Assembly (NCBI RefSeq): GCF_001428895.1 | Contig: NZ_LMJA01000001.1 | Coordinates: 125,150 to 189,149, forward strand | Reading direction: 5' to 3' | Origin: Mycobacterium sp. Root265 | GTDB lineage: Bacteria; Actinomycetota; Actinomycetes; Mycobacteriales; Mycobacteriaceae | Length of the DNA stretch: 64,000 bases | Shown here: positions 1 to 64,000 of the stretch, in pieces | Numbering within the stretch: the stretch's first letter is position 1 | Layout: every line of letters begins with the position of its first letter | Made by a program: the position numbers and the translations under genes | Notes under the pieces: model-generated | Databases searched by the model: none | What the model was told of the DNA's origin: nothing | The model's input: the letters and a program-made list of their open reading frames with translations, nothing else

Positions 1-1638
1 AGCTACTACGGCCTGCTGTTCTCCGGGACGGGCCCGTTGCTGGCGGTGTGCATCGTGCTGTGCGCGTGGGCGTTGCTGGTGGCGGTGCGTGACCGCCGGC
101 TGATTCCGGCGGCGGTCGCGGTCGGGGCGGCGATCATCGTCTCCCGGGGCACCACCGTGGTGGCCACTGAGGTTCCACTCTATGACTGGACCTACAAGCA
201 TCTCGCGGTGGTCGACTACATCCTGGTGAACGGCCGCATCGCGCCGGACGGCACCGACATCTACGCCCAATGGTCGGCCTTCTTCGTGATGTTCGCCTGG
301 TTCAGTGACGTCACCGGCATCGCCCCGATGACCATCGCCCATGTCTTCGCTCCGGTCATCCACGTGCTCATCGCACTTGCCGTGTACTGCGCGGCGCGGG
401 TCCTCGGACGCTCGCGGCGCACCGCGATCACGGCGGCCTTCCTGGCCGAGGTGTTCAACTGGGTGGGCCAGGACTACTTTTCGCCGCAGGCATGGTCGTT
501 GGCACTGGCCTTCGGCATGATCGTGCTGCTGCTGGCATCACCACGCAGCCGTGCCAGCGGTGTGCTGGCCATCGTGGTGTTCGCCGCGACGGTGCCCACC
601 CACCAGCTGACCCCGTTCTGGGCGGTCGCGGTGGCGTGCCTGCTGTGCGTGTTCAGGCGTGCCCGGCCCTGGTGGATCTCGGTGGTCATGGTGACGATCG
701 TCGGCAGCTATCTGTTGCTCAACCTGGAGGCGGTGTTGCCCTACGGTGTGTTCTCCGGCAGCAGCGTGGTGAGCAACGCCACCAGCAACGTGGTGAGTTC
801 CGGTATGCCCGCCAAGGATTTCACCTCGGCAGTGGTGCGCGCGTTGTCCCTGACGGTGGTGGCGACGGCCTTCTGCAGCGCGATCTGGTTGTGGCGGCGC
901 AAGCGTCCGATGGTCGGCCTGTCCATCGTGGCGTTCTCGTCGTTCGGTCTGCTGCTGGGACAGAACTACGGCGGTGAGGCGATCTTCCGGGTGTATCTGT
1001 ACGCCCTGCTCGGTTGCGCGATCCTGATCGCACCCGCGGTGGTGGCCGGCGTGGACCGGAATCGGGTCGGCCCGCGCGCCGCCCTCACCCGGGTGATCGC
1101 GGTGCTCGGACTGAGCGGGGTGTCACTGGCCGGCCTGCACGGCTACGTCGCGCTGTGGCCGATGGTGCTGGAAACCCGCGCCCAGGTCGACCTGATGAAC
1201 TCGATCACCACCGACGCGGATCTGCGCACCCGCCTGGTGATGATGCGTCTCGGCGGGATGCCCACCCGGCTGAACGCCGACTACGCCGACGTGGTGTATT
1301 TCAACCCGTACTTCGACGAGACGATCGCCTACGACCTGTGGGACGGCCAGGACCCGAATCTCGCGGAGCGCAAGAAGAACTTCCCCGCCGACAACGACAT
1401 CGACATGCTCAACGACAACGCCACCCGCGAGGCGTACATGGCGTACCTGATGTTCAGCGAGCAGTCGAACAAGGCCCTGCGGTACTACGGCGACTACCGT
1501 CCCGAGGCGATCGAGATCCTGCAGGACGCGCTCCGCAGCTCGCCGAACTGGTCGGTGTTCTACGAGGACGGCGCCACGCTGGTGTTCCGCAGTGTCAACC
1601 ACGAGAACGCGGCCGAAGGAGAGTCGGACGGTGGCTGA
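1..1638 (+). CDS. Polytopic membrane protein of a polysaccharide locus (5' truncated)
   Basis: The reading frame is open from the first base of the window, so the true start lies upstream. About 545 residues are visible. They hold roughly eleven or twelve hydrophobic segments up to about residue 380, followed by a soluble C-terminal tail of about 160 residues rich in Asp, Asn and Tyr. A loop after the second segment carries charged and aromatic residues (YDWTYKH, then YAQW), and a THQLTPF motif sits between two later helices. This layout resembles GT-C-fold glycosyltransferases or Wzy-like polymerases, but I recognise no diagnostic catalytic motif. It overlaps the next glycosyltransferase gene by 8 bases, which suggests translational coupling. 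A role in assembling or exporting an extracellular glycan is inferred from its neighbours only. Confidence 0.75.
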   Translation, partial: SYYGLLFSGTGPLLAVCIVLCAWALLVAVRDRRLIPAAVAVGAAIIVSRGTTVVATEVPLYDWTYKHLAVVDYILVNGRIAPDGTDIYAQWSAFFVMFAWFSDVTGIAPMTIAHVFAPVIHVLIALAVYCAARVLGRSRRTAITAAFLAEVFNWVGQDYFSPQAWSLALAFGMIVLLLASPRSRASGVLAIVVFAATVPTHQLTPFWAVAVACLLCVFRRARPWWISVVMVTIVGSYLLLNLEAVLPYGVFSGSSVVSNATSNVVSSGMPAKDFTSAVVRALSLTVVATAFCSAIWLWRRKRPMVGLSIVAFSSFGLLLGQNYGGEAIFRVYLYALLGCAILIAPAVVAGVDRNRVGPRAALTRVIAVLGLSGVSLAGLHGYVALWPMVLETRAQVDLMNSITTDADLRTRLVMMRLGGMPTRLNADYADVVYFNPYFDETIAYDLWDGQDPNLAERKKNFPADNDIDMLNDNATREAYMAYLMFSEQSNKALRYYGDYRPEAIEILQDALRSSPNWSVFYEDGATLVFRSVNHENAAEGESDGG

Positions 1639-2575
1639 CACCCTGCCGGTCACCGCTACCCGGCTGTCGGTCGTGGTGTGTTGCTACACCGCGGCACGGC
1701 GGGCGCAGGTGCTGCGTGTCGTCGAATCGGCGCTGAACCAGGTCGCCGGCAACGGGGACGAGATCATTGTCGTCGTCGACCACAACGACGAGCTGCGCGA
1801 CGATCTGTCGACCGCACTACCGGAGTCGATCATCCTCATTCCGAACACCTTTGAACGTGGACTGTCCGGTGCCCGCAACACCGGGGTGGGGCGTGCGGGC
1901 AATGAGGTCGTGGTGTTCGTCGACGATGACGCGGTGCTCACCCCGGGTGCACTCGACGGCGCGCGGCAGGCGTTCGACGATCCGTCGATCGTCGCGATCG
2001 GCGGTGCGGTCGACGCCGACTGGGAGGTCGGGTCGGCACCGGACTGGTTCCCCCAGGAGTACGGCTGGGTCGTCGGGTGCGATTACCGGGGGTTGCCGGC
2101 CTGCGGCGATCAGATCCGCAATCCGATCGGCGCGGCCATGGCCGTCCGGCGCGCCGCTCTCAACCACATCAACGGCTTCTCCACGAAGCTCGGCCGGGTG
2201 GGCGAGCTCCCCTCCGGATGCGAGGAGACGCTGATGGGCGTCCAGTTGCGCGCCGAATTCCCCGAACAGCGGATTGTCCGGCACACCGCATTCCGTGTTT
2301 CCCATCATGTTCCCTCCGTTCGGGCCACCCTGCGCTATTTCACCAGCCGCTGCTATCACGAGGGCCGGTCCAAGGCCGCGCTGACCCGGATCTCCGGCCG
2401 GCAGGCCGCGCTGTCCAGCGAACGTAGTTACACCACCCGGATACTTACCTCGGGTGCCTGGCAGGCCCGCCGTAATCCGCGCAGGCTCATCGCACTGGTC
2501 GCGGGGTTCCTCTACACCGCAACCGGATTCGCGACCGGTATGGTGCTCACCGCACGTCAGGAACGCCATCGATGA
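1631..2575 (+). CDS. Family 2 glycosyltransferase
   Basis: A 314-residue protein with the GT-A fold hallmarks of family GT2. It has the N-terminal SVVVCCYTA strand-loop, a VVVDHND segment near residues 47-53, a GLSGARNTG motif at 77-85, and the metal and nucleotide-sugar binding acidic triad DDD at 98-100. A later CEET segment matches the usual acidic catalytic region. A hydrophobic stretch near the C-terminus could anchor it in the membrane. I chose GTG 1631 because AAGGAG lies 8-10 bases upstream; a GTG at 1592 has no such site. It overlaps the preceding gene by 8 bases and the next by 4, so it belongs to a tightly coupled glycan operon. Donor and acceptor are unknown. Confidence 0.85.
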   Translation: MADTLPVTATRLSVVVCCYTAARRAQVLRVVESALNQVAGNGDEIIVVVDHNDELRDDLSTALPESIILIPNTFERGLSGARNTGVGRAGNEVVVFVDDDAVLTPGALDGARQAFDDPSIVAIGGAVDADWEVGSAPDWFPQEYGWVVGCDYRGLPACGDQIRNPIGAAMAVRRAALNHINGFSTKLGRVGELPSGCEETLMGVQLRAEFPEQRIVRHTAFRVSHHVPSVRATLRYFTSRCYHEGRSKAALTRISGRQAALSSERSYTTRILTSGAWQARRNPRRLIALVAGFLYTATGFATGMVLTARQERHR

Positions 2576-3099
2576 ACGCACTGCTCCACCCCCGGATCGC
2601 CGGCGCGGCCGCTGGGGTCATCCTGATCTACTTCATCGCCGAGTGGCTGCTCCCACCGATCATGCCGGTGGCGGTCGTGCTGACCGGGTTGGCCGTCGCG
2701 GTGACCGCGGCGGCGCTGAGTGCCCAGCGGCTGATCGCCGGCCCGCCCGCAACGCTGCTCGCGGCGGCCGGCGTCGCCCTGGCACTCACCGGCATCGTCG
2801 CCGACCACGTGACACGCACCAGCCTCGATTCGGCGTTCAAGCTGCTCGGCGCCGCGGGTATCTTCCTGATCGGTACCGGCACGAAATTGCCTGCGCCGCT
2901 GCGATTGCTGCTCACCGGCGCCGGCCTGACCGCGCTCGTCGGCTACCTGGTCTCGGTGAGCGGACACGCATCCGCGATGGACACGGTCGCGACCGGCATG
3001 CTGGCGATCTACCCGGTGCTGGTGTCGGTTCTCGTGCTGGGTTGGGCGCGTCCGAGCGTGCCCGCGCCCATCGCTGCCGACGATGAGGTGACGGTGTGA
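2572..3099 (+). CDS. Small integral membrane protein of the glycan operon
   Basis: A 175-residue protein made almost wholly of hydrophobic segments, about five or six helices, with a short charged C-terminal tail (AADDEVTV). It starts with ATG inside the stop of the preceding glycosyltransferase (ATGA overlap) and its own stop overlaps the GTG of the GH16 gene. I recognise no family. In this setting it may be a partner of the upstream polytopic protein, for example a small subunit of a glycan polymerase or flippase, but that is inference from position. Confidence 0.7.
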   Translation: MNALLHPRIAGAAAGVILIYFIAEWLLPPIMPVAVVLTGLAVAVTAAALSAQRLIAGPPATLLAAAGVALALTGIVADHVTRTSLDSAFKLLGAAGIFLIGTGTKLPAPLRLLLTGAGLTALVGYLVSVSGHASAMDTVATGMLAIYPVLVSVLVLGWARPSVPAPIAADDEVTV

Positions 3100-3893
3100 G
3101 AGCCCTGCGGCTGGGGGTGCTGCTCCTTGTCGGCATGCTGGTCTGCTCCTGTGCGCTGACCGGAACGGCCTCCGGACAACCCCGGGTGCTGTTGGACGCC
3201 GAGTTCGACGGGCCCGCAGGCAGCCCGCCCGACGGTATCTGGCAGGTGGCCACCGGCGGCGGGGGCTGGGGCAACAACGAATCGCAGGTCTACTCCGACC
3301 ATCCCGACAACGTCGGCTTGGACGGCAACGGCCACCTGGCCCTCACCGCGCGACGAGATGCCAACGGCCAGATCACCTCGTCGCGGATCAGCACCGACAA
3401 CACCTTCGCCTTCACCTACGGCCGTGCCGAGGCCCGCATCTCGCTGCCGGCCGGAACCGGTCTGCACCCGGCTTTCTGGCTGCTCGGCGCCAACCTCGAT
3501 GAGGTCGGGTGGCCGGCCGCCGGCGAGATCGACGTGATCGAGACCCTCAACCACGCCACGGAATGGCATTCGGCCGTGCACGCTCCGCAAGCCGGAACCG
3601 AACGCGGCCAACAGATGTCGGCGGCGGGACCGGTGCCGTTCCCGCTGGCCGGTGTGTTCCGCACCTACTGGGTCGAACGCACACCGGGCCGCATCGTGAC
3701 CGGTGTCGACGATGTCACCCTGCTCACCGTCACACCGCTGAACCTGGCGGAGGGCGCGACGTGGGTTTTCGACGCACCGTTCCAGCTCCTGCTCAACCTG
3801 GCGGTCGGCGGGAACTGGCCCGGACCTGCCGACGAGTCCACCCCGTATCCGTCCACCATGCTCGTCGACTGGGTGAGGGTCACCGAACTATGA
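3096..3893 (+). CDS. Secreted glycoside hydrolase family 16 (beta-glucanase-like)
   Basis: A 265-residue protein with an N-terminal hydrophobic signal (residues 1-27) and a GH16 domain filling the rest. The catalytic signature GEIDVIE is present, with E144 as likely nucleophile, D146 as helper and E149 as acid/base. WGNNESQVY and the GRAEARISLPAGTG stretch before the active site are typical of laminarinase-type GH16 enzymes. VCSC at residues 16-19 could act as a weak lipobox, so it may be a lipoprotein rather than freely secreted. GTG 3096 overlaps the preceding stop, and its stop overlaps the next ATG. A GH16 enzyme inside a glycosyltransferase operon suggests trimming, release or remodelling of the polymer made there, possibly with beta-1,3 or beta-1,4 glucan links. 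The exact linkage is not predictable from sequence. Confidence 0.88.
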   Translation: MRALRLGVLLLVGMLVCSCALTGTASGQPRVLLDAEFDGPAGSPPDGIWQVATGGGGWGNNESQVYSDHPDNVGLDGNGHLALTARRDANGQITSSRISTDNTFAFTYGRAEARISLPAGTGLHPAFWLLGANLDEVGWPAAGEIDVIETLNHATEWHSAVHAPQAGTERGQQMSAAGPVPFPLAGVFRTYWVERTPGRIVTGVDDVTLLTVTPLNLAEGATWVFDAPFQLLLNLAVGGNWPGPADESTPYPSTMLVDWVRVTEL

Positions 3894-5158
3894 CCGCCAA
3901 GCTGACGATCGACCCCGCAATGACATCCGTCGGCAGCCCCGACGGTGGGCACGCACGCTGGATCGGGCACCTCGACATCGACACGGTCGGCGACCACGAT
4001 GGCCAGGTGACCGTCACGATCACCCGTCCGGACGAATACCGCAGGGCGCGCATACTTTTGCGTAACGGATCGGGTCCCATCGATTTCGTCGAAGCCGATA
4101 TCGTCGACGGCGCGGTCACGCTGACCATTCCGGAACAGTTCGGGCGCCCGGGTGCACCCCGGGAGAGCCCGCTGCCGCCGATCTCGGTCGTGCTGTGCAC
4201 CCGGGAACGCCCCGATGACCTGACCGGTGCGCTCGCCTCGCTGCGCACCGTCGACTACCCGGACTTCGAGATCGTGGTAGTCGACAATGCCCCCACCACC
4301 GATGCCACCGAACGCGTGGTCGCCGCCGCGGCCGACCCACGGATCAGGCGGGTCGTGGAACCGGTTGCCGGACTGTCGAATGCGCGTAATGCCGGACTGA
4401 GGGCCGCCCGCCACGACATCGTGGCCTTCACCGATGACGACGTCGTGGTCGACCCGCACTGGCTGCACGGGCTGGCCCGCGGATTCGATCGTGCCGACGA
4501 TGTGTCGTGTGTCTGCGGGATGGTGCCCAGCGGCGAACTGCGCACAGCGGCGCAGGCCTACTTCGACCAGCGGGTGTCGTGGGCTTCCACGCTGGCGCCG
4601 CGTACCTACTCGCTGGCCGACCCGCCGACGGATCTGCCGCTGTTTCCTTTTCAGGTGGGCATCTACGGCACCGGTGCGAATTTCGCGATCAAACGCAACG
4701 CCGCCACCGCCATGGGTGGGTTCGATGAGGCGCTGGGCGCCGGCACCTCCACCAAGGGGGGTGAGGACATCGACATGTTCTTCCGCTTGGTGGCGGCCGG
4801 GCACACCCTGGTCAACGAGCCGGCCGCGATCGTGTGGCACCGCCACCGCAGCGACGGCGCGGCGCTGCTCATCCAGGCCCGCGGTTACGGACTGGGTCTC
4901 GGTGCCTGGCTGACCAAGGTGACGCTCGATCGCCACCACCGGCGGCTGGCCTTCCGGGTGGCGCGCAAGCAGTTCCGGTCCTCGTTGCGGGCGGGCGCCG
5001 GGTACGGCGCGGTCATGGTGCCTCCGGCCGATCTCGGCGAGAGCATCCCCAGGTCGGTCGGACGCACCGAGGTGCTGTCCGTGCTGGGCGGGCCGTGGGC
5101 GCTGTGGCAGGGACGCCGGCAGGGCCGCCGTTCGTCGCCGATGGGGCGGGCGGGCTAA
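3890..5158 (+). CDS. Family 2 glycosyltransferase with N-terminal extension
   Basis: A 422-residue protein. Residues 1-95 form an extension with no motif I recognise. The GT2 domain follows: ISVVLCTRERPDDL at 98-111, VVVDNAPTTD near 129-138, GLSNARNAGL at 161-170, the DDD metal-binding triad at 182-184, and a GGEDIDMFFR segment that supplies the late acidic catalytic residues. A WHRHRSDG stretch lies near the C-terminus. The ATG at 3890 overlaps the GH16 stop (ATGA), so it is the last gene of the five-gene glycan operon. It meets the next gene tail to tail with a 4-base overlap. It probably adds a sugar on the cytoplasmic side; donor and acceptor are unknown. Confidence 0.86.
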   Translation: MTAKLTIDPAMTSVGSPDGGHARWIGHLDIDTVGDHDGQVTVTITRPDEYRRARILLRNGSGPIDFVEADIVDGAVTLTIPEQFGRPGAPRESPLPPISVVLCTRERPDDLTGALASLRTVDYPDFEIVVVDNAPTTDATERVVAAAADPRIRRVVEPVAGLSNARNAGLRAARHDIVAFTDDDVVVDPHWLHGLARGFDRADDVSCVCGMVPSGELRTAAQAYFDQRVSWASTLAPRTYSLADPPTDLPLFPFQVGIYGTGANFAIKRNAATAMGGFDEALGAGTSTKGGEDIDMFFRLVAAGHTLVNEPAAIVWHRHRSDGAALLIQARGYGLGLGAWLTKVTLDRHHRRLAFRVARKQFRSSLRAGAGYGAVMVPPADLGESIPRSVGRTEVLSVLGGPWALWQGRRQGRRSSPMGRAG

Positions 5159-6390
5159 CCGGAGGACAGCAGGTCGGCCACGGTCTGGGGGAGCAGTCCC
5201 AGTGCTGCGCTGATTGCCTCCGGATCGAACACCGAGCGGTGGAATTCGGCGGTGAACCACAGGTTCTCTGCCACCGCCACCGAGGTCACCGTCACCCCGG
5301 TGGCGGCCGCGGGGTCGTTGGCCACCAGCATGCAGGCGTGCTCGGCAGAGGTGAACGGCCAGGGGCCGTTCCATTGCGGGGAGCCCAGGTTCGAATGCAG
5401 CAGGTGCAATCTCGGTGCGGCCGGGACACCGGTCGTCAGGGGATCGATCCGGCCGGCACCGCGAGCCTTCGCGGTGCCCACCAACAGATTCGCCACCGGC
5501 CGGCCGGTCCGTGCGGCGCGGGTCATCTCGTGCTGCAGGCGCGCCGGGCCGCCGGCGCGGTCGATGACGAAATCGAGGCCGGCCGAGAAGGATGCCAGCG
5601 TGTCCCGGCCGCCGGGAAGGTAGCGCCGCACGTCGAACGGGACCTTCACCGCGTCGTCCACCGCGATACCGGCCCGCTCGAACGACGACCACAGCGCACA
5701 GGTGAACAACGCCACCATGCTCACCCCGGGCAGTTGGCGGTCCCGGCGGGCGCGCAACTCGGCGACCTCATCGGCGCCCAGCCCGATCACCCGGGTGGCC
5801 GGGGAAGGGGTGAACGGCGTGCCGGGTCCCGACGACACGGGGCCGTGCCCGGCCGGAGCGCTCCGGTCTCGTTGGGCTGCCAGCAGTTTCGCCAGTCGCA
5901 CCGGGTTGGCGCCGAACGTCGCCGCCGCCGCGACGCCCAGGGGTGAACGGGTGCGCGCATACCGTCGCCAGGTCTCGGGATCGCGAGCATCGGTGATACC
6001 GAACAGCACGTCGAGCAGCGTGTGGATGAGCGGGATCTCGCCGAGTCCGTGGCTGAAGTCGATCGCCAGCCAGTCGCCCGCGGCGGCCACCGTGACACCG
6101 CGGTCATCGAGTGCCCGGACGGTCTGCAACAGCCCCAGGGGCGGGGCCGGATCAGCCGGCGGAGCAACCGCATACACCCGGGGGGCGCGGCCCTCGGTCA
6201 CGCGGCTCCAGCGGGAATTTGCCGCCGATGGTTCCAGGCACAGCCGGGCGACGGGGCCCGCAGCGGTCATCGCGTCCAGACGCGAGGTCAGCTGGTGATG
6301 CGACGGAATCCTCAGCGGCCCCACCACGACGGCCGACCGCCGCCGGCTGTGCACCGTGTCGAGGGTCGCCACCCGGACGCGCCCGGTCAC
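5155..6390 (-). CDS. Condensation-domain-like acyltransferase (PapA/WS-DGAT-type fold)
   Basis: A 411-residue protein with the length and arrangement of a stand-alone condensation or acyltransferase fold. The expected HHxxxDG active-site motif appears as SHGLGEI at 113-119: the second histidine (H114) is kept, the first is Ser, and the Asp-Gly pair is Glu-Ile. A VPFDVRRYLPG segment in the second half fits the DFGWG-region position of the family, although that motif itself is not clear. In mycobacteria related enzymes acylate trehalose, phthiocerol or glycolipids. It lies tail to tail with the glycan operon and 18 bases upstream of the p55 stop, so it could acylate the glycan, or be a degenerate relative with lost activity. 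The family call is moderate and the substrate unknown. Confidence 0.55.
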   Translation of the reverse strand: MTGRVRVATLDTVHSRRRSAVVVGPLRIPSHHQLTSRLDAMTAAGPVARLCLEPSAANSRWSRVTEGRAPRVYAVAPPADPAPPLGLLQTVRALDDRGVTVAAAGDWLAIDFSHGLGEIPLIHTLLDVLFGITDARDPETWRRYARTRSPLGVAAAATFGANPVRLAKLLAAQRDRSAPAGHGPVSSGPGTPFTPSPATRVIGLGADEVAELRARRDRQLPGVSMVALFTCALWSSFERAGIAVDDAVKVPFDVRRYLPGGRDTLASFSAGLDFVIDRAGGPARLQHEMTRAARTGRPVANLLVGTAKARGAGRIDPLTTGVPAAPRLHLLHSNLGSPQWNGPWPFTSAEHACMLVANDPAAATGVTVTSVAVAENLWFTAEFHRSVFDPEAISAALGLLPQTVADLLSSG

Positions 6391-6408
6391 GGGGTCACCC
6401 CAGTGTGG

Positions 6409-8001
6409 TCAGGACGACGGCGGCGCCGGAAACGCCGAACTGTCTTGGTCTTCCGCGGCCGGGATGATCTCGTCGTCCTGCTCGTCGTGGTGGTTACGGT
6501 CGCTGATCAGCAGCGACGACAGGGCGCCGACGACACACACCACCGCGGTGATGGCGAATATCTCGCCGTATTGCATGGTGTAGGCGATCCGGGTGTTCTC
6601 CATCAGTTGCCTGCCCGCGTCCAGCAGATTGCCGGTGTCGACGACGGGCAACGACTGCAGAATCTGGTTGAAGCGGTACAGACCCCAGGCCGACAAGGCA
6701 GCCATACCGATGAGCATGCCGATCATCCGGGAGACGACCACCGAGGCCGAGGCGATTCCGTGTTCGGCGGACGGCACGACCCGCAGCGCCGCGGAGGTCA
6801 GCGGACCGATCACCAGCCCGAGTCCGAAGCCGGCCAGGGCCAGGTCGGTGTCGAAGGTCGGCAGCGTGAAAAGCCCTAGATCGTGACGCGCGGAGAGCAC
6901 GTTGACATCCCAGTGCGAGATCAGCCAGTAGCCGAACGCGGCGATCAGCAGGCCGATCACTGCAATGGGCCGATCACCGATCCGGGTGGCCAGCCAGCCG
7001 CCGAGCAGCGCACCGATGGGCAGCGCGATGAGGAAGCGCAGCAGCAGCACGACAGCTTCGTTCTTGTCCATGCCGAGCACGCCCTGCCCGAACAGTTCGA
7101 CGTTGACCAGCGTCACCATCAGTGCGGCACCCGCGGTCAGCGACGCGGCCAACGCGGCCAGGAAGGGGCGGAACTTCACTCCGGCAGGTTCCAGGAGCCG
7201 GGTGGTGGCCTTCTTTTCCCAGACGAAGAAGCCGACCATGGTGACCACCGCCACGATCAGCAGCGGGATCCCGTAGCTGGGCAGCAGATTCTTGCCGTCC
7301 GGCGCCGGGTTGTACAGGCCCACGACAGCGGCGCCGAGGGCGATGGCCAGCAGCAGGCCGCCGACGACGTCCACCTTCTGCTGCGGTTGATCGCGATCCC
7401 GGGACGGCACGCTGAAATGGATCATGACCATCGCGACCGCGGCCATCGGGATGTTGATCCAGAAGATGTCGCGCCAGGTGCTCAGCGCCCACACGACGGC
7501 GATGCCGTAGAGCGGCCCCAGCACGCTGCCGAGTTCCTGGGCCGCACCGATGCCGCCGAGCACGGTGGCTCGGCCGCGTGCCGACCAGAGGTCGGCCGCC
7601 AGTGCCAGGGTGACGGGCAGCAGGGCGCCACTGGCGATGCCCAGGATGGTGCGACCGATGACCAGCGTGGTCAGGTCGCCGGCCAGGGCGGTGACCACCG
7701 ATCCGGCCATGAAGCCGAGCAGTCCGATCTGCAGAATCGCCTTGCGGCCGAACCGGTCTGACGCCTTGCCCAGCAGCGGCATGGCCGCGATGTAGCCGAG
7801 CAGATAGCTGGTCACGATGGGCGTGACCTGCTGGATCTGGTTGATCGGGATGCCGACGTCTCGCATGATGTCGGTCATGATGGTGATCACGACATAGGTG
7901 TCGAGAGCACCAAGGGTGACCGCCAGGCCACCCGCACTGATTGCGAGGCGGCGGTTGGTGCCCGCCGAGCCGGCCGCCCGGTGGCTGTTGGCCGCCGTCA
8001 T
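6409..8001 (-). CDS. MFS efflux pump P55 (Rv1410c family)
   Basis: A 530-residue major facilitator protein with about 14 transmembrane segments. TM1 carries an acidic residue in GALDTYVV (D34), as in drug:proton antiporters. Motif A is [11 protein letters not shown] at 78-88, and an [14 protein letters not shown] stretch matches the motif B/C region. The cytoplasmic C-terminus is acidic and rich in His and Asp. Its ATG shares one base with the stop of lprG, the conserved mycobacterial lprG-p55 pair. In that family the pump and the LprG lipoprotein work together to move triacylglycerides and lipoglycans through the envelope and affect drug tolerance; this is family knowledge. Family and operon assignments are secure. 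Confidence 0.93.
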
Positions 8002-8720
8002 CAGCTACCGGGCTTCGTGACGGTGACGGCCTTGCCCCAGTCGGTGAGGGTCATCGTGATGGTGTTGCCCGCCGACGGCGCGATCTGCACCTGAGCCAGC
8101 TGGTGGTCGCCGTCCTCGCGAATCCATGCGGTGGCCGGGGCCGGAGCGGCCTGCTTGAGCTGCGGGGCGATCTTGTTGACCGCGTCGGCGCTGACGGTGC
8201 CGGTGATCTTCACCGCGTCCGAACCGCTGATGGCCTCGCGGCCCTCGGCCTTGGGGTCGGAGAAGCTCGCCAGGATGTTGGCCAGGCCGGTGTCCGGGTT
8301 CAGGATGGCCGAGATGTCATAGATATCGGCGGCCGGGCCGAAGTTCTGCATGTTGCCGCCCTTGGTGATGGCGCCGTACAGATCGCCGTCGGCGACGACG
8401 AAGGCGACATCGGTCAGCTTCTGGCCGAGGAAGATGATGTCGGCGTCGCCCTGGGCCGCCACCACGGGGGCGTTGGTCAGATCGCCGCTGAGGCTGGCGA
8501 TGGGCAGTTCCTTGATCTCACCGCCGACGGTCAGTTCGAGGTGCACGCTCTGCTGGCTGCGGGTGGTCTCGGCGGATTCGGTGATCAGCGTGGCCGCTTC
8601 GGGGAGCGGGGCGTCATTGGTCTTCGACCCGCAGCCGACGAGCGCTGCTGCCGCCATCAGGATGGCGAAGAGGGGGAGGAGGATCCGGACTGCACGGGGG
8701 CGCGTCTGCATGATCTGCAT
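8001..8720 (-). CDS. lprG: Lipoprotein LprG (lipid carrier)
   Basis: A 239-residue lipoprotein of the LppX/LprG family. The N-terminus is basic, then hydrophobic, and ends in the lipobox LVGC with Cys30 as the lipidated residue. The mature part has the alternating pattern of a half-barrel that holds acylated lipids. It is the first gene of the lprG-p55 operon, with a 1-base stop/start overlap. Two starts are possible: ATG 8720 or ATG 8711. A TACGAT -10-like box overlaps the first ATG and lies 7 bases before the second, so ATG 8711 could be the start of a leaderless transcript. LprG carries triacylated glycolipids (LAM, LM, TAG) in the periplasm; that function is family knowledge. Confidence 0.93.
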
Positions 8721-8776
8721 CGTAGTGGGTCGCCCCGAGTGGCCCCCGAGCTACGTGGACGGGGCGACCGCATCAC

Positions 8777-8782
8777 TAATCT
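8777..8782 (+). promoter_or_regulatory. Candidate -10 box for leaderless ribE transcript
   Basis: TAATCT lies exactly 6 bases before the ribE ATG, which places the predicted transcript start on the A of the start codon. The whole gap between lprG and ribE is 68 bases, too short for a riboswitch leader. No strong -35 element is apparent. Confidence 0.5.
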
Positions 8783-8788
8783 TGAGAC

Positions 8789-9388
8789 ATGTTCACCGGA
8801 ATCGTGGAAGAGCTCGGAGAAATCGTCGGTAAAGAGGACCTCCCGGATGCTGCGCGTTTTGTGATCCGCGGGCCGGTGGTCACCTCCGATGCAGGTCACG
8901 GCGACTCGATTGCGGTCAACGGTGTCTGTCTGACGGTGGTGGAGGTGCGCCCGGACGGTGCGTTCACCGCCGATGTGATGGCCGAGACCCTGAACAGGTC
9001 CAGCCTGCGCGCGGTGAATGTCGGCAGCCAGGTCAATCTGGAGCGCGCCGCGGCGATCAACAGCCGTCTCGGCGGCCACATCGTGCAGGGCCACGTGGAC
9101 GGCACCGGCGAGGTGGTCGCCCGAACCCCGTCGGAGAACTGGGAAGTGGTCCGTATCTCGCTGCCCGGCGAACTGGCCCGTTATGTGGTGGAAAAGGGCT
9201 CGATCACCGTCGACGGCATCTCCCTTACGGTCTCCGGACTGGGGGAGGACTGGTTCGAGGTCTCCTTGATCCCGACCACGCTGTCACTGACGACTCTGGG
9301 CGGTGCCCCGCTCGGCACCCCGGTGAACCTCGAGGTGGATGTCATCGCGAAATATGTCGAGCGGTTGATGGCCGACCGCGATCGCTGA
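8789..9388 (+). CDS. ribE: Riboflavin synthase alpha subunit
   Basis: A 199-residue protein that dismutates two 6,7-dimethyl-8-ribityllumazine molecules to riboflavin. Two tandem lumazine-binding domains are visible: the first opens MFTGIVEELG and contains NGVCLTVVEV, and the second opens near GGHIVQGHVDGTG and contains DGISLTVSGL. Length and motifs match the trimeric RibE family (named ribC in M. tuberculosis). It is divergent from lprG. Its pathway partners ribBA and ribH lie about 9 kb downstream because a block of repeat-protein genes sits between them. Confidence 0.96.
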   Translation: MFTGIVEELGEIVGKEDLPDAARFVIRGPVVTSDAGHGDSIAVNGVCLTVVEVRPDGAFTADVMAETLNRSSLRAVNVGSQVNLERAAAINSRLGGHIVQGHVDGTGEVVARTPSENWEVVRISLPGELARYVVEKGSITVDGISLTVSGLGEDWFEVSLIPTTLSLTTLGGAPLGTPVNLEVDVIAKYVERLMADRDR

Positions 9389-9520
9389 GCCGGTCGATCA
9401 TTTGATCTTTGCTCCCCGGGCAGTCAGCAACGGGTGGGGTCCTCGGCGTGTCGCCCCGCCGGCCCGGTCGATTCCGCCCTTCGGGCAGCGTCGGCGCGCA
9501 GCATCCGGTGAGCTCGGTCC

Positions 9521-9533
9521 GACGGAAATGTCG
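9521..9533. repeat. Direct repeat copy 1 (GACGGAAATGTCG)
   Basis: The same 13 bases recur at 9727-9739, 206 bases downstream. The element is partly symmetric (GAC and GTC ends), so it could be a protein-binding site used twice upstream of the repeat-protein operon. Confidence 0.6.
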
Positions 9534-9595
9534 GTCGCAGTCACTTGATTGCGGAAGTATTTGCGTGTTTCGCGCCCGCGGTGGAACTCCGTCAT

Positions 9596-9610
9596 CGGAA
9601 CCGGGTTCCG
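9596..9610. promoter_or_regulatory. Perfect palindrome, candidate operator
   Basis: CGGAACC, one G, then GGTTCCG: 7-bp arms with a single central base. It lies in the middle of the gene-free region, about 410 bases before the giant repeat gene. A dimeric regulator site is the likeliest meaning; no regulator is identified. Confidence 0.5.
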
Positions 9611-9690
9611 CTAAGGGTCTGTCGTCGCGTCGGTGGCGCTGCGGTCCTCGCGGGCGCCGCCATCGATGCAGGTGACGGCGGTGGCGAATT

Positions 9691-9703
9691 TGCCATAACG
9701 GCA
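9691..9703. promoter_or_regulatory. Short inverted repeat TGCC-N5-GGCA
   Basis: TGCCATAACGGCA has 4-bp arms around a 5-base centre that is itself nearly symmetric. It is one of four symmetric or repeated elements in the same gene-free region, and taken alone it is weak. Confidence 0.35.
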
Positions 9704-9726
9704 TCGCCGCATCGACCTCGATGATC

Positions 9727-9739
9727 GACGGAAATGTCG
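9727..9739. repeat. Direct repeat copy 2 (GACGGAAATGTCG)
   Basis: Second exact copy of the 13-base element at 9521-9533, in the same orientation and about 280 bases before the giant repeat gene. Confidence 0.6.
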
Positions 9740-10016
9740 TGGGACTGCTGTGACCGTGGTGTTTGCGGTACTGCATCGTTGCTGGCGGACGCGCTTGGTC
9801 GCACGTGCGCGGTCTGCTTGCGTACCGGCGCCGGTAACGCCTGGTGATCTGGTGTCAGCTAATCGGCGGACACCCGGTGAAATCACCTCAGGATTTCCTC
9901 AGTTTGTGCTTTCTAGTTATTGACGGTCGTGTTAACTTACGGCGCAGTCAATAGGACTGTGCGCTCGGTCACGGCAACGGATGCCACGGCGGGGCGGTTG
10001 AACGCTGAGGAGTGAA

Positions 10017-13000
10017 ATGGCGACCCATCGGAAGAAGTCAGCGAAGAAGCGGATCCGCACCGGTGAATTCGCCGTTGCCGCATTCCTCGGCCTGGCGGTC
10101 ACCGCCGCACCGGCCATCGCGACCGCTGACACCTCCGATGGTCCGTCGACCGGCCCCTCGACGGACAAGAGCAGCACGTCCGACACCAGCGGGGTGAAGA
10201 CCGGACCCAAGACCGCGAAGGTCGGAAAGACCAGCGCCGGTAACGGGACTCCGCTGCGTACCCAGGCGGCGGCTGTCGAAGAAGACGCGGCTGTCGAAGA
10301 AGACGAAGACGAAGCCGTCCTCGGCGGTGAGGGCGCCGGCGAGGACACCGAGGGTGAGGGCACCGAGACCGGTCCCGTCACCGACACCACGACCGACGAA
10401 GGCGATGGCGATGGCGCCGGCGCCGGAGAAGAAGCGCCGCCGGTCGTCGAAACCGGCCCCGGCACCACCGGCACCGAGATCGTCGAGCCCCCGGCCGACC
10501 CCGAAACCCTCGAGCCTCCGGTGACGGATCCCGCGACCGTCGAGCCCGAGGTCATCGAGACCCCAGCAACCCCGGAAACGACCCCGGTCGTGGACGTGAT
10601 CGAGATTCCGTCCTCCGATCACTCGGCCTCGTCGCTCTCGCTCAAGGGTTCCGACCCGTCGCCGACACCCACCGCACTCGCCTCGGCCCTGCTCGACATC
10701 AATCTCGACATCGTGCCCAAGCCGCCGGTGATTCCGGCCTTCGCGCCCCTGATGGGCATCATCAACGGCCTCGCCAGCTGGGTCGACAAGGTCTTCCCGC
10801 CCTATGCCGCCGATCCGCTGCTCAGTCCCACCCAGGTCGCCGCCGGTTATGTGATGACGCTGCTGGCCGGGTTGCAGTCGTCCTACTGGCAGGGCCAGCC
10901 CACGCCGTTCACCTTCGGCGCCCTCGTGCTCGTCACGGCCGCATACGCGCGCTACGAGCGCCTCGCCACCAACCACCTGCCGGGTGTCCCCACGGTCTCC
11001 GCCGGCCCGCTGCCGCTGACCTGGAAGCTCAAGAGCATCGACCCGGATGGCGACCTGCTGGTCTATTCGGTCGATCTGAACGGCCAGCCCGCCAACGGCC
11101 TGATCACCATGAGCCCGGACGGCAGCTTCAGCTTCATACCCAGCTCGCTGACCGACCTGAACGACGGCACCGACGTCACGTTCACCGTCCGGGTCAACGA
11201 CAGCCTGGGCATGCTGGAGCACCCCATCAACCCGGAAGGCAACGACGCGTTCTACACCGTGTCGTTCCGGTACCCGGGCCTGGGCATCAACAACCTGCCC
11301 GTTTTCAACCCGCCCGGTAAGGCCACGGTGGTCGGCACCGACGGAAACACCAGCAAGGTCACCATCGTCGCGCAGGCCACCGATGCCGACGGCGACCCGC
11401 TGACCTACACGGCCTCATCGCTCTTCGGCACCGTTACCCGCAACGAGGACGGCACGTTCACCTACACCCCGAATGCGGCGGCCCGGCACGCCGCGGCGAG
11501 CGATCTCGCCGCGGCCCTCGGACTGAACAAGGACCTCGTCACCATCTATGCCAGTGACGGTCGCGGCGGCATCACGCTGCTACCGACCACCGTGACCGTC
11601 GACATCGTCGGCGCGAACAACGCGCCCACGGTCACCGTGAAGCCACCGGCCATCTCGGATCCGCTGACCGGTCTGATCGCCGGCGGGTTCGACATCGATG
11701 ACAACGACAACGATCTGGTCACCTTCTCACCCTTGGCGCTGACCACCAGCCGCGGGGGCATCGTCACGGTGACCGGCCTGGGCTACACGTACCTGCCGTC
11801 GATCCAGGCCCGTTCGCAGGGCGGCACGGACACCTTCACCGTGACCGCCGATGACGGGCACGGCGGCACCGTCGAGGTCTCGATCACCGTCACCATCGCG
11901 AAGTTCAACCTCGGCCCGGTCGGTGGGATCACCGTCGCCACACCGGATTCCGACGGCGTCGTGCGCGGCCAGGTTTCCGCAACCGACCTCAACGGTGACA
12001 CCATCACCTACACCCTCAGCGGCGGACTGTCCTCGGGACGCAGCGAAAAGGGCGGCATCGTCCTGCTGAACTCCGACGGCACCTTCACCTTCATCCCCAA
12101 GCCGTCGACCGATGTGCTGCCGGGCCTCACAATGGACTCGTTCGAGGTCGAACTGTCGGACGGCAACGGTGGTTTCGCCACCACCACGGTAACCGTGTTC
12201 GCCGATCTCAAGCTGGACCCCAAGGTCACCAGCAATGCCGGTGGTGTCATCAAGGGTGGGCTGGACATCGATGACAACGACAACGTCGGCCTGCTGACGT
12301 ACAGCGTCGGCACCGGTCCGAACAAGGGCACCGTCACGGTCAACGCCGACGGTACCTACACCTACACCGCCACCACGGCGGGCTGGAACGAGACCGATTC
12401 GTTCACCATCATCGGCACCGTCAACGGCCTGTCGATCACCGTCGCCACCGTCAGCCTGGTACCCAAGCCGAACGTCGCACCGACCTCGGATCTTGTTGGT
12501 GGCGCGGTCATCCCGATCGGTGTCGGCTCGGGCATCGCCACGGGCAACGTCAACGCGCACGACGAGAACGGCGACACCCTGCACTACAGCGTCACCGGTT
12601 ACGGCGGCGGATCCACCATCACGCTGTCCAACGGTTCCATCGTGACCGTGGACGCCACCGGCAAGTGGACCTACATCCCCGGCTTGAACAGCGGTGACCT
12701 GGGCGGACTTTCGCCGATCATCACCGGATCGTCGTTCACCGTGTACGTCACCGATGGCAAGGGCGGGCAGACCAGCACGCCCGTGATCGTCACCACCCAC
12801 GAGCTCGATCTCCCGATCACCAAGGTCGTCAACAACGGCACCGTCACCGGCGGTCTCGGCCTCACGGCCGGTGAGCAGGGCCTGATGACCTACAGCGTCG
12901 GCACCGGCCCGACCAAGGGCACCATCACGGTCAATGCCGACGGCACCTACACCTACACGGCCACCTCGGCGGGCTGGAACGAGACCGATTCGTTCACCAT

Positions 13001-15743
13001 CGTCGGCACCATCAACGGCCAGCACATCACGGTGGCCGAGGTCTCCGTGGTGCCGAAATCGAATGCCGCGCCGACCTCCCCGCTGCTCGACGGTGCCACC
13101 GTCATCGGTGGTTCCGGCATCGCAACCGGCACCATCGGCGCCTCCGATCCCAACGGCGACACGTTGCACTACAGCGTCACCGGGCACGGCGGCCTGTCCA
13201 CGAAGACCCTGGCCAATGGCGCAATCGTCACCGTCGACGCCAATGGCAAGTGGACCTACATCCCGGGCCTCAACAGTGGGGTGCTGGGCGTGATCCTCGC
13301 GTCCTCGTTCACGGTCTACATTTCCGACGGCAAGGGCGGGGAGACCAGCACGCTGGTCACCGTCAACACCCATGACCTCGACATCCCGGTGACCAAGACG
13401 GGCAGCAACGGCACCGTCACCGGTGGTCTGACGCTGGCGCCGAGCGACCAGGGCGTGATGACCTACAAGGTCGGCACCGGCCCGGGCAAGGGCACCGTCA
13501 CGATCAACGCCAACGGCACCTACACCTACACGGCCACCACGGCGGGCTGGAACGAGACCGATTCGTTCAGCATCGTCGGTGTGGTCAACGGTGTCGAGAT
13601 CACCGTCGCCAATGTGTCGGTGGTGCCGAAGGTGAACTCCGCTCCGAATTCGAAGGGCCTGGACGGCGCGGTGATCGTCGGCGGGTCGGGCATCGCGAGC
13701 GGCAACGTCGCCGCCAACGATGACGACAACGACACGCTGCATTACAGCGTCACCGGATACGGCGGCGGCTCCAGCCGGATCCTGTCGAACGGGTCCATCG
13801 TCACCGTGGACGCCAACGGCAAGTGGTCCTATGTGCCGGGCCAGAACAGCGGCATCCTCGGCGCCATCGTCGGCTCCTCGTTCACGGTGTACGTCAGCGA
13901 CGGAAAGGGCGGTCAGACAAGCACTCTGGTGACCGTCAGCACACATGACCTGGATCTGCCCGTCACCACCACAAATGGCGGTCATGGTGTCACCACCGGC
14001 GGTGTGCAGTTGACCTCCAGCGAACAGGGCGTGCTGACCTACAGCGTGGGAACCGGTCCGACCAAGGGCACGGTGACCATCAACCCCGACGGCACCTACA
14101 CCTACACCCGCACCGCGTCCGGCCATACCGGCGGACCTACCGATACGTTCCAGATCGTCGGCAGTGTCGGTGGCGTCAGCATCGTCGTTGCTTCCGTGAC
14201 CGTGAACCCGACGCTCAGCAACGTGGCGCCCACCGCAGGCACCACCACGATGACGGAATCCTCGTTGGGTGGCGAGTTCCTCGGGATCCGGACCCAGAGC
14301 GGCAAGGGCAAGGTCACCGCGTTCGATGCCGACGGTGACGCGATCAGCTACCCGGGCGGGTCGATCATTCCGGCGCTCTACGGGACGGCCAACGGCGGAT
14401 CGGTGTCGTTCTACTCGGACGGCACCTTCACCTACACCATCACCAAGTCGAGCAGTTACTTCCATGCCGCGGCCGCCAACGGCGCAACCGGGTTGGCGGT
14501 GGCCGACACGTTCACCATCACGGTGACGGATTCCCTCGGCGCCAGCTCGACGATCGTGGTGTCGGTTCCGGTCGAGAAGCTGAACTCCACCCCGTCCTCG
14601 AGCGTGTCGGTGGGCGGCAAGACCACCGACGCCCTCGGTGTGGTGCGAGGCACTCTCAGCGGCTCCGACGGTGACGACGACGCGCTGACCTACACCCTGG
14701 TCGGCGGGACCAACGGCACCGCAGCCACCTCCAACGGCGGCATCATCCGGTTCAGCGGCACCTCGTTCACCTACATCCCGACCGCGGGCAAGGCCACGGA
14801 TTCGTTCCAGGTACAGGTCATCGACGGCCACGGCGGCGTCTCGACGGCCACCATCAGCCTGACCGGGCTCAGCACGCCGTCGCCGACCACCAATGTGAAC
14901 ACCTCGACGGTCAATGTGGTGACCGGACAGTTGAATACGGCCGGCAATACCGGACTGACCTACAGCGTGGGCGGTCAGGGGAGCAAGGGCACGGTGACGG
15001 TGACTGCCTCCGGTGCCTTCACCTACACCCGGACCGTGTCCGGTCACGCCCAGACGCCCGCTGACACGTTCACGATCCGGGCCACCGACGCCGACGGCAA
15101 CTCGGTGATCATCGCGACGGTGAACGTCACCCCGACGGTGAGCAACGCCGCCCCGGTGGCCGGCGCGACGGTCTTCACCGGCTCGTCGATCGATGACAAC
15201 AGGGTCCTGGGCATCGGCACCCTGAAGCAGACCACCACCGGCACACTCAAGGCCACCGACGCCGACACAGACACCGTGACCTTCGTGTCGGGCTCGTTCG
15301 CCACGGCCAACGGCGGCACCGTGGTGATCAACGCCAACGGCACCTTCACCTACACGATCGACGAGGGCTTCTCGTACTACCACGGGGCGGCCAAGATCGG
15401 CGCGACGGGCAGTGCGGTCGCCGATTCCTTCTCGGCCACGGCGGTGGACGGGTTCGGCGGTAGCACCAGCTACTCGGTGTCGGTGGCGATCTACGCGATC
15501 AACAGCACCCCGACCATCTCCGGTGGCACCAAGATTATCAACGTCACCTTCATCAACGTCGATGACAATGACGGCGACAGCCTGACGTTCAGCCACAACG
15601 GGTCGAGCTTCACCTTCGGCGGACGGGGCCTGGCCACCAGCACGCTGTGGGGCGGCAGCCGGCTCACCGTCTCCGACGGCTACTACGTGACGGTCAACGG
15701 CGTCGTCACCGGCACGCCGTCCACCGTGACGAAGACCTGGTAG
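10017..15743 (+). CDS. Giant exported Ig/cadherin-like (VCBS-type) repeat protein
   Basis: A 1908-residue protein. A Lys/Arg-rich start (residues 1-15) and a hydrophobic core ending APAIATA form a likely Sec signal with cleavage near residue 37. Residues 37-205 are a low-complexity Asp/Glu/Pro/Thr linker. Residues about 258-328 hold a hydrophobic, helical stretch unlike the rest. From about 330 to the end there are tandem beta-sandwich repeats with the VCBS/cadherin-like signature (ATDADGDPLTY, DGTFTYTP, DSFTI..), including acidic DIDDNDND loops that could bind calcium. I see no cysteine, no LPxTG-type sorting signal and no C-terminal anchor. ATG 10017 follows GAGGAG by 4 bases. Two smaller genes with similar domains follow on the same strand. 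The likely role is a surface or matrix adhesin; ligand and export route are unknown. Confidence 0.85.
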   Translation: MATHRKKSAKKRIRTGEFAVAAFLGLAVTAAPAIATADTSDGPSTGPSTDKSSTSDTSGVKTGPKTAKVGKTSAGNGTPLRTQAAAVEEDAAVEEDEDEAVLGGEGAGEDTEGEGTETGPVTDTTTDEGDGDGAGAGEEAPPVVETGPGTTGTEIVEPPADPETLEPPVTDPATVEPEVIETPATPETTPVVDVIEIPSSDHSASSLSLKGSDPSPTPTALASALLDINLDIVPKPPVIPAFAPLMGIINGLASWVDKVFPPYAADPLLSPTQVAAGYVMTLLAGLQSSYWQGQPTPFTFGALVLVTAAYARYERLATNHLPGVPTVSAGPLPLTWKLKSIDPDGDLLVYSVDLNGQPANGLITMSPDGSFSFIPSSLTDLNDGTDVTFTVRVNDSLGMLEHPINPEGNDAFYTVSFRYPGLGINNLPVFNPPGKATVVGTDGNTSKVTIVAQATDADGDPLTYTASSLFGTVTRNEDGTFTYTPNAAARHAAASDLAAALGLNKDLVTIYASDGRGGITLLPTTVTVDIVGANNAPTVTVKPPAISDPLTGLIAGGFDIDDNDNDLVTFSPLALTTSRGGIVTVTGLGYTYLPSIQARSQGGTDTFTVTADDGHGGTVEVSITVTIAKFNLGPVGGITVATPDSDGVVRGQVSATDLNGDTITYTLSGGLSSGRSEKGGIVLLNSDGTFTFIPKPSTDVLPGLTMDSFEVELSDGNGGFATTTVTVFADLKLDPKVTSNAGGVIKGGLDIDDNDNVGLLTYSVGTGPNKGTVTVNADGTYTYTATTAGWNETDSFTIIGTVNGLSITVATVSLVPKPNVAPTSDLVGGAVIPIGVGSGIATGNVNAHDENGDTLHYSVTGYGGGSTITLSNGSIVTVDATGKWTYIPGLNSGDLGGLSPIITGSSFTVYVTDGKGGQTSTPVIVTTHELDLPITKVVNNGTVTGGLGLTAGEQGLMTYSVGTGPTKGTITVNADGTYTYTATSAGWNETDSFTIVGTINGQHITVAEVSVVPKSNAAPTSPLLDGATVIGGSGIATGTIGASDPNGDTLHYSVTGHGGLSTKTLANGAIVTVDANGKWTYIPGLNSGVLGVILASSFTVYISDGKGGETSTLVTVNTHDLDIPVTKTGSNGTVTGGLTLAPSDQGVMTYKVGTGPGKGTVTINANGTYTYTATTAGWNETDSFSIVGVVNGVEITVANVSVVPKVNSAPNSKGLDGAVIVGGSGIASGNVAANDDDNDTLHYSVTGYGGGSSRILSNGSIVTVDANGKWSYVPGQNSGILGAIVGSSFTVYVSDGKGGQTSTLVTVSTHDLDLPVTTTNGGHGVTTGGVQLTSSEQGVLTYSVGTGPTKGTVTINPDGTYTYTRTASGHTGGPTDTFQIVGSVGGVSIVVASVTVNPTLSNVAPTAGTTTMTESSLGGEFLGIRTQSGKGKVTAFDADGDAISYPGGSIIPALYGTANGGSVSFYSDGTFTYTITKSSSYFHAAAANGATGLAVADTFTITVTDSLGASSTIVVSVPVEKLNSTPSSSVSVGGKTTDALGVVRGTLSGSDGDDDALTYTLVGGTNGTAATSNGGIIRFSGTSFTYIPTAGKATDSFQVQVIDGHGGVSTATISLTGLSTPSPTTNVNTSTVNVVTGQLNTAGNTGLTYSVGGQGSKGTVTVTASGAFTYTRTVSGHAQTPADTFTIRATDADGNSVIIATVNVTPTVSNAAPVAGATVFTGSSIDDNRVLGIGTLKQTTTGTLKATDADTDTVTFVSGSFATANGGTVVINANGTFTYTIDEGFSYYHGAAKIGATGSAVADSFSATAVDGFGGSTSYSVSVAIYAINSTPTISGGTKIINVTFINVDDNDGDSLTFSHNGSSFTFGGRGLATSTLWGGSRLTVSDGYYVTVNGVVTGTPSTVTKTW
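12213..13949 (+). repeat. Three near-identical tandem repeat units inside the giant gene
   Basis: Units run 12213-12803 (591 bp), 12804-13376 (573 bp) and 13377-13949 (573 bp), with a diverging partial fourth from 13950 to about 14210. Each encodes about 191-197 residues: an LDLP-type start, a GTVTGG strand, a YSVGTGP..KGT stretch with AGWNETDSF, then GSGIA and DGKGG segments. DNA identity between units is high, which points to recent duplication or gene conversion. The region could vary in copy number between strains. Confidence 0.85.
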
Positions 15744-15786
15744 GCCGAGCGCCCGAGACTCGCACTCACCCAGAGAGATTCGCATC

Positions 15787-16413
15787 ATGACGATCGACGG
15801 TCTGTCGCGCAGCGCACCCCCGGTGGAGCCTTGGGTCGATCTCGCCGGTCCGGACCGGCAGACCGGTCTGGTGCACGGCTCGGTTCAGATCGTCGAGCAG
15901 GGCGACCGGGCGCTGCGCTTCGGGCCGGAGCGGTCCACCACCGCCAAGGGTGGCCTCGTCACGGTGCACCCCCGGACCGGGCACTTCACCTACAGCCCGT
16001 CGGTGTCGGCCCGGGAAGTCTCCCGCACAAGTACGAATTACGGGGACACGGTCGATACGTTCACCGTCGACGTCGTCGACGCCTACGGCACCCGGGCCGA
16101 GGCGCACGTCGTGGTCGACATCCTGGCCGAGAACGTCCTCGGTGCGGTGAAGCCGAGTGTTGGTGTGAAGACCAACACCATCCTCGGTGCCAAAGAGGTG
16201 CAGTGGGAATCGATCACCATCGGCAGCGGATCCCTGGACATCGTGTCGACATCGGGTGGCACCTCCGTACTCAGCGTCGGACCGGCCGGTGGCCACACCC
16301 TGACGTTCACGTCTTCCGACGGCAGTTATTTCACCAAGGGCCCGGCCGGCAGCGTGGTGTTGCGGGTGACGGACGCGCACGGGTTCCACGCCGACCAGAC
16401 CTACACCTACTGA
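15787..16413 (+). CDS. Companion Ig-like repeat protein, no signal peptide (208 aa)
   Basis: A 208-residue protein starting 43 bases after the giant gene, with an AGAGAGA ribosome binding site. It contains one beta-sandwich unit of the same style as its neighbour (AKGGLVTVHPRTGHFTYSPS, then DTVDTFTVDVVDAYG) and a second, more divergent unit rich in Ser, Thr and Gly. There is no hydrophobic N-terminus and I see no cysteine. Its start, M-T-I-D-G-L-S-R, closely parallels the start of the next gene, so the two appear to be paralogues. It could be exported by a non-Sec route, assemble with the giant protein, or be a derived fragment that stays cytoplasmic. I cannot decide between these. Confidence 0.75.
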   Translation: MTIDGLSRSAPPVEPWVDLAGPDRQTGLVHGSVQIVEQGDRALRFGPERSTTAKGGLVTVHPRTGHFTYSPSVSAREVSRTSTNYGDTVDTFTVDVVDAYGTRAEAHVVVDILAENVLGAVKPSVGVKTNTILGAKEVQWESITIGSGSLDIVSTSGGTSVLSVGPAGGHTLTFTSSDGSYFTKGPAGSVVLRVTDAHGFHADQTYTY

Positions 16414-16446
16414 GCCGAATTCAGCTGATAGAAGGAGATCTGCGCC

Positions 16447-18123
16447 ATCACCATCGATGATATTCACCGCGGCAGCTTCGGCTCGTCGATGGCGGTGAAC
16501 CTCGGACCCGAGACCGGTAGCCACGTCGAGGCACCCACAGCGTTTTCCACCACTGCACACGTGGTGGATATGGTGGTGCACGCGGACACCCCGCCGACGG
16601 CCTTCGCGGAGGTCGGTGACCCCAGTCGGCCGACCGGTACGGTGGCCGGCGCGGTGATCAGCCGCAACACCGGGGCGTTGAGCTACGGACCGGTGCTGTT
16701 CACCACGGCCAAGGGTGGTCTGGTCTCGGTCGGCGCGTTGTCCGGTCGGTTCAGCTACACGCCGTCGGATCAGGCGCGGATGCTGGCCGCCTCGAGTGCC
16801 GATCTGGACGACAGGGTGGACACCTTCACGGTCACCGTCACCGACCTGTACGGCGGGTCGACCGCGGTGCCGGTGACGGCGGAGATCCTGGCCGCCGACA
16901 TGCCGCCGGTCGGTGCTCCCATCCTGCAATTGCCGGACGCCAATGGTGTTGTCTGCGGGCATATTCAGGGTTCTGCCCGCGACGGCGGCACGCTCGTCTA
17001 CAGCCTGGCGAACGCCGCCAATCCGGTCGGCTCCACCGAGGAATCGGCATATTCGCGCAAGGGCGGGCTGGTCCAACTGGATCCGACGACCGGCCGATTC
17101 GTCTTCGTCCCGACGCTCTCGCGAGCCGAGATCCCGGGTCTGGACACCGACACATTCACGGTGACGGTGACCAACACCCTCGGCGGGTCCGCCGATGTCA
17201 CCGTGAATCCATTGGCGCACTTGACCATCGGCGTGGAAACCGTCAGCATCGCCCCCGATGTCCAATGCGGCAGGCTGGCAGTCAGCGAGGACGGTCCGTT
17301 GTCGTTCGGCGTGGGCAGCGGCCCCCGCAAGGGCACCGTCCAGGTGGACCGCAACGGCAATTACGTCTACACCCGCACCCCCGGCCTGGGACATGGCATC
17401 ACCGCTGCCGACAGCTTCACGATCACCGGCACCGATGACTACGGCCGGTCGGTGACGGTGGCCACCGTCACGGTGTCCCCGCCGTTGGCGAGCACCGCAC
17501 CGGTGACCGCCACGGTCCAGATCAGCGAGTCCGCGATCGACGGGCTGGGCAATCAGACGACCAGGGGCAGGATCACCGCAACCGGTGCCGCGCGCTTCAC
17601 CAGCGGCACCGTGCTGTCGATCAAGGGCAGTTCTGCCAAGATCGCCGAGGACGGCACCTTCACCTACTCCAGCGCGCAGAACCTCGGGGTGGGCCACGCC
17701 GCCGCCGCGGTCGACGCGCTGGCCGCAGACAAGGTGGACACCTTCTCCGTGCTCGCCGAGCACCCCGACGGCCGGCGCACCCCGGTGCTGGTGGCAGTGC
17801 CGCTGCACCCGTACAACAACACCCCGACGCAGGGCACGGTCGGGGGCAGTGGTCGCGTCCGGGGCCTGGGGACCGGCGACTGGACCACCAGCGTCGTCGA
17901 CGTCGACGGTGACGACATCACCTTCAGCATCACCCAGCGCAACCCCACCGGTGTGGTGTCGGTGGGCCGCAACCGGGTGGGCGCGTTCACCGTGCACTAC
18001 GAATCGACGTCGCCGCGGGCGGGCACCTGGTATCCCGCCGAGGCGTTCACCATCACCTTCTATGACGGTCACCTGAAGTCGGACGGGACTCCCGCCTCGG
18101 TGACCGCGGAATACGTGTTCTAG
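16447..18123 (+). CDS. Companion Ig-like repeat protein with probable ATC start (558 aa)
   Basis: The protein has four or five repeat units like those of the giant neighbour (AKGGLVSVGALSGRFSYTPS, DTFTVTVTDLYGG, KGTVQVDRNGNYVYTRTP). It has no signal peptide, and two cysteines in the middle. The first standard in-frame start is ATG 16489, but it has no ribosome binding site. GAAGGAGA at 16431-16438 is 8 bases before an in-frame ATC at 16447. From there the protein would begin I-T-I-D-D-I-H-R, matching M-T-I-D-G-L-S-R of the preceding gene. An in-frame TAG at 16429 rules out an earlier start. I therefore place the start at ATC 16447, with ATG 16489 as the conventional alternative. It is the last gene before a strong terminator. 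Function is as uncertain as for the other two repeat proteins. Confidence 0.72.
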   Translation: MTIDDIHRGSFGSSMAVNLGPETGSHVEAPTAFSTTAHVVDMVVHADTPPTAFAEVGDPSRPTGTVAGAVISRNTGALSYGPVLFTTAKGGLVSVGALSGRFSYTPSDQARMLAASSADLDDRVDTFTVTVTDLYGGSTAVPVTAEILAADMPPVGAPILQLPDANGVVCGHIQGSARDGGTLVYSLANAANPVGSTEESAYSRKGGLVQLDPTTGRFVFVPTLSRAEIPGLDTDTFTVTVTNTLGGSADVTVNPLAHLTIGVETVSIAPDVQCGRLAVSEDGPLSFGVGSGPRKGTVQVDRNGNYVYTRTPGLGHGITAADSFTITGTDDYGRSVTVATVTVSPPLASTAPVTATVQISESAIDGLGNQTTRGRITATGAARFTSGTVLSIKGSSAKIAEDGTFTYSSAQNLGVGHAAAAVDALAADKVDTFSVLAEHPDGRRTPVLVAVPLHPYNNTPTQGTVGGSGRVRGLGTGDWTTSVVDVDGDDITFSITQRNPTGVVSVGRNRVGAFTVHYESTSPRAGTWYPAEAFTITFYDGHLKSDGTPASVTAEYVF

Positions 18124-18144
18124 GTCGCACCGAATACCCGGCTG

Positions 18145-18180
18145 ATTGCCCGCTGGTCCCCTCCGGGACCGGCGGGCAAT
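18145..18180 (+). terminator. Strong hairpin after the repeat-protein genes
   Basis: A 16-bp stem (18145-18160 paired with 18165-18180, one U-G wobble) closed by the loop CTCC. No U-run follows, which is common for mycobacterial terminators. It lies 22 bases after the last repeat-protein stop and would separate that operon from ribBA. Confidence 0.75.
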
Positions 18181-18274
18181 AACTGTTGAGGGCCCGTGGT
18201 TCATACTGATGTAACCGGCCTACCCGCGCGTGCGCACAGGTCGACGCTCACGAATCTGATGAAGGTGGCACAAG

Positions 18275-20502
<2,228 letters not shown>

Positions 20503-20528
<26 letters not shown>

Positions 20529-20979
20529 TTTCACCGGCGGTGCCGGCAGTGTCGGCCGCGCTGACGGTGAAACCCAGGCCGTCATAGATGGCGCGCGCCG
20601 CCTCGTTGGCGGCGTGCACGCGCAGCGTCACCCACTGCACCCGCTGGCTGCGGGCCCAGTCCACCGCCTCGGCGACCAGCGTGCGGCCCAGCCCGCGCCC
20701 GCGCGCCGCGGGATCCAGCCACAGCGAGTACAGATACACCGACTCCGGGCTCTGGCGTTGGGCGCCGATCAGGCCCACCGGCCGGTTGTCCACGACGGCG
20801 GCGAACTGGGCGTGCGCGCGCAGCCTGCGGCGCCACTGCGCGGCGGTGAAGGTCGACTCGTGCCGGTACTGCGGGTCCTCGGCGCCCAGCGAATCGGTGA
20901 GGGCACGCAGCCGGACTCCCGCGAAGGCCCGCCAGTCCGTCTCGGTCAGCCGCGCGATCCGCGCCTGCGCCATCCCCAT
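20503..20979 (-). CDS. GNAT family N-acetyltransferase
   Basis: A 158-residue GNAT-fold enzyme. The acetyl-CoA binding motif A is LWLDPAARGRGLGRTLV, and motif B ends with ANEAARAIYDGLGF. The substrate is unknown. It starts at ATG 20979 or ATG 20973 and runs toward the ribH operon, overlapping the PH-domain gene by 26 bases tail to tail. The start regions of this gene and the murL operon lie back to back, about 45 bases apart. Confidence 0.85.
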
Positions 20980-21024
20980 CGCACCAGTATCGCCGCTGCT
21001 GGCTGCGGTAGGATCGGCAAGTCG

Positions 21025-21780
21025 ATGAGTACCTTGGAATTCGTGTCGACGTCGGCCGGCGGCATCGCCGAAAGCGACGCGCCACTCGTCTCAGCACCCG
21101 CCCTGGTTGCGGCTCTGGGCACCCATCCGGCGCTCACGGTGCCGCTGGTCAGCGGCCGCACACCCGATAGCGACCTCATCTGGGCGCGCCTGGACGAGGC
21201 GGCCCGCTTCTTCGGCCACGACATCCCACCGGCCACCGCACTGCGCGACACCGTGGCGGGCTTCCTCGACGAGGCCACCGTCCGGCACGGCCAGGTAACC
21301 CTGGCAGCGCGGGTGATGGTCGTCGACCTCGACGGGCGGGCCCGCTTCGTGGTGTCGGCGTCGGTGATCGACCCGGTACGGTCCGCGCCGGTGGCGCTGA
21401 CCGTCACCTCGAACCGGGAGGCCGGGCCGGTGCCACACTGGCGTCGGATGGCCGCGCGCACCGCCAGCCGGGCCGAGTCCGACCTCGCCGAACGCGAGCT
21501 GGCTGCCGGCGGTTACGCCGACGAGGTTGGCACCGACGGGGAGCTGGTGCACCGTCCGCGGCTGGGCGCGTTGATCCTGGGCACGGCCGAACGTGCCGTC
21601 GGCATCGGTGCCGACAGACTGGATTTGTTGCGGGCCGCCGGTCTGCTGGACGGCGTGCGGTACTCCGATGAGCCCGTCCCGATGTCCGGCACCACGCACG
21701 CATGGTGGGTGTCACCGCGTTTCGAGACCCATCCCGTCAGCGCCATCGGCGCCCGTCGTCTCGAGGTGGCACCGACATGA
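21025..21780 (+). CDS. Uncharacterised protein of the murL operon, possibly a degenerate class IV aminotransferase fold
   Basis: A 251-residue protein, coupled to murL by an ATGA overlap. I do not recognise it with certainty. The second half resembles the fold-type IV PLP family in layout (AESDLAERELAAGGYADEV, then a TDGELVHRPRLGALI stretch, and near the end WWVSPRFETHPVSAIGAR, where that family has a segment ending in PV and a short conserved tail). The catalytic lysine region is replaced by HWRRM, so a classical aminotransferase activity is unlikely. D-amino-acid transaminase, which makes D-glutamate, belongs to that family, which makes the neighbourhood suggestive. TAGGAT at 21009-21014 could be its -10 box. 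Treat the family call as a weak hypothesis. Confidence 0.7.
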   Translation: MSTLEFVSTSAGGIAESDAPLVSAPALVAALGTHPALTVPLVSGRTPDSDLIWARLDEAARFFGHDIPPATALRDTVAGFLDEATVRHGQVTLAARVMVVDLDGRARFVVSASVIDPVRSAPVALTVTSNREAGPVPHWRRMAARTASRAESDLAERELAAGGYADEVGTDGELVHRPRLGALILGTAERAVGIGADRLDLLRAAGLLDGVRYSDEPVPMSGTTHAWWVSPRFETHPVSAIGARRLEVAPT

Positions 21781-23099
21781 GTGAGTCCTTCCGTCCGGAA
21801 TCCTTCGACGCCTTGGTGATCGACGGCCACGACTGGGTCGACGGCCGGCTCGAACTGCACTACACGCTGCGCGGGCCGGATCCGGTCGGCTTCACCGAGG
21901 TGATCGATTTCGGTGACAGCCTGGCCGGCGCGGCGCCGGACCCGTTGCTGTCCCGGCTGCTGACGCTCACCTGCTCGCTGAGCTACTACAAGGCGGCCGC
22001 CCCGCCCCGGATCGAGATCGCTTTCCCCACACACGATTTCGAGAAACGCTACCTGAACGCGCTCATCGAGGGCGGGCTCGGTGAGTTCGCATACACCAAC
22101 CAGTTGCCCGGTGCGCTGACACCCGAGATCGACGGCCCGGCCGCGACCGACGGGCCTCGACCCGGTGACGACTGGGATCCGGCGGCGACCCCGCTGGTCC
22201 CCGTCGGCGGCGGCAAGGATTCGGTGGTCAGCATCGAGGCGTTCCGGCGGCACGGTGTTGCGCCGATGTTGTTCAGCGTCAACCGGTATGACCCCATCGA
22301 CCGGTGCATCGAGGTCAGCGGCCTGAACAGTGTGCACGTCCGGCGCAGCATCGACCGCCGCCTCATCCAGGCCAACGCCGAGGGCGCCTACAACGGGCAT
22401 GTGCCGGTGACCGCGATCAACAGCGTGATCGGGTTGATCGTTGCCGACGCCAACGGGTTCGGGCCGGTGGTGCTGTCCAATGAGCGGTCCTCCAACGTCG
22501 GCAACGTCGAGTGGCTCGGCCGCGACATCAACCACCAGTGGTCCAAGAGTCTGGCCTACGAGACGCTGCTACGGGACACCCTGGCGCGCCACGGCTTCAA
22601 CCCGGACCGCTACTTCTCGCTGCTGCGCGGGCTGTCGGAATCGCAGATCGCCGACCGGTTCGCCACCAGCCCCGAGTACTTCGGTGTGTTCACCAGTTGT
22701 AACCGGCTGTTCGCGCTCGATCCCAGCCGGCGCGCCAGCTCGTGGTGTGGGCACTGCCCGAAATGCCAGTTCGTCTTCGTGCTGCTGGCGCCGCGACTGG
22801 GCCGGCCCACGCTGGAAAAGATCTTCGGCCGCAACCTGTTCGCCGACACCGGGAACCGCGACGGTATCGCCGACATCCTCGGCGTCGGTGTGCACAAGCC
22901 GTTCGAATGCGTGGGGGAGTACTACGAGGCCGCCGAGTCCATGCTCGCGGTACTCGACGACCCGCAGTGGCAGGGGCTGGAGTTGGTCGACGAATTCTCC
23001 GGGCAGCGTGCGCAATTGGCGGTGGTGGCGGTCAATCCGGACCCCTCACCGGCCGAACACCATGTGCCCGAACGCTATGCGAGCCTGCTCGATGACTGA
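21777..23099 (+). CDS. murL: UDP-MurNAc-L-alanyl-L-glutamate epimerase (MurL)
   Basis: A 440-residue protein. It carries a PP-loop-like nucleotide motif VGGGKDS at 143-149, NERS at 235-238, NHQWSKS at 252-258, and a cysteine cluster WCGHCPKC with C324, C327 and C330. These are features of the MurL family, which inverts the terminal L-glutamate of UDP-MurNAc-L-Ala-L-Glu to D-glutamate (shown in Xanthomonas). The next gene encodes a MurD-type ligase, overlapping by 8 bases, as expected for the MurD2 partner. Together they make the D-glutamate-containing precursor without free D-glutamate from a racemase. The identification rests on motifs and pairing, not on a search. Confidence 0.8.
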   Translation: MSESFRPESFDALVIDGHDWVDGRLELHYTLRGPDPVGFTEVIDFGDSLAGAAPDPLLSRLLTLTCSLSYYKAAAPPRIEIAFPTHDFEKRYLNALIEGGLGEFAYTNQLPGALTPEIDGPAATDGPRPGDDWDPAATPLVPVGGGKDSVVSIEAFRRHGVAPMLFSVNRYDPIDRCIEVSGLNSVHVRRSIDRRLIQANAEGAYNGHVPVTAINSVIGLIVADANGFGPVVLSNERSSNVGNVEWLGRDINHQWSKSLAYETLLRDTLARHGFNPDRYFSLLRGLSESQIADRFATSPEYFGVFTSCNRLFALDPSRRASSWCGHCPKCQFVFVLLAPRLGRPTLEKIFGRNLFADTGNRDGIADILGVGVHKPFECVGEYYEAAESMLAVLDDPQWQGLELVDEFSGQRAQLAVVAVNPDPSPAEHHVPERYASLLDD

Positions 23100-24381
23100 G
23101 CTGGCGGGCCGGGTCGTCGGTATCTGGGGGCTCGGCAAGGAGGGGCTCTCGATGGCCCGCACCGCCGCCGCGCAGGGGGCCGCCCGCATCATCGCGGTCG
23201 ATGATCGCGCCACCACCGACGCCCCCGACCTGCCCAATCTGACGGTCAGTCATGGACCCGACGCCCCCGAACAGTTGCGCGACACCGATATCGTCTTCGT
23301 CAGTCCCGGTGTGCCCTGGCGGCATCCGGTGTTCGCGCAGATGCGTGACGCCGGCCACGCGGTGTCCAACGCCGCCGACTGGTTCATGGCCCGCCACGGC
23401 GCCCATACCGTGGGGATCACCGGCACCAAGGGCAAGAGCACCACCGCAGCCTTCCTCGCGCATCTGCTGGCCGGGCTGGGCGTGCCCGCGGTGGCCGCGG
23501 GCAATATCGGCACTCCGCTGTCGGATCTGGACCCGGCCGGGGACGAATGGGTGGTGGCCGAATTGTCGAGTCAGCAGTGCGCGTTGTTGCACACGCCGCC
23601 CGCAGTGGCGGTGATCACCAACCTGTTCCAGGATCACCTCGACTTCCACGGCGACATCGCGTCCTACTACGAGGCCAAATCCCACGTGTTCGGTGCCGCA
23701 ACGCGCTGCCTCGTCACGACACCCGGTGTCGTCGAATCGCTTCGGCGGATTGGGATCTCGGAGTTTCCCCCGCTGCGCGAACTGGACCCGGCCACGGTCA
23801 GAACACCGGCGGGGGAGTCGGTGCTGTCCTACGCGCACAACACCGTCAATGCCGCACTGGCGGCGCTGGCGGCCGAGCAGGTGCTGGGGCGCGCGGTGAC
23901 CGCGGCCGAGGTGGATGCCGCGGCCGCCTCGTTCAGCGGTCTGCCACATCGGCTGCAGACCGTGCGGCGCACCGGGGGTATCCGCTGGATCGACGACACG
24001 CTGGCGACCACCGGGGAGGCCGTGGTGGCCGCGCTGACCGCCATGCGATCCGATGAGGAGATCGCACTGATCGTGGGCGGCATGGACCGGGCACTGGACT
24101 ACCGGCAACTCGACACCTACCTGTGCAGCGGGCAGCGCCGGGTCACCCTCATCCAGGGTCCGACCAATGGCGCCCGCATCGGCACCGGCTTCGCCGCCGC
24201 GCACCCCGACCGCACCCATCCGGTGGACAGCCTGCAGGACGCCGTCCGGGTGGCCGCAGCGGTCCCCGGCGTCGACGTGGTGCTGCTGTCCCCGGGGGCG
24301 GCAAGTTATGACCTTTTCCGGAACTTCGAAGAAAAAGGCGCCGTGTACTGCGGGTATATCGACGTCGTAGACACGCTCTAA
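23092..24381 (+). CDS. murD2: UDP-N-acetylmuramoyl-L-alanine--L-glutamate ligase (MurD2)
   Basis: A 429-residue Mur ligase. The N-terminal UDP-binding domain holds GIWGLGKEGLS at 10-20, the central ATP-binding domain has GITGTKGKST at 108-117 and NLFQDHLDFHG, and the C-terminal domain ends with LLSPGAASYDLF. This is a MurD-like architecture. It is slightly shorter than typical MurD and sits directly behind murL, the arrangement of the MurD2 subfamily that adds L-glutamate instead of D-glutamate. The ordinary murD should lie in the dcw cluster elsewhere. ATG 23092 overlaps the murL stop by 8 bases. Confidence 0.82.
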   Translation: MTELAGRVVGIWGLGKEGLSMARTAAAQGAARIIAVDDRATTDAPDLPNLTVSHGPDAPEQLRDTDIVFVSPGVPWRHPVFAQMRDAGHAVSNAADWFMARHGAHTVGITGTKGKSTTAAFLAHLLAGLGVPAVAAGNIGTPLSDLDPAGDEWVVAELSSQQCALLHTPPAVAVITNLFQDHLDFHGDIASYYEAKSHVFGAATRCLVTTPGVVESLRRIGISEFPPLRELDPATVRTPAGESVLSYAHNTVNAALAALAAEQVLGRAVTAAEVDAAAASFSGLPHRLQTVRRTGGIRWIDDTLATTGEAVVAALTAMRSDEEIALIVGGMDRALDYRQLDTYLCSGQRRVTLIQGPTNGARIGTGFAAAHPDRTHPVDSLQDAVRVAAAVPGVDVVLLSPGAASYDLFRNFEEKGAVYCGYIDVVDTL

Positions 24382-24384
24382 CCT
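24379..24384 (+). promoter_or_regulatory. Candidate -10 box for leaderless uvrC
   Basis: TAACCT lies exactly 6 bases before GTG 24391, so the transcript would begin at the start codon. Its first three bases are the murD2 stop codon. It would let uvrC and the following genes be expressed independently of the murL operon. Confidence 0.5.
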
Positions 24385-24390
24385 GGACCC

Positions 24391-26502
24391 GTGCCCGATC
24401 CAGCGACCTACCGGCCCGCGCCGGGTTCGATTCCCGTCGAACCCGGTGTCTACCGGTTCCGTGATCCGCACGGCCGGGTGATCTACGTCGGCAAGGCCAA
24501 GAGCCTGCGCAGCCGCCTCAACTCCTATTTCGCCGACATCTCCGGCCTGGCGCCGCGGACCCGGCAGATGGTGATGACGGCGGGCAGCGTCGAGTGGACC
24601 GTGGTGTCCACCGAGGTCGAGGCCCTGCAGCTGGAATACAACTGGATCAAGGAGTTCGACCCGCGGTTCAACATCCGGTACCGCGACGACAAGTCCTACC
24701 CGGTGCTGGCGGTGACGCTGAACGAGGAATACCCGCGGCTGTTCGTCTATCGCGGGCCGCGGCGCAAAGGGGTGCGCTACTTCGGGCCCTACTCGCATGC
24801 GTGGGCCATCCGGGAGACCCTGGATCTGCTGACCCGGGTGTTCCCGGCGCGCACCTGCTCGGCCGGAGTCTTCAAGCGGCACAAGCAGATCGATCGGCCG
24901 TGCCTGCTCGGGTACATCGACAAGTGCTCGGCGCCCTGTATCGGACGGGTCAGTGCCGAACAGCACCGGCAGATCGTGCTGGACTTCTGCGACTTCCTGG
25001 CGGGCAAGACCGACCGGCTGGTCCGCGACATGGAGCGGCAGATGAACGCCGCCGCCGAGGAACTCGACTTCGAGCGGGCGGCCCGGCTGCGCGACGACAT
25101 CGGCGCGCTCAAACGTGCCCTGGAGAAGCAGACCGTGGTGTTCGGTGACGGCACCGATGCCGATGTGGTGGCCTTCGCCGACGACGACCTGGAGGCGGCG
25201 GTCCAGGTGTTCCACGTGCGCGGCGGGCGGGTACGCGGGCAGCGCGGCTGGGTGGTCGAAAAGACAGGAGAACCGGGGGATTCGGGCGAGGCGCGCCTGG
25301 TGGAGCAGTTCCTCACCCAGTTCTACGGCGATCAGGCCGAACTCGGGGCCGTCGGCGGTCCACAGGACGAGGCCACCAACCCGGTGCCCAAGCAGGTCCT
25401 GGTGCCGGTGCTTCCGGAGAACGCCGAGGAACTCACCGACTGGCTGAGCGGACTGCGGGGATCGCGGGTGGACCTGCGGGTGCCGGTACGCGGTGACAAG
25501 CGGACGCTGGCCGAGACGGTGCAGCGAAATGCCCAGGATGCGCTGGCGCAGCACAAACTCAAGCGGGCCGGTGACTTCAACGCCAGATCCGAAGCGCTGC
25601 AGAGCATCCAGACAACGCTCGAGCTCGCCGATGCGCCGCTCCGGATCGAGTGTGTCGACATCAGCCACGTTCAGGGCACCGATGTGGTGGCCTCGCTGGT
25701 GGTCTTCGAGGACGGTCTGCCGCGGAAATCGGACTACCGGCACTACGCCATCCGGGAGGCCGCCGGGGAAGGCCGGTCCGATGATGTGGCGTCCATCGCC
25801 GAGGTCACCCGGCGCCGGTTCGCCCGGCACGTCGCCGATGCCGAACAGCCGATGGTGGCCGAAGGCAAATCACGCCGGTTCGCCTACCCACCCAACCTCT
25901 ACGTCGTCGACGGCGGCGCACCGCAGGTGAACGCCGCGGCCGCGGTGCTGCGCGACCTCGGGGTCACCGATGTCGCGGTGATCGGATTGGCCAAACGTCT
26001 GGAAGAGGTCTGGGTGCCCGGCCCGTCGGCGGACCCGGTGATCTTCCCGCGCACCAGCGAGGGGCTCTACCTGTTGCAGCGCATCCGTGACGAGGCTCAC
26101 CGCTTCGCCATCACGTTCCACCGCAGCAAGCGCTCCAAGCGCATGACCGCCTCGGCGCTGGATTCGGTGCGAGGATTGGGGGAGCACCGGCGCAAGGCGC
26201 TGGTGACGCACTTCGGTTCGGTATCGCGTTTGCGCGCAGCCAGCGTCGAGGAGATCACCACGGTGCCCGGAATCGGCGTCGCGACGGCGAAGGCGGTGCT
26301 GGAAGCGTTGGGGGTGGCGACGCCCGGCCCGGCGGGTGATGAGATGGACACGCCCATCGATTCCGACACGCCCGAGCCGCTTTTGCACAATGATCGACCC
26401 GAAGACGATCGACCCCAACACGGTCCACCCGAAGACGAACAGACCGAACGACAAGCCGACCAGAACTCAGAACAGATATCGGAGTGGCAGACCAGCGAAT
26501 GA
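24391..26502 (+). CDS. uvrC: Excinuclease ABC subunit C
   Basis: A 703-residue nuclease that makes both incisions in nucleotide excision repair. The GIY-YIG domain (GVYRF and [14 protein letters not shown], residues 19-50) performs the 3' cut, a UVR domain around 210-245 contacts UvrB, and the RNase H-like domain ([29 protein letters not shown]) performs the 5' cut. A helix-hairpin-helix pair follows. After that comes an acidic, low-complexity tail of about 55 residues rich in Asp, Glu, Pro and Gln, which I take as an extension beyond the family core. GTG 24391 matches a leaderless promoter. The stop overlaps the rapZ start. Confidence 0.95.
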
Positions 26503-27374
26503 GCGAGGAATCAGGGATCGAAGTCGTCCTGGTCACCGGATTGTCGGGCGCCGGCCGCGGCACCGCCGCCAAAGTGCTCGAAGACCTCGGCTGGTACGTC
26601 GCCGACAACCTGCCGCCCGAGCTGATCGCGCGGATGGTGGATCTCGGTCTGGCCGCGGGTTCCCGCATCACCCAGCTGGCGCTGGTGATGGACGTCCGGT
26701 CCCGCGGATTCACCGGCGACCTGGATTCGGTGCGCAACGAACTGGCCACCCGCGGTATCCGGCCACGGGTGCTGTTCATGGAAGCCGCCGACGAGATCCT
26801 GGTGCGCCGGTACGAGCAGAACCGCCGCAGCCATCCGTTGCAGGGCAATCAAACTCTGGCCGAAGGGATTACCGCCGAACGAGCCATGCTGGCCCCGGTG
26901 CGCGCGGTGGCCGACCTGGTCATCGACACGACGACACTGGCGGTGCCCGCGCTGCGGGAGAGCATCGAACGCGCCTTCGGCAGCGAGGCGGTCGCGCACA
27001 CCAACGTGACAGTGGAATCCTTCGGCTACAAATACGGACTGCCGATGGACGCCGACACCGTCATGGATGTCCGGTTCCTGCCCAACCCGCACTGGGTCGA
27101 CGAGCTGCGCCCGCACACCGGTCAGCATCCGGCCGTGCGCGACTACGTGCTCGGTCAGGACGGCGCCGCGGAGTTCCTCGATACCTATCATCGGCTGCTG
27201 GGGGTGGTGATCGAGGGATACCGCCGGGAAGGCAAGCGCTACATGACGGTGGCCATCGGCTGCACCGGAGGCAAACACCGCAGCGTCGCCATCGCCGAGG
27301 CGCTGGCCGGCCGGCTGGAGGCCGATGACCACCTGACGGTGCGGGCACTGCACCGGGATCTGGGTCGCGAATGA
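26499..27374 (+). CDS. rapZ: RapZ-family nucleotide-binding protein (Rv1421 family)
   Basis: A 291-residue protein with the P-loop GLSGAGRGT near the N-terminus, DVRSRGF in the middle, and [14 protein letters not shown] in the C-terminal domain, all diagnostic of the RapZ/YvcJ family. In Escherichia coli RapZ controls GlmS expression through small RNAs, and in Gram-positives the family binds nucleotides; the mycobacterial role is less clear. ATG 26499 overlaps the uvrC stop (ATGA); a GTG at 26484 is a possible alternative. The order rapZ-yvcK-whiA is conserved throughout Actinobacteria and Firmicutes. Confidence 0.93.
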
Positions 27375-28405
27375 CGGCGGGTCCAACGCGCGTCGTCGCG
27401 CTCGGCGGCGGCCACGGTCTGTACGCGACGCTGTCGGCGGCCCGTCGGCTCACCCCGCATGTCACCGCCGTGGTGACCGTCGCCGACGATGGTGGTTCCT
27501 CCGGGCGGCTGCGCAGCGAACTCGACATCGTGCCGCCCGGCGATCTGCGAATGGCCTTGGCCGCATTGGCCTCTGACTCACCGCACGGCCGTCTGTGGGC
27601 GACGATCATCCAGCACCGTTTCGGCGGCAGCGGCGCGCTGGCGGGTCACCCGATCGGCAATCTGCTGCTCGCCGGTCTCAGCGAGGTGCTCGCCGATCCG
27701 GTCGCCGCGCTCGACGAACTGGGCCGCATCCTCGACCTCAAGGGCCGGGTGCTGCCGATGTGCCCGCTGGCGCTGCAGATCGAAGCCGACGTGGCCGGGC
27801 TGGAATCCGATCCGCGGATGTTCCGGGTGATCCGCGGTCAGGTCGCGGTGGCGACCACGGTCGGTCAGGTCCGCCGGGTACGGCTGCTGCCGGGCGATCC
27901 GCCCGCGACGCGGCAGGCCGTCGACGCGATCATGGCCGCCGATCTGGTGGTGCTGGGCCCCGGGTCGTGGTTCACCAGCGTGATCCCGCATGTGCTGGTT
28001 CCCGGATTGGCCTCGGCACTGAATGCGACCGGCGCGCGACGGGCACTGGTGCTCAATCTGGCGGCCGAGCCGGGGGAGACCGCTGGTTTCTCCGCCGAAC
28101 GTCACATTCACGTTCTGGCCCAGCATGCTCCCGGCTTCCAGGTGGACGACATCATCATCGACGCGTCGCGGGTGCCCAGTGACAGGGAGCGCGAACAACT
28201 GGCACGCACGGCCACGCTGCTCGGCGCGAATGTGGAGTTTGCCGCGGTATCCCGACCTGGTACACAGTTACACGACCCGTCGATGCTGGCTGCAGCGCTG
28301 GAAGGGGTACGGGTGCGTGGCCGGGAGCCCGGCCCACCCGGTGAGCAGGACCAGGACGGACAACAGACAATGAACGGACCAAGGGGGGACGAGTCGTGGC
28401 GATGA
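27371..28405 (+). CDS. yvcK: YvcK/CuvA family protein, morphology and carbon-flow factor
   Basis: A 344-residue protein of the YvcK/CofD-like family. [16 protein letters not shown] at the N-terminus binds the nucleotide-sugar or nucleotide ligand, and [20 protein letters not shown] and [16 protein letters not shown] follow as family motifs. In mycobacteria the orthologue (CuvA, Rv1422) is needed for normal cell shape and peptidoglycan under certain carbon sources. It starts within the rapZ stop and ends inside the start of whiA. The last 35 residues are a variable, Gly/Pro/Gln-rich tail. Confidence 0.93.
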
Positions 28406-29379
28406 CGGCCGAGGTCAAGGACGAGCTGAGCCGTCTGGTCGTGAACTCGGTCAGTGCGCGGCGCGCGGAGGTGTCCGCGCTGCTCCGGTTCGCCGGCGGC
28501 CTGCACATCGTCGCCGGCCGGGTGGTGGTCGAAGCCGAGGTCGACCTCGGCATCATCGCGCGCCGGCTGCGCAAGGACATCCACGACCTCTACGGCTACA
28601 ACGCCGTGGTGCACGTGCTGTCGGCCAGTGGCATCCGCAAGAGCACCCGCTACGTGGTGCGGGTCGCCAAAGACGGTGAAGCCCTGGCGCGGCAAACCGG
28701 GCTGCTCGACCTGCGGGGCCGCCCGGTTCGCGGGTTGCCCGCCCAGGTGGTCGGCGGCAGTGTCAACGACGCCGAAGCGGCTTGGCGTGGCGCGTTTTTG
28801 GCGCACGGCTCGCTCACCGAGCCCGGCCGTTCCTCGGCACTGGAGGTCAGCTGCCCGGGTCCGGAGGCCGCGCTGGCCCTGGTCGGTGCCGCCCGCCGGC
28901 TCGGGATCAGCGCCAAGGCCCGCGAGGTGCGCGGCAGCGACCGGGTGGTGGTGCGCGACGGCGAGGCGATCGGGGCACTGCTGACCCGGATGGGTGCGCA
29001 GGACACCCGGCTCACCTGGGAGGAACGCCGGATGCGGCGCGAGGTCCGGGCGACCGCCAACCGGCTGGCCAACTTCGACGACGCCAACCTGCGGCGCTCG
29101 GCGCGCGCCGCGGTGGCCGCTGCGGCCCGGGTGGAACGCGCCCTCAACATTCTCGGCGACACCGTCCCCGACCATCTGGCGCAGGCCGGCCGGTTGCGGG
29201 TCGAGCACCGGCAGGCCTCACTGGAGGAGCTGGGCCGGCTGGCCGAGCCGCCGATGACCAAAGATGCCGTGGCAGGACGCATTCGGCGACTGCTGTCGAT
29301 GGCCGACCGCAAGGCCAAGCAGGACGGTATCCCCGACACCGAGTCGGCGGTCACCCCGGACCTGCTCGAAGACGCCTAG
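28396..29379 (+). CDS. whiA: WhiA sporulation/division transcription regulator
   Basis: A 327-residue protein. The N-terminal part has the LAGLIDADG-homing-endonuclease-like fold ([16 protein letters not shown]), and the C-terminal helix-turn-helix contains [27 protein letters not shown]. It controls cell division genes in Actinobacteria, usually together with WhiB. GTG 28396 lies within the yvcK 3' end; Met3 is also an ATG. The sequence is very close to the M. tuberculosis Rv1423 protein as I recall it. It ends the conserved block; the next two genes are not part of the M. tuberculosis order. Confidence 0.95.
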
Positions 29380-29408
29380 GAGCCGATCGAGACGAGGCGA
29401 CGGTCACG

Positions 29409-31181
29409 ATGAGACTGATCCTTGAACTGATCCGCCCCTACCGGTGGCTGGTCGCCGGCATCTTCGCGGTGCTCCTGGTCCAGATCGCGATGGGCCTTGC
29501 CGCGCCCTGGCCGCTCAAAATCGTGCTGGACAGCGTCATCGGCCACCACCCGTTGCCCGAGTGGTTGCATCGCCTGCTGCCGCTGCTGGGCGGTGAGGGC
29601 CGGATGCACATCGCCGGTCTGGCGGCGATCATGGTCCTCATCATCGCCGTCATCGCCGCGGTGGCGACCTACGTGGCGACCTATCTGACCGAGACCGTCG
29701 GCCAGCGCATCGGCAACGACCTGCGCACCCGGGCGTACCACCATCTGCAGCAGCTGTCGTTGAACTATTTCGACACCCACCGCGTCGGGCCCATCCTGAG
29801 CACACTCACCGACGATGTCGACACCATCCAGGATTTCGCGTCGGCCTCGACGCTGGGTATCGCCACCGATCTGCTGACCATCGTGGGAATGATGTCACTG
29901 ATGCTGTGGCTGCAGTGGGACTTCACCCTCATCGCCCTCGCGGTGGCGCCACTGCTGCTGCTGTTCGTGTCGCGGATCCGTAAGACGGTCAAGGCGGCCA
30001 CCCATGAAGTACGCAGACGGGAATCCGACATCGTGGCGGTCGCGGAGGAGGGCCTGCAGTCCATCCGCGTGGTCAAGGCGTTCGACCGGGAAGATCTGCA
30101 GGAGCGTCAACTCGCGATCGCGGGACAGCAGGCGGTCGACGCGGCTCTCAACGCGCGGCGGGTGAAATCGGTCGTATCGCCCATCGTGGCCGTGGTCGTC
30201 GCCGCGTGCACGGCGGTGGTGTTGTGGCGGGGATCGGCGCTCGTCATCGCGGGCACCATGACCGCAGGCACGCTCACCGTCTTCATCTCCTATCTGGCCT
30301 CGTTCTTCAAACCCGTCCAGGATCTGGCCAAACTCACCAACACCATCGCGATGGCCTCGGTCGGGGTGGACCGGGTCAACGCACTGCTCACCGCCGAGAC
30401 CGGCATCGAGGAGAAGCCCGACGCGGTGGACCCCGTCGATGTCCGGGGCGCGATCGGTTTCGAGCGGGTGGCGTTCAGCTACGACGGCGCGACGCCGGTG
30501 TTGCGGGACGTCAGTTTCGAGGTGCAGCCGGGGCAGCTGGTCGGCGTGGTGGGCCACACCGGCAGCGGAAAGTCCAGTCTGGTCAGCCTGATTCCCCGGT
30601 TCTACGACCCCAGTGTGGGCACGGTGCGCATCGACGGGGTCGACGTGCGCGACTACAAACTCCATGAATTGCGCCGCCAGATCGCCTACGTGCTGCAGGA
30701 CACGGTGCTGTTCCGCGGCACCATCCGGGACAACATCGCCTTCGGCAGGCCCGAGGCCGATCACGACGAGATCGTCGAGATGGCCAAGCTGGCCAACGCA
30801 CACGAGTTCATCTCCGAGATGCCGCAGGGCTATGACAGCGCGGTCGGCGATCGCGGTCTCACCCTGTCCGGTGGTCAGCGTCAACGCATCGGGATCGCCC
30901 GTGCCCTCATCCGGGACAGTCCGATCCTGATTCTCGACGAGCCGACCGCGGCCCTGGACGCGGAGTCCGAGCACCTGGTCATGTCCGCGCTGCAGCGATT
31001 GATGCGGGACCGTACGGTGATCACGATTGCCCACCGGCTCAGCACGATTCGCGATTCCGACAAGATCGTCGTGCTGGAGGAGGGGCGTGTGGTCGAGGAG
31101 GGCACGCACAATCAGCTGCTGACGGCGGGTGGCAGGTATGCCGACCTGCACCGCATCCAATACGAGGACGACACTCCGTGA
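29409..31181 (+). CDS. ABC exporter, fused transmembrane and ATPase domains
   Basis: A 590-residue half-transporter. Residues 1-320 hold six membrane helices of the type I exporter fold. The nucleotide-binding domain has Walker A GHTGSGKS at 382-389, the Q-loop glutamine Q430, the signature LSGGQ at 486-490, Walker B ILILDE at 506-511 and the switch histidine in TIAHRLS. It likely works as a homodimer and exports a lipid, peptide or drug. Its stop overlaps the GTG of the phospholipase-D-like gene, so the two are co-translated. In M. tuberculosis this interval between whiA and gap holds other genes, so the pair is an addition here. Confidence 0.9.
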   Translation: MRLILELIRPYRWLVAGIFAVLLVQIAMGLAAPWPLKIVLDSVIGHHPLPEWLHRLLPLLGGEGRMHIAGLAAIMVLIIAVIAAVATYVATYLTETVGQRIGNDLRTRAYHHLQQLSLNYFDTHRVGPILSTLTDDVDTIQDFASASTLGIATDLLTIVGMMSLMLWLQWDFTLIALAVAPLLLLFVSRIRKTVKAATHEVRRRESDIVAVAEEGLQSIRVVKAFDREDLQERQLAIAGQQAVDAALNARRVKSVVSPIVAVVVAACTAVVLWRGSALVIAGTMTAGTLTVFISYLASFFKPVQDLAKLTNTIAMASVGVDRVNALLTAETGIEEKPDAVDPVDVRGAIGFERVAFSYDGATPVLRDVSFEVQPGQLVGVVGHTGSGKSSLVSLIPRFYDPSVGTVRIDGVDVRDYKLHELRRQIAYVLQDTVLFRGTIRDNIAFGRPEADHDEIVEMAKLANAHEFISEMPQGYDSAVGDRGLTLSGGQRQRIGIARALIRDSPILILDEPTAALDAESEHLVMSALQRLMRDRTVITIAHRLSTIRDSDKIVVLEEGRVVEEGTHNQLLTAGGRYADLHRIQYEDDTP

Positions 31182-32170
31182 CACGTTCGCTGATCATTCT
31201 TCCCGACGATTCGGCGAAGCCGGTGCTCGACGCGATCCACGGCGCCACCCGGTCGGTGCGCGTCAAGATGTTCGCCTTCAGTCACCGGGCCCTGCTGGAC
31301 GCGGTGGTCGCCGCGCACCGGCGGGGCGTGAATGTGAAGGTGATGCTGAACCCCGAACGCCGCGACGGGGAGGCCGACAACGACGCCGCCCGCGAGATGT
31401 TGCAGGGTTTCGGCATCGATGTCCGCACCAGCAACCCGGCCTTCGACATCACCCACGAGAAGTCGATGGTGATCGACGACGAGCATGCCTTCGTCGAATC
31501 GCTGAACTGGACCGATGACAATGTCACCCGCACCCGCGACTACGCGGTGGTCACACCCAGCGCCTACGAAGTGAGCGAGATCATCGACTGCTTCGAAGCG
31601 GACTGGGCCCGTGAGGATTTCGACCCGGGTGCCGGGGCGCACCTGATCTGGTGCCCGACCAACGGCAGGCATCGCATCGCCGATTTCATCGACAGCGCCC
31701 AGCACACGCTGTTCCTGCAGAACGAGCGCTACCAGGACCCGGTGATCATCGAACGCCTGGTCCGGGCGAAACGTCGCGGGGTGAAGGTGCACGTGATGGC
31801 CCGGGCGGCGCACCACCTCAAGGACGGCAAGCTGGTCGAAGGTGTCAGCGGTATGCGCATCCTCGACGACGTCGGTATCAAGATCCACCGCCTCAAGCAC
31901 ATGAAGCTGCACGCCAAGATGATTCTCGCCGATCACGAGCGGGCCGTCGTCGGCTCGATCAACTTCTCACCGGGCAGCTTCGACCACCGCCGCGAGCTGG
32001 CCATCCAGGTCACCGACCACCAGATCACCACCCGGCTGAACGAGGTCGCCCATCATGACTGGAAACACTCCGAGGCCATGGACCTCTCCGATGCCGGGCT
32101 GATCGCCGATCTCACCGGCCGCGACCCACGTGATGTCGACCAACTCGCCCTGCACGAGGCGGAGGACTGA
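31178..32170 (+). CDS. Phospholipase D superfamily protein (cardiolipin-synthase-like)
   Basis: A 330-residue protein with two HKD motifs, each a half-site of one catalytic centre: H93, K95, D100 in THEKSMVID, and H245, K247, D252 in LHAKMILAD. Spacing is as in cardiolipin synthases and other phosphatidyl-transferases, but no transmembrane helix precedes them, so the enzyme seems cytosolic or peripherally bound. It is coupled to the ABC exporter by GTGA. A lipid-modifying and lipid-exporting pair is the natural reading, unless it is a nuclease or transphosphatidylase with another substrate. Confidence 0.85.
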   Translation: MTRSLIILPDDSAKPVLDAIHGATRSVRVKMFAFSHRALLDAVVAAHRRGVNVKVMLNPERRDGEADNDAAREMLQGFGIDVRTSNPAFDITHEKSMVIDDEHAFVESLNWTDDNVTRTRDYAVVTPSAYEVSEIIDCFEADWAREDFDPGAGAHLIWCPTNGRHRIADFIDSAQHTLFLQNERYQDPVIIERLVRAKRRGVKVHVMARAAHHLKDGKLVEGVSGMRILDDVGIKIHRLKHMKLHAKMILADHERAVVGSINFSPGSFDHRRELAIQVTDHQITTRLNEVAHHDWKHSEAMDLSDAGLIADLTGRDPRDVDQLALHEAED

Positions 32171-32224
32171 ACGCGCTGTGACCGGTACGTCTGACCAGCG
32201 TGCACGCGCAGGAACCGGCACTAC

Positions 32225-33304
<1,080 letters not shown>

Positions 33305-33306
33305 TC

Positions 33307-34536
33307 ATGGTCGCCACTCTCGACGATCTATTGAACGAGGGTCCCGACGGGGTCAGGGGTCGGGGCGTCCTCGTGCGCTCCGACCTGAACGTCCCCCTCG
33401 ACGACGACGGCGCCATCACCGACCCCGGCCGCATCATCGCCTCGGTGCCGACGCTGAAGGCGCTCGCCGAGGCCGGCGCCAAGGTCGTCGTGACCGCGCA
33501 CCTCGGCCGCCCCAAGGGCGAGCCGGACCCCAAGTTCTCGCTGGCCCCGGTGGCCGCGGCGCTGGGGGAGCAGCTGGGACGCCACGTCCAGCTCGCCGGC
33601 GACGTGGTGGGCACCGACGCACTGGCGCGCGCCGAGGGCCTCACCGACGGTGACGTGCTGCTGCTGGAGAACATCCGGTTCGACGCCCGGGAGACCAGCA
33701 AGGACGACGCCGAACGCCTGGCGCTGGCCAAGGCGCTGGCCGGGCTCGTCGAGGGTGCCGACGGAACGCCGGGGGCCTTCGTGTCCGACGGTTTCGGCGT
33801 GGTGCACCGCAAGCAGGCCTCGGTGTACGACGTCGCCACCCTGCTGCCGCACTACGCGGGCACGCTGGTGGCCACCGAGGTCAAGGTGCTCGAGCAGCTG
33901 ACCAGCTCGACCGAGCGGCCCTACGCGGTGGTGCTCGGCGGCTCCAAGGTGTCCGACAAGCTCGCGGTCATCGAGAACCTCGCGACCAAGGCCGACAGCA
34001 TCGTCATCGGTGGCGGCATGTGCTACACCTTCCTTGCCGCGCAAGGACTTTCGGTGGGCGATTCGCTGTGCCAGGTCGAGATGATCGACACCTGCAAGAA
34101 GCTGCTGGAGACCTACGGCGACGTGATCCACCTGCCGGTGGACATCGAGGTGGCCGACGGATTCGCCGCCGATTCACCGCACGAGACGGTGGCTGCCGAC
34201 AAGATCCCGGACGGCAGGATGGGCCTGGACATCGGCCCGGAGTCGGTCAAGCGTTTCGCCGCGCTGCTGTCCAACGCCAAGACGGTGTTCTGGAACGGCC
34301 CGATGGGCGTGTTCGAGTTCCCGGACTTCGCCGCCGGCACCAAGGGCGTCGCCGAGGCGATCATCGGTGCCACCGGCAAGGGCGCGTTCAGCGTGGTCGG
34401 CGGCGGCGACTCGGCGGCTGCGGTGCGCCAGCTCGGGCTGCCCGACGACGGCTTCTCGCACATCTCGACCGGCGGCGGCGCGTCGCTGGAATACCTCGAG
34501 GGCAAAACCCTGCCCGGCATCGATGTCCTGAAATAG
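33307..34536 (+). CDS. pgk: Phosphoglycerate kinase
   Basis: A 409-residue kinase that makes ATP from 1,3-bisphosphoglycerate. The N-domain has [21 protein letters not shown] and LLLENIRF, and the C-domain has [11 protein letters not shown] and [13 protein letters not shown]. Length is normal. It sits between gap and tpiA, with 2 bases before it and 21 bases after it. Confidence 0.97.
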
Positions 34537-34557
34537 ACGTACTGGAGTCGCAGAAAT

Positions 34558-35343
34558 ATGGCACGTAAGCCGCTCATCGCCGGCAACTGGAAGATGAACC
34601 TCAATCATTTCGAGGCCATCGCGCTGGTGCAGAAGATCGCATTCGCCTTGCCGGACAAGTACTTCGACAAGGTCGACGTCACCGTCATCCCGCCGTTCAC
34701 CGATCTGCGCAGCGTGCAGACCCTGGTGGACGGGGACAAGCTGCGACTGACCTACGGCGCGCAGGATGTGTCCCAGCACGATTCCGGCGCCTACACCGGT
34801 GAGATCAGTGGCTCGTTCCTGGCCAAGCTGGGTGTCACCTTCGCCGTCGTCGGGCACTCCGAGCGGCGCACCTACCACCACGAGGATGACGCGGTGGTGG
34901 CCGCCAAGGCGCTCGCCGCGCTCAAGCACGGTCTCACCCCGATCGTGTGCATCGGTGAGCAGCTCGAGGTGCGCGAGGCCGGCGATCACGTGGAGTTCAA
35001 CGTCAACTCGTTGCGTGGCTCGCTGGCCGGGCTGTCCGCCGAGCAGATCAACCAGGTGGTGATCGCCTACGAGCCGGTGTGGGCGATCGGCACCGGCCGG
35101 GTGGCCAGCGCCGCGGACGCGCAGGAAGTGTGTGCGGCCATCCGCACGGAACTCGCCGCGCTGTCGTCCAAGGAGATCGCCGCCGGCGTGCGGGTGCTCT
35201 ACGGCGGATCGGTCAACGCCAAGAACGTGGGCGAGATCGTGGGCCAGACCGACGTGGACGGTGCGCTGGTCGGTGGCGCCTCGCTGGACGGGGAGCAGTT
35301 CGCCACCCTGTCCGCGATCGCCGCCGGTGGGCCACTCCCGTAA
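34558..35343 (+). CDS. tpiA: Triosephosphate isomerase
   Basis: A 261-residue TIM-barrel enzyme. GNWKMNLNH has the substrate lysine, GHSERR has the electrophilic histidine, and [11 protein letters not shown] has the catalytic glutamate followed by loop 6. YGGSVNAKN is the phosphate-binding end. It is the last gene of the glycolytic triplet. Confidence 0.97.
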
Positions 35344-35360
35344 CAGCTGACCCCACCCGG

Positions 35361-35366
35361 TAAACT
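35361..35366 (+). promoter_or_regulatory. Candidate -10 box for secG
   Basis: TAAACT lies 7 bases before the secG ATG, consistent with a leaderless or nearly leaderless transcript in the 30-base gap after tpiA. Confidence 0.4.
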
Positions 35367-35373
35367 CTCCGCC

Positions 35374-35610
35374 ATGGAACTCGCTCTGCAGATCGTGCTG
35401 ATCATCACCAGTCTCCTGGTGGTGCTGCTCGTCCTGCTGCACCGGGCCAAGGGCGGCGGTCTCTCGACGCTCTTCGGTGGTGGCGTGCAGTCGAGCCTGT
35501 CCGGTTCGACCGTCGTGGAGAAGAACCTGGACCGCCTGACGCTCTTCGTCATCGGCATCTGGCTGGTGTCGATCGTCGGTATGGCCTTGCGCATCAAGTA
35601 CAACGCGTAG
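35374..35610 (+). CDS. secG: SecG preprotein translocase subunit
   Basis: A 78-residue two-helix membrane protein. The first helix starts at residue 3 (LALQIVLIITSLLVVLLVLL), followed by the conserved cytoplasmic HRAKGGGLSTLFGGG loop and a second helix (LTLFVIGIWLVSIVGMAL). SecG supports the SecYEG channel. It lies between tpiA and ppc as in other mycobacteria and corynebacteria. Confidence 0.93.
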   Translation: MELALQIVLIITSLLVVLLVLLHRAKGGGLSTLFGGGVQSSLSGSTVVEKNLDRLTLFVIGIWLVSIVGMALRIKYNA

Positions 35611-35657
35611 AACCGTCTCGTTCTGCAGTACCGTTCCCGCACGTCGATACTTGAGTG

Positions 35658-38453
35658 ATGGCAGACCGCACCGACACCGCACTGGAACCGATCGGCTCGG
35701 TGCAACGCACCACTGGTGGTCGCGAGGCGACCGAGCCCATGCGCGAGGACATTCGACTTCTCGGTGCGATTCTCGGCGACACCGTCCGCGACCAGAACGG
35801 CGACACCGTCTTCGATCTGGTGGAACGGGCCCGGGTGGAATCCTTCCGGGTGCGGCGCTCCGAGATCGACCGCGCCGAGCTGGCCGGGCTGTTCCGCGAT
35901 ATCGACGTCCACCAGGCCATCCCGGTGATCCGCGCGTTCACCCATTTCGCCTTGCTGGCCAACGTGGCCGAGGACATTCACCGGGAACGGCGCCGGGCGG
36001 TACACGAGGCCGCCGGCGAACCACCGCAGGACAGCAGCCTGGCCGCCACCTACCTCAAACTCGATGACGCCCAGCTCGACGCGGCCGCGGTCGCCGACGC
36101 ACTGACCGGTGCACTGGTGTCACCGGTGATCACCGCGCACCCGACCGAGACCCGTCGCCGCACGGTGTTCGACACCCAGCACCACATCACCGAACTGATG
36201 CGGCTGCGCCTGCACGGGCACACCCGCACCGACACCGGCCGCGATATCGAAACCGAATTGCGCAGGCACATCCTCACGTTGTGGCAGACCGCGCTGGTGC
36301 GGCTGTCGCGGCTGAAGATCTCCGACGAGATCGAGACCGGGCTGCGGTATTACCCGGCCGCCTTCCTCGACGTCATCCCACGGGTCAACGCCGAGGTGCG
36401 CACCGCCCTGCAGGAACGGTTCCCGGGAACGGAGCTGCTGGCGACGCCGATCCTGCGGCCCGGATCCTGGATCGGTGGTGACCGGGACGGCAACCCGAAC
36501 GTCGACGCCGACGTGGTGCGGCTGGCCACCGGGCGGGCCGCGTTCACCGCGTTCACCCACTACTTCAGCGAGATCACCACGCTGGAGGAGGAACTGTCGA
36601 TGTCGGCGCGGCTGGTGCAGGTCAGCCCGGCTCTGGAAGCGCTGGCCGATGCCTGCGCCGAGCCCGCCCGCAGCGATGAGCCCTACCGCCGTGCGCTGCG
36701 GGTCATCCACGCCCGGCTCACCGCCACCGCGGGGCAGATCCTGGACCGTCGCCCCGAGCGCGGACTCGATCTGGGGCTGCCCGCCTACGACTCGCCCGGC
36801 CAGCTGCTCGACGACCTCGACGCCGTCGACGAATCGCTACGCGCCAACGGTTCTGCGGTGCTCGCCGATGATCGATTGGGCCGGCTGCGGGAAGCGGTGC
36901 GGGTCTTCGGTTTTCATCTTTCCGGGCTCGACATGCGGCAGAACTCCGAGGTGCACGAGCAGGTCGTCGCTGAACTGCTGGCCTGGGCCGGCGTGCACCC
37001 CGACTACGCCGCACTGTCCGAGGATGAGCGGGTGACGTTGCTGGCTGCCGAGATCGGCACCCGCCGTCCGCTGATCGGACCGGGCGCCGACCTGTCCGAG
37101 CTGGCCGCCAAGGAACTCGGCATCGTCGGCGCGGCGGCCCGTGCGGTGCAGGTGTTCGGAGCCGAGGCGGTGCCGAACTACATCATCTCGATGTGCCAGT
37201 CGGTCTCGGACATGCTGGAGGCGGCGGTGCTGCTCAAGGAGGCCGGCCTGCTGGACGTCTCCGGCGACCAGGCCTATGCGCCCGTGGGCATCGTGCCGCT
37301 GTTCGAGACCATCGACGATCTGCAGCGCGGCTCCTCGATCCTGGAATCCGCCCTGGACGTACCGGTCTACGCGGCCGCGGTCGCCGCGCGCAACGGTCAC
37401 CAGGAGGTGATGCTGGGCTATTCCGATTCCAACAAGGACGGCGGCTACCTGGCGGCGAACTGGGCGCTGTACCGGGCCGAACTGGACCTCGTCGAATCGG
37501 CGCGCAAGACCGGAATCCGGTTGCGGCTGTTCCACGGTCGCGGGGGGACAGTCGGCCGTGGTGGCGGCCCCAGCTATGACGCCATCCTGGCTCAACCGCC
37601 CGGCGCGGTGAAGGGGTCGCTGCGGATCACCGAGCAGGGCGAGGTGATCGCCGCGAAGTACGCCGAGCCGAGGATCGCGCACCGCAACCTGGAGACACTG
37701 TTGGCGGCGACGCTGGAATCTACCCTGCTCGACACCGAGGGGCTGGGGGAGTTCGCCGAAAGCGCCTACTCGGTGCTCGACGATCTGGCCGCCCGCGCGC
37801 AACGTGCCTACTCCGAATTGGTCCATGAGACACCGGGATTCGTGGAGTACTTCAAGGAGTCCACGCCGGTGAGTGAGATCGGGGCGCTCAATATCGGCAG
37901 CCGTCCGACCTCGCGGAAACCGACCACCGCCATCTCGGATCTGCGGGCGATCCCCTGGGTACTGGCCTGGAGCCAGTCGCGGGTGATGCTGCCCGGCTGG
38001 TACGGCACCGGGACCGCGTTCGAGGAGTACATCGCCGGCGACGACGCCAGGCTCGACACCCTGCGCGATCTCTACCAGCGCTGGCCGTTCTTCCGGACGG
38101 TGCTGTCGAACATGGCTCAGGTGCTGGCCAAATCCGATCTGGGCCTGGCCGCCCGGTACTCCGAGCTGGTGGCCGACGAGGACCTGCGGGCCCGGGTCTT
38201 CGACAAGATCGTCGCCGAACACGAGCGCACCGTGCGGATCCACGGGCTGATCACCGGGCAGGACGATCTGCTCGCCGACAACCCCGCGCTGGCCCGGTCG
38301 GTGTTCAACCGGTTCCCGTACCTGGAGCCGCTGAACCACCTGCAGGTCGAACTGTTGCGCCGGTTCCGGTCCGGCGACGAGGACGAACTGGTGCAGCGGG
38401 GCATCCTGCTCACCATGAGCGGGCTGGCCAGCGCGCTGCGTAACTCCGGTTAG
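35658..38453 (+). CDS. ppc: Phosphoenolpyruvate carboxylase
   Basis: A 931-residue enzyme that carboxylates PEP to oxaloacetate to refill the TCA cycle. The catalytic histidine is H161 in [28 protein letters not shown] and [14 protein letters not shown] are the other active-site signatures, and the C-terminus ends N-S-G. ATG 35658 was chosen over the in-frame GTG 35655 immediately upstream; the two differ by one residue. It follows secG by 47 bases and overlaps a convergent small gene at its stop. Confidence 0.96.
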
Positions 38454-38821
38454 AGCCGGGCCACCCGGCGCACCTGCGCGACGGCGCCGCGGATCGCGCT
38501 CTCCACGGTGGCCAGCGGTGACGCAACCGCCTCGCCGATCTCGACGATGGCCTCGACACGGGACACGATCTGCTCGAGGCGGTCCACCATGAGGATCAGG
38601 CGGGGTGCCAGTTCGTCGATGCTGGTGATGGTCTTGTTGAACCGGTCCAGGGTGACGTCGAGGTCACCGATCGAGTTGTTCAGCGTGACCACGGTGCGAT
38701 CGAGGTCGGTGAGCAGGGTCTCGACCTGGACGACGGTGGCGTCGGCGTTCAGCGCCGCCTGCGTCAGCGTCTTGATACGCCGCGTCGCCGGACGGGTGCG
38801 GCCGTCGCCTTTGTCTGCCAT
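38450..38821 (-). CDS. Small predicted coiled-coil protein
   Basis: A 123-residue protein when started at ATG 38821 (MADKGDGR); a TTG further upstream at 38851 is less likely. After a basic N-terminus the heptad-like pattern of Leu, Val and Ile ([45 protein letters not shown]) suggests one long coiled coil or helical bundle. There is no signal peptide and no recognised domain. It meets ppc tail to tail with a 4-base overlap of stops. Function unknown. Confidence 0.72.
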
Positions 38822-38878
38822 GGAAGTCAGTATGGCGGCCCAGGGAACCAAAACGGGCCAAGGTGCGTCTGATCTTGT

Positions 38879-39010
38879 ATGGCGAACTTCTGTTACGGAA
38901 GCCCGCGGCTACGTCCCGACGCCGGTTCGGCCCGGGCGGTCGCCGACTATCTTGCCGGTTACGGCGAGGCGCTGGCCGACCAACGCCCAGAACTGCAGTC
39001 CGACGAGTGA
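38879..39010 (+). CDS. Small 43-codon ORF or gene remnant
   Basis: An ATG-to-TGA frame of 43 residues with protein-like composition and codon choice (ARAVADYLAGYGEALADQ). The spacing to the following gene is only 13 bases. It has no ribosome binding site that I can see. It may be a small protein, or the 3' remnant of a lost gene left when the D-amino-acid enzyme gene was inserted. Too short to decide. Confidence 0.35.
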   Translation: MANFCYGSPRLRPDAGSARAVADYLAGYGEALADQRPELQSDE

Positions 39011-39023
39011 GGGCTCTGCTTGA

Positions 39024-40109
39024 ATGGCGATGGTGGCGACCGGACCGTTTGACGTCGAAACACCGGCCTTGATCGTTGATCTCGCGCGGTTGACGTCGAA
39101 CATCACGGCGATGTCGGTGAGTGCACGCAGCAAGGCGGTCGATCTACGCCCGCATGCCAAGACACACAAGAGCATCCAGATCGCCGATCTCCAGGTCGAG
39201 GCGGGCGCGGTCGGCATCACCGTCGCGACGGTTTCGGAAGCCGAGGCCTTCGCCGCACAGGGGATCGACGATATCTTCATCGCCTACCCGGTCCTGCCGG
39301 TCGGCGCCAAGGCGAGACGATTCAGAGACCTCGTCGACCGCGTCGCGCTGCGCGTCGGCGTGGAGAGCTCAGCGGGCGCGCGGGCCGTCGCGGCGGCATC
39401 CGACGGCGGGGAGGTCTCGGTGGTGATCGAGATCGACAGCGGGCAGCACCGAACCGGGGTGCAGGCATCGGACGCGGCTGCGCTCGCGACCGAGTGCCGG
39501 CGCATGGGTTTGACCGTCGACGGCGTGTTCACTCACGGCGGCCACGCGTACTCGGATCCCGGTGCCCCTCGACGAGCCGGGATCGACGAAGGAGATCAGC
39601 TGGAGCTCGCGGCGAGCGCGTTGCGGGACGCCGGTTTCACTGTCTCGGTGGTCAGTGCCGGGTCGACACCGACCTGGCGGGCGCCCCGCCCGACTGCCGT
39701 CACCGAAGAGCGTCCGGGGACCTATGTCTTCGGTGACCGTCAACAGCTTGCGCTCGGATCCCAGCAGCACGAGGACTGCGCCGCGTGGATCGCCGCCACC
39801 GTGGTCAGTTCTCGCGACGGGCGGGTGGTCATCGATGCCGGATCCAAAGCACTCACCGGTGAGCGGCCGCACTGGCTGGACGGCTTCGGAACCGTTGCTG
39901 AGCTGGGCAATGCGGTGATCACCCGGATCTCCGAGCACCACGGGATTCTCGACGGCGTGGACAGCTCCGCCGTCGCCGTCGGAGACATGGTCTCCGTGCT
40001 GCCGAATCACATCTGCACGGCCGTCAACCTGTTCGACGAATATGTCGTCGTCGACGACGGCCACGTGGTCGACCGGTGGGAGCTGGTCGCCAGGGGCAGG
40101 AATGTCTAG
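39024..40109 (+). CDS. D-threonine aldolase / D-serine dehydratase-like PLP enzyme
   Basis: A 361-residue fold-type III PLP enzyme of the DSD1/low-specificity D-threonine aldolase family. The likely PLP lysine is K46 in RPHAKTHKS, VVIEIDSGQHRTG follows, and the C-terminal PNHICTAVNLFDEYVV contains the zinc-binding histidine and cysteine. Such enzymes cleave D-threonine-type beta-hydroxy amino acids or deaminate D-serine. It lies between ppc and the pentose phosphate genes and is an extra gene there relative to M. tuberculosis. The exact substrate is unknown. Confidence 0.85.
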   Translation: MAMVATGPFDVETPALIVDLARLTSNITAMSVSARSKAVDLRPHAKTHKSIQIADLQVEAGAVGITVATVSEAEAFAAQGIDDIFIAYPVLPVGAKARRFRDLVDRVALRVGVESSAGARAVAAASDGGEVSVVIEIDSGQHRTGVQASDAAALATECRRMGLTVDGVFTHGGHAYSDPGAPRRAGIDEGDQLELAASALRDAGFTVSVVSAGSTPTWRAPRPTAVTEERPGTYVFGDRQQLALGSQQHEDCAAWIAATVVSSRDGRVVIDAGSKALTGERPHWLDGFGTVAELGNAVITRISEHHGILDGVDSSAVAVGDMVSVLPNHICTAVNLFDEYVVVDDGHVVDRWELVARGRNV

Positions 40110-40111
40110 GG

Positions 40112-40831
40112 TCAGCCCGGCAGCTTGCTCGCGGCGGCCTTGTCCAGCAGCCACACGGTGGCCTCCCGGCCGATCGCGCCCGCAGCGGGGACATCGACCG
40201 CTGCGGCACCGTTGATGGCGGCCGCTGCGGCCTCGGCCTTCTCGGCCCCCGCGACCACCAGCCACACCTCCCGGGCCCGCCGCACCGCCGGCAGCGTCAG
40301 CGTGATGCGACGCGGCGGCGGCTTGGGTGATGCCGTGACCGCGATGACCAGCCTCGAGTCCTCGCGCACGGCGTCGGTGTCGGGGAACAGCGAGTTGATG
40401 TGGCCCTCCCCGCCCATCCCGAGCAGATGCACATCGAACTCCTCGGGCAACAGCTTCTCGTAGGCCAGGGCCGCCGCCTCGATATCGTCGCCGAACTCAC
40501 CATCGCTGGCGGCCATTTCGTGCACGTTCGCCGACGGGATGGAGATGGTCTCCAGCAGCGCTTCGCGCGCCTGCCGGTAGTTGCGGTCCGCGTCCTCGGC
40601 GGGCACGAAGCGTTCATCACCCCAGAACAGCTGCACCTTGGACCAGTCGACATCGGGTGCGTAGGCGGCGACATGGCGCAGCAAGGCGATCCCGACGGTG
40701 CCACCGGTGAGCACGATGACCGCCTGCCCGCGGTTGCCGACCGCCGACGTGATGGCGCCGACCAGGCGGGCGCCGGCGGCGGCGGCCAGTTCACCGGCGT
40801 CGACGTAGGTCTCGATCACCTGTTCAGACAT
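40112..40831 (-). CDS. pgl: 6-phosphogluconolactonase
   Basis: A 239-residue enzyme (DevB type) of the oxidative pentose phosphate pathway. [14 protein letters not shown], the [10 protein letters not shown] strand and [15 protein letters not shown] with the catalytic histidine are typical. It is the last gene of the tkt-tal-zwf-opcA-pgl run, and its ATG overlaps the opcA stop by 8 bases. Confidence 0.95.
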
Positions 40832-41735
40832 AAGTCACCTTGTCGATTCCTCGCAACGCTTCCAAATAGATCTCATCGGCATCCAGGCGCCGCATGTCCT
40901 CCGCCAGGCAGTCGCGGGTTTCTCTGCGGGCCAACGGAATCTGGGCATCCGGCTTGCCGGTGCGGGTGAGCGTCGCGGTCACCCCCTCCTGGGGCCGGCT
41001 CAACACGATCGTCTCGCTGGGCCGGGTCAGCTCGATCTTCAGCTCGCCGACCGCACGGGTGACAGGGCAGTCCAGCCGGCCGACAAGCCAGCCGGCCAGG
41101 ATGTCGAGGGCAGGTTCTTCCTTGAGCCCGGACACCACCACCTCGGTGATCGGTTCGTGCGGCGCCTGATCCACCGCGGCGGTCAGCAGTGCGCGCCAGT
41201 AGGTGATCCGGCTCCAGGCCAGGTCGGTGTCACCGGCGGTGTATCCGGCGAGCCTGCTCTTGATGCACGCCAACGGGTTCTCACCGTTGGTGGCATCGGT
41301 GATGCGGCGGATCGCCAAGCGGCCCAGCGGATCCTGTGCGGGCACCTCGGGTGCGAGATCCGGCCACCAGGTCACCACCGGGGTGTCGGGCAGCAGGAAC
41401 GGGGTGACGACGCTGCTGGCGTGGTTGGCCAGCGGCCCGGACAGCCGCAACACCACGACCTCGTTGGCGCCGGCGTCGCTGCCGACCCGCAGCTGGGCGT
41501 CGAGTCGGGCCTCCAGACTCAGCCGGTCCCCGGGGATCACCACGATGACCCGGCAGGGGTGCTCGCGGCTGGCGGCGTTGGCCGCCTCGATCGAGTCCTC
41601 AAGGACCGCTTCGGTATCCGGGGCGATCACCAGCGTCAGCACCCTGCCGAGGGTGATCGCGCCGCCCTCTTCACGCAGGGCGACAATCTTCTTGTTGATG
41701 GCACCGGTATTGGTGTCCGGCAGATCGATGATCAT
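40824..41735 (-). CDS. opcA: Glucose-6-phosphate dehydrogenase assembly protein OpcA
   Basis: A 303-residue protein needed for full activity of Zwf in Actinobacteria and cyanobacteria. [18 protein letters not shown] at the start and [19 protein letters not shown] in the middle match the family. ATG 41735 follows a GAGGAT site, 31 bases after zwf. Gene order zwf-opcA-pgl is conserved. Confidence 0.93.
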
Positions 41736-41766
41736 CGGGATCCTCGGTTCTTCGCGCGAGCGCTCA

Positions 41767-43308
41767 TCACGGTCGCCTCCATTCGCGTCCGGTCCGGCGC
41801 AGCATCTCGAAGGCCGATTCCGGCCCCCAGGTACCCGACTCGTAGGTGTCCGGGGTGCCGTGTGACGCCCAGTAATCCAGCGCGGGATCCAGGATCTTCC
41901 ACGACAGTTCGACTTCGGCGTTGACAGGGAACAGCGAGGGCTCACCCAGCAGCACGTCGAGGATCAGCCGCTCGTAGGCCTCGGGTGACTCCTCGGCGAA
42001 CGCCGAGCCGTAGGAGAAGTCCATGCTGACATCGCGGACCTCCATGGCATTGCCGGGCACCTTGGACCCGAACCGCAGGGTGATGCCCTCATCGGGCTGC
42101 ACCCGGATCACCAGCGCGTTCTTGCCGAGTTCCTCGGTCATGGTGGCGTCGAACGGCAGATGCGGTGCCCGCTTGAAGACCAGTGCGATCTCGGTGACTC
42201 TGCGGCCCAAGCGTTTTCCGGTGCGCAGATAGAACGGGACCCCCGCCCACCGGCGGGTGTCGACATCCACCGTGATGGCCGCGAACGTCTCGGTGATGGA
42301 GGTCTTCGAGAATCCCTCCTCGTCGAGCAGCCCGACCACCTTCTCACCGCCCTGCCAGCCCGCGGCGTACTGACCTCGGGAGGTGGTCTCGTCGAGTGGT
42401 TCGGCGAGCCGGCTGGCGCCGAGCACCTTGATCTTCTCGGCCTGCAGCTCGGCGGGGGAGAAGTTGACCGGCTCCTCCATCGCGGTGAGCGCGAGCAGCT
42501 GGATCAGGTGGTTCTGGATGACATCGCGCGCGGCGCCGACACCGTCGTAGTAACCACCGCGTCCGCCGAGGCCGATGTCCTCGGCCATGGTGATCTGGAC
42601 GTGATCGACGTAGTGCGCGTTCCAGATCGGTTCGAACATCTCGTTGGCGAAGCGCAGCGCCAGGATGTTCTGCACCGTCTCCTTGCCGAGGTAATGGTCG
42701 ATGCGGAACACCGAGGACTCCGGGAAGACGCTGTTCACCAGCGCGTTGAGCTCTTCGGCGGTGGACAGGTCATGCCCGAACGGTTTCTCGATGACGACGC
42801 GGCTCCAGGTGTCGCCCGGTTTCTCGGCCAGGCCCGACTTGGACAGCTGCTCGAGCACCTGCGGGAACGCCTTCGGCGGGATCGACAGGTAGAACGCGTG
42901 ATTGCCCCCGGTGCCGCGTTCGGTGTCCAGGGTGTGCAGGGTCTCGGCGAGCCGGCCGAAGGCCTCGTCATCGTCGAAAGCGCCCTGGACGAACCGGAAT
43001 CCCTCCGCAAGCCGGTCCCACACCTCCTGCCGGAACGGGGTGCGCGCGTGCTGCTTGACGGCGTCATAGACGACCTTGGAGAAGTCCTCGTCCGCCCAGT
43101 CGCGCCGGGCGAACCCGACCAGCGCAAAACTGGGTGGCAGCAGGCCGCGGTTGGCCAGGTCGTAGATCGCCGGCATCAACTTCTTGCGGGCCAGGTCGCC
43201 GGTGACCCCGAAGATCACCACCGCACACGGTCCCGCGATCCGGGGCATGCGTTTGTCGCGTTTGTCCCGCAGCGGGTTTCGCCAGACAGGAGCGTCGGTC
43301 GTGCTCAT
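41767..43308 (-). CDS. zwf: Glucose-6-phosphate 1-dehydrogenase
   Basis: A 513-residue enzyme that commits glucose-6-phosphate to NADPH production. The coenzyme motif is VIFGVTGDLARKKL, the catalytic segment is RIDHYLGKETVQN with its histidine-aspartate pair, and a second conserved block is RWAGVPFYLRTGKRL. It aligns closely with M. tuberculosis zwf2 as I recall it. ATG 43308 has AGAGG upstream. It lies 28 bases after tal. Confidence 0.96.
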   Translation of the reverse strand: MSTTDAPVWRNPLRDKRDKRMPRIAGPCAVVIFGVTGDLARKKLMPAIYDLANRGLLPPSFALVGFARRDWADEDFSKVVYDAVKQHARTPFRQEVWDRLAEGFRFVQGAFDDDEAFGRLAETLHTLDTERGTGGNHAFYLSIPPKAFPQVLEQLSKSGLAEKPGDTWSRVVIEKPFGHDLSTAEELNALVNSVFPESSVFRIDHYLGKETVQNILALRFANEMFEPIWNAHYVDHVQITMAEDIGLGGRGGYYDGVGAARDVIQNHLIQLLALTAMEEPVNFSPAELQAEKIKVLGASRLAEPLDETTSRGQYAAGWQGGEKVVGLLDEEGFSKTSITETFAAITVDVDTRRWAGVPFYLRTGKRLGRRVTEIALVFKRAPHLPFDATMTEELGKNALVIRVQPDEGITLRFGSKVPGNAMEVRDVSMDFSYGSAFAEESPEAYERLILDVLLGEPSLFPVNAEVELSWKILDPALDYWASHGTPDTYESGTWGPESAFEMLRRTGREWRRP

Positions 43309-43336
43309 CGAGTGTGCCTCTGCTCTAGTTTCGCGC

Positions 43337-44452
43337 CTACTTCTTGGCGGCGTCCAGCTGTCCCTGGGTGGCCTCGAGCAACTCGCCCCAGGACTTCTCG
43401 AACTTCTCGACGCCCTCCTCTTCGAGGACCTTGAACACGTCGTCGAGATCGACACCGACCTCGGCCAGTCCATCGAACACGCCCTGTGCGGCATCAGCGG
43501 TCCCGCTGACGGTGTCACCGGTGACCACACCGTGGTCGGCGACGGCGTCGAGCGTCTTTTCCGGCATGGTGTTCACCGTGTTCGGCGCCACCAGCTCGGT
43601 GACGTACAGGGTGTCCGAGTAGTCGGGGTTCTTGACGCCGGTGGACGCCCACAGCGGGCGCTGGGCCCGGGCGCCCGCACCCTTCAGCGCGCCGAAGCGC
43701 TCCCCGCCGAACTCTTCTTCGTAGGCGGCGTAGGCGAGGCGGGCATTGGCCACACCGGCCTGACCGCGCAGATCCAGTGCCGCCTGGGTGCCGATCTTCT
43801 CCAGCCGGCTGTCGATCTCGCTGTCCACCCGGGACACGAAGAACGAAGCGACGGAATGGATCTTGGACAGATCGTGGCCGGCATCCTTGGCCTTCTCCAG
43901 CCCGCTCAGGTAAGCGTCGATGACCGCACGGTGCCGCTCCACCGAGAAAATCAGCGTCACGTTCACCGAGATGCCCTCGGCGATCACCGCGGTGATGGCG
44001 GGCAGGCCGGCCAGGGTCGCGGGGATCTTGATGAGCAGGTTGGGCCGATCGACGATCTTCCACAGCTCTTTGGCCTGTTCGACGGTCTTTTCGGTGTCGT
44101 GGGCCAGGCGCGGGTCGACCTCGATGGACACCCGGCCGTCGACACCGTCTGAGTCCTCGTACTGCTTGGTGAACAGATCGCAGGCATTGCGGACATCGTC
44201 GGTGGTGACGGCCAGAATCGTGGCGTCCACATCCGAGCCGGTCGCGGCCAGTTCGTTGACCTGCTCGTCGTAGGCGTCGCCCTTGGACAGGGCAGCCTGG
44301 AAGATCGACGGGTTGGTGGTGACGCCGACGACGCTCTTGGTCGCGATCAGCTCGGCCAGGTTGCCGGTCTGCAGGCGCTCGCGGGACAGGTCGTCGAGCC
44401 AGACGGAGACGCCTGCGGCCGACAGTGCTGCGAGATTCGGGTTCTGAGACAT
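43337..44452 (-). CDS. tal: Transaldolase
   Basis: A 371-residue enzyme of the non-oxidative pentose phosphate branch. [11 protein letters not shown] and [11 protein letters not shown] are near the N-terminus, and the Schiff-base lysine lies in [22 protein letters not shown] is the C-terminal signature. The length fits the actinobacterial Tal family. SD-like AAGGGCG precedes the ATG, 24 bases after tkt. Confidence 0.96.
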
Positions 44453-44475
44453 GATTTCGCCCTTTTCTGTCTGTA

Positions 44476-46566
44476 CTAGTTGTCGAGAGTGCGTTCTGCG
44501 GCTGCCACGACGGCTTCTGCGGTGAAGCCGAACTCACGGAACAACGTCTTGTCGTCGGCGGATTCGCCGTAGTGCTCGATCGAGATGATCTCGCCGGTGT
44601 CGCCGACGAGCTTGTGCCAGGACTGCGCGATACCGGCCTCGACCGCCACGCGGGCCGACACGTCGGGCGGCAGCACCGAATCGCGGTACTCCTTGGGCTG
44701 GGACTCAAACCATTCGACACACGGCATGGACACCACGGCGGCCACGATGTCCTTGTCGGCCAGCAGCTTCTTGGCCTCGACGGCGAGCTGGAGCTCGGAC
44801 CCGGTGGCGATGATGATCACCTCTGCATCGGCCGCGTTGTCACCGCCGAGCACATATCCGCCCTTGGCCACACCGTCGGCATCGGTGCCCTCCAGGACCG
44901 GAATTCCCTGGCGGGTCAGGATGAAACCGACCGGGCCGGCCTTGTTGCCGCGGCCGATGATGCTCTTCCAAGCGTACGCCGTCTCGTTCGGGTCACCCGG
45001 ACGGACGACGGACAGGTTGGGGATGGCGCGCAACGCGGAGAGGTGCTCGATCGGCTGGTGAGTAGGGCCGTCCTCGCCGAGGCCGATCGAGTCATGGGTC
45101 CAGATGTAGATGGTGTCGATGACCATCAGCGAGGCCAGTCGCACCGCGGGGCGCATGTAATCGGAGAACTGCAGGAACGTTCCGCCGAAGGCTCGCGTCG
45201 GCCCATGCAGCACGATGCCGGACAGGATCGAGCCCATCGCGTGCTCGCGGATACCGAAGTGCAGCACCCGGCCGTACCAGTCGGCGCTGAAGTCCTCGGT
45301 CGAGATGCTCGGCGGGCCGAAAGACTTCACGCCCTTGATGGTTGTGTTATTGCTGCCCGCGAGATCGGCTGAGCCACCCCACAATTCGGGAAGCTTCGGG
45401 GCGACGTCGTTGAGGACCTGACCGAATGCGGCACGGGTGGCGACCGCCTTGGAGCCGGGTTCCCAGTAGGTGATGTCGGCGTCCCAGCCCTCGGGCAGTT
45501 CCTCGGCGACCAGGCGGTCCAGCAGCTTCTTGCGGTCGGGCTCACGCTCGGCCCAGGCGTCGAAGCCGGTCTGCCACTTCTCATGTGCCTCTTTGCCGCG
45601 CTCGACGAGCTTGCGGGTGTGCTCGATCACCTCGGGGCGGACCTCGAATTTCTTGTCCGGGTCGAATCCGAGGATCTTCTTGGTGGCGGCCACCTCGTCG
45701 TCACCGAGCGCCGAGCCGTGCACGCCACCGGTGTTCATCTTGGTCGGGGCGGGGTAGCCGATAATGGTGCGGACCGAGATGAACGACGGCTTGTCGGTCA
45801 CCTTCTTGGCCTCGGCGATGGCCTCCTCGATGGCGACCACATTCTCGCCGCCGACGATCTCCTGGACGTGCCAGCCGTAGGCGCGGTAGCGGTCGGCGAC
45901 GTTCTCGCTCAACGCGATGTCGGTGTCGTGCTCGATGGAGATGTGGTTCTTGTCGTAGAAGACGATCAGGTTGCCCAGCTGCTGGGTGCCGGCCAGCGAG
46001 GAGGCCTCGCTGGTGACGCCCTCTTCGATGTCGCCGTCGGAGGCGATGACGTAGATGTAGTGGTCGAACGGGCTCTCACCGGCCGGGGCCTCGGGATCGA
46101 ACAGGCCGCGCTCGTAGCGGGAGGCCATGGCCATACCGACGGCCGAGGCCAGTCCCTGGCCCAGCGGGCCGGTGGTGATCTCGACGCCCTTGGTGTGCCG
46201 GAACTCGGGGTGGCCCGGGGTCTTGGACTTCCAGGTACGCAGTGCCTCGATGTCTTCGATCTCCAGACCGAAACCACCCAGGAACAGCTGCAGGTAGATG
46301 GTGAGGCTGGAGTGCCCACACGACAGCACGAAGCGGTCGCGGCCCAACCAGTGCACGTCGCTGGGGTCGTGGCGCAGCTGACGCTGGAACAGCGTGTAGG
46401 CCAGCGGGGCAAGGCTCATCGCGGTACCGGGGTGGCCGTTGCCGACCTTCTGGACCGCGTCGGCGGCCAGCACGCGCACGGTGTCCACCGCGACCGTGTC
46501 GAGGTCGGACCAGTCGTCGGGGTGGTTCGGTTGCGTGAGGGCAGTTATCTCTTCGGCGGTGGTCAC
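44476..46566 (-). CDS. tkt: Transketolase
   Basis: A 696-residue thiamine-diphosphate enzyme. [21 protein letters not shown] opens the pyrophosphate domain, [17 protein letters not shown] is the ThDP-Mg site, and [19 protein letters not shown] belongs to the pyrimidine domain. I place the start at GTG 46566, which has AGGAG 8 bases upstream; the GTG at 46575 overlaps that ribosome binding site and is unlikely. First gene of the tkt-tal-zwf-opcA-pgl operon, divergent from ctaB. Confidence 0.95.
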
Positions 46567-46784
46567 TACCTTCACTCCTAAATTTTCTCTGCGCTGCGGA
46601 CTTCGCTACCTCAAACACCCTAGTGCGGCGGAGTCATCCACCGCAGACCGGTTGGGGCAGGTTTGGTGTCTGTTAACGCAGACCAAACTGGAGAACGCAC
46701 CCTGCGGTGCGGGGCCGACCGCGGTGCGGTCTACCATCGTCTGTAGTAGAAGCCCGCGTGACCGTCGCCCGAGGAGTTATTTGC

Positions 46785-47711
46785 GTGAGCATTCGCGAGC
46801 GCCGGCCGGTCAGTGGCGCACCGAATCGGATACGAACCACGGTCCTTTCGTACCTTGCGTTGACGAAGCCGCGCGTGATCGAGCTGCTTCTGGTGACGAC
46901 GATCCCGGCCATGTTGCTGGCCGATCGCGGCACCGTTGACCCGCTGCTCATCCTGAACACCCTGATCGGCGGCATGATGGCCGCAGCTGGTGCCAACACG
47001 CTGAACTGTGTGGCCGACGCCGATATCGACAAGGTGATGAAACGCACCGCGCTGCGGCCGCTGGCCAAGGCGTCGGTGCCGACGCGGCATGCACTGATCT
47101 TCGGGCTGGTGCTGACAGCGGGATCCTTCGCGTGGCTGTGGTGGCGCACCAACCTGCTCTCCGGGGTGCTGGCGCTGGCGACGATCGCCTTCTATGTGTT
47201 CATCTACACCCTGCTGCTCAAGCGCCGGACCTCGCAGAACGTGGTGTGGGGCGGTGCAGCCGGGTGTATGCCGGTGATGATCGGCTGGTCGGCGGTGACC
47301 GGCACGATCCAGTGGCCGGCGCTGGTGATGTTCCTGATCATCTTCTTCTGGACGCCGCCGCACACCTGGGCACTGGCCATGCGGTACAAGGAAGACTACA
47401 AAGCCGCCGGGGTGCCGATGCTGCCCGTGGTCGCCACCGAACGCCAGGTCACCCGCCAGATCCTGATCTACACCTGGCTGACGGTGCTCACCACGTTGAG
47501 CCTCGCGCTGGCCACCGGCTGGCTGTATGCGGCGGTCGCATTGCTGGCCGGTGTCTGGTTCCTGGTGATGGCGCATCAGCTGTATGCGGGGGTGAAGCGT
47601 GGGGAGCCGGTGAAACCGCTGCGGCTGTTCCTGCAGTCCAACAACTACCTGGCCGTGGTGTTCTGTGCACTCGCCGTGGATTCCGCATTGGCGCTGCCGC
47701 AGCTGTTCTGA
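46785..47711 (+). CDS. ctaB: Protoheme IX farnesyltransferase (heme O synthase)
   Basis: A 308-residue UbiA-family membrane enzyme that attaches a farnesyl group to heme B, giving heme O for the terminal oxidase. The two Asp-rich motifs are [15 protein letters not shown] and the one following [16 protein letters not shown]. Nine hydrophobic helices fit the family. GTG 46785 has GAGGAG 8 bases upstream; an earlier in-frame start is not supported. ctaA, the next step in heme A synthesis, is about 15 kb away at the other end of the window. Confidence 0.94.
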
Positions 47712-47715
47712 CCAC

Positions 47716-47721
47716 TACGGT
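47716..47721 (+). promoter_or_regulatory. Candidate -10 box for a leaderless transcript
   Basis: TACGGT, then 6 bases, then ATG 47728. This is a textbook leaderless layout in the 16-base gap after ctaB, so the DUF1254/DUF1214 gene probably has its own transcript. Confidence 0.5.
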
Positions 47722-47727
47722 CTGTGC

Positions 47728-48672
47728 ATGAGCGTGCATGTCAGCCCCGATGAATTCGGGCGCGCAGAGTCCGACCTGTACTTCGGAAATATCGTCAAGG
47801 ACGGCAACCTTGGCGCCGTGCGGCACTTCCGCGAGCTGAGCCCCGTCGATCAACAGCTGGTGATCCGGCAGAACCGCGACACGCTCTACTCGGTGGGGGT
47901 GTTCGATCTGGATGCCGGTCCGGTGACGATCACGCTGCCCGACAGCGCCGGGCGGTTCATGTCCCTGCAGGTCATCACCGAGGACCACTACGTGCCCGCC
48001 GTGGTGTACGCGCCGGCCGAGCTGACCATCACCCGCGAAGACGCCGGGACCCGCTACATCGCCACGGCCTTCCGCACCCTGGTCGATCCCGATGATGCCG
48101 CCGATGTGGCCGCGGTGCACGCGCTGCAGGACGCCATCACCGTCTCCCAGCCCGGTGGGCCGGGCACCTTCGCAGTGCCGGACTGGGATCCCGCCAGCCA
48201 GAAGACGGTGCGCGATGCGTTGATCACGCTGTCGACGACGGTGCCCGACAGCTTGCGCACCTTCGGGCAGAAATCGGAGGTCGATCCGGTGCGCCATCTG
48301 ATCGGGACGGCCTACGCGTGGGGCGGAAACCCCGAGCGCGACGCGTTCTACCTCTCGGTCGTCCCGCCCGCGAACGACGGCACCACCGTGCACAGGCTCA
48401 TCGTCGACGATGTCCCGGTCGACGGCTTCTGGTCGATCACCGTCTATGACCAGAGCGGCTACTTCACGCCGAACCCGCAGAACGCCTACTCGGTGAACAA
48501 CATCACCGCGGCCACCGAGTCAGACGGGCGCACCATCGTCCAGTTCGGTGGTGAGCAGGGACCCAATCTGCTGCCGATCACCGAGGGCTGGAACTACATC
48601 GTGCGGTTGTACCGGCCGCGGCCGGAGATCCTGGACGGGTCGTGGGTTTTCCCGGCAGCCCGGCCGGTCTAG
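47728..48672 (+). CDS. DUF1254/DUF1214 domain protein
   Basis: A 314-residue protein without signal peptide. The N-terminal part (VIRQNRDTLYSVGVFDLDAGP) is DUF1254 and the C-terminal part (GFWSITVYDQSGYFTPNPQNAYSVNN) is DUF1214. The pair forms beta-rich proteins found widely in mycobacteria, with no agreed biochemical role. It begins just after ctaB with its own leaderless promoter and meets the proline-rich gene tail to tail with a 4-base overlap. Confidence 0.85.
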   Translation: MSVHVSPDEFGRAESDLYFGNIVKDGNLGAVRHFRELSPVDQQLVIRQNRDTLYSVGVFDLDAGPVTITLPDSAGRFMSLQVITEDHYVPAVVYAPAELTITREDAGTRYIATAFRTLVDPDDAADVAAVHALQDAITVSQPGGPGTFAVPDWDPASQKTVRDALITLSTTVPDSLRTFGQKSEVDPVRHLIGTAYAWGGNPERDAFYLSVVPPANDGTTVHRLIVDDVPVDGFWSITVYDQSGYFTPNPQNAYSVNNITAATESDGRTIVQFGGEQGPNLLPITEGWNYIVRLYRPRPEILDGSWVFPAARPV

Positions 48673-49199
48673 GGGCCGTCTGCGCTGGTGTGCGGGTTGC
48701 CCGGCAACTCCACCAGCGGTGGCGGGTAGCCCGGCAGGTCGCCGGTCGGTGCCGCCGCCTCCGCCGCCGGGAGCACCACCGGAGGGTGTCCATCCGGATT
48801 CTCGCCAGAGGGGACTGCCGCGCCCCCGGCTCGGGCGTCGATTCCCGGATTCGCGGGCCCCGGCAACTCCAGTCCCGCCGAGATCCCGTACCGGGTATTT
48901 GATGTGACCAGCGGCCCCGGGGCCTGCTCGCCGTTTCCCAGCCTGCTACCGGGCAGACCCGTCGCCTGTGAGGGTGCGTCGACAGTGGATCCGATACAGG
49001 TGCCACGGGAATCGGTGGCGGCCGGCGGGCCGACGGCGATGACGTTGTAGGGATAGTCGAAGCTGCCGGGTTCGGCCAGCGGGGCACCGGGAAGATAGGG
49101 GGGCGGGTCCGGTAGCGGAATGGGGTCGGCGCCGGCGGTGGGTGCGACCAGAACAGCCGAGATCGACCCGATCAGCAAGCCCGCTCCGATACGCCGCAT
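48669..49199 (-). CDS. Secreted proline-rich protein, partner of the porin-like gene
   Basis: A 176-residue protein with a clear signal peptide (MRRIGAGLLIGSISAVLV, cleavage near TAGA-D). The mature part is low in hydrophobicity and rich in Pro, Gly and Ala (PIPLPDPPPYLPGAP; PGYPPPLVELPG near the end) with a single cysteine. I know no domain for it. Its start is one base beyond the stop of the MspA-like gene, so it is the second gene of a two-gene operon. It may be a periplasmic or outer-membrane partner of the porin. Confidence 0.75.
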   Translation of the reverse strand: MRRIGAGLLIGSISAVLVAPTAGADPIPLPDPPPYLPGAPLAEPGSFDYPYNVIAVGPPAATDSRGTCIGSTVDAPSQATGLPGSRLGNGEQAPGPLVTSNTRYGISAGLELPGPANPGIDARAGGAAVPSGENPDGHPPVVLPAAEAAAPTGDLPGYPPPLVELPGNPHTSADGP

Positions 49200-49200
49200 G

Positions 49201-49848
49201 TCAGATCTTGATCGGGTCACCGTAGACGGCGAACTGCGTGTGCGCAGCGTCGGTCGAGACGCGCAGGTATGCGTAGGAGCGGACGGTGACATCGCCGCCA
49301 CAGGCGTCCGCCTTGATGTGGATGTTGTCGATGTCCAGCATCGCGACACCGCCGCTGCTCAGCGACATGTTGGACAGCGGAAGATCGACGATCACGCCCG
49401 GTTGCAGGACGGTCTGCACGAACCCGGCCAGGCCGCCCGTTCCGCCGGCGGATGCGCTCGGTGTTGCGCCGTCGAATCCCACCGAGCCCTGTGGTGCCAC
49501 ACCGGCGGTGCCGCCGTACTGCAGCCCCGCCGACACGTCGGACTGGCAACCGAGCTGGTAGCCCACGATGAAGATGCTGTCGGTGATCGGACTGGATCCG
49601 CCGACGGCTGTCGCGGTCGCCGAGGCAGTGACAAAGCCCTCTCGGGAATCGTTGGCATTGGCCAGGTTCGGTACCGAGTTCACGACCTCGTTGTCGATGC
49701 GGATGTTCAGATGCCAGCCATCGCGCGAGGTCTTGTCGTAACTCTGCGGGCGCATGCTCACGGGCTCGGCCCCGGCCGCAGATAGGCCGGTGGTCACGCT
49801 TGCCAAGCCCACCGCACATGCGACACCCACACCGCTACGCCATCGCAC
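49201..49848 (-). CDS. MspA-family porin-like protein
   Basis: A 215-residue protein from GTG 49848, close to MspA in length. Signal peptide about 27 residues (cleavage near SAAGA-E). The mature chain shows the MspA pattern: DGWHLNIRIDNEVVNSVP, then EGFVTASATA, GYQLGC, a long glycine-rich insert, LQPGVIVDLPLS, and a C-terminal YAYLRVSTDAAHTQFAVYGD stretch. Unlike the classical MspA it has two cysteines in the mature chain (C101 and C183), which might form a disulfide. It may be an outer-membrane channel. A longer in-frame start (49935) would remove the clear signal peptide, and GTG 49848 sits 7 bases after TAGAAT. Confidence 0.82.
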   Translation of the reverse strand: MRWRSGVGVACAVGLASVTTGLSAAGAEPVSMRPQSYDKTSRDGWHLNIRIDNEVVNSVPNLANANDSREGFVTASATATAVGGSSPITDSIFIVGYQLGCQSDVSAGLQYGGTAGVAPQGSVGFDGATPSASAGGTGGLAGFVQTVLQPGVIVDLPLSNMSLSSGGVAMLDIDNIHIKADACGGDVTVRSYAYLRVSTDAAHTQFAVYGDPIKI

Positions 49849-49855
49849 GGACGAG

Positions 49856-49861
49856 ATTCTA
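49856..49861 (-). promoter_or_regulatory. Candidate -10 box for the MspA-like operon
   Basis: TAGAAT on the minus strand, 7 bases before GTG 49848, supports both the start choice and a leaderless transcript for the two-gene porin operon. Confidence 0.45.
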
Positions 49862-50051
49862 AGCAGATCCGGGCCCGCTGCGTGCGGGGCGGCGCCAGGG
49901 GCCGCTGATCGCAACCTCTCCGAAAAGCACTGCATGCCAACAGTTCACCGAATCGACGCCCAACGTTCAATGCTCGCGGTCGACGGACACGCGTTCCGTG
50001 GGCGAACAGGATTGACTCCGAACCGGGCCCGACTCCCTACTATGTGATTTC

Positions 50052-50918
50052 ATGATCATCGGGTGGCTGTTCCGGGCCATGGCGGGCCTCTTCGTGTTGT
50101 TCGCCCTCGCGGCATGCTCGGCCGGATCTCCGCCCGGCCCGCCGGGGACAGCTGAGGATTTCAAGGCCGGAGGCGGGGGCTCCGTCTCGGAGACCATGCC
50201 GCTCACCGGCCCGGCGCCTCAGGACGCGCCGAAGGCGCCGCCCGAAGTGCAACGCGATGTTGTCAAGACGGCCACCATCTCCATCACCGCGGACAACCCG
50301 GGGGACGCGGCGGACCGGGCATCTGCACAAGCCGGCGACGCCGGCGGACGCATCGACAGCCGTACCGAGTACGGCGGATCGGCGCTGGATCCGGCCCGGA
50401 TCACCCTCACCCTTCGGGTGCCCGCCGACAAGCTCGACGGTGTGATGGACGGCCTGAAAGGACTGGGCACCGTCCAGTCACTGGACATGCAGACCGAGGA
50501 CGTGACCAGTCAGCGGGTCGACCTGGACGCCCGCATCAAGGCACTGCAGACCTCGGTGGACCGCCTGCTGGCGATCATGCGCGACGCCCGCGACCCGTCG
50601 GCCCTCATCGAGGCGGAGAGCGCGCTGTCCCAGCGGCAGGCCGACCTGGACAGCTTGCGCGCCCAACGCGCGGCACTGGGGGAGCAGATCAGCTACAGCA
50701 CCATCACCGTCGATCTGGTCGCCGGGGAGACCGGCGGTCCCGCACCCGATGAGTACCGGGGTTTCCTCGGCCAGATGGAACGCGGCTGGGACGCCCTGGT
50801 CGACACCGGGTCCAACCTGCTGCTGCTCGTCGGTCTGTTGTTGCCCTGGGTCGGCGCCGCGATCGTCGGGCTCGCCGTGCTGTTCGGTCTGTACCGGCTG
50901 GTGCGGTTGCGCCGTTAA
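50052..50918 (+). CDS. DUF4349 lipoprotein
   Basis: A 288-residue lipoprotein. The lipobox is LAAC with Cys22. An acidic/Pro/Gly-rich linker follows, then the DUF4349 domain, starting around RDVVKTATISITADNPGDA, which contains a long helical, coiled-coil-like region at about 170-225. A C-terminal membrane helix (NLLLLVGLLLPWVGAAIVGLAVLFGLY) ends in a basic LVRLRR tail. The domain is common in envelope proteins with unknown function. TACTAT 8 bases before the ATG may be the -10. It overlaps the convergent qor stop by 4 bases. Confidence 0.85.
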   Translation: MIIGWLFRAMAGLFVLFALAACSAGSPPGPPGTAEDFKAGGGGSVSETMPLTGPAPQDAPKAPPEVQRDVVKTATISITADNPGDAADRASAQAGDAGGRIDSRTEYGGSALDPARITLTLRVPADKLDGVMDGLKGLGTVQSLDMQTEDVTSQRVDLDARIKALQTSVDRLLAIMRDARDPSALIEAESALSQRQADLDSLRAQRAALGEQISYSTITVDLVAGETGGPAPDEYRGFLGQMERGWDALVDTGSNLLLLVGLLLPWVGAAIVGLAVLFGLYRLVRLRR

Positions 50919-51886
50919 GGCACCAGCACCACCGAACCGACGGTCCGGCGACCCTGCAGATCGGTGTGCGCCCGCGCGGCCTCGGCCAGCGGGTAACGCT
51001 CACTGACCGTGATGGTGATGGAACCGTCGGCGATGGCGTTGATCACTTCGCCTGCCCGCCAGGCGAACTCATCGGCGGTGCGGGTGTAGGCGCCCAGGCT
51101 GGGCCGGGTCAGGAACACCGAACCGGCGGTATTGAGCCGCTGCGGATCGAATGCGGGCACCGGCCCGCTCGCGGCACCGAACAGGGCCAGCGTGCCGCGC
51201 ACCGCAAGGCTGGCCAGGCTGGCCTCGAAGGTGGAGGCGCCCACCCCGTCGTACACCGCGGCGACTCCGCCGTTGCTCAGCCTCTTGACGGTGGCGCCGA
51301 ACTCCTCGGCGTCCTCCGGGTACTCCAGCACCTCGACCGCACCGGCCTGCCGGGACAGTTCGGCCTTCTCCGGGGTCGACGCGGTGGTGATCACCCTGGT
51401 CCCCAGGCTGGTGGCCCACTGGGTCAGGATCAGACCCACACCGCCGGCGCCGGCATGCACCAGGATCGTGTCATTGGACTGCACGGCGTACACGGATTTC
51501 AGCAGGTAGTGCGCCGTCATCCCCTTCAGCAAGGCCGATGCCACCGCATCCGGGGCCACGGCGTCGGGCACGTACGCGACGTAATCGGCTGGTGCGACGG
51601 AGAAATCGGCGTAGGCGCCGACGGCGTTGGCGGTGACCACCCGGTCCCCGACGGCCAGGGCCGCGACATCCTCACCCACCGCGGCGACCGTGCCGCACAC
51701 CTCGCTGCCCGAGACGAACGGGAGCTCGCGCGGATACTGTCCCGAGCGGAAATAGGTGTCGATGAAGTTGACGCCGATCGCCTCTGCCTTGATGAGCACC
51801 TGGCCGGGGCCGGGCGACGGCGCATCCTTCTCGACGTAGTTCAGGACCTCGGGTCCGCCGGTCTGGGCAACTTCGATGGCATGCAT
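50915..51886 (-). CDS. qor: Quinone oxidoreductase / zeta-crystallin family (Qor)
   Basis: A 323-residue medium-chain dehydrogenase of the quinone reductase type, without the catalytic zinc cysteine ladder. IGVNFIDTYFRSGQYP is the QOR signature, HAGAGGVGLILTQ is the NADPH-binding motif, and VYDGVGASTF is another. The start at ATG 51886 (MHAIEV) agrees with the M. tuberculosis Rv1454c protein; ATG 51901 is a possible alternative. It is divergent from the ATP-grasp gene, 17 bases away. Confidence 0.92.
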   Translation of the reverse strand: MHAIEVAQTGGPEVLNYVEKDAPSPGPGQVLIKAEAIGVNFIDTYFRSGQYPRELPFVSGSEVCGTVAAVGEDVAALAVGDRVVTANAVGAYADFSVAPADYVAYVPDAVAPDAVASALLKGMTAHYLLKSVYAVQSNDTILVHAGAGGVGLILTQWATSLGTRVITTASTPEKAELSRQAGAVEVLEYPEDAEEFGATVKRLSNGGVAAVYDGVGASTFEASLASLAVRGTLALFGAASGPVPAFDPQRLNTAGSVFLTRPSLGAYTRTADEFAWRAGEVINAIADGSITITVSERYPLAEAARAHTDLQGRRTVGSVVLVP

Positions 51887-51903
51887 ATCTCTATCATCCA
51901 TAT

Positions 51904-52842
51904 GTGAAGCTGGCCCGTCCCGACGTGTTCCATCCCCGCATCGTGTTCGCCAGTTGCGCGGCACTTCCCGAAGGCGACAGCGATGACGACGGCCTGGTCG
52001 AGGCCCTGCGTGCGCGCGGCCTGCCGGTCAGCTGGAAATCCTGGGACGACCCGGCCACCCTGGACGCCGACCTGGTGATCTTGCGCGCCACCTGGGACTA
52101 CAGCGAGCGCCTCGACGAATTCCTGACCTGGACCCGGGCGGTGCGCAACCTGCTGAATCCGCCGGAGATGGTGGCCTGGAGCACCGACAAGCACTATCTG
52201 CTGGACCTGGCGAAGGACGGTCTGCCGATCGTCCCCACCCGCTACTACGCGGTCGGCGAGACGGTGCCGGCACCCGAGGGCGAAGTGGTGGTCAAACCCG
52301 CCGTCGGCGCCGGGTCGGTGGGCGCGCAACGCTTCGTCGACCCCCGCTCGGCGGTGGCCCACGCCGAGGCGTTACAGGCCAAGGGCCGCGCCGTGCTGGT
52401 GCAGCCCTATGACCGGCGGATCTCCGGCGGGGAGACGGCGCTGGTATTTCTCAACGGCCGGCCCTCACACGCCTTCACCAAGGGCCCGATCCTGCCGCCG
52501 GCCGGGCGCGGACCGCAGTTCGAGCAGACCGGGACGTTCGCCGCGGAGAAACTCGGCGCCGCCGATCCCGCCGACGAGGTGTGGGAGGTCGGCCACGCCG
52601 CGGTCGCCTCTGCGACGACACGGTTCGGCATCCCCGCACGCGATCTGCTCTACGCCCGCGTCGACGTCATCGGCGGAGCCCGCGACCCGCGGCTGCTGGA
52701 ACTCGAACTCGTCGAACCGTCGCTGGGTTTCCGCCAGCTCGTCGCGACCGAGAAGCGGCGCGCCGAACGCGATTACGCGCTCGGGGTGGAGGCGGCCCTG
52801 ACCCGCCTGGGGCTGGGCCCACTGTCACACCGCGGGGCGTGA
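51904..52842 (+). CDS. ATP-grasp domain protein
   Basis: A 312-residue protein with the ATP-grasp architecture: an N-terminal part with ILRATWDYSERL, then LPIVPTRYYAVGE, the ATP-binding EVVVKPAVGAGSVGAQ, and LLELELVEPSLGFRQL, which carries the metal ligands. Such enzymes join an amino group to an acyl phosphate, as in glutathione or peptide ligation; the substrate here is unknown. GTG 51904 is close to the qor start. The next gene starts inside its stop (GTGA). Confidence 0.82.
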   Translation: MKLARPDVFHPRIVFASCAALPEGDSDDDGLVEALRARGLPVSWKSWDDPATLDADLVILRATWDYSERLDEFLTWTRAVRNLLNPPEMVAWSTDKHYLLDLAKDGLPIVPTRYYAVGETVPAPEGEVVVKPAVGAGSVGAQRFVDPRSAVAHAEALQAKGRAVLVQPYDRRISGGETALVFLNGRPSHAFTKGPILPPAGRGPQFEQTGTFAAEKLGAADPADEVWEVGHAAVASATTRFGIPARDLLYARVDVIGGARDPRLLELELVEPSLGFRQLVATEKRRAERDYALGVEAALTRLGLGPLSHRGA

Positions 52843-53186
52843 TCCCGGTGTTCGATGCTGATGATGTCCAGCGCATCGCGCTGTCGTTACCCGAGACCAG
52901 GGAGAAGGAGCGCTGGGGGCATCCGACATTTGACGTGGCGGGCAAGATGTTCCTCACCGTGCCCGACGATCAGACGTCATTTGCGGTGCGCTGCCCACGA
53001 TTTGATCGCGAGGAGCTGATCGCCGCCGAGCCGCGCAAGTTCTGGGTGCCGCCACACGAAGCGCCCTCGGCGTGGGTGCGGGTCCGGCTCGACGCGGTGG
53101 AAGACCTCGCCGAGCTGCACGACATTCTGCTGGACTCCTGGCGGCAGGCGGCCCCGAGCAGGCTCACCGACATCGAGGACTCCTGA
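52839..53186 (+). CDS. MmcQ/YjbR family protein
   Basis: A 115-residue protein of the MmcQ/YjbR superfamily: LPETREKERWGHPTFDVAGKMFL near the N-terminus and KFWVPPHEAPSAWVRVRLD in the middle. The fold resembles DNA-binding cyclic-repressor proteins but the role is unknown. It is coupled to the ATP-grasp gene by GTGA and ends 6 bases from the stop of the convergent ABC gene. Confidence 0.85.
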   Translation: MIPVFDADDVQRIALSLPETREKERWGHPTFDVAGKMFLTVPDDQTSFAVRCPRFDREELIAAEPRKFWVPPHEAPSAWVRVRLDAVEDLAELHDILLDSWRQAAPSRLTDIEDS

Positions 53187-53192
53187 GGACTG

Positions 53193-54248
<1,056 letters not shown>

Positions 54249-54268
54249 GCCTGTACAACCTCGCTTGT

Positions 54269-55084
54269 CTAGTACTTGACCGCGCCGCCGCTGATCCCTT
54301 GGACCAAGCGTCGCTGGATGAAGAAGCTGGCGATGACGACCGGGATGATCGCGATCATGATCGCCGCACTCATGGTGCCGATCTGCACACCCCGGAAGGT
54401 GTTGAAGTTCGCGATCGCCACCGGCAGGATCGCCGCGTTGCCCGGCGCCAGGATCAGCCCATAGAACAGGTCGTTCCAGGACAACGTGAACCCGAAGATG
54501 CCCGCGGCTCCGATACCCGGGTACACCTGTGGGAGCACCACCATCCGGAACGCCTGCCAGCGGGTGAATCCGTCCACCCGGGCCTGCTCCTCCAGCGAGG
54601 CGGGTACCGCCTCGAAGAAGCCGATCAGGAACCAGGTGACCAGTGGCAGCACGAAGGACAGGTGCGCGAAGATCACCGGTGCCAGGGTGTCGGTCATCCG
54701 CAGCGCCTGCGCCATGGTCAGGAACGGGAACACCATCACCGCCGGCGGGACCACCTGGGCGGCAAGCATTCCGAATCGGGTCAGCGATCCGCCGGCCCGG
54801 TACTTGGCGATCACGTAGGCGCCCATGCTGCCGACGACGAGGCTGATCGCGACGGTGATGATGCCGACCAGTGCGCTGCGGCCGGCGGCGGCGAACACCC
54901 CGGACTCGAACACGGCCTGCCAGTTCGCCAGGCTGGGAGCGAAGGCGAACAGGAACGGTTCCGACATCTGTTGGGGTGTCTTGAAACTCGCCAAGGCCAC
55001 CCAGACGATGGGGAACAGGACGAAGATGAACGCCGCGGTGAGCACTGCGAGGCGCAGGACCTCGAGCGGGCGCAACTTGTTCAT
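54269..55084 (-). CDS. Carbohydrate ABC transporter permease (MalG/UgpE type)
   Basis: A 271-residue membrane protein with six helices. The EAA loop is in [21 protein letters not shown], which contacts the ATPase. The start ATG overlaps the stop of the preceding permease (ATGA). It belongs to the CUT1-type importer. Confidence 0.92.
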
Positions 55085-55950
55085 CGGGCGCTGCTCCGCT
55101 CGGCGGCGCGGTTGCGTTCCATCGCACGGAACGCCGCCACGATGACCACCAGGACGAGGGCCAGCACGATGAAGGCCATGGCGCTGGCCTGTGCGAGCCG
55201 GAAGAACTGGATGCCTTCGAGGTACATGAAGTACTGCAGCGTCTGGGTTTCGGTGCCCGGGCCGCCGCGGGTGGTGGCATAGATGTACTCGAAGACCCGC
55301 AGGGCGTCCAGCCCGCGCAGCAGCACCGCGACGGTGAGCACCGGCGCGAGCATCGGGATCAGCACCCGGCGCAACCGGTAGACCGGACCGGCCCCGTCGA
55401 CCCGGGCCGCCTCCATGGGTTGTTTGGGCATCGACTCCAGGCCGGCCAGGATCAGCAGCACCATGAACGGCGTCCACTGCCAGACATCGATGAAGGCCAG
55501 CGTCAGCAACGCCTTCCCGGCACCGAAGAAGTCGTAATCGGCGCCCACCGCGTGCAGCAACGCCGGCACCGCGCCGATCTGATCGTTGAGCAGGAAGCGG
55601 AAGATCAGCCCGACCGCGATCGGGGTGATGAACATGGGCGCGAGCACGATTGCACGGGACAGATCTTTGGCCCAGCGCTGCTGGTGCAGGGCCAGCGCGA
55701 GCGCGAAGCCGAGAACCAGCTCCAGACTGACCGCGATCACGACATACATGGCGGTGGTCGCAAACGCCTCCCAGAACGCCGGATTGGTCAGGGCGCCGGT
55801 GAAATTGGCAGTGCCCACGAAATCGGGTTGGGCGCGATCGGTCAGCTTGTAGTCGGTCACTGACAGATACGCCGCATAACAGAGCGGGAATCCGACGGCC
55901 ACGGCGAACAGGGCGAGCAGCGGAGTGAGCATGCCGTACTTGAACTTCAT
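55081..55950 (-). CDS. Carbohydrate ABC transporter permease (MalF/UgpA type)
   Basis: A 289-residue membrane protein with the EAA loop [21 protein letters not shown] and six helices. It is the other half of the importer with the downstream permease. It starts 41 bases after the binding-protein stop. Confidence 0.92.
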
Positions 55951-55991
55951 CTAGGACACCTCCGCTGTGGTGGCCGCCGGATTCCCTACGG

Positions 55992-57290
55992 TCACTGCTG
56001 GATCCGCTCCGCAGCTGCCTGCGCATCGCGCAGTGCGTCGGCGACGCTCTTGTTCCCCGCGGCGGCATCGTTGAGCTCGGTGCCGACCGCCTGGATCATC
56101 TCCTCGCCGCCCTTGCCCTGGGTGAGCGGTGCCGCGTCGGCCAGGATCTCGCCGACCGTCTTGTAGTAGTCGGCACCGTACCCGTCGGCGAGCACCTTCG
56201 GGTCGGTCAGCGAACCCTGCCGGATCACGGCACCACCGTCGGCGACCCGCTCGGCGTCGATCGCGGGTGAGGTCACCCAGGAGGCGAACGCCCAGGCGGC
56301 ATCGGCCGCCCCGGAGTTGGCGGGGATGGCCCAGCTCCACAGTCCCAGCGCGGATTTGCCGCCGGGGATGGGAGCGAGGGCGAACTGCCCGGCACGTTCT
56401 GCCGACGCGCCTTCGGGGTCGTTGAGCGCGGGCAGGTTCCAGTTGTAGCCGATCATCGATGCGGACATACCGCTGGAGACGGAGCGGAACGCCTCATCGA
56501 AACCCCAGGACAGGCTGTTGGCCGGGGCCGCGGTCTTGTAGGTCTCGATATAGGCGTCCAGGGCCCGGGCGGCTTCGGGGGTGTCCAGCGAGGGCTTGCC
56601 GTCCTCACCGTAGATCGAGCCGCCGGCGGCGAACAGCCAGTTGGCCCACTCCTCGAAGATCTTGTAGCCGCGCTGCGGCTGCATCGCGATGCCCGCGCGG
56701 TCGGCGGTCTTGAGCCGCTGCGAGGTGGCCACCAGGGCGTCCAGATCAGTGGGGACGCTCTGCCCGGCGGAGGTGAGATCGCCGGTGTTGTAGATGTAGC
56801 CGAGGGCGTAGTTGTAGAACGGCACACCGTAGGTGGTGCCCTCGACATCGGTGATGGCCGTCAGCGAGTCGAAGAAACCGTCGGGCTGGTAATCCGGGGT
56901 CGCGGCGATCCGGTCGTTGAGCGGCTCCAGGAAGCCGGCGTCGGCGAAGTCGTCCATCCACGGGTTGTCCACCACGATGAGGTCGTAGGCGGGCTGCGAG
57001 GCCTGGAACGAGGACACCAGGCGGTCACGCATCTGGTCGAAGGTCATGGTCTCGATCTCGACCTTGATATCGGGATACTTCTGATTGAACTGCCCGACAA
57101 GGCCTTTCACGATATCGGTATCGGGCACGTTCTCCATCAGCACCCGCACCGTGGCGTTGGTGTCGGTGGGGATCTCACCCAGACCCGACGAGCTCTGCTC
57201 GCCGGAGCCGCCGCTGCCCGCGCAGCCGGCCAGGGTCAGGCTGGTGGCGGCGATGATCGCTGGCAACCAGCGCAAGGTTGGGATTTTCAT
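55992..57290 (-). CDS. Sugar-binding lipoprotein of the ABC importer
   Basis: A 432-residue solute-binding protein of the family 1 type. Lipobox LAGC with Cys23, then a Gly/Ser linker. MENVPDTDIVKGLVGQFNQKYPDI and VDNPWMDDFADAGFLEPL are typical of sugar-binding proteins, and GLWSWAIPANSGAADAAW lies near the C-lobe. It binds the substrate outside the membrane; identity unknown, but linkage to a kinase and an SDR suggests a polyol or sugar. Confidence 0.92.
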   Translation of the reverse strand: MKIPTLRWLPAIIAATSLTLAGCAGSGGSGEQSSSGLGEIPTDTNATVRVLMENVPDTDIVKGLVGQFNQKYPDIKVEIETMTFDQMRDRLVSSFQASQPAYDLIVVDNPWMDDFADAGFLEPLNDRIAATPDYQPDGFFDSLTAITDVEGTTYGVPFYNYALGYIYNTGDLTSAGQSVPTDLDALVATSQRLKTADRAGIAMQPQRGYKIFEEWANWLFAAGGSIYGEDGKPSLDTPEAARALDAYIETYKTAAPANSLSWGFDEAFRSVSSGMSASMIGYNWNLPALNDPEGASAERAGQFALAPIPGGKSALGLWSWAIPANSGAADAAWAFASWVTSPAIDAERVADGGAVIRQGSLTDPKVLADGYGADYYKTVGEILADAAPLTQGKGGEEMIQAVGTELNDAAAGNKSVADALRDAQAAAERIQQ

Positions 57291-57342
57291 GGTCCTCTTC
57301 TCTTTGTCCTGGTGGATCGGGCGTGTGCGGGGGTGGGTGGCC

Positions 57343-58131
57343 TCAATCCATGTAGGCACCGCCGTTGACCGACAGTGCTTCTCCGGTGATGAACCGGGCA
57401 TCCTCGGAGACCAGGAACGCCACCGCGCGGGCGACGTCGTCGGGGGTCTGCAGCCGCCCCAGGGGGGTGGCCTCGACCCAGGACTTACGCACACCGTCGG
57501 GAGTGGAGCCGGTGAGCAGCGCCTCCCACTCCAGCTCGCGGGACTGCATCGGGGTGGCGACGAAGCCGGGGCACACGCTGTTGACCGTGATGCCCTGGGG
57601 GGCAAGCTCGAAGGCCATGGCCTGAGTGAGGCCGAGGACACCGAACTTGGAGGCCACATAGTCCGCCAGGAACGGCACCCGGCCCTGCTTGGCCGCCATG
57701 GACGCGGTGTTGACGATGGTGCCGCGCACCCCGGTGCGGATCATCGCCCGCGCCGCGGCCTGGCCACACAGGAAGACACCCTTGAGGTTGATGTCGAGGC
57801 TGCGGTCCAGCTGGTCGGTGGACACGTCGACGAAGCGGGCCATCGCCGAGATGCCGGCGTTGCTGACCCAGGCGTGCAGGCCCACCCGGTCGGCCACATC
57901 GTCGGCCAGGCGCGCCGATCCGGCGGCGTCGGTGACGTCGAGCTGGGCTGCCTCGTGCCCGGTTCCGCTCAGAGCGTCGCGGGTTTGTTCGGCGGCCTCG
58001 GCGTCGATGTCGGAGACGATGACCCGCCAGCCCCGCTGGGCGAGGGTGGTGGCGATCGCCCGGCCGATACCCGATCCCGCGCCGGTGACGACGGCGGTCT
58101 GGGTGTTGGCGGTGGTGTCGGGGGAGGTCAT
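57343..58131 (-). CDS. SDR-family polyol/sugar dehydrogenase
   Basis: A 262-residue short-chain dehydrogenase. NAD(P) motif GAGSGIG at 17-23, NAG at 91-93, catalytic S144, Y158 and K162 (YVASK). The overall sequence resembles polyol-type members (galactitol or sorbitol dehydrogenase), but specificity is uncertain. ATG 58131 overlaps the FGGY kinase stop by 4 bases, so a coupled two-step route (polyol to ketose, then phosphorylation) is likely. Confidence 0.9.
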   Translation of the reverse strand: MTSPDTTANTQTAVVTGAGSGIGRAIATTLAQRGWRVIVSDIDAEAAEQTRDALSGTGHEAAQLDVTDAAGSARLADDVADRVGLHAWVSNAGISAMARFVDVSTDQLDRSLDINLKGVFLCGQAAARAMIRTGVRGTIVNTASMAAKQGRVPFLADYVASKFGVLGLTQAMAFELAPQGITVNSVCPGFVATPMQSRELEWEALLTGSTPDGVRKSWVEATPLGRLQTPDDVARAVAFLVSEDARFITGEALSVNGGAYMD

Positions 58132-59615
58132 GGCCGGGCCTTTCGGGCGATGCGGTGGGAGATGGGGGTCAGCACGTCACCGAGTTCACGCCACTGGGCG
58201 TAGGCCTCGGCATACCGGTCGACGTGCCTCGGGTCGGGGATGACGGGTTCGCCGACGGTCTGGAACATCGCGGTGCTGTCCCAGCCGTCCAGCAGCCCGG
58301 TGCCGACCGCGGCGATCACCGCGGCGCCCAGCGAGGCCCCCGGGTGACCGACGATCGGGGAGAGCGGGGTGTCCAGCACGTCGGCCAGGATCTGCTTCCA
58401 CAGCACCGAACGGCTACCGCCGTTGGTGACCAGTGCCCGGTGCAGTGGCACCCCCATGGAGGCGAACACCTCGGTGTGATGTCGGAAACCGTAGGCGATC
58501 GCCTCCAGCACCGACCGGTACATGTCGGCGCGGTTGTGGGCGAGGTCGAGGCCGACGAACGCGCCGCGTAGATCGGGATCGTGCAGTGGGCTCTTCTCGC
58601 CGAGAAAGTAGGGCAGGCAGAGGATCTCGCCTGGGTTGCGGGTGTCGGCCTCATCGTCGAGGGCCACCAGGTCGATGCCACCGGACAGGGTCTGGAACCA
58701 GCGGATCAGGCTGCCGCTGGTGGCCATGCAGCCGTTGGGCAGCCACCGCCCGGGCACCGGGTGGGCGTCGAGGTAGAGCCGGGCATCGATGACGGGTTGA
58801 TCGGCGGCGGCCAGGATGTCGCCGGCGCCACCGAGTTTCACCAGCCAGTCGCCCTCGGCATTGATGCCCGCGGCGTACGCGGAGAGCACATGGTCCGCGC
58901 CGCCGACGATCAGCGGCAGGCCGGGCCTCAGTCCGGTGGCCTCGGCGGCCGCGACGCTCAGCTCACCGGCCAGGCTGCCGGGGGCGAGCACGGCGGGCAC
59001 CAGTTCCGGGGACAGGCCGGCCGCGCTGTACATCGGCTCGAAGCGTTCGCCGTCGACGGTGCCCAGACCGGATTCCAGCGCCCAGTTCAGTTCGACATGC
59101 GCGGGTGCACCGAGCGCCATCAGCACCCAGTCGTAGGAGCCGACCAGATGTGCCGTGCGGCTCCAATTGTCGGGTTCGTGGCGTTGCAACCACAGCGCGG
59201 TCGGGCCCACCGACTGTTGGGTGACCGCGGAACCGGTTGCGCGCAGTACGGTCTCGCCGTCGAGTGCGTGCGCAAGCTCGGTGATCTCGGCGGTGGCGCG
59301 GGCATCGTTCTGGAGCAGTGCGCGCCGGACGGGTGCGCCGCTGCCGTCCACCGCTACGACGGCCGGGACCATGCCGGTGGTGGACAGTGCGCCGATTCGG
59401 TCGGGGGTGACGCCGGAGGTGGCCAGCACGTCGCGGATCCCGGCATGCACATTGTGTAGCCATTGGGTCGGGTCGGCCTCTGCGTGGCCGGGGGCAGCGG
59501 AGAACAACTGGGCGTCGTGGGTGGCCTGGGCGACGATGCGGGCTCGGCCGATATCGACGAGCACGGTCTTGGTACCGGTGGTGCCGATATCAATGCCGAT
59601 GGTGAACTCCGGCAT
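58128..59615 (-). CDS. FGGY-family carbohydrate kinase (xylulokinase-like)
   Basis: A 495-residue kinase. The phosphate-1 loop DIGTTGTKT is at residues 9-17, and LLQNDARATAEI, LVKLGGAGDIL and LVTNGGSRSVLWKQILADVL are FGGY markers. The fold and length match xylulokinase and related ketose or polyol kinases. I start at ATG 59615, which has GAAGGGATGG upstream; an upstream frame extension lacks support. It is the first gene of the operon, behind the promoter at 59663-59691. Confidence 0.9.
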   Translation of the reverse strand: MPEFTIGIDIGTTGTKTVLVDIGRARIVAQATHDAQLFSAAPGHAEADPTQWLHNVHAGIRDVLATSGVTPDRIGALSTTGMVPAVVAVDGSGAPVRRALLQNDARATAEITELAHALDGETVLRATGSAVTQQSVGPTALWLQRHEPDNWSRTAHLVGSYDWVLMALGAPAHVELNWALESGLGTVDGERFEPMYSAAGLSPELVPAVLAPGSLAGELSVAAAEATGLRPGLPLIVGGADHVLSAYAAGINAEGDWLVKLGGAGDILAAADQPVIDARLYLDAHPVPGRWLPNGCMATSGSLIRWFQTLSGGIDLVALDDEADTRNPGEILCLPYFLGEKSPLHDPDLRGAFVGLDLAHNRADMYRSVLEAIAYGFRHHTEVFASMGVPLHRALVTNGGSRSVLWKQILADVLDTPLSPIVGHPGASLGAAVIAAVGTGLLDGWDSTAMFQTVGEPVIPDPRHVDRYAEAYAQWRELGDVLTPISHRIARKARP

Positions 59616-59662
59616 GCCATCCCTTCGGTCGATGTCCGCCCTGCATTTGTTGCGGTGGGACC

Positions 59663-59691
59663 ACAATACTGACTCTGTTATATTCTCACAA
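59663..59691 (-). promoter_or_regulatory. Sigma-70-type promoter of the catabolic operon
   Basis: On the minus strand, -35 TTGTGA (59686-59691), exactly 17 bases, then -10 TATTGT (59663-59668). The predicted transcript starts near 59656, giving about a 40-base leader with the ribosome binding site before ATG 59615. It is the strongest promoter match I see in the window. Confidence 0.6.
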
Positions 59692-59699
59692 GACTTGTG
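59687..59699. promoter_or_regulatory. Perfect palindrome over the -35 box, candidate DeoR operator
   Basis: CACAAG-A-CTTGTG, 6-bp arms with one central base. It covers the -35 element of the minus-strand promoter, where a repressor would block RNA polymerase. The DeoR gene of the island lies 1.6 kb away. Confidence 0.5.
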
Positions 59700-59734
59700 C
59701 AACAGTCACGACAACTCACGAGAAATCCCTGGAT

Positions 59735-59740
59735 TACTGT
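59735..59740 (+). promoter_or_regulatory. Candidate -10 box for the BtpA-family gene
   Basis: TACTGT followed by a leader of about 60 bases to ATG 59807, with GCGGAGAGG as ribosome binding site. It overlaps a TGTGATT motif (59738-59744) also found near the DeoR start, and a TAAC/GTTA inverted repeat at 59748-59760 follows. Confidence 0.4.
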
Positions 59741-59806
59741 GATTTAGTAACATACGGTTAACCCAGCACAGCTCTGAAATCCCAGACCACGCGGAGAGGC
59801 GCCCCC

Positions 59807-60622
59807 ATGACCAGTTGGCTCGATGACGTATTTGCCGTGCAGAAGCCCGTGATCGCCATGCTGCATCTGGCGGCGCTGCCGGGTGATCCCGGTTTCGACT
59901 CGGCTGCGGGTATTCAGGCGGTCGTCGATCGCGCGAAGGAAGAACTGGCCGCCCTGCAGGAGGGCGGCGTCGACGGTGTCATGGTCTCCAACGAGTTCAG
60001 CCTGCCGTATCTGACCAAGACCGAACCGATCACCGCCATCACCATGGCCCGGGTGATCGGTGAGCTGCTGTCCGATTTCACGGTGCCCTACGGCGTGAAC
60101 GTGCTGTGGGACGGTCGCGCCTCGATCGACCTGGCGGTGGCCACCGGCGCCCAGTGGGTGCGGGAGATCTTCACCGGCGTCTACGCCAGCGATTTCGGCC
60201 TGTGGGACACCAACGTGGGCGAGGTGGCGCGGCACCGCCACCGGGTCGGAGGCGCCGGGGTGAAGCTGCTGTTCAACATCGTCCCGGAGTCGGCGGTCTA
60301 CCTCGCCGACCGTGATCTGGCCTCGGTCACCGCCACCACGGTCTTCGCGACCAAGCCCGATGCCATCTGCGTGTCCGGTCTGACCGCGGGGGCGTCCACC
60401 GACACCCAGGCGCTGCGGGTGGTCAAGGACAACGCCGGCGCGGTACCGGTTTTTGTGAATACCGGTGTGCGCGCACACAATGCGGCCGAACAGCTGTCCA
60501 TCGCCGACGGCGCGGTCGTGGGCACCTACTTCAAGAAGGACGGGGTGTTCGAGAACCGCGCGGTGGCCTCCCGGGCCGCGGAACTGATGGACGCGGTGAA
60601 GGAATTCCGAAAGTCGCTGTGA
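59807..60622 (+). CDS. BtpA/SgcQ family TIM-barrel protein
   Basis: A 271-residue protein of the BtpA family. MLHLAALPGDPGF near the N-terminus, GVDGVMVSNEFSLPY, YGVNVLWDGRASIDLA and TGVYASDFG are family-type motifs. BtpA was first linked to photosystem I assembly in cyanobacteria; SgcQ of E. coli is in a carbohydrate cluster. Here it stands between the catabolic operon and an inositol-phosphatase-like gene, on the opposite strand to the kinase. It may act as an aldolase, epimerase or isomerase on a sugar phosphate; that is inference. The stop overlaps the next GTG. Confidence 0.85.
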   Translation: MTSWLDDVFAVQKPVIAMLHLAALPGDPGFDSAAGIQAVVDRAKEELAALQEGGVDGVMVSNEFSLPYLTKTEPITAITMARVIGELLSDFTVPYGVNVLWDGRASIDLAVATGAQWVREIFTGVYASDFGLWDTNVGEVARHRHRVGGAGVKLLFNIVPESAVYLADRDLASVTATTVFATKPDAICVSGLTAGASTDTQALRVVKDNAGAVPVFVNTGVRAHNAAEQLSIADGAVVGTYFKKDGVFENRAVASRAAELMDAVKEFRKSL

Positions 60623-61353
60623 GCCAGGAGTTGCGCCTGCTGGCGATCCAGGCGGCCCGTCGCGGCGCCGAGGTGTGCCTGCGGCACTGGGGCGAAACGG
60701 TGCACATCGCGACCAAGAGTGCCGCCGGCGACGTGGTGACGGCGGTGGACCGTGCCGCCGAGGAGGCGGTGCGGGACCTGCTGCTGGGCGCCCGGCCCGA
60801 TGACGGTGTGCTCGGCGAGGAGTTGCCCGAGCACACCGGCGCAGGTCCGGTGCAGTGGGTCGTCGACCCGCTCGACGGCACCACGAACTACATCCGGCGT
60901 CTCCCGCACTTCGGCACCTCGGTGGCCGCCCGGTCGACGTCGGACGGCAGCTGGCTGGCCGCCGCGGTGTGCGCGCCGGCCCTCGGGGTGACCTGGAGCG
61001 CTGCCAAAGACCTTGGTGCCCATATCGATTCGGGTTCGGGGGAGGAGGAGCGCCTGCCGCTGGTGCTGATGGAGTCCTCGGTCCGATTGGTGGGTACCGG
61101 GCTGTCCTACGATCCCGGCCACCGGCGCAGGCAGCTGCGCGAACTCGGCACGGTGATGGCCGGATACACCGATATGCGCCGGTTCGGGGCGGCCGCGCTG
61201 GATCTCTGCCTGGTGGCGCAGCGCAGCCTGGACGCCTTCTACGAGGACGATCTCGCGGTGCACGACTGGGCGGCGGGCGCACTCATCGCCGAGGAGGCGG
61301 GTGCGGTGGTGACCCGCTCGCAGAGCGCCGGGGTCTCAGCGCGCTGGCAGTGA
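60619..61353 (+). CDS. Inositol-monophosphatase-like sugar phosphatase
   Basis: A 244-residue member of the IMPase family. GEE at 66-68 and DPLDGTTNY at 83-91 carry the metal-binding residues, with D83 and D86, and VHDWAAGALIAEEAG is the third metal site. Family members act on inositol-1-phosphate, fructose-1,6-bisphosphate, histidinol phosphate or PAP; the island context suggests a sugar phosphate. It is coupled to the BtpA gene (GTGA) and overlaps the DeoR gene tail to tail by 18 bases. Confidence 0.85.
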   Translation: MSQELRLLAIQAARRGAEVCLRHWGETVHIATKSAAGDVVTAVDRAAEEAVRDLLLGARPDDGVLGEELPEHTGAGPVQWVVDPLDGTTNYIRRLPHFGTSVAARSTSDGSWLAAAVCAPALGVTWSAAKDLGAHIDSGSGEEERLPLVLMESSVRLVGTGLSYDPGHRRRQLRELGTVMAGYTDMRRFGAAALDLCLVAQRSLDAFYEDDLAVHDWAAGALIAEEAGAVVTRSQSAGVSARWQ

Positions 61354-62169
61354 CTGCTCGCGCGGCGCACGTTCGCGCTCTGACCGATCTGCGTTGACGC
61401 ACACCACCGACACGCCCGCCGAACGCAGTGCGTCGACCGCCGGATGGGTCGGCGGCCCGTCGGTGACCAGAATCGAGATCGCCGATACCGGTGCCACATT
61501 GATCAACTGCACCCGGCCCAGCTTGGAGGCATCGGCGGCCACGATCACCCGGTCGGCCGCCCGCATGGCGGCCTGCTTCACGTTGCCCTCTTCCCGGTGG
61601 TACTCCGAGGCGCCGCGCTTCCCGTCCACCCCGGCGATGCCCATCACGTAGGTGTCGCAGTTGTAGCGCAGGTAGAAATCCTCGGCCTCGGCACCGATCA
61701 GGCTCAGCTCGCCGGGGCGGACCTTGCCGCCGGTCAGCAGGATCGTGGTGTCCGGTTCGTCGGCGAGTTCGATGGCGACCAACACGCTGGGGGTGATCAC
61801 GGTCAGTCCCAGATCCCGGCCCTTGACGGCCCTGGCGACCGCCAGAACCGTGCTGCCGCTGTCCAGGATGACGGTCTCGCGCGGGGTCAGCAGGTCGGCC
61901 ACCGCGTGGGCGATGTGCAGCTTCTCATCGGCGGAGTCGGCGGCACGCGCATCGAAGGACGGCTCGGTCGACTTGCCGCCGAACGCGATAGCGCCGCCGA
62001 GCACCCGGCGGGCCACGCCCTGCTCCTCGAGTCGCTCGATATCGCGGCGGATGGTCATCTCGGACACGTCGAATTCATCGGCCAGCGTGGCGAAGTCGAC
62101 CTCACGGTCGGTGTGGATCCGGGCGGCGATCGCTGCTCGTCGAGCATGCGCGTTCAAACCGGGCGTCAT
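61336..62169 (-). CDS. DeoR-family transcriptional regulator of the polyol island
   Basis: A 277-residue repressor. The N-terminal helix-turn-helix holds DFATLADEFDVSEMTIRRDIERLEEQG (residues 25-51). The sensor domain has ILDSGSTVLAVARAV, GGKVRPGELSLIGAEA and KAA-type phospho-sugar binding residues as in other DeoR regulators. Its inducer is usually a sugar phosphate of the pathway. Likely targets are the palindrome at 59687-59699 and TGTGATT motifs near its own start and at 59738. The gene has its own leaderless-type promoter (62176-62181). Confidence 0.9.
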   Translation of the reverse strand: MTPGLNAHARRAAIAARIHTDREVDFATLADEFDVSEMTIRRDIERLEEQGVARRVLGGAIAFGGKSTEPSFDARAADSADEKLHIAHAVADLLTPRETVILDSGSTVLAVARAVKGRDLGLTVITPSVLVAIELADEPDTTILLTGGKVRPGELSLIGAEAEDFYLRYNCDTYVMGIAGVDGKRGASEYHREEGNVKQAAMRAADRVIVAADASKLGRVQLINVAPVSAISILVTDGPPTHPAVDALRSAGVSVVCVNADRSERERAPREQSLPAR

Positions 62170-62175
62170 GCCGAC

Positions 62176-62181
62176 AGCCTA
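62176..62181 (-). promoter_or_regulatory. Candidate -10 box for leaderless deoR-type gene
   Basis: TAGGCT on the minus strand, exactly 6 bases before ATG 62169. Seventeen bases upstream is the region of the TGTGATT repeats, so bound protein would touch the -35 position. Confidence 0.45.
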
Positions 62182-62190
62182 GGTCAAGGA

Positions 62191-62214
62191 TGTGAATTAA
62201 TCACAACAATCACA
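62191..62214. promoter_or_regulatory. TGTGATT half-site cluster, candidate autoregulatory operator
   Basis: TGTGAATTAATCACA at 62191-62205 is a palindrome with 5-bp arms. A second AATCACA (TGTGATT on the minus strand) at 62208-62214 is a 9-base-spaced direct copy. The cluster covers the -35 region of the DeoR gene and reaches into the ctaA stop codon. The 15-base palindrome is one base shorter than a CRP site, so DeoR is the more likely ligand. Confidence 0.5.
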
Positions 62215-63157
62215 CCGTGCTGGTGTTGCGCTTTCGCATCGACGCCCACAGCGCCGCGGTGGCCGCGGTGGCCGCGCCCGCACCGGCGACGTGCATCGCC
62301 ACCAGCGCCTCGGGGACGCCGGTGAAGAACTGGACCGCGCCGAGCGCGCCCTGGGCGACGACCAGCACGACCAGAACCCCCAGGCGGGTCATCACGGGCC
62401 GTGGCGCGCGGACCGCCGACAGTGCGAACCCGAGCGCCACCACCAAGGAGAGGTACGCGATCAGCAGCGTCGAGTGCATGTGCACCAGCGTGGTGATCTC
62501 GACCTCCAGGCGCGGCACCGGACGTTCGAGACTCTTGTCGCCCGCGTGCGGGCCGGCGCCGGTCACCATGGTGCCGGTCACCAGGACGGCCGACAGTGCG
62601 ACGCCGCCCAGCGCGGTCAGCTGCCGCAACGGCGTCGGGACCACTGCCACCGGTTCGCCGTCGTCGGGTTCGCCGATCTTGGCGTACAGCAGTACCGCGA
62701 GCCACACCATCGCCATGGACACCAACAGGTGGATGGCCACGGTCCACCAGAGCAATCCGGTGAGCACCGTGATCCCGCCGATGATCGCCTGGGCCACCGT
62801 CGAAGCCGGCATCAGCCAGGCGTAGCGCACCACCTCGGGGCGGCGCCGGGCGCGGGTGACGACGATGACCGCGGCCGCCGCGGTGAGGACGACCAGGAAG
62901 GTCAGCATCCGGTTGCCGAACTCGACGGCCTGGTGAATGCCCGCGACCTCGGCGTGCGGGACCGGGGTGAAACTACCGGGGAAGCACTGCGGCCAGGTGG
63001 GGCAGCCGAGTCCGGAGGCCGTGACGCGCACGATGGCTCCGGTGACCGCGATGCCGCCCTGGGTCAGGATCACCAGCGCCGCGACGATGCGCTGCGTGCG
63101 CAGACTGGGCACCGGCAGCGTGTCGACCAGTCGCAGGAAAAGTCGTCCGACAGCCAC
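62210..63157 (-). CDS. ctaA: Heme A synthase (CtaA)
   Basis: A 315-residue membrane enzyme with about eight helices. GCPTWPQCFPGSF holds the cysteine pair found in many CtaA proteins, and GIHQAVEFGNRM, THE and MHVAGAG carry conserved histidines that bind heme. It oxidises heme O, made by CtaB, to heme A. GTG 63157 follows TACGAT by 6 bases, a leaderless arrangement. In M. tuberculosis this gene lies directly next to the genes that flank the polyol island here. Confidence 0.92.
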   Translation of the reverse strand: MAVGRLFLRLVDTLPVPSLRTQRIVAALVILTQGGIAVTGAIVRVTASGLGCPTWPQCFPGSFTPVPHAEVAGIHQAVEFGNRMLTFLVVLTAAAAVIVVTRARRRPEVVRYAWLMPASTVAQAIIGGITVLTGLLWWTVAIHLLVSMAMVWLAVLLYAKIGEPDDGEPVAVVPTPLRQLTALGGVALSAVLVTGTMVTGAGPHAGDKSLERPVPRLEVEITTLVHMHSTLLIAYLSLVVALGFALSAVRAPRPVMTRLGVLVVLVVAQGALGAVQFFTGVPEALVAMHVAGAGAATAATAALWASMRKRNTSTV

Positions 63158-63163
63158 GGCCCG

Positions 63164-63169
63164 ATCGTA
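63164..63169 (-). promoter_or_regulatory. Candidate -10 box for leaderless ctaA
   Basis: TACGAT on the minus strand, exactly 6 bases before GTG 63157, placing the transcript start on the start codon. Confidence 0.5.
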
Positions 63170-63215
63170 GAGCAGCGCTAACTACAACTTGTAGTAGGGC
63201 CGGTCGGGCGGGTTC

Positions 63216-63896
63216 TCAGCACCAGATCGCCAGCGGGCGGCCGCGCGCGTCGAGCTGCGGCGGATCCGGCAGGCTGAACGCGGCCCCGGTGACGATGCGG
63301 TGCGCGCTCCACGCCGCGGCGGCCGCATCGAGCACGTCATCGGCGGGCACGGCGGCGACAGCGCCGCCCAGGTCCTCCGGGATGTCGATCCCGCGGCCGG
63401 CCAGGATTCGGAGCCGGGCCCGCTGGCCACGCCAGCTCTTCTTCTTGCCGTCGGTGACCAGCAGGCCCATCTCGTGGAAGGACAGCTCGGGATGCACCTC
63501 GTACATGGGCAGCCGGGTCTCCCGGTGAAGTGCCTCGGCCTCCAGGAACTTCCGCCGCAGCCCCCAGGTCTGGATGCTGATCCCGGCGCCGGTCAAGGCT
63601 TTGGCCGCGGCGGTGGCGGTCGCATGGTCGGGCGCGTCGAACACCGGCCGGGGAGGCATCACGAATAGGCTCGACGACCGGGCACCGAGACGGCGTTGGG
63701 CCGCCCGATCGGAGGCGCGCACCTCTGAATCCAGCAGGCCCAGCGGGATATCGACACCGATGGCCAGCGCACCGGGTACCGCGGCGGTCAGGCCGCGCAG
63801 GGTCTCGTCCACGTGGGCGGCGGCAAAGCGGCCGCCCCGAAGCTCGATGCCGACCCAGCCGTTCGTCCAGCCGTCGACCCCGAGCACCGTCCTCAC
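63216..63896 (-). CDS. DUF429 protein
   Basis: A 226-residue protein of the DUF429 family: GVDGWTNGWVGIEL at the start, IGVDIPLGLLD in the N-terminal half, and YEVHPELSFHEMG in the middle, a pattern like predicted RNase-H-fold nucleases. The function is unknown. It starts at GTG 63896, overlapping the stop of the next partial gene by 4 bases, so the two are probably co-transcribed. Confidence 0.85.
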   Translation of the reverse strand: MRTVLGVDGWTNGWVGIELRGGRFAAAHVDETLRGLTAAVPGALAIGVDIPLGLLDSEVRASDRAAQRRLGARSSSLFVMPPRPVFDAPDHATATAAAKALTGAGISIQTWGLRRKFLEAEALHRETRLPMYEVHPELSFHEMGLLVTDGKKKSWRGQRARLRILAGRGIDIPEDLGGAVAAVPADDVLDAAAAAWSAHRIVTGAAFSLPDPPQLDARGRPLAIWC

Positions 63897-64000
63897 GTGA
63901 AGCGGAACCAGCGCAGCGCCGCCAACGCCGAGAGCACACCCCAGGCCGCCAGCACCGCGATGCCGAACCAGTCCACCGAGAGCGTCATCGCCTGCGTCAG
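63893..64000 (-). CDS. C-terminal end of a membrane protein, probably an ABC-2 permease (5' cut off)
   Basis: Only the last 35 codons are in the window: one hydrophobic helix (WFGIAVLAAWGVLSALAALRWF) and a short basic tail RFT. The helix and the WFRF-type ending are common in ABC-2 permeases, which matches the next genes in the M. tuberculosis order as I recall it, but the fragment alone does not prove the family. Confidence 0.5.
   Translation of the reverse strand: MTQAMTLSVDWFGIAVLAAWGVLSALAALRWFRFT

What the first reader, a model, noticed from the sequence alone, without database searches (positions are those of the whole stretch)
21025..24381. MurL-MurD2 operon in a mycobacterium: second route to D-glutamate in peptidoglycan
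MurD2 adds L-glutamate to UDP-MurNAc-L-Ala, and MurL turns it to D-glutamate. This replaces the racemase route in Xanthomonas. Mycobacteria are known to use MurI and MurD. Here a PP-loop/Cys-cluster protein with MurL motifs is coupled to a Mur ligase and an unknown third gene, so a parallel or conditional precursor pathway may exist. It could affect sensitivity to racemase inhibitors.
Basis: partly seen in the sequence, partly recalled or inferred. Interest (0 to 1): 0.8.

Follow-up and report, generated by a model that had tools for sequence, protein, structure and literature searches.

The report
Mycobacteria with a replaced D-glutamate pathway
About one in eight of the mycobacterial species sampled appear to have lost the two standard genes that put D-glutamate into the cell wall and to use a different gene pair instead, accompanied by a third gene that looks like a disabled enzyme and whose role is unknown.

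The parts
21025..21780 (+). gene1: 251-aa fold-type-IV (Rv0812/PabC/DAAT-like) protein lacking the catalytic lysine; first gene of the operon
21777..23099 (+). [quoted passage not shown] GGGKDS PP-loop-like motif (aa 144-149) and Cys cluster C308/C324/C327/C330 plus C378
   Evidence: NF041275 E 3.6e-96; motifs invariant in 38 MurLs including Micromonospora sp. ATCC 39149
23092..24381 (+). [quoted passage not shown] L304 and R333 at the E. coli K319 and K348 positions
   Evidence: TIGR01087 268.8 bits; only over-cut-off MurD of the genome; residues
20503..20979 (-). GNAT acetyltransferase, conserved left flank of the operon
   Evidence: same neighbour in the 45 whole MurL-positive loci; directly next to uvrC in some MurL-negative genomes
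24391..26502 (+). uvrC, conserved right flank, followed by rapZ, yvcK, whiA

Best explanation
In this mycobacterium and its clade the classical MurI-MurD route to D-glutamate in the peptidoglycan stem has been replaced by MurD2-MurL. MurD2 adds L-Glu to UDP-MurNAc(or -MurNGlyc)-L-Ala; [quoted passage not shown] murI and murD were lost from their own loci. The first gene of the operon, a relative of the Rv0812 (ADCL/DAAT) family, has lost the catalytic lysine and most likely acts without PLP transamination, as a partner or regulatory subunit. Shown here: gene content, gene loss, synteny, predicted fold and missing lysine. Inferred: L-Glu specificity, the chemistry, and the role of gene1.
For: No TIGR00067 MurI match in G000; MurI over cut-off in 343 of 397 genomes of the genus but in 0 of the 47 with MurL. 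In all 47 the only MurD over cut-off is MurD2 at the murL locus, 241-272 bits; the next hits listed are at most 123 bits (MurC in G000). Of 10 MurL-negative controls 9 carry canonical MurD at 404-457 bits and 1 has it split into 301.6+93.1. mraY-ftsW gap 152-288 bp in 20 of 21 and 982 bp in 1 of 21 MurL-positive genomes, none with murD there, against 1465-1668 bp with murD in 10 of 10 negatives. No murI found beside Rv1339 in 14 of 14 MurL-positive genomes. The one MurL-negative genome of high completeness without any MurI match, G366, has murD2 at a contig end beside uvrC. Micromonospora sp. ATCC 39149 (L155), a strain described as using the alternative pathway (PMC8788868), has homologs of both enzymes, and the window MurD2 shares L304 and R333 with it.
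Against: No enzyme assay. MurD2 has Asp at the E. coli D182 position in 61 of 61 mycobacterial loci, where 54 of 57 non-Gordonia others have Glu; in X. oryzae MurD2 the Glu-to-Asp change altered stereospecificity (PMC8788868). An Rv0812 (DAAT/ADCL) ortholog with its lysine is still present in G000, so some free D-Glu is not excluded. Five of the 47 MurL-positive genomes have a sub-cut-off MurI-like match, 66-109 bits. Outside the genus MurL and MurI can coexist: Gordonia alkaliphila (160 bits, over cut-off), and Parafrankia EUN1f has 141 bits, just under it. The correlation may rest on one evolutionary swap, so 47 genomes are not 47 independent tests. MurL scores 322 bits, under the 700-bit Xanthomonadales cut-off.
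Confidence: 0.86

Rival explanations
1. D-Glu is still made as the free amino acid by a D-amino-acid transaminase (Rv0812 ortholog or another class IV enzyme); 'MurD2' is an ordinary D-Glu ligase and MurL does something else.
For: Rv0812 of M. tuberculosis is a bifunctional ADCL/DAAT that makes D-Glu (PMC8105722, passages); an ortholog with the lysine is in G000; D181 of MurD2 is canonical. By match range and score a further class IV transaminase sits in 8 of 9 MurL-positive genomes examined, G157 lacking it; only the G000 copy was looked at more closely.
Against: The Rv0812-type gene is also in the six MurL-negative genomes examined, all of which keep MurI over cut-off, so it does not explain the loss of MurI. 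MurL and MurD2 are kept together in every MurL-positive mycobacterial genome while canonical MurD, not only MurI, is gone. L304 and R333 are the MurD2 state.
Confidence: 0.08
2. Parallel or conditional second pathway beside MurI-MurD.
For: Elsewhere both can coexist: Gordonia alkaliphila (G397) has MurL and a MurI over cut-off (160 bits).
Against: No over-cut-off MurI and no canonical MurD in 47 of 47 MurL-positive mycobacteria; sites empty where looked at.
Confidence: 0.03
3. gene1 is not a partner of MurL-MurD2 but an independent small-molecule-binding protein that hitchhikes in the operon.
For: It evolves faster than its neighbour (31-79% identity to the window in A1, against 66-94% for MurL in A2) and was not found at the 65 other MurL loci, so the chemistry can run without it elsewhere.
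Against: Its end overlaps the murL start in 45 of 45 loci by my start calls; present at every MurL locus of the clade fetched and in 0 of 55 MurL-negative mycobacteria.
Confidence: 0.2

Closest known systems
MurD2-MurL pathway of Xanthomonas oryzae (XOO_1320/XOO_1319) and of Micromonospora sp. and Salinispora tropica (PMC8788868)
   Same: MurL and MurD-like ligase homologs; no MurI over cut-off; L304 and R333 in MurD2 (Micromonospora ATCC 39149 compared here; Xanthomonas not compared by sequence)
   Different: The mycobacterial operon begins with gene1, not found at 65 other MurL loci; murD2 follows murL, whereas at the Micromonosporaceae loci where it was seen it is divergent from murL; Asp instead of Glu at the E. 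coli D182 position and Ala instead of Pro at the A414 position; the genus is not in the distribution list of PMC8788868
Gordonia alkaliphila / G. malaquae MurL-MurD2 (L093, L097)
   Same: Closest MurL outside the clade (52-53% identity; joined at SH-aLRT 99 in the MurL tree); same D181/L304/R333 state
   Different: No gene1 and none of the flanking genes; G. alkaliphila still has a MurI over cut-off
Rv0812 (bifunctional aminodeoxychorismate lyase / D-amino acid transaminase) and CpuTA1
   Same: gene1 fold and near full-length alignment
   Different: No lysine at the catalytic position in 44 of 44 gene1 proteins; 16-19% identity

Membership tests
MurL (broad family) | Significant match to the MurL model over most of its length | tested here: met
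   NF041275 E 3.6e-96, model positions 61-442 of 447; 38 of 38 members of A4 match
MurL (broad family) | Adjacent to a MurD2-type ligase in a genome without MurI | tested here: met
[quoted passage not shown]
   needs an enzyme assay
NF041275 equivalog (Xanthomonadales MurL) | 700-bit equivalog cut-off | tested here: not met
   322 bits; the Micromonospora ATCC 39149 MurL also falls below, 389.6 bits on a 389-aa stretch, so this cut-off defines the Xanthomonadales subset
MurD2 | MurD-like ligase paired with MurL | tested here: met
MurD2 | Known stereo-determinants: Arg at E. coli K348, change at K319, Glu at D182 | tested here: inconclusive
   R333 and L304 present, D181 (Asp) instead of Glu: two of three markers. 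Gordonia (2 of 2) and 3 of 57 other loci share the Asp
MurD2 | Uses L-Glu | not testable with these tools
   needs an assay
Classical MurI-MurD route | MurI (TIGR00067) and canonical MurD in the genome | tested here: not met
Class IV PLP aminotransferases / ADCL (for gene1) | Fold type IV | tested here: met
Class IV PLP aminotransferases / ADCL (for gene1) | Catalytic Schiff-base lysine | tested here: not met
   aligned position 145: R 41, D 3, K 0 of 44; placement by the alignments
PP-loop ATPases (for MurL) | SGGxDS-type loop with profile similarity | tested here: inconclusive

The most novel reading that the evidence does not exclude
A lysine-less relative of the Rv0812 transaminase has been recruited as a dedicated third component of the mycobacterial MurL-MurD2 pathway. 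[quoted passage not shown] This would be a pseudoenzyme subunit unknown in any MurL system, in a clade that has given up both murI and murD.
Probability: 0.4. Interest if true: 0.78.

Novelty: new variant of a known kind. Interest (0 to 1): 0.68.

Why it matters
MurI supplies D-Glu in most of the genus (343 of 397 genomes) and is studied as a drug target there (title and abstract start of PMC5038272, listing). If the reading is right, 47 of 397 species genomes sampled lack that target and canonical MurD, and the genus holds a natural swap of an essential pathway. Comparing sister species with and without the swap would show how a cell changes the source of an essential D-amino acid. The lysine-less Rv0812 relative in the operon offers a concrete, testable new component.

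Tried and rejected
Parallel pathway: rejected for this clade. Missing murI as an assembly gap: rejected, since eight of the MurL-positive genomes are single-contig and the rhomboid-Rv1339 neighbourhood is kept in 13 of 14 looked at (in L200 the rhomboid was not detected). PF01177 proteins of G000 as hidden MurI: none matches TIGR00067; NCBIfam gave only a weak or no name for two, and EutA below its cut-off for the third; their activity is not tested. Sub-cut-off MurI-like proteins in 5 MurL-positive genomes (66-109 bits; G070, G252, G291, G296, G331) resemble second copies seen in MurL-negative G006 and G021, so they look like paralogs; not followed further. MurL-negative genomes that do not fit: two have only sub-cut-off MurI matches (7 sub-cut-off in all, 5 of them MurL-positive; by E-value these two are G253, 97% complete, and G312, 85%), and five have no match: G003, G260, G275, G303 (55-80% complete) and G366 (98%, explained). 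G275 has an empty operon site as well, so incompleteness is only assumed for it. Single origin of the swap: the ribA2-whiA tree joins all MurL-positives used (support 0.91; 82 of 85 rows, L062, L074 and L075 dropped as incomplete), but these genes flank the locus; the dcw tree splits them into two groups without rejecting one (p-AU 0.304, 31 genomes). Not settled. Promoter scan: none found, one terminator-like site, no more than in shuffles. MurL fold: not tested. Two of five canonical MurD translations came out in a wrong frame and were not used.

Full report
WHAT IS THERE. The window lies in a genome of 6.67 Mb, 30 contigs, 100% complete, mycobacterial by its relatives. At 21025-24381 three genes overlap on the + strand: gene1 (251 aa), murL (440 aa) and murD2 (429 aa), between a GNAT gene on the other strand and uvrC-rapZ-yvcK-whiA. 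Protein 2 matches the MurL model NF041275 (E 3.6e-96, 322 bits; the 700-bit cut-off belongs to a Xanthomonadales model) and protein 3 the MurD model over its cut-off.

THE CLASSICAL ROUTE IS GONE. TIGR00067 (MurI) finds nothing in the own genome. TIGR01087 (MurD) finds only MurD2 over cut-off; the next hit is MurC. In the dcw cluster (L011) murE, murF and mraY are followed directly by ftsW, murG and murC; murD is missing. Genus-wide, 47 of 397 genomes have a MurL match (42 of the 362 that are at least 90% complete and at most 5% contaminated). MurI over the cut-off is in 343 of 397 and in 0 of the 47 MurL-positive genomes, against 10 of 10 MurL-negative controls. At E <= 0.001, 350 of 397 match, leaving 47 without: 42 MurL-positives and five MurL-negatives (G003, G260, G275, G303, G366). 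Four of those five are 55-80% complete. The fifth, G366 (98%), has murD2 (66% identity) at a contig end beside uvrC, so it seems to be of the MurL type with a broken assembly. Two more MurL-negative genomes have only sub-cut-off MurI matches (by E-value G253, 97% complete, and G312, 85%); I did not look into them. For MurD, all 47 MurL-positive genomes have their one over-cut-off hit at the murL locus (241-272 bits; the next hits listed reach at most 123), while 9 of 10 controls have canonical MurD at 404-457 bits and the tenth has it split. The mraY-ftsW gap is 152-288 bp in 20 of 21 MurL-positive clusters (982 bp in one) and 1465-1668 bp with murD inside in 10 of 10 controls. At the murI site, looked at in 14 of the 47, no murI is found beside the Rv1339 homolog in any; the rhomboid on the other side is kept in 13 and was not detected in one.

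THE SAME OPERON THROUGHOUT THE CLADE. All three genes follow GNAT in 45 of 45 whole loci from other MurL-positive genomes; uvrC follows in 44 (in L062 the contig ends first; in L049, L069 and L070 about 2 kb lies before uvrC); G008 has them in pieces on two contigs. By my start calls gene1 and murL overlap in 45 of 45 and murD2 begins within 23 bp of the murL stop. In 39 MurL-negative genomes fetched at this locus no gene1, murL or murD2 was found.

ORIGIN. The 13 mycobacterial MurLs of A4 form one group (support 98) joined to the two Gordonia MurLs (99). The species tree of flanking genes puts all MurL-positives used in one clade (0.91); the dcw tree needs two changes but does not reject one. 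One acquisition at the uvrC locus, with loss of murI and murD, is the simplest account, not proven. Outside the genus, of 16 other MurL genomes searched (including L137, a MAG labelled Mycobacterium), one has MurI over cut-off (Gordonia alkaliphila, 160 bits) and one just under it (Parafrankia EUN1f, 141 bits); the three named mycobacteria in the same search have none.

MURD2. Aligned to E. coli MurD, the window protein has D181, L304, R333, A404 and Y406 at E. coli positions 182, 319, 348, 414 and 416. Of 120 MurD2 loci, L304 is shared by 119 and R333 by 120; Asp at 181 is found in 61 of 61 mycobacterial loci (some genomes are counted twice, under a G handle and a GTDB record) and 2 of 2 Gordonia, while 54 of 57 others have Glu, including Micromonospora sp. 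ATCC 39149. In the review by Ogasawara and Dairi (PMC8788868, parts 1 and 2 of 3 read), E197D and R358K of X. oryzae MurD2 each changed stereospecificity, the double mutant switched it, and K319T let E. coli MurD take L-Glu. Mycobacterial MurD2 thus carries two of three markers. This is the main unresolved point against a simple L-Glu reading.

MECHANISM, STEP BY STEP. L-Glu ligation by MurD2 and ATP-dependent inversion by MurL with AMP release are published for X. oryzae, and confirmation of the Micromonospora and Salinispora orthologs in vitro is stated in the same review; for the mycobacterial pair they are inferred from homology and from the absence of MurI. MurL is described there as lacking known domains. 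Here GGGKDS and C308, C324, C327, C330 and C378 are invariant in 38 MurLs, and the MurL profile's best PDB hits are PP-loop sulfurtransferases at that motif, at non-significant E (0.018), which fits AMP formation.

LITERATURE. Searches for MurL with Mycobacterium or MurD2 (11 papers, listing only), glutamate racemase with M. neoaurum (none), with Mycolicibacterium (2 papers, listing only) or with murI, lack and nontuberculous (1, listing), and 'glycopeptidyl-glutamate epimerase' (3 papers) showed no title or abstract start that reports MurL or loss of MurI in mycobacteria. The library holds only open-licence papers. The distribution given in PMC8788868 does not include mycobacteria. I did not read the original 2017 report. 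PMC5808125 and PMC8105722 were seen as passages.

VERDICT. A natural replacement, not a back-up: a new variant of a known pathway, with a new candidate component.

Noticed in passing
L093 / G397 (Gordonia alkaliphila): MurL-MurD2 coexists with a MurI over cut-off (160 bits), while G. malaquae (G398) with MurL has no match: a possible intermediate stage of the swap.
   Followed up: partly
L188, L185 and L190 against L171-L174, L176, L180: The Rv0812-type proteins of nine MurL-positive genomes score 119.7-141.8 bits on PF01063, those of six MurL-negative ones 140.7-150.9; in the three MurL-positive ones aligned, the stretch around the lysine differs. DAAT activity may be relaxed in this clade.
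   Followed up: no
L181 (G000 contig 28, about 237218-237895): An extra class IV transaminase, nearest to BCAT and D-amino-acid transaminase models but below their cut-offs; by match range a like gene is in 8 of 9 MurL-positive genomes examined.
   Followed up: partly
L137 (MAG Mycobacterium sp. RYN_182): A MurL only 42% identical to the window's, with murD2 but none of the mycobacterial flanking genes; in the MurL tree it falls outside the mycobacterial group; perhaps a misassigned MAG.
   Followed up: partly
L263 (G157 dcw cluster): The only one of 21 MurL-positive clusters with a larger mraY-ftsW gap (982 bp); content not examined.
   Followed up: no
L093-L158: At the Micromonosporaceae loci where murD2 was seen it is divergent from murL, while in mycobacteria, Gordonia, Nocardioides and Microbacterium it follows murL.
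   Followed up: no
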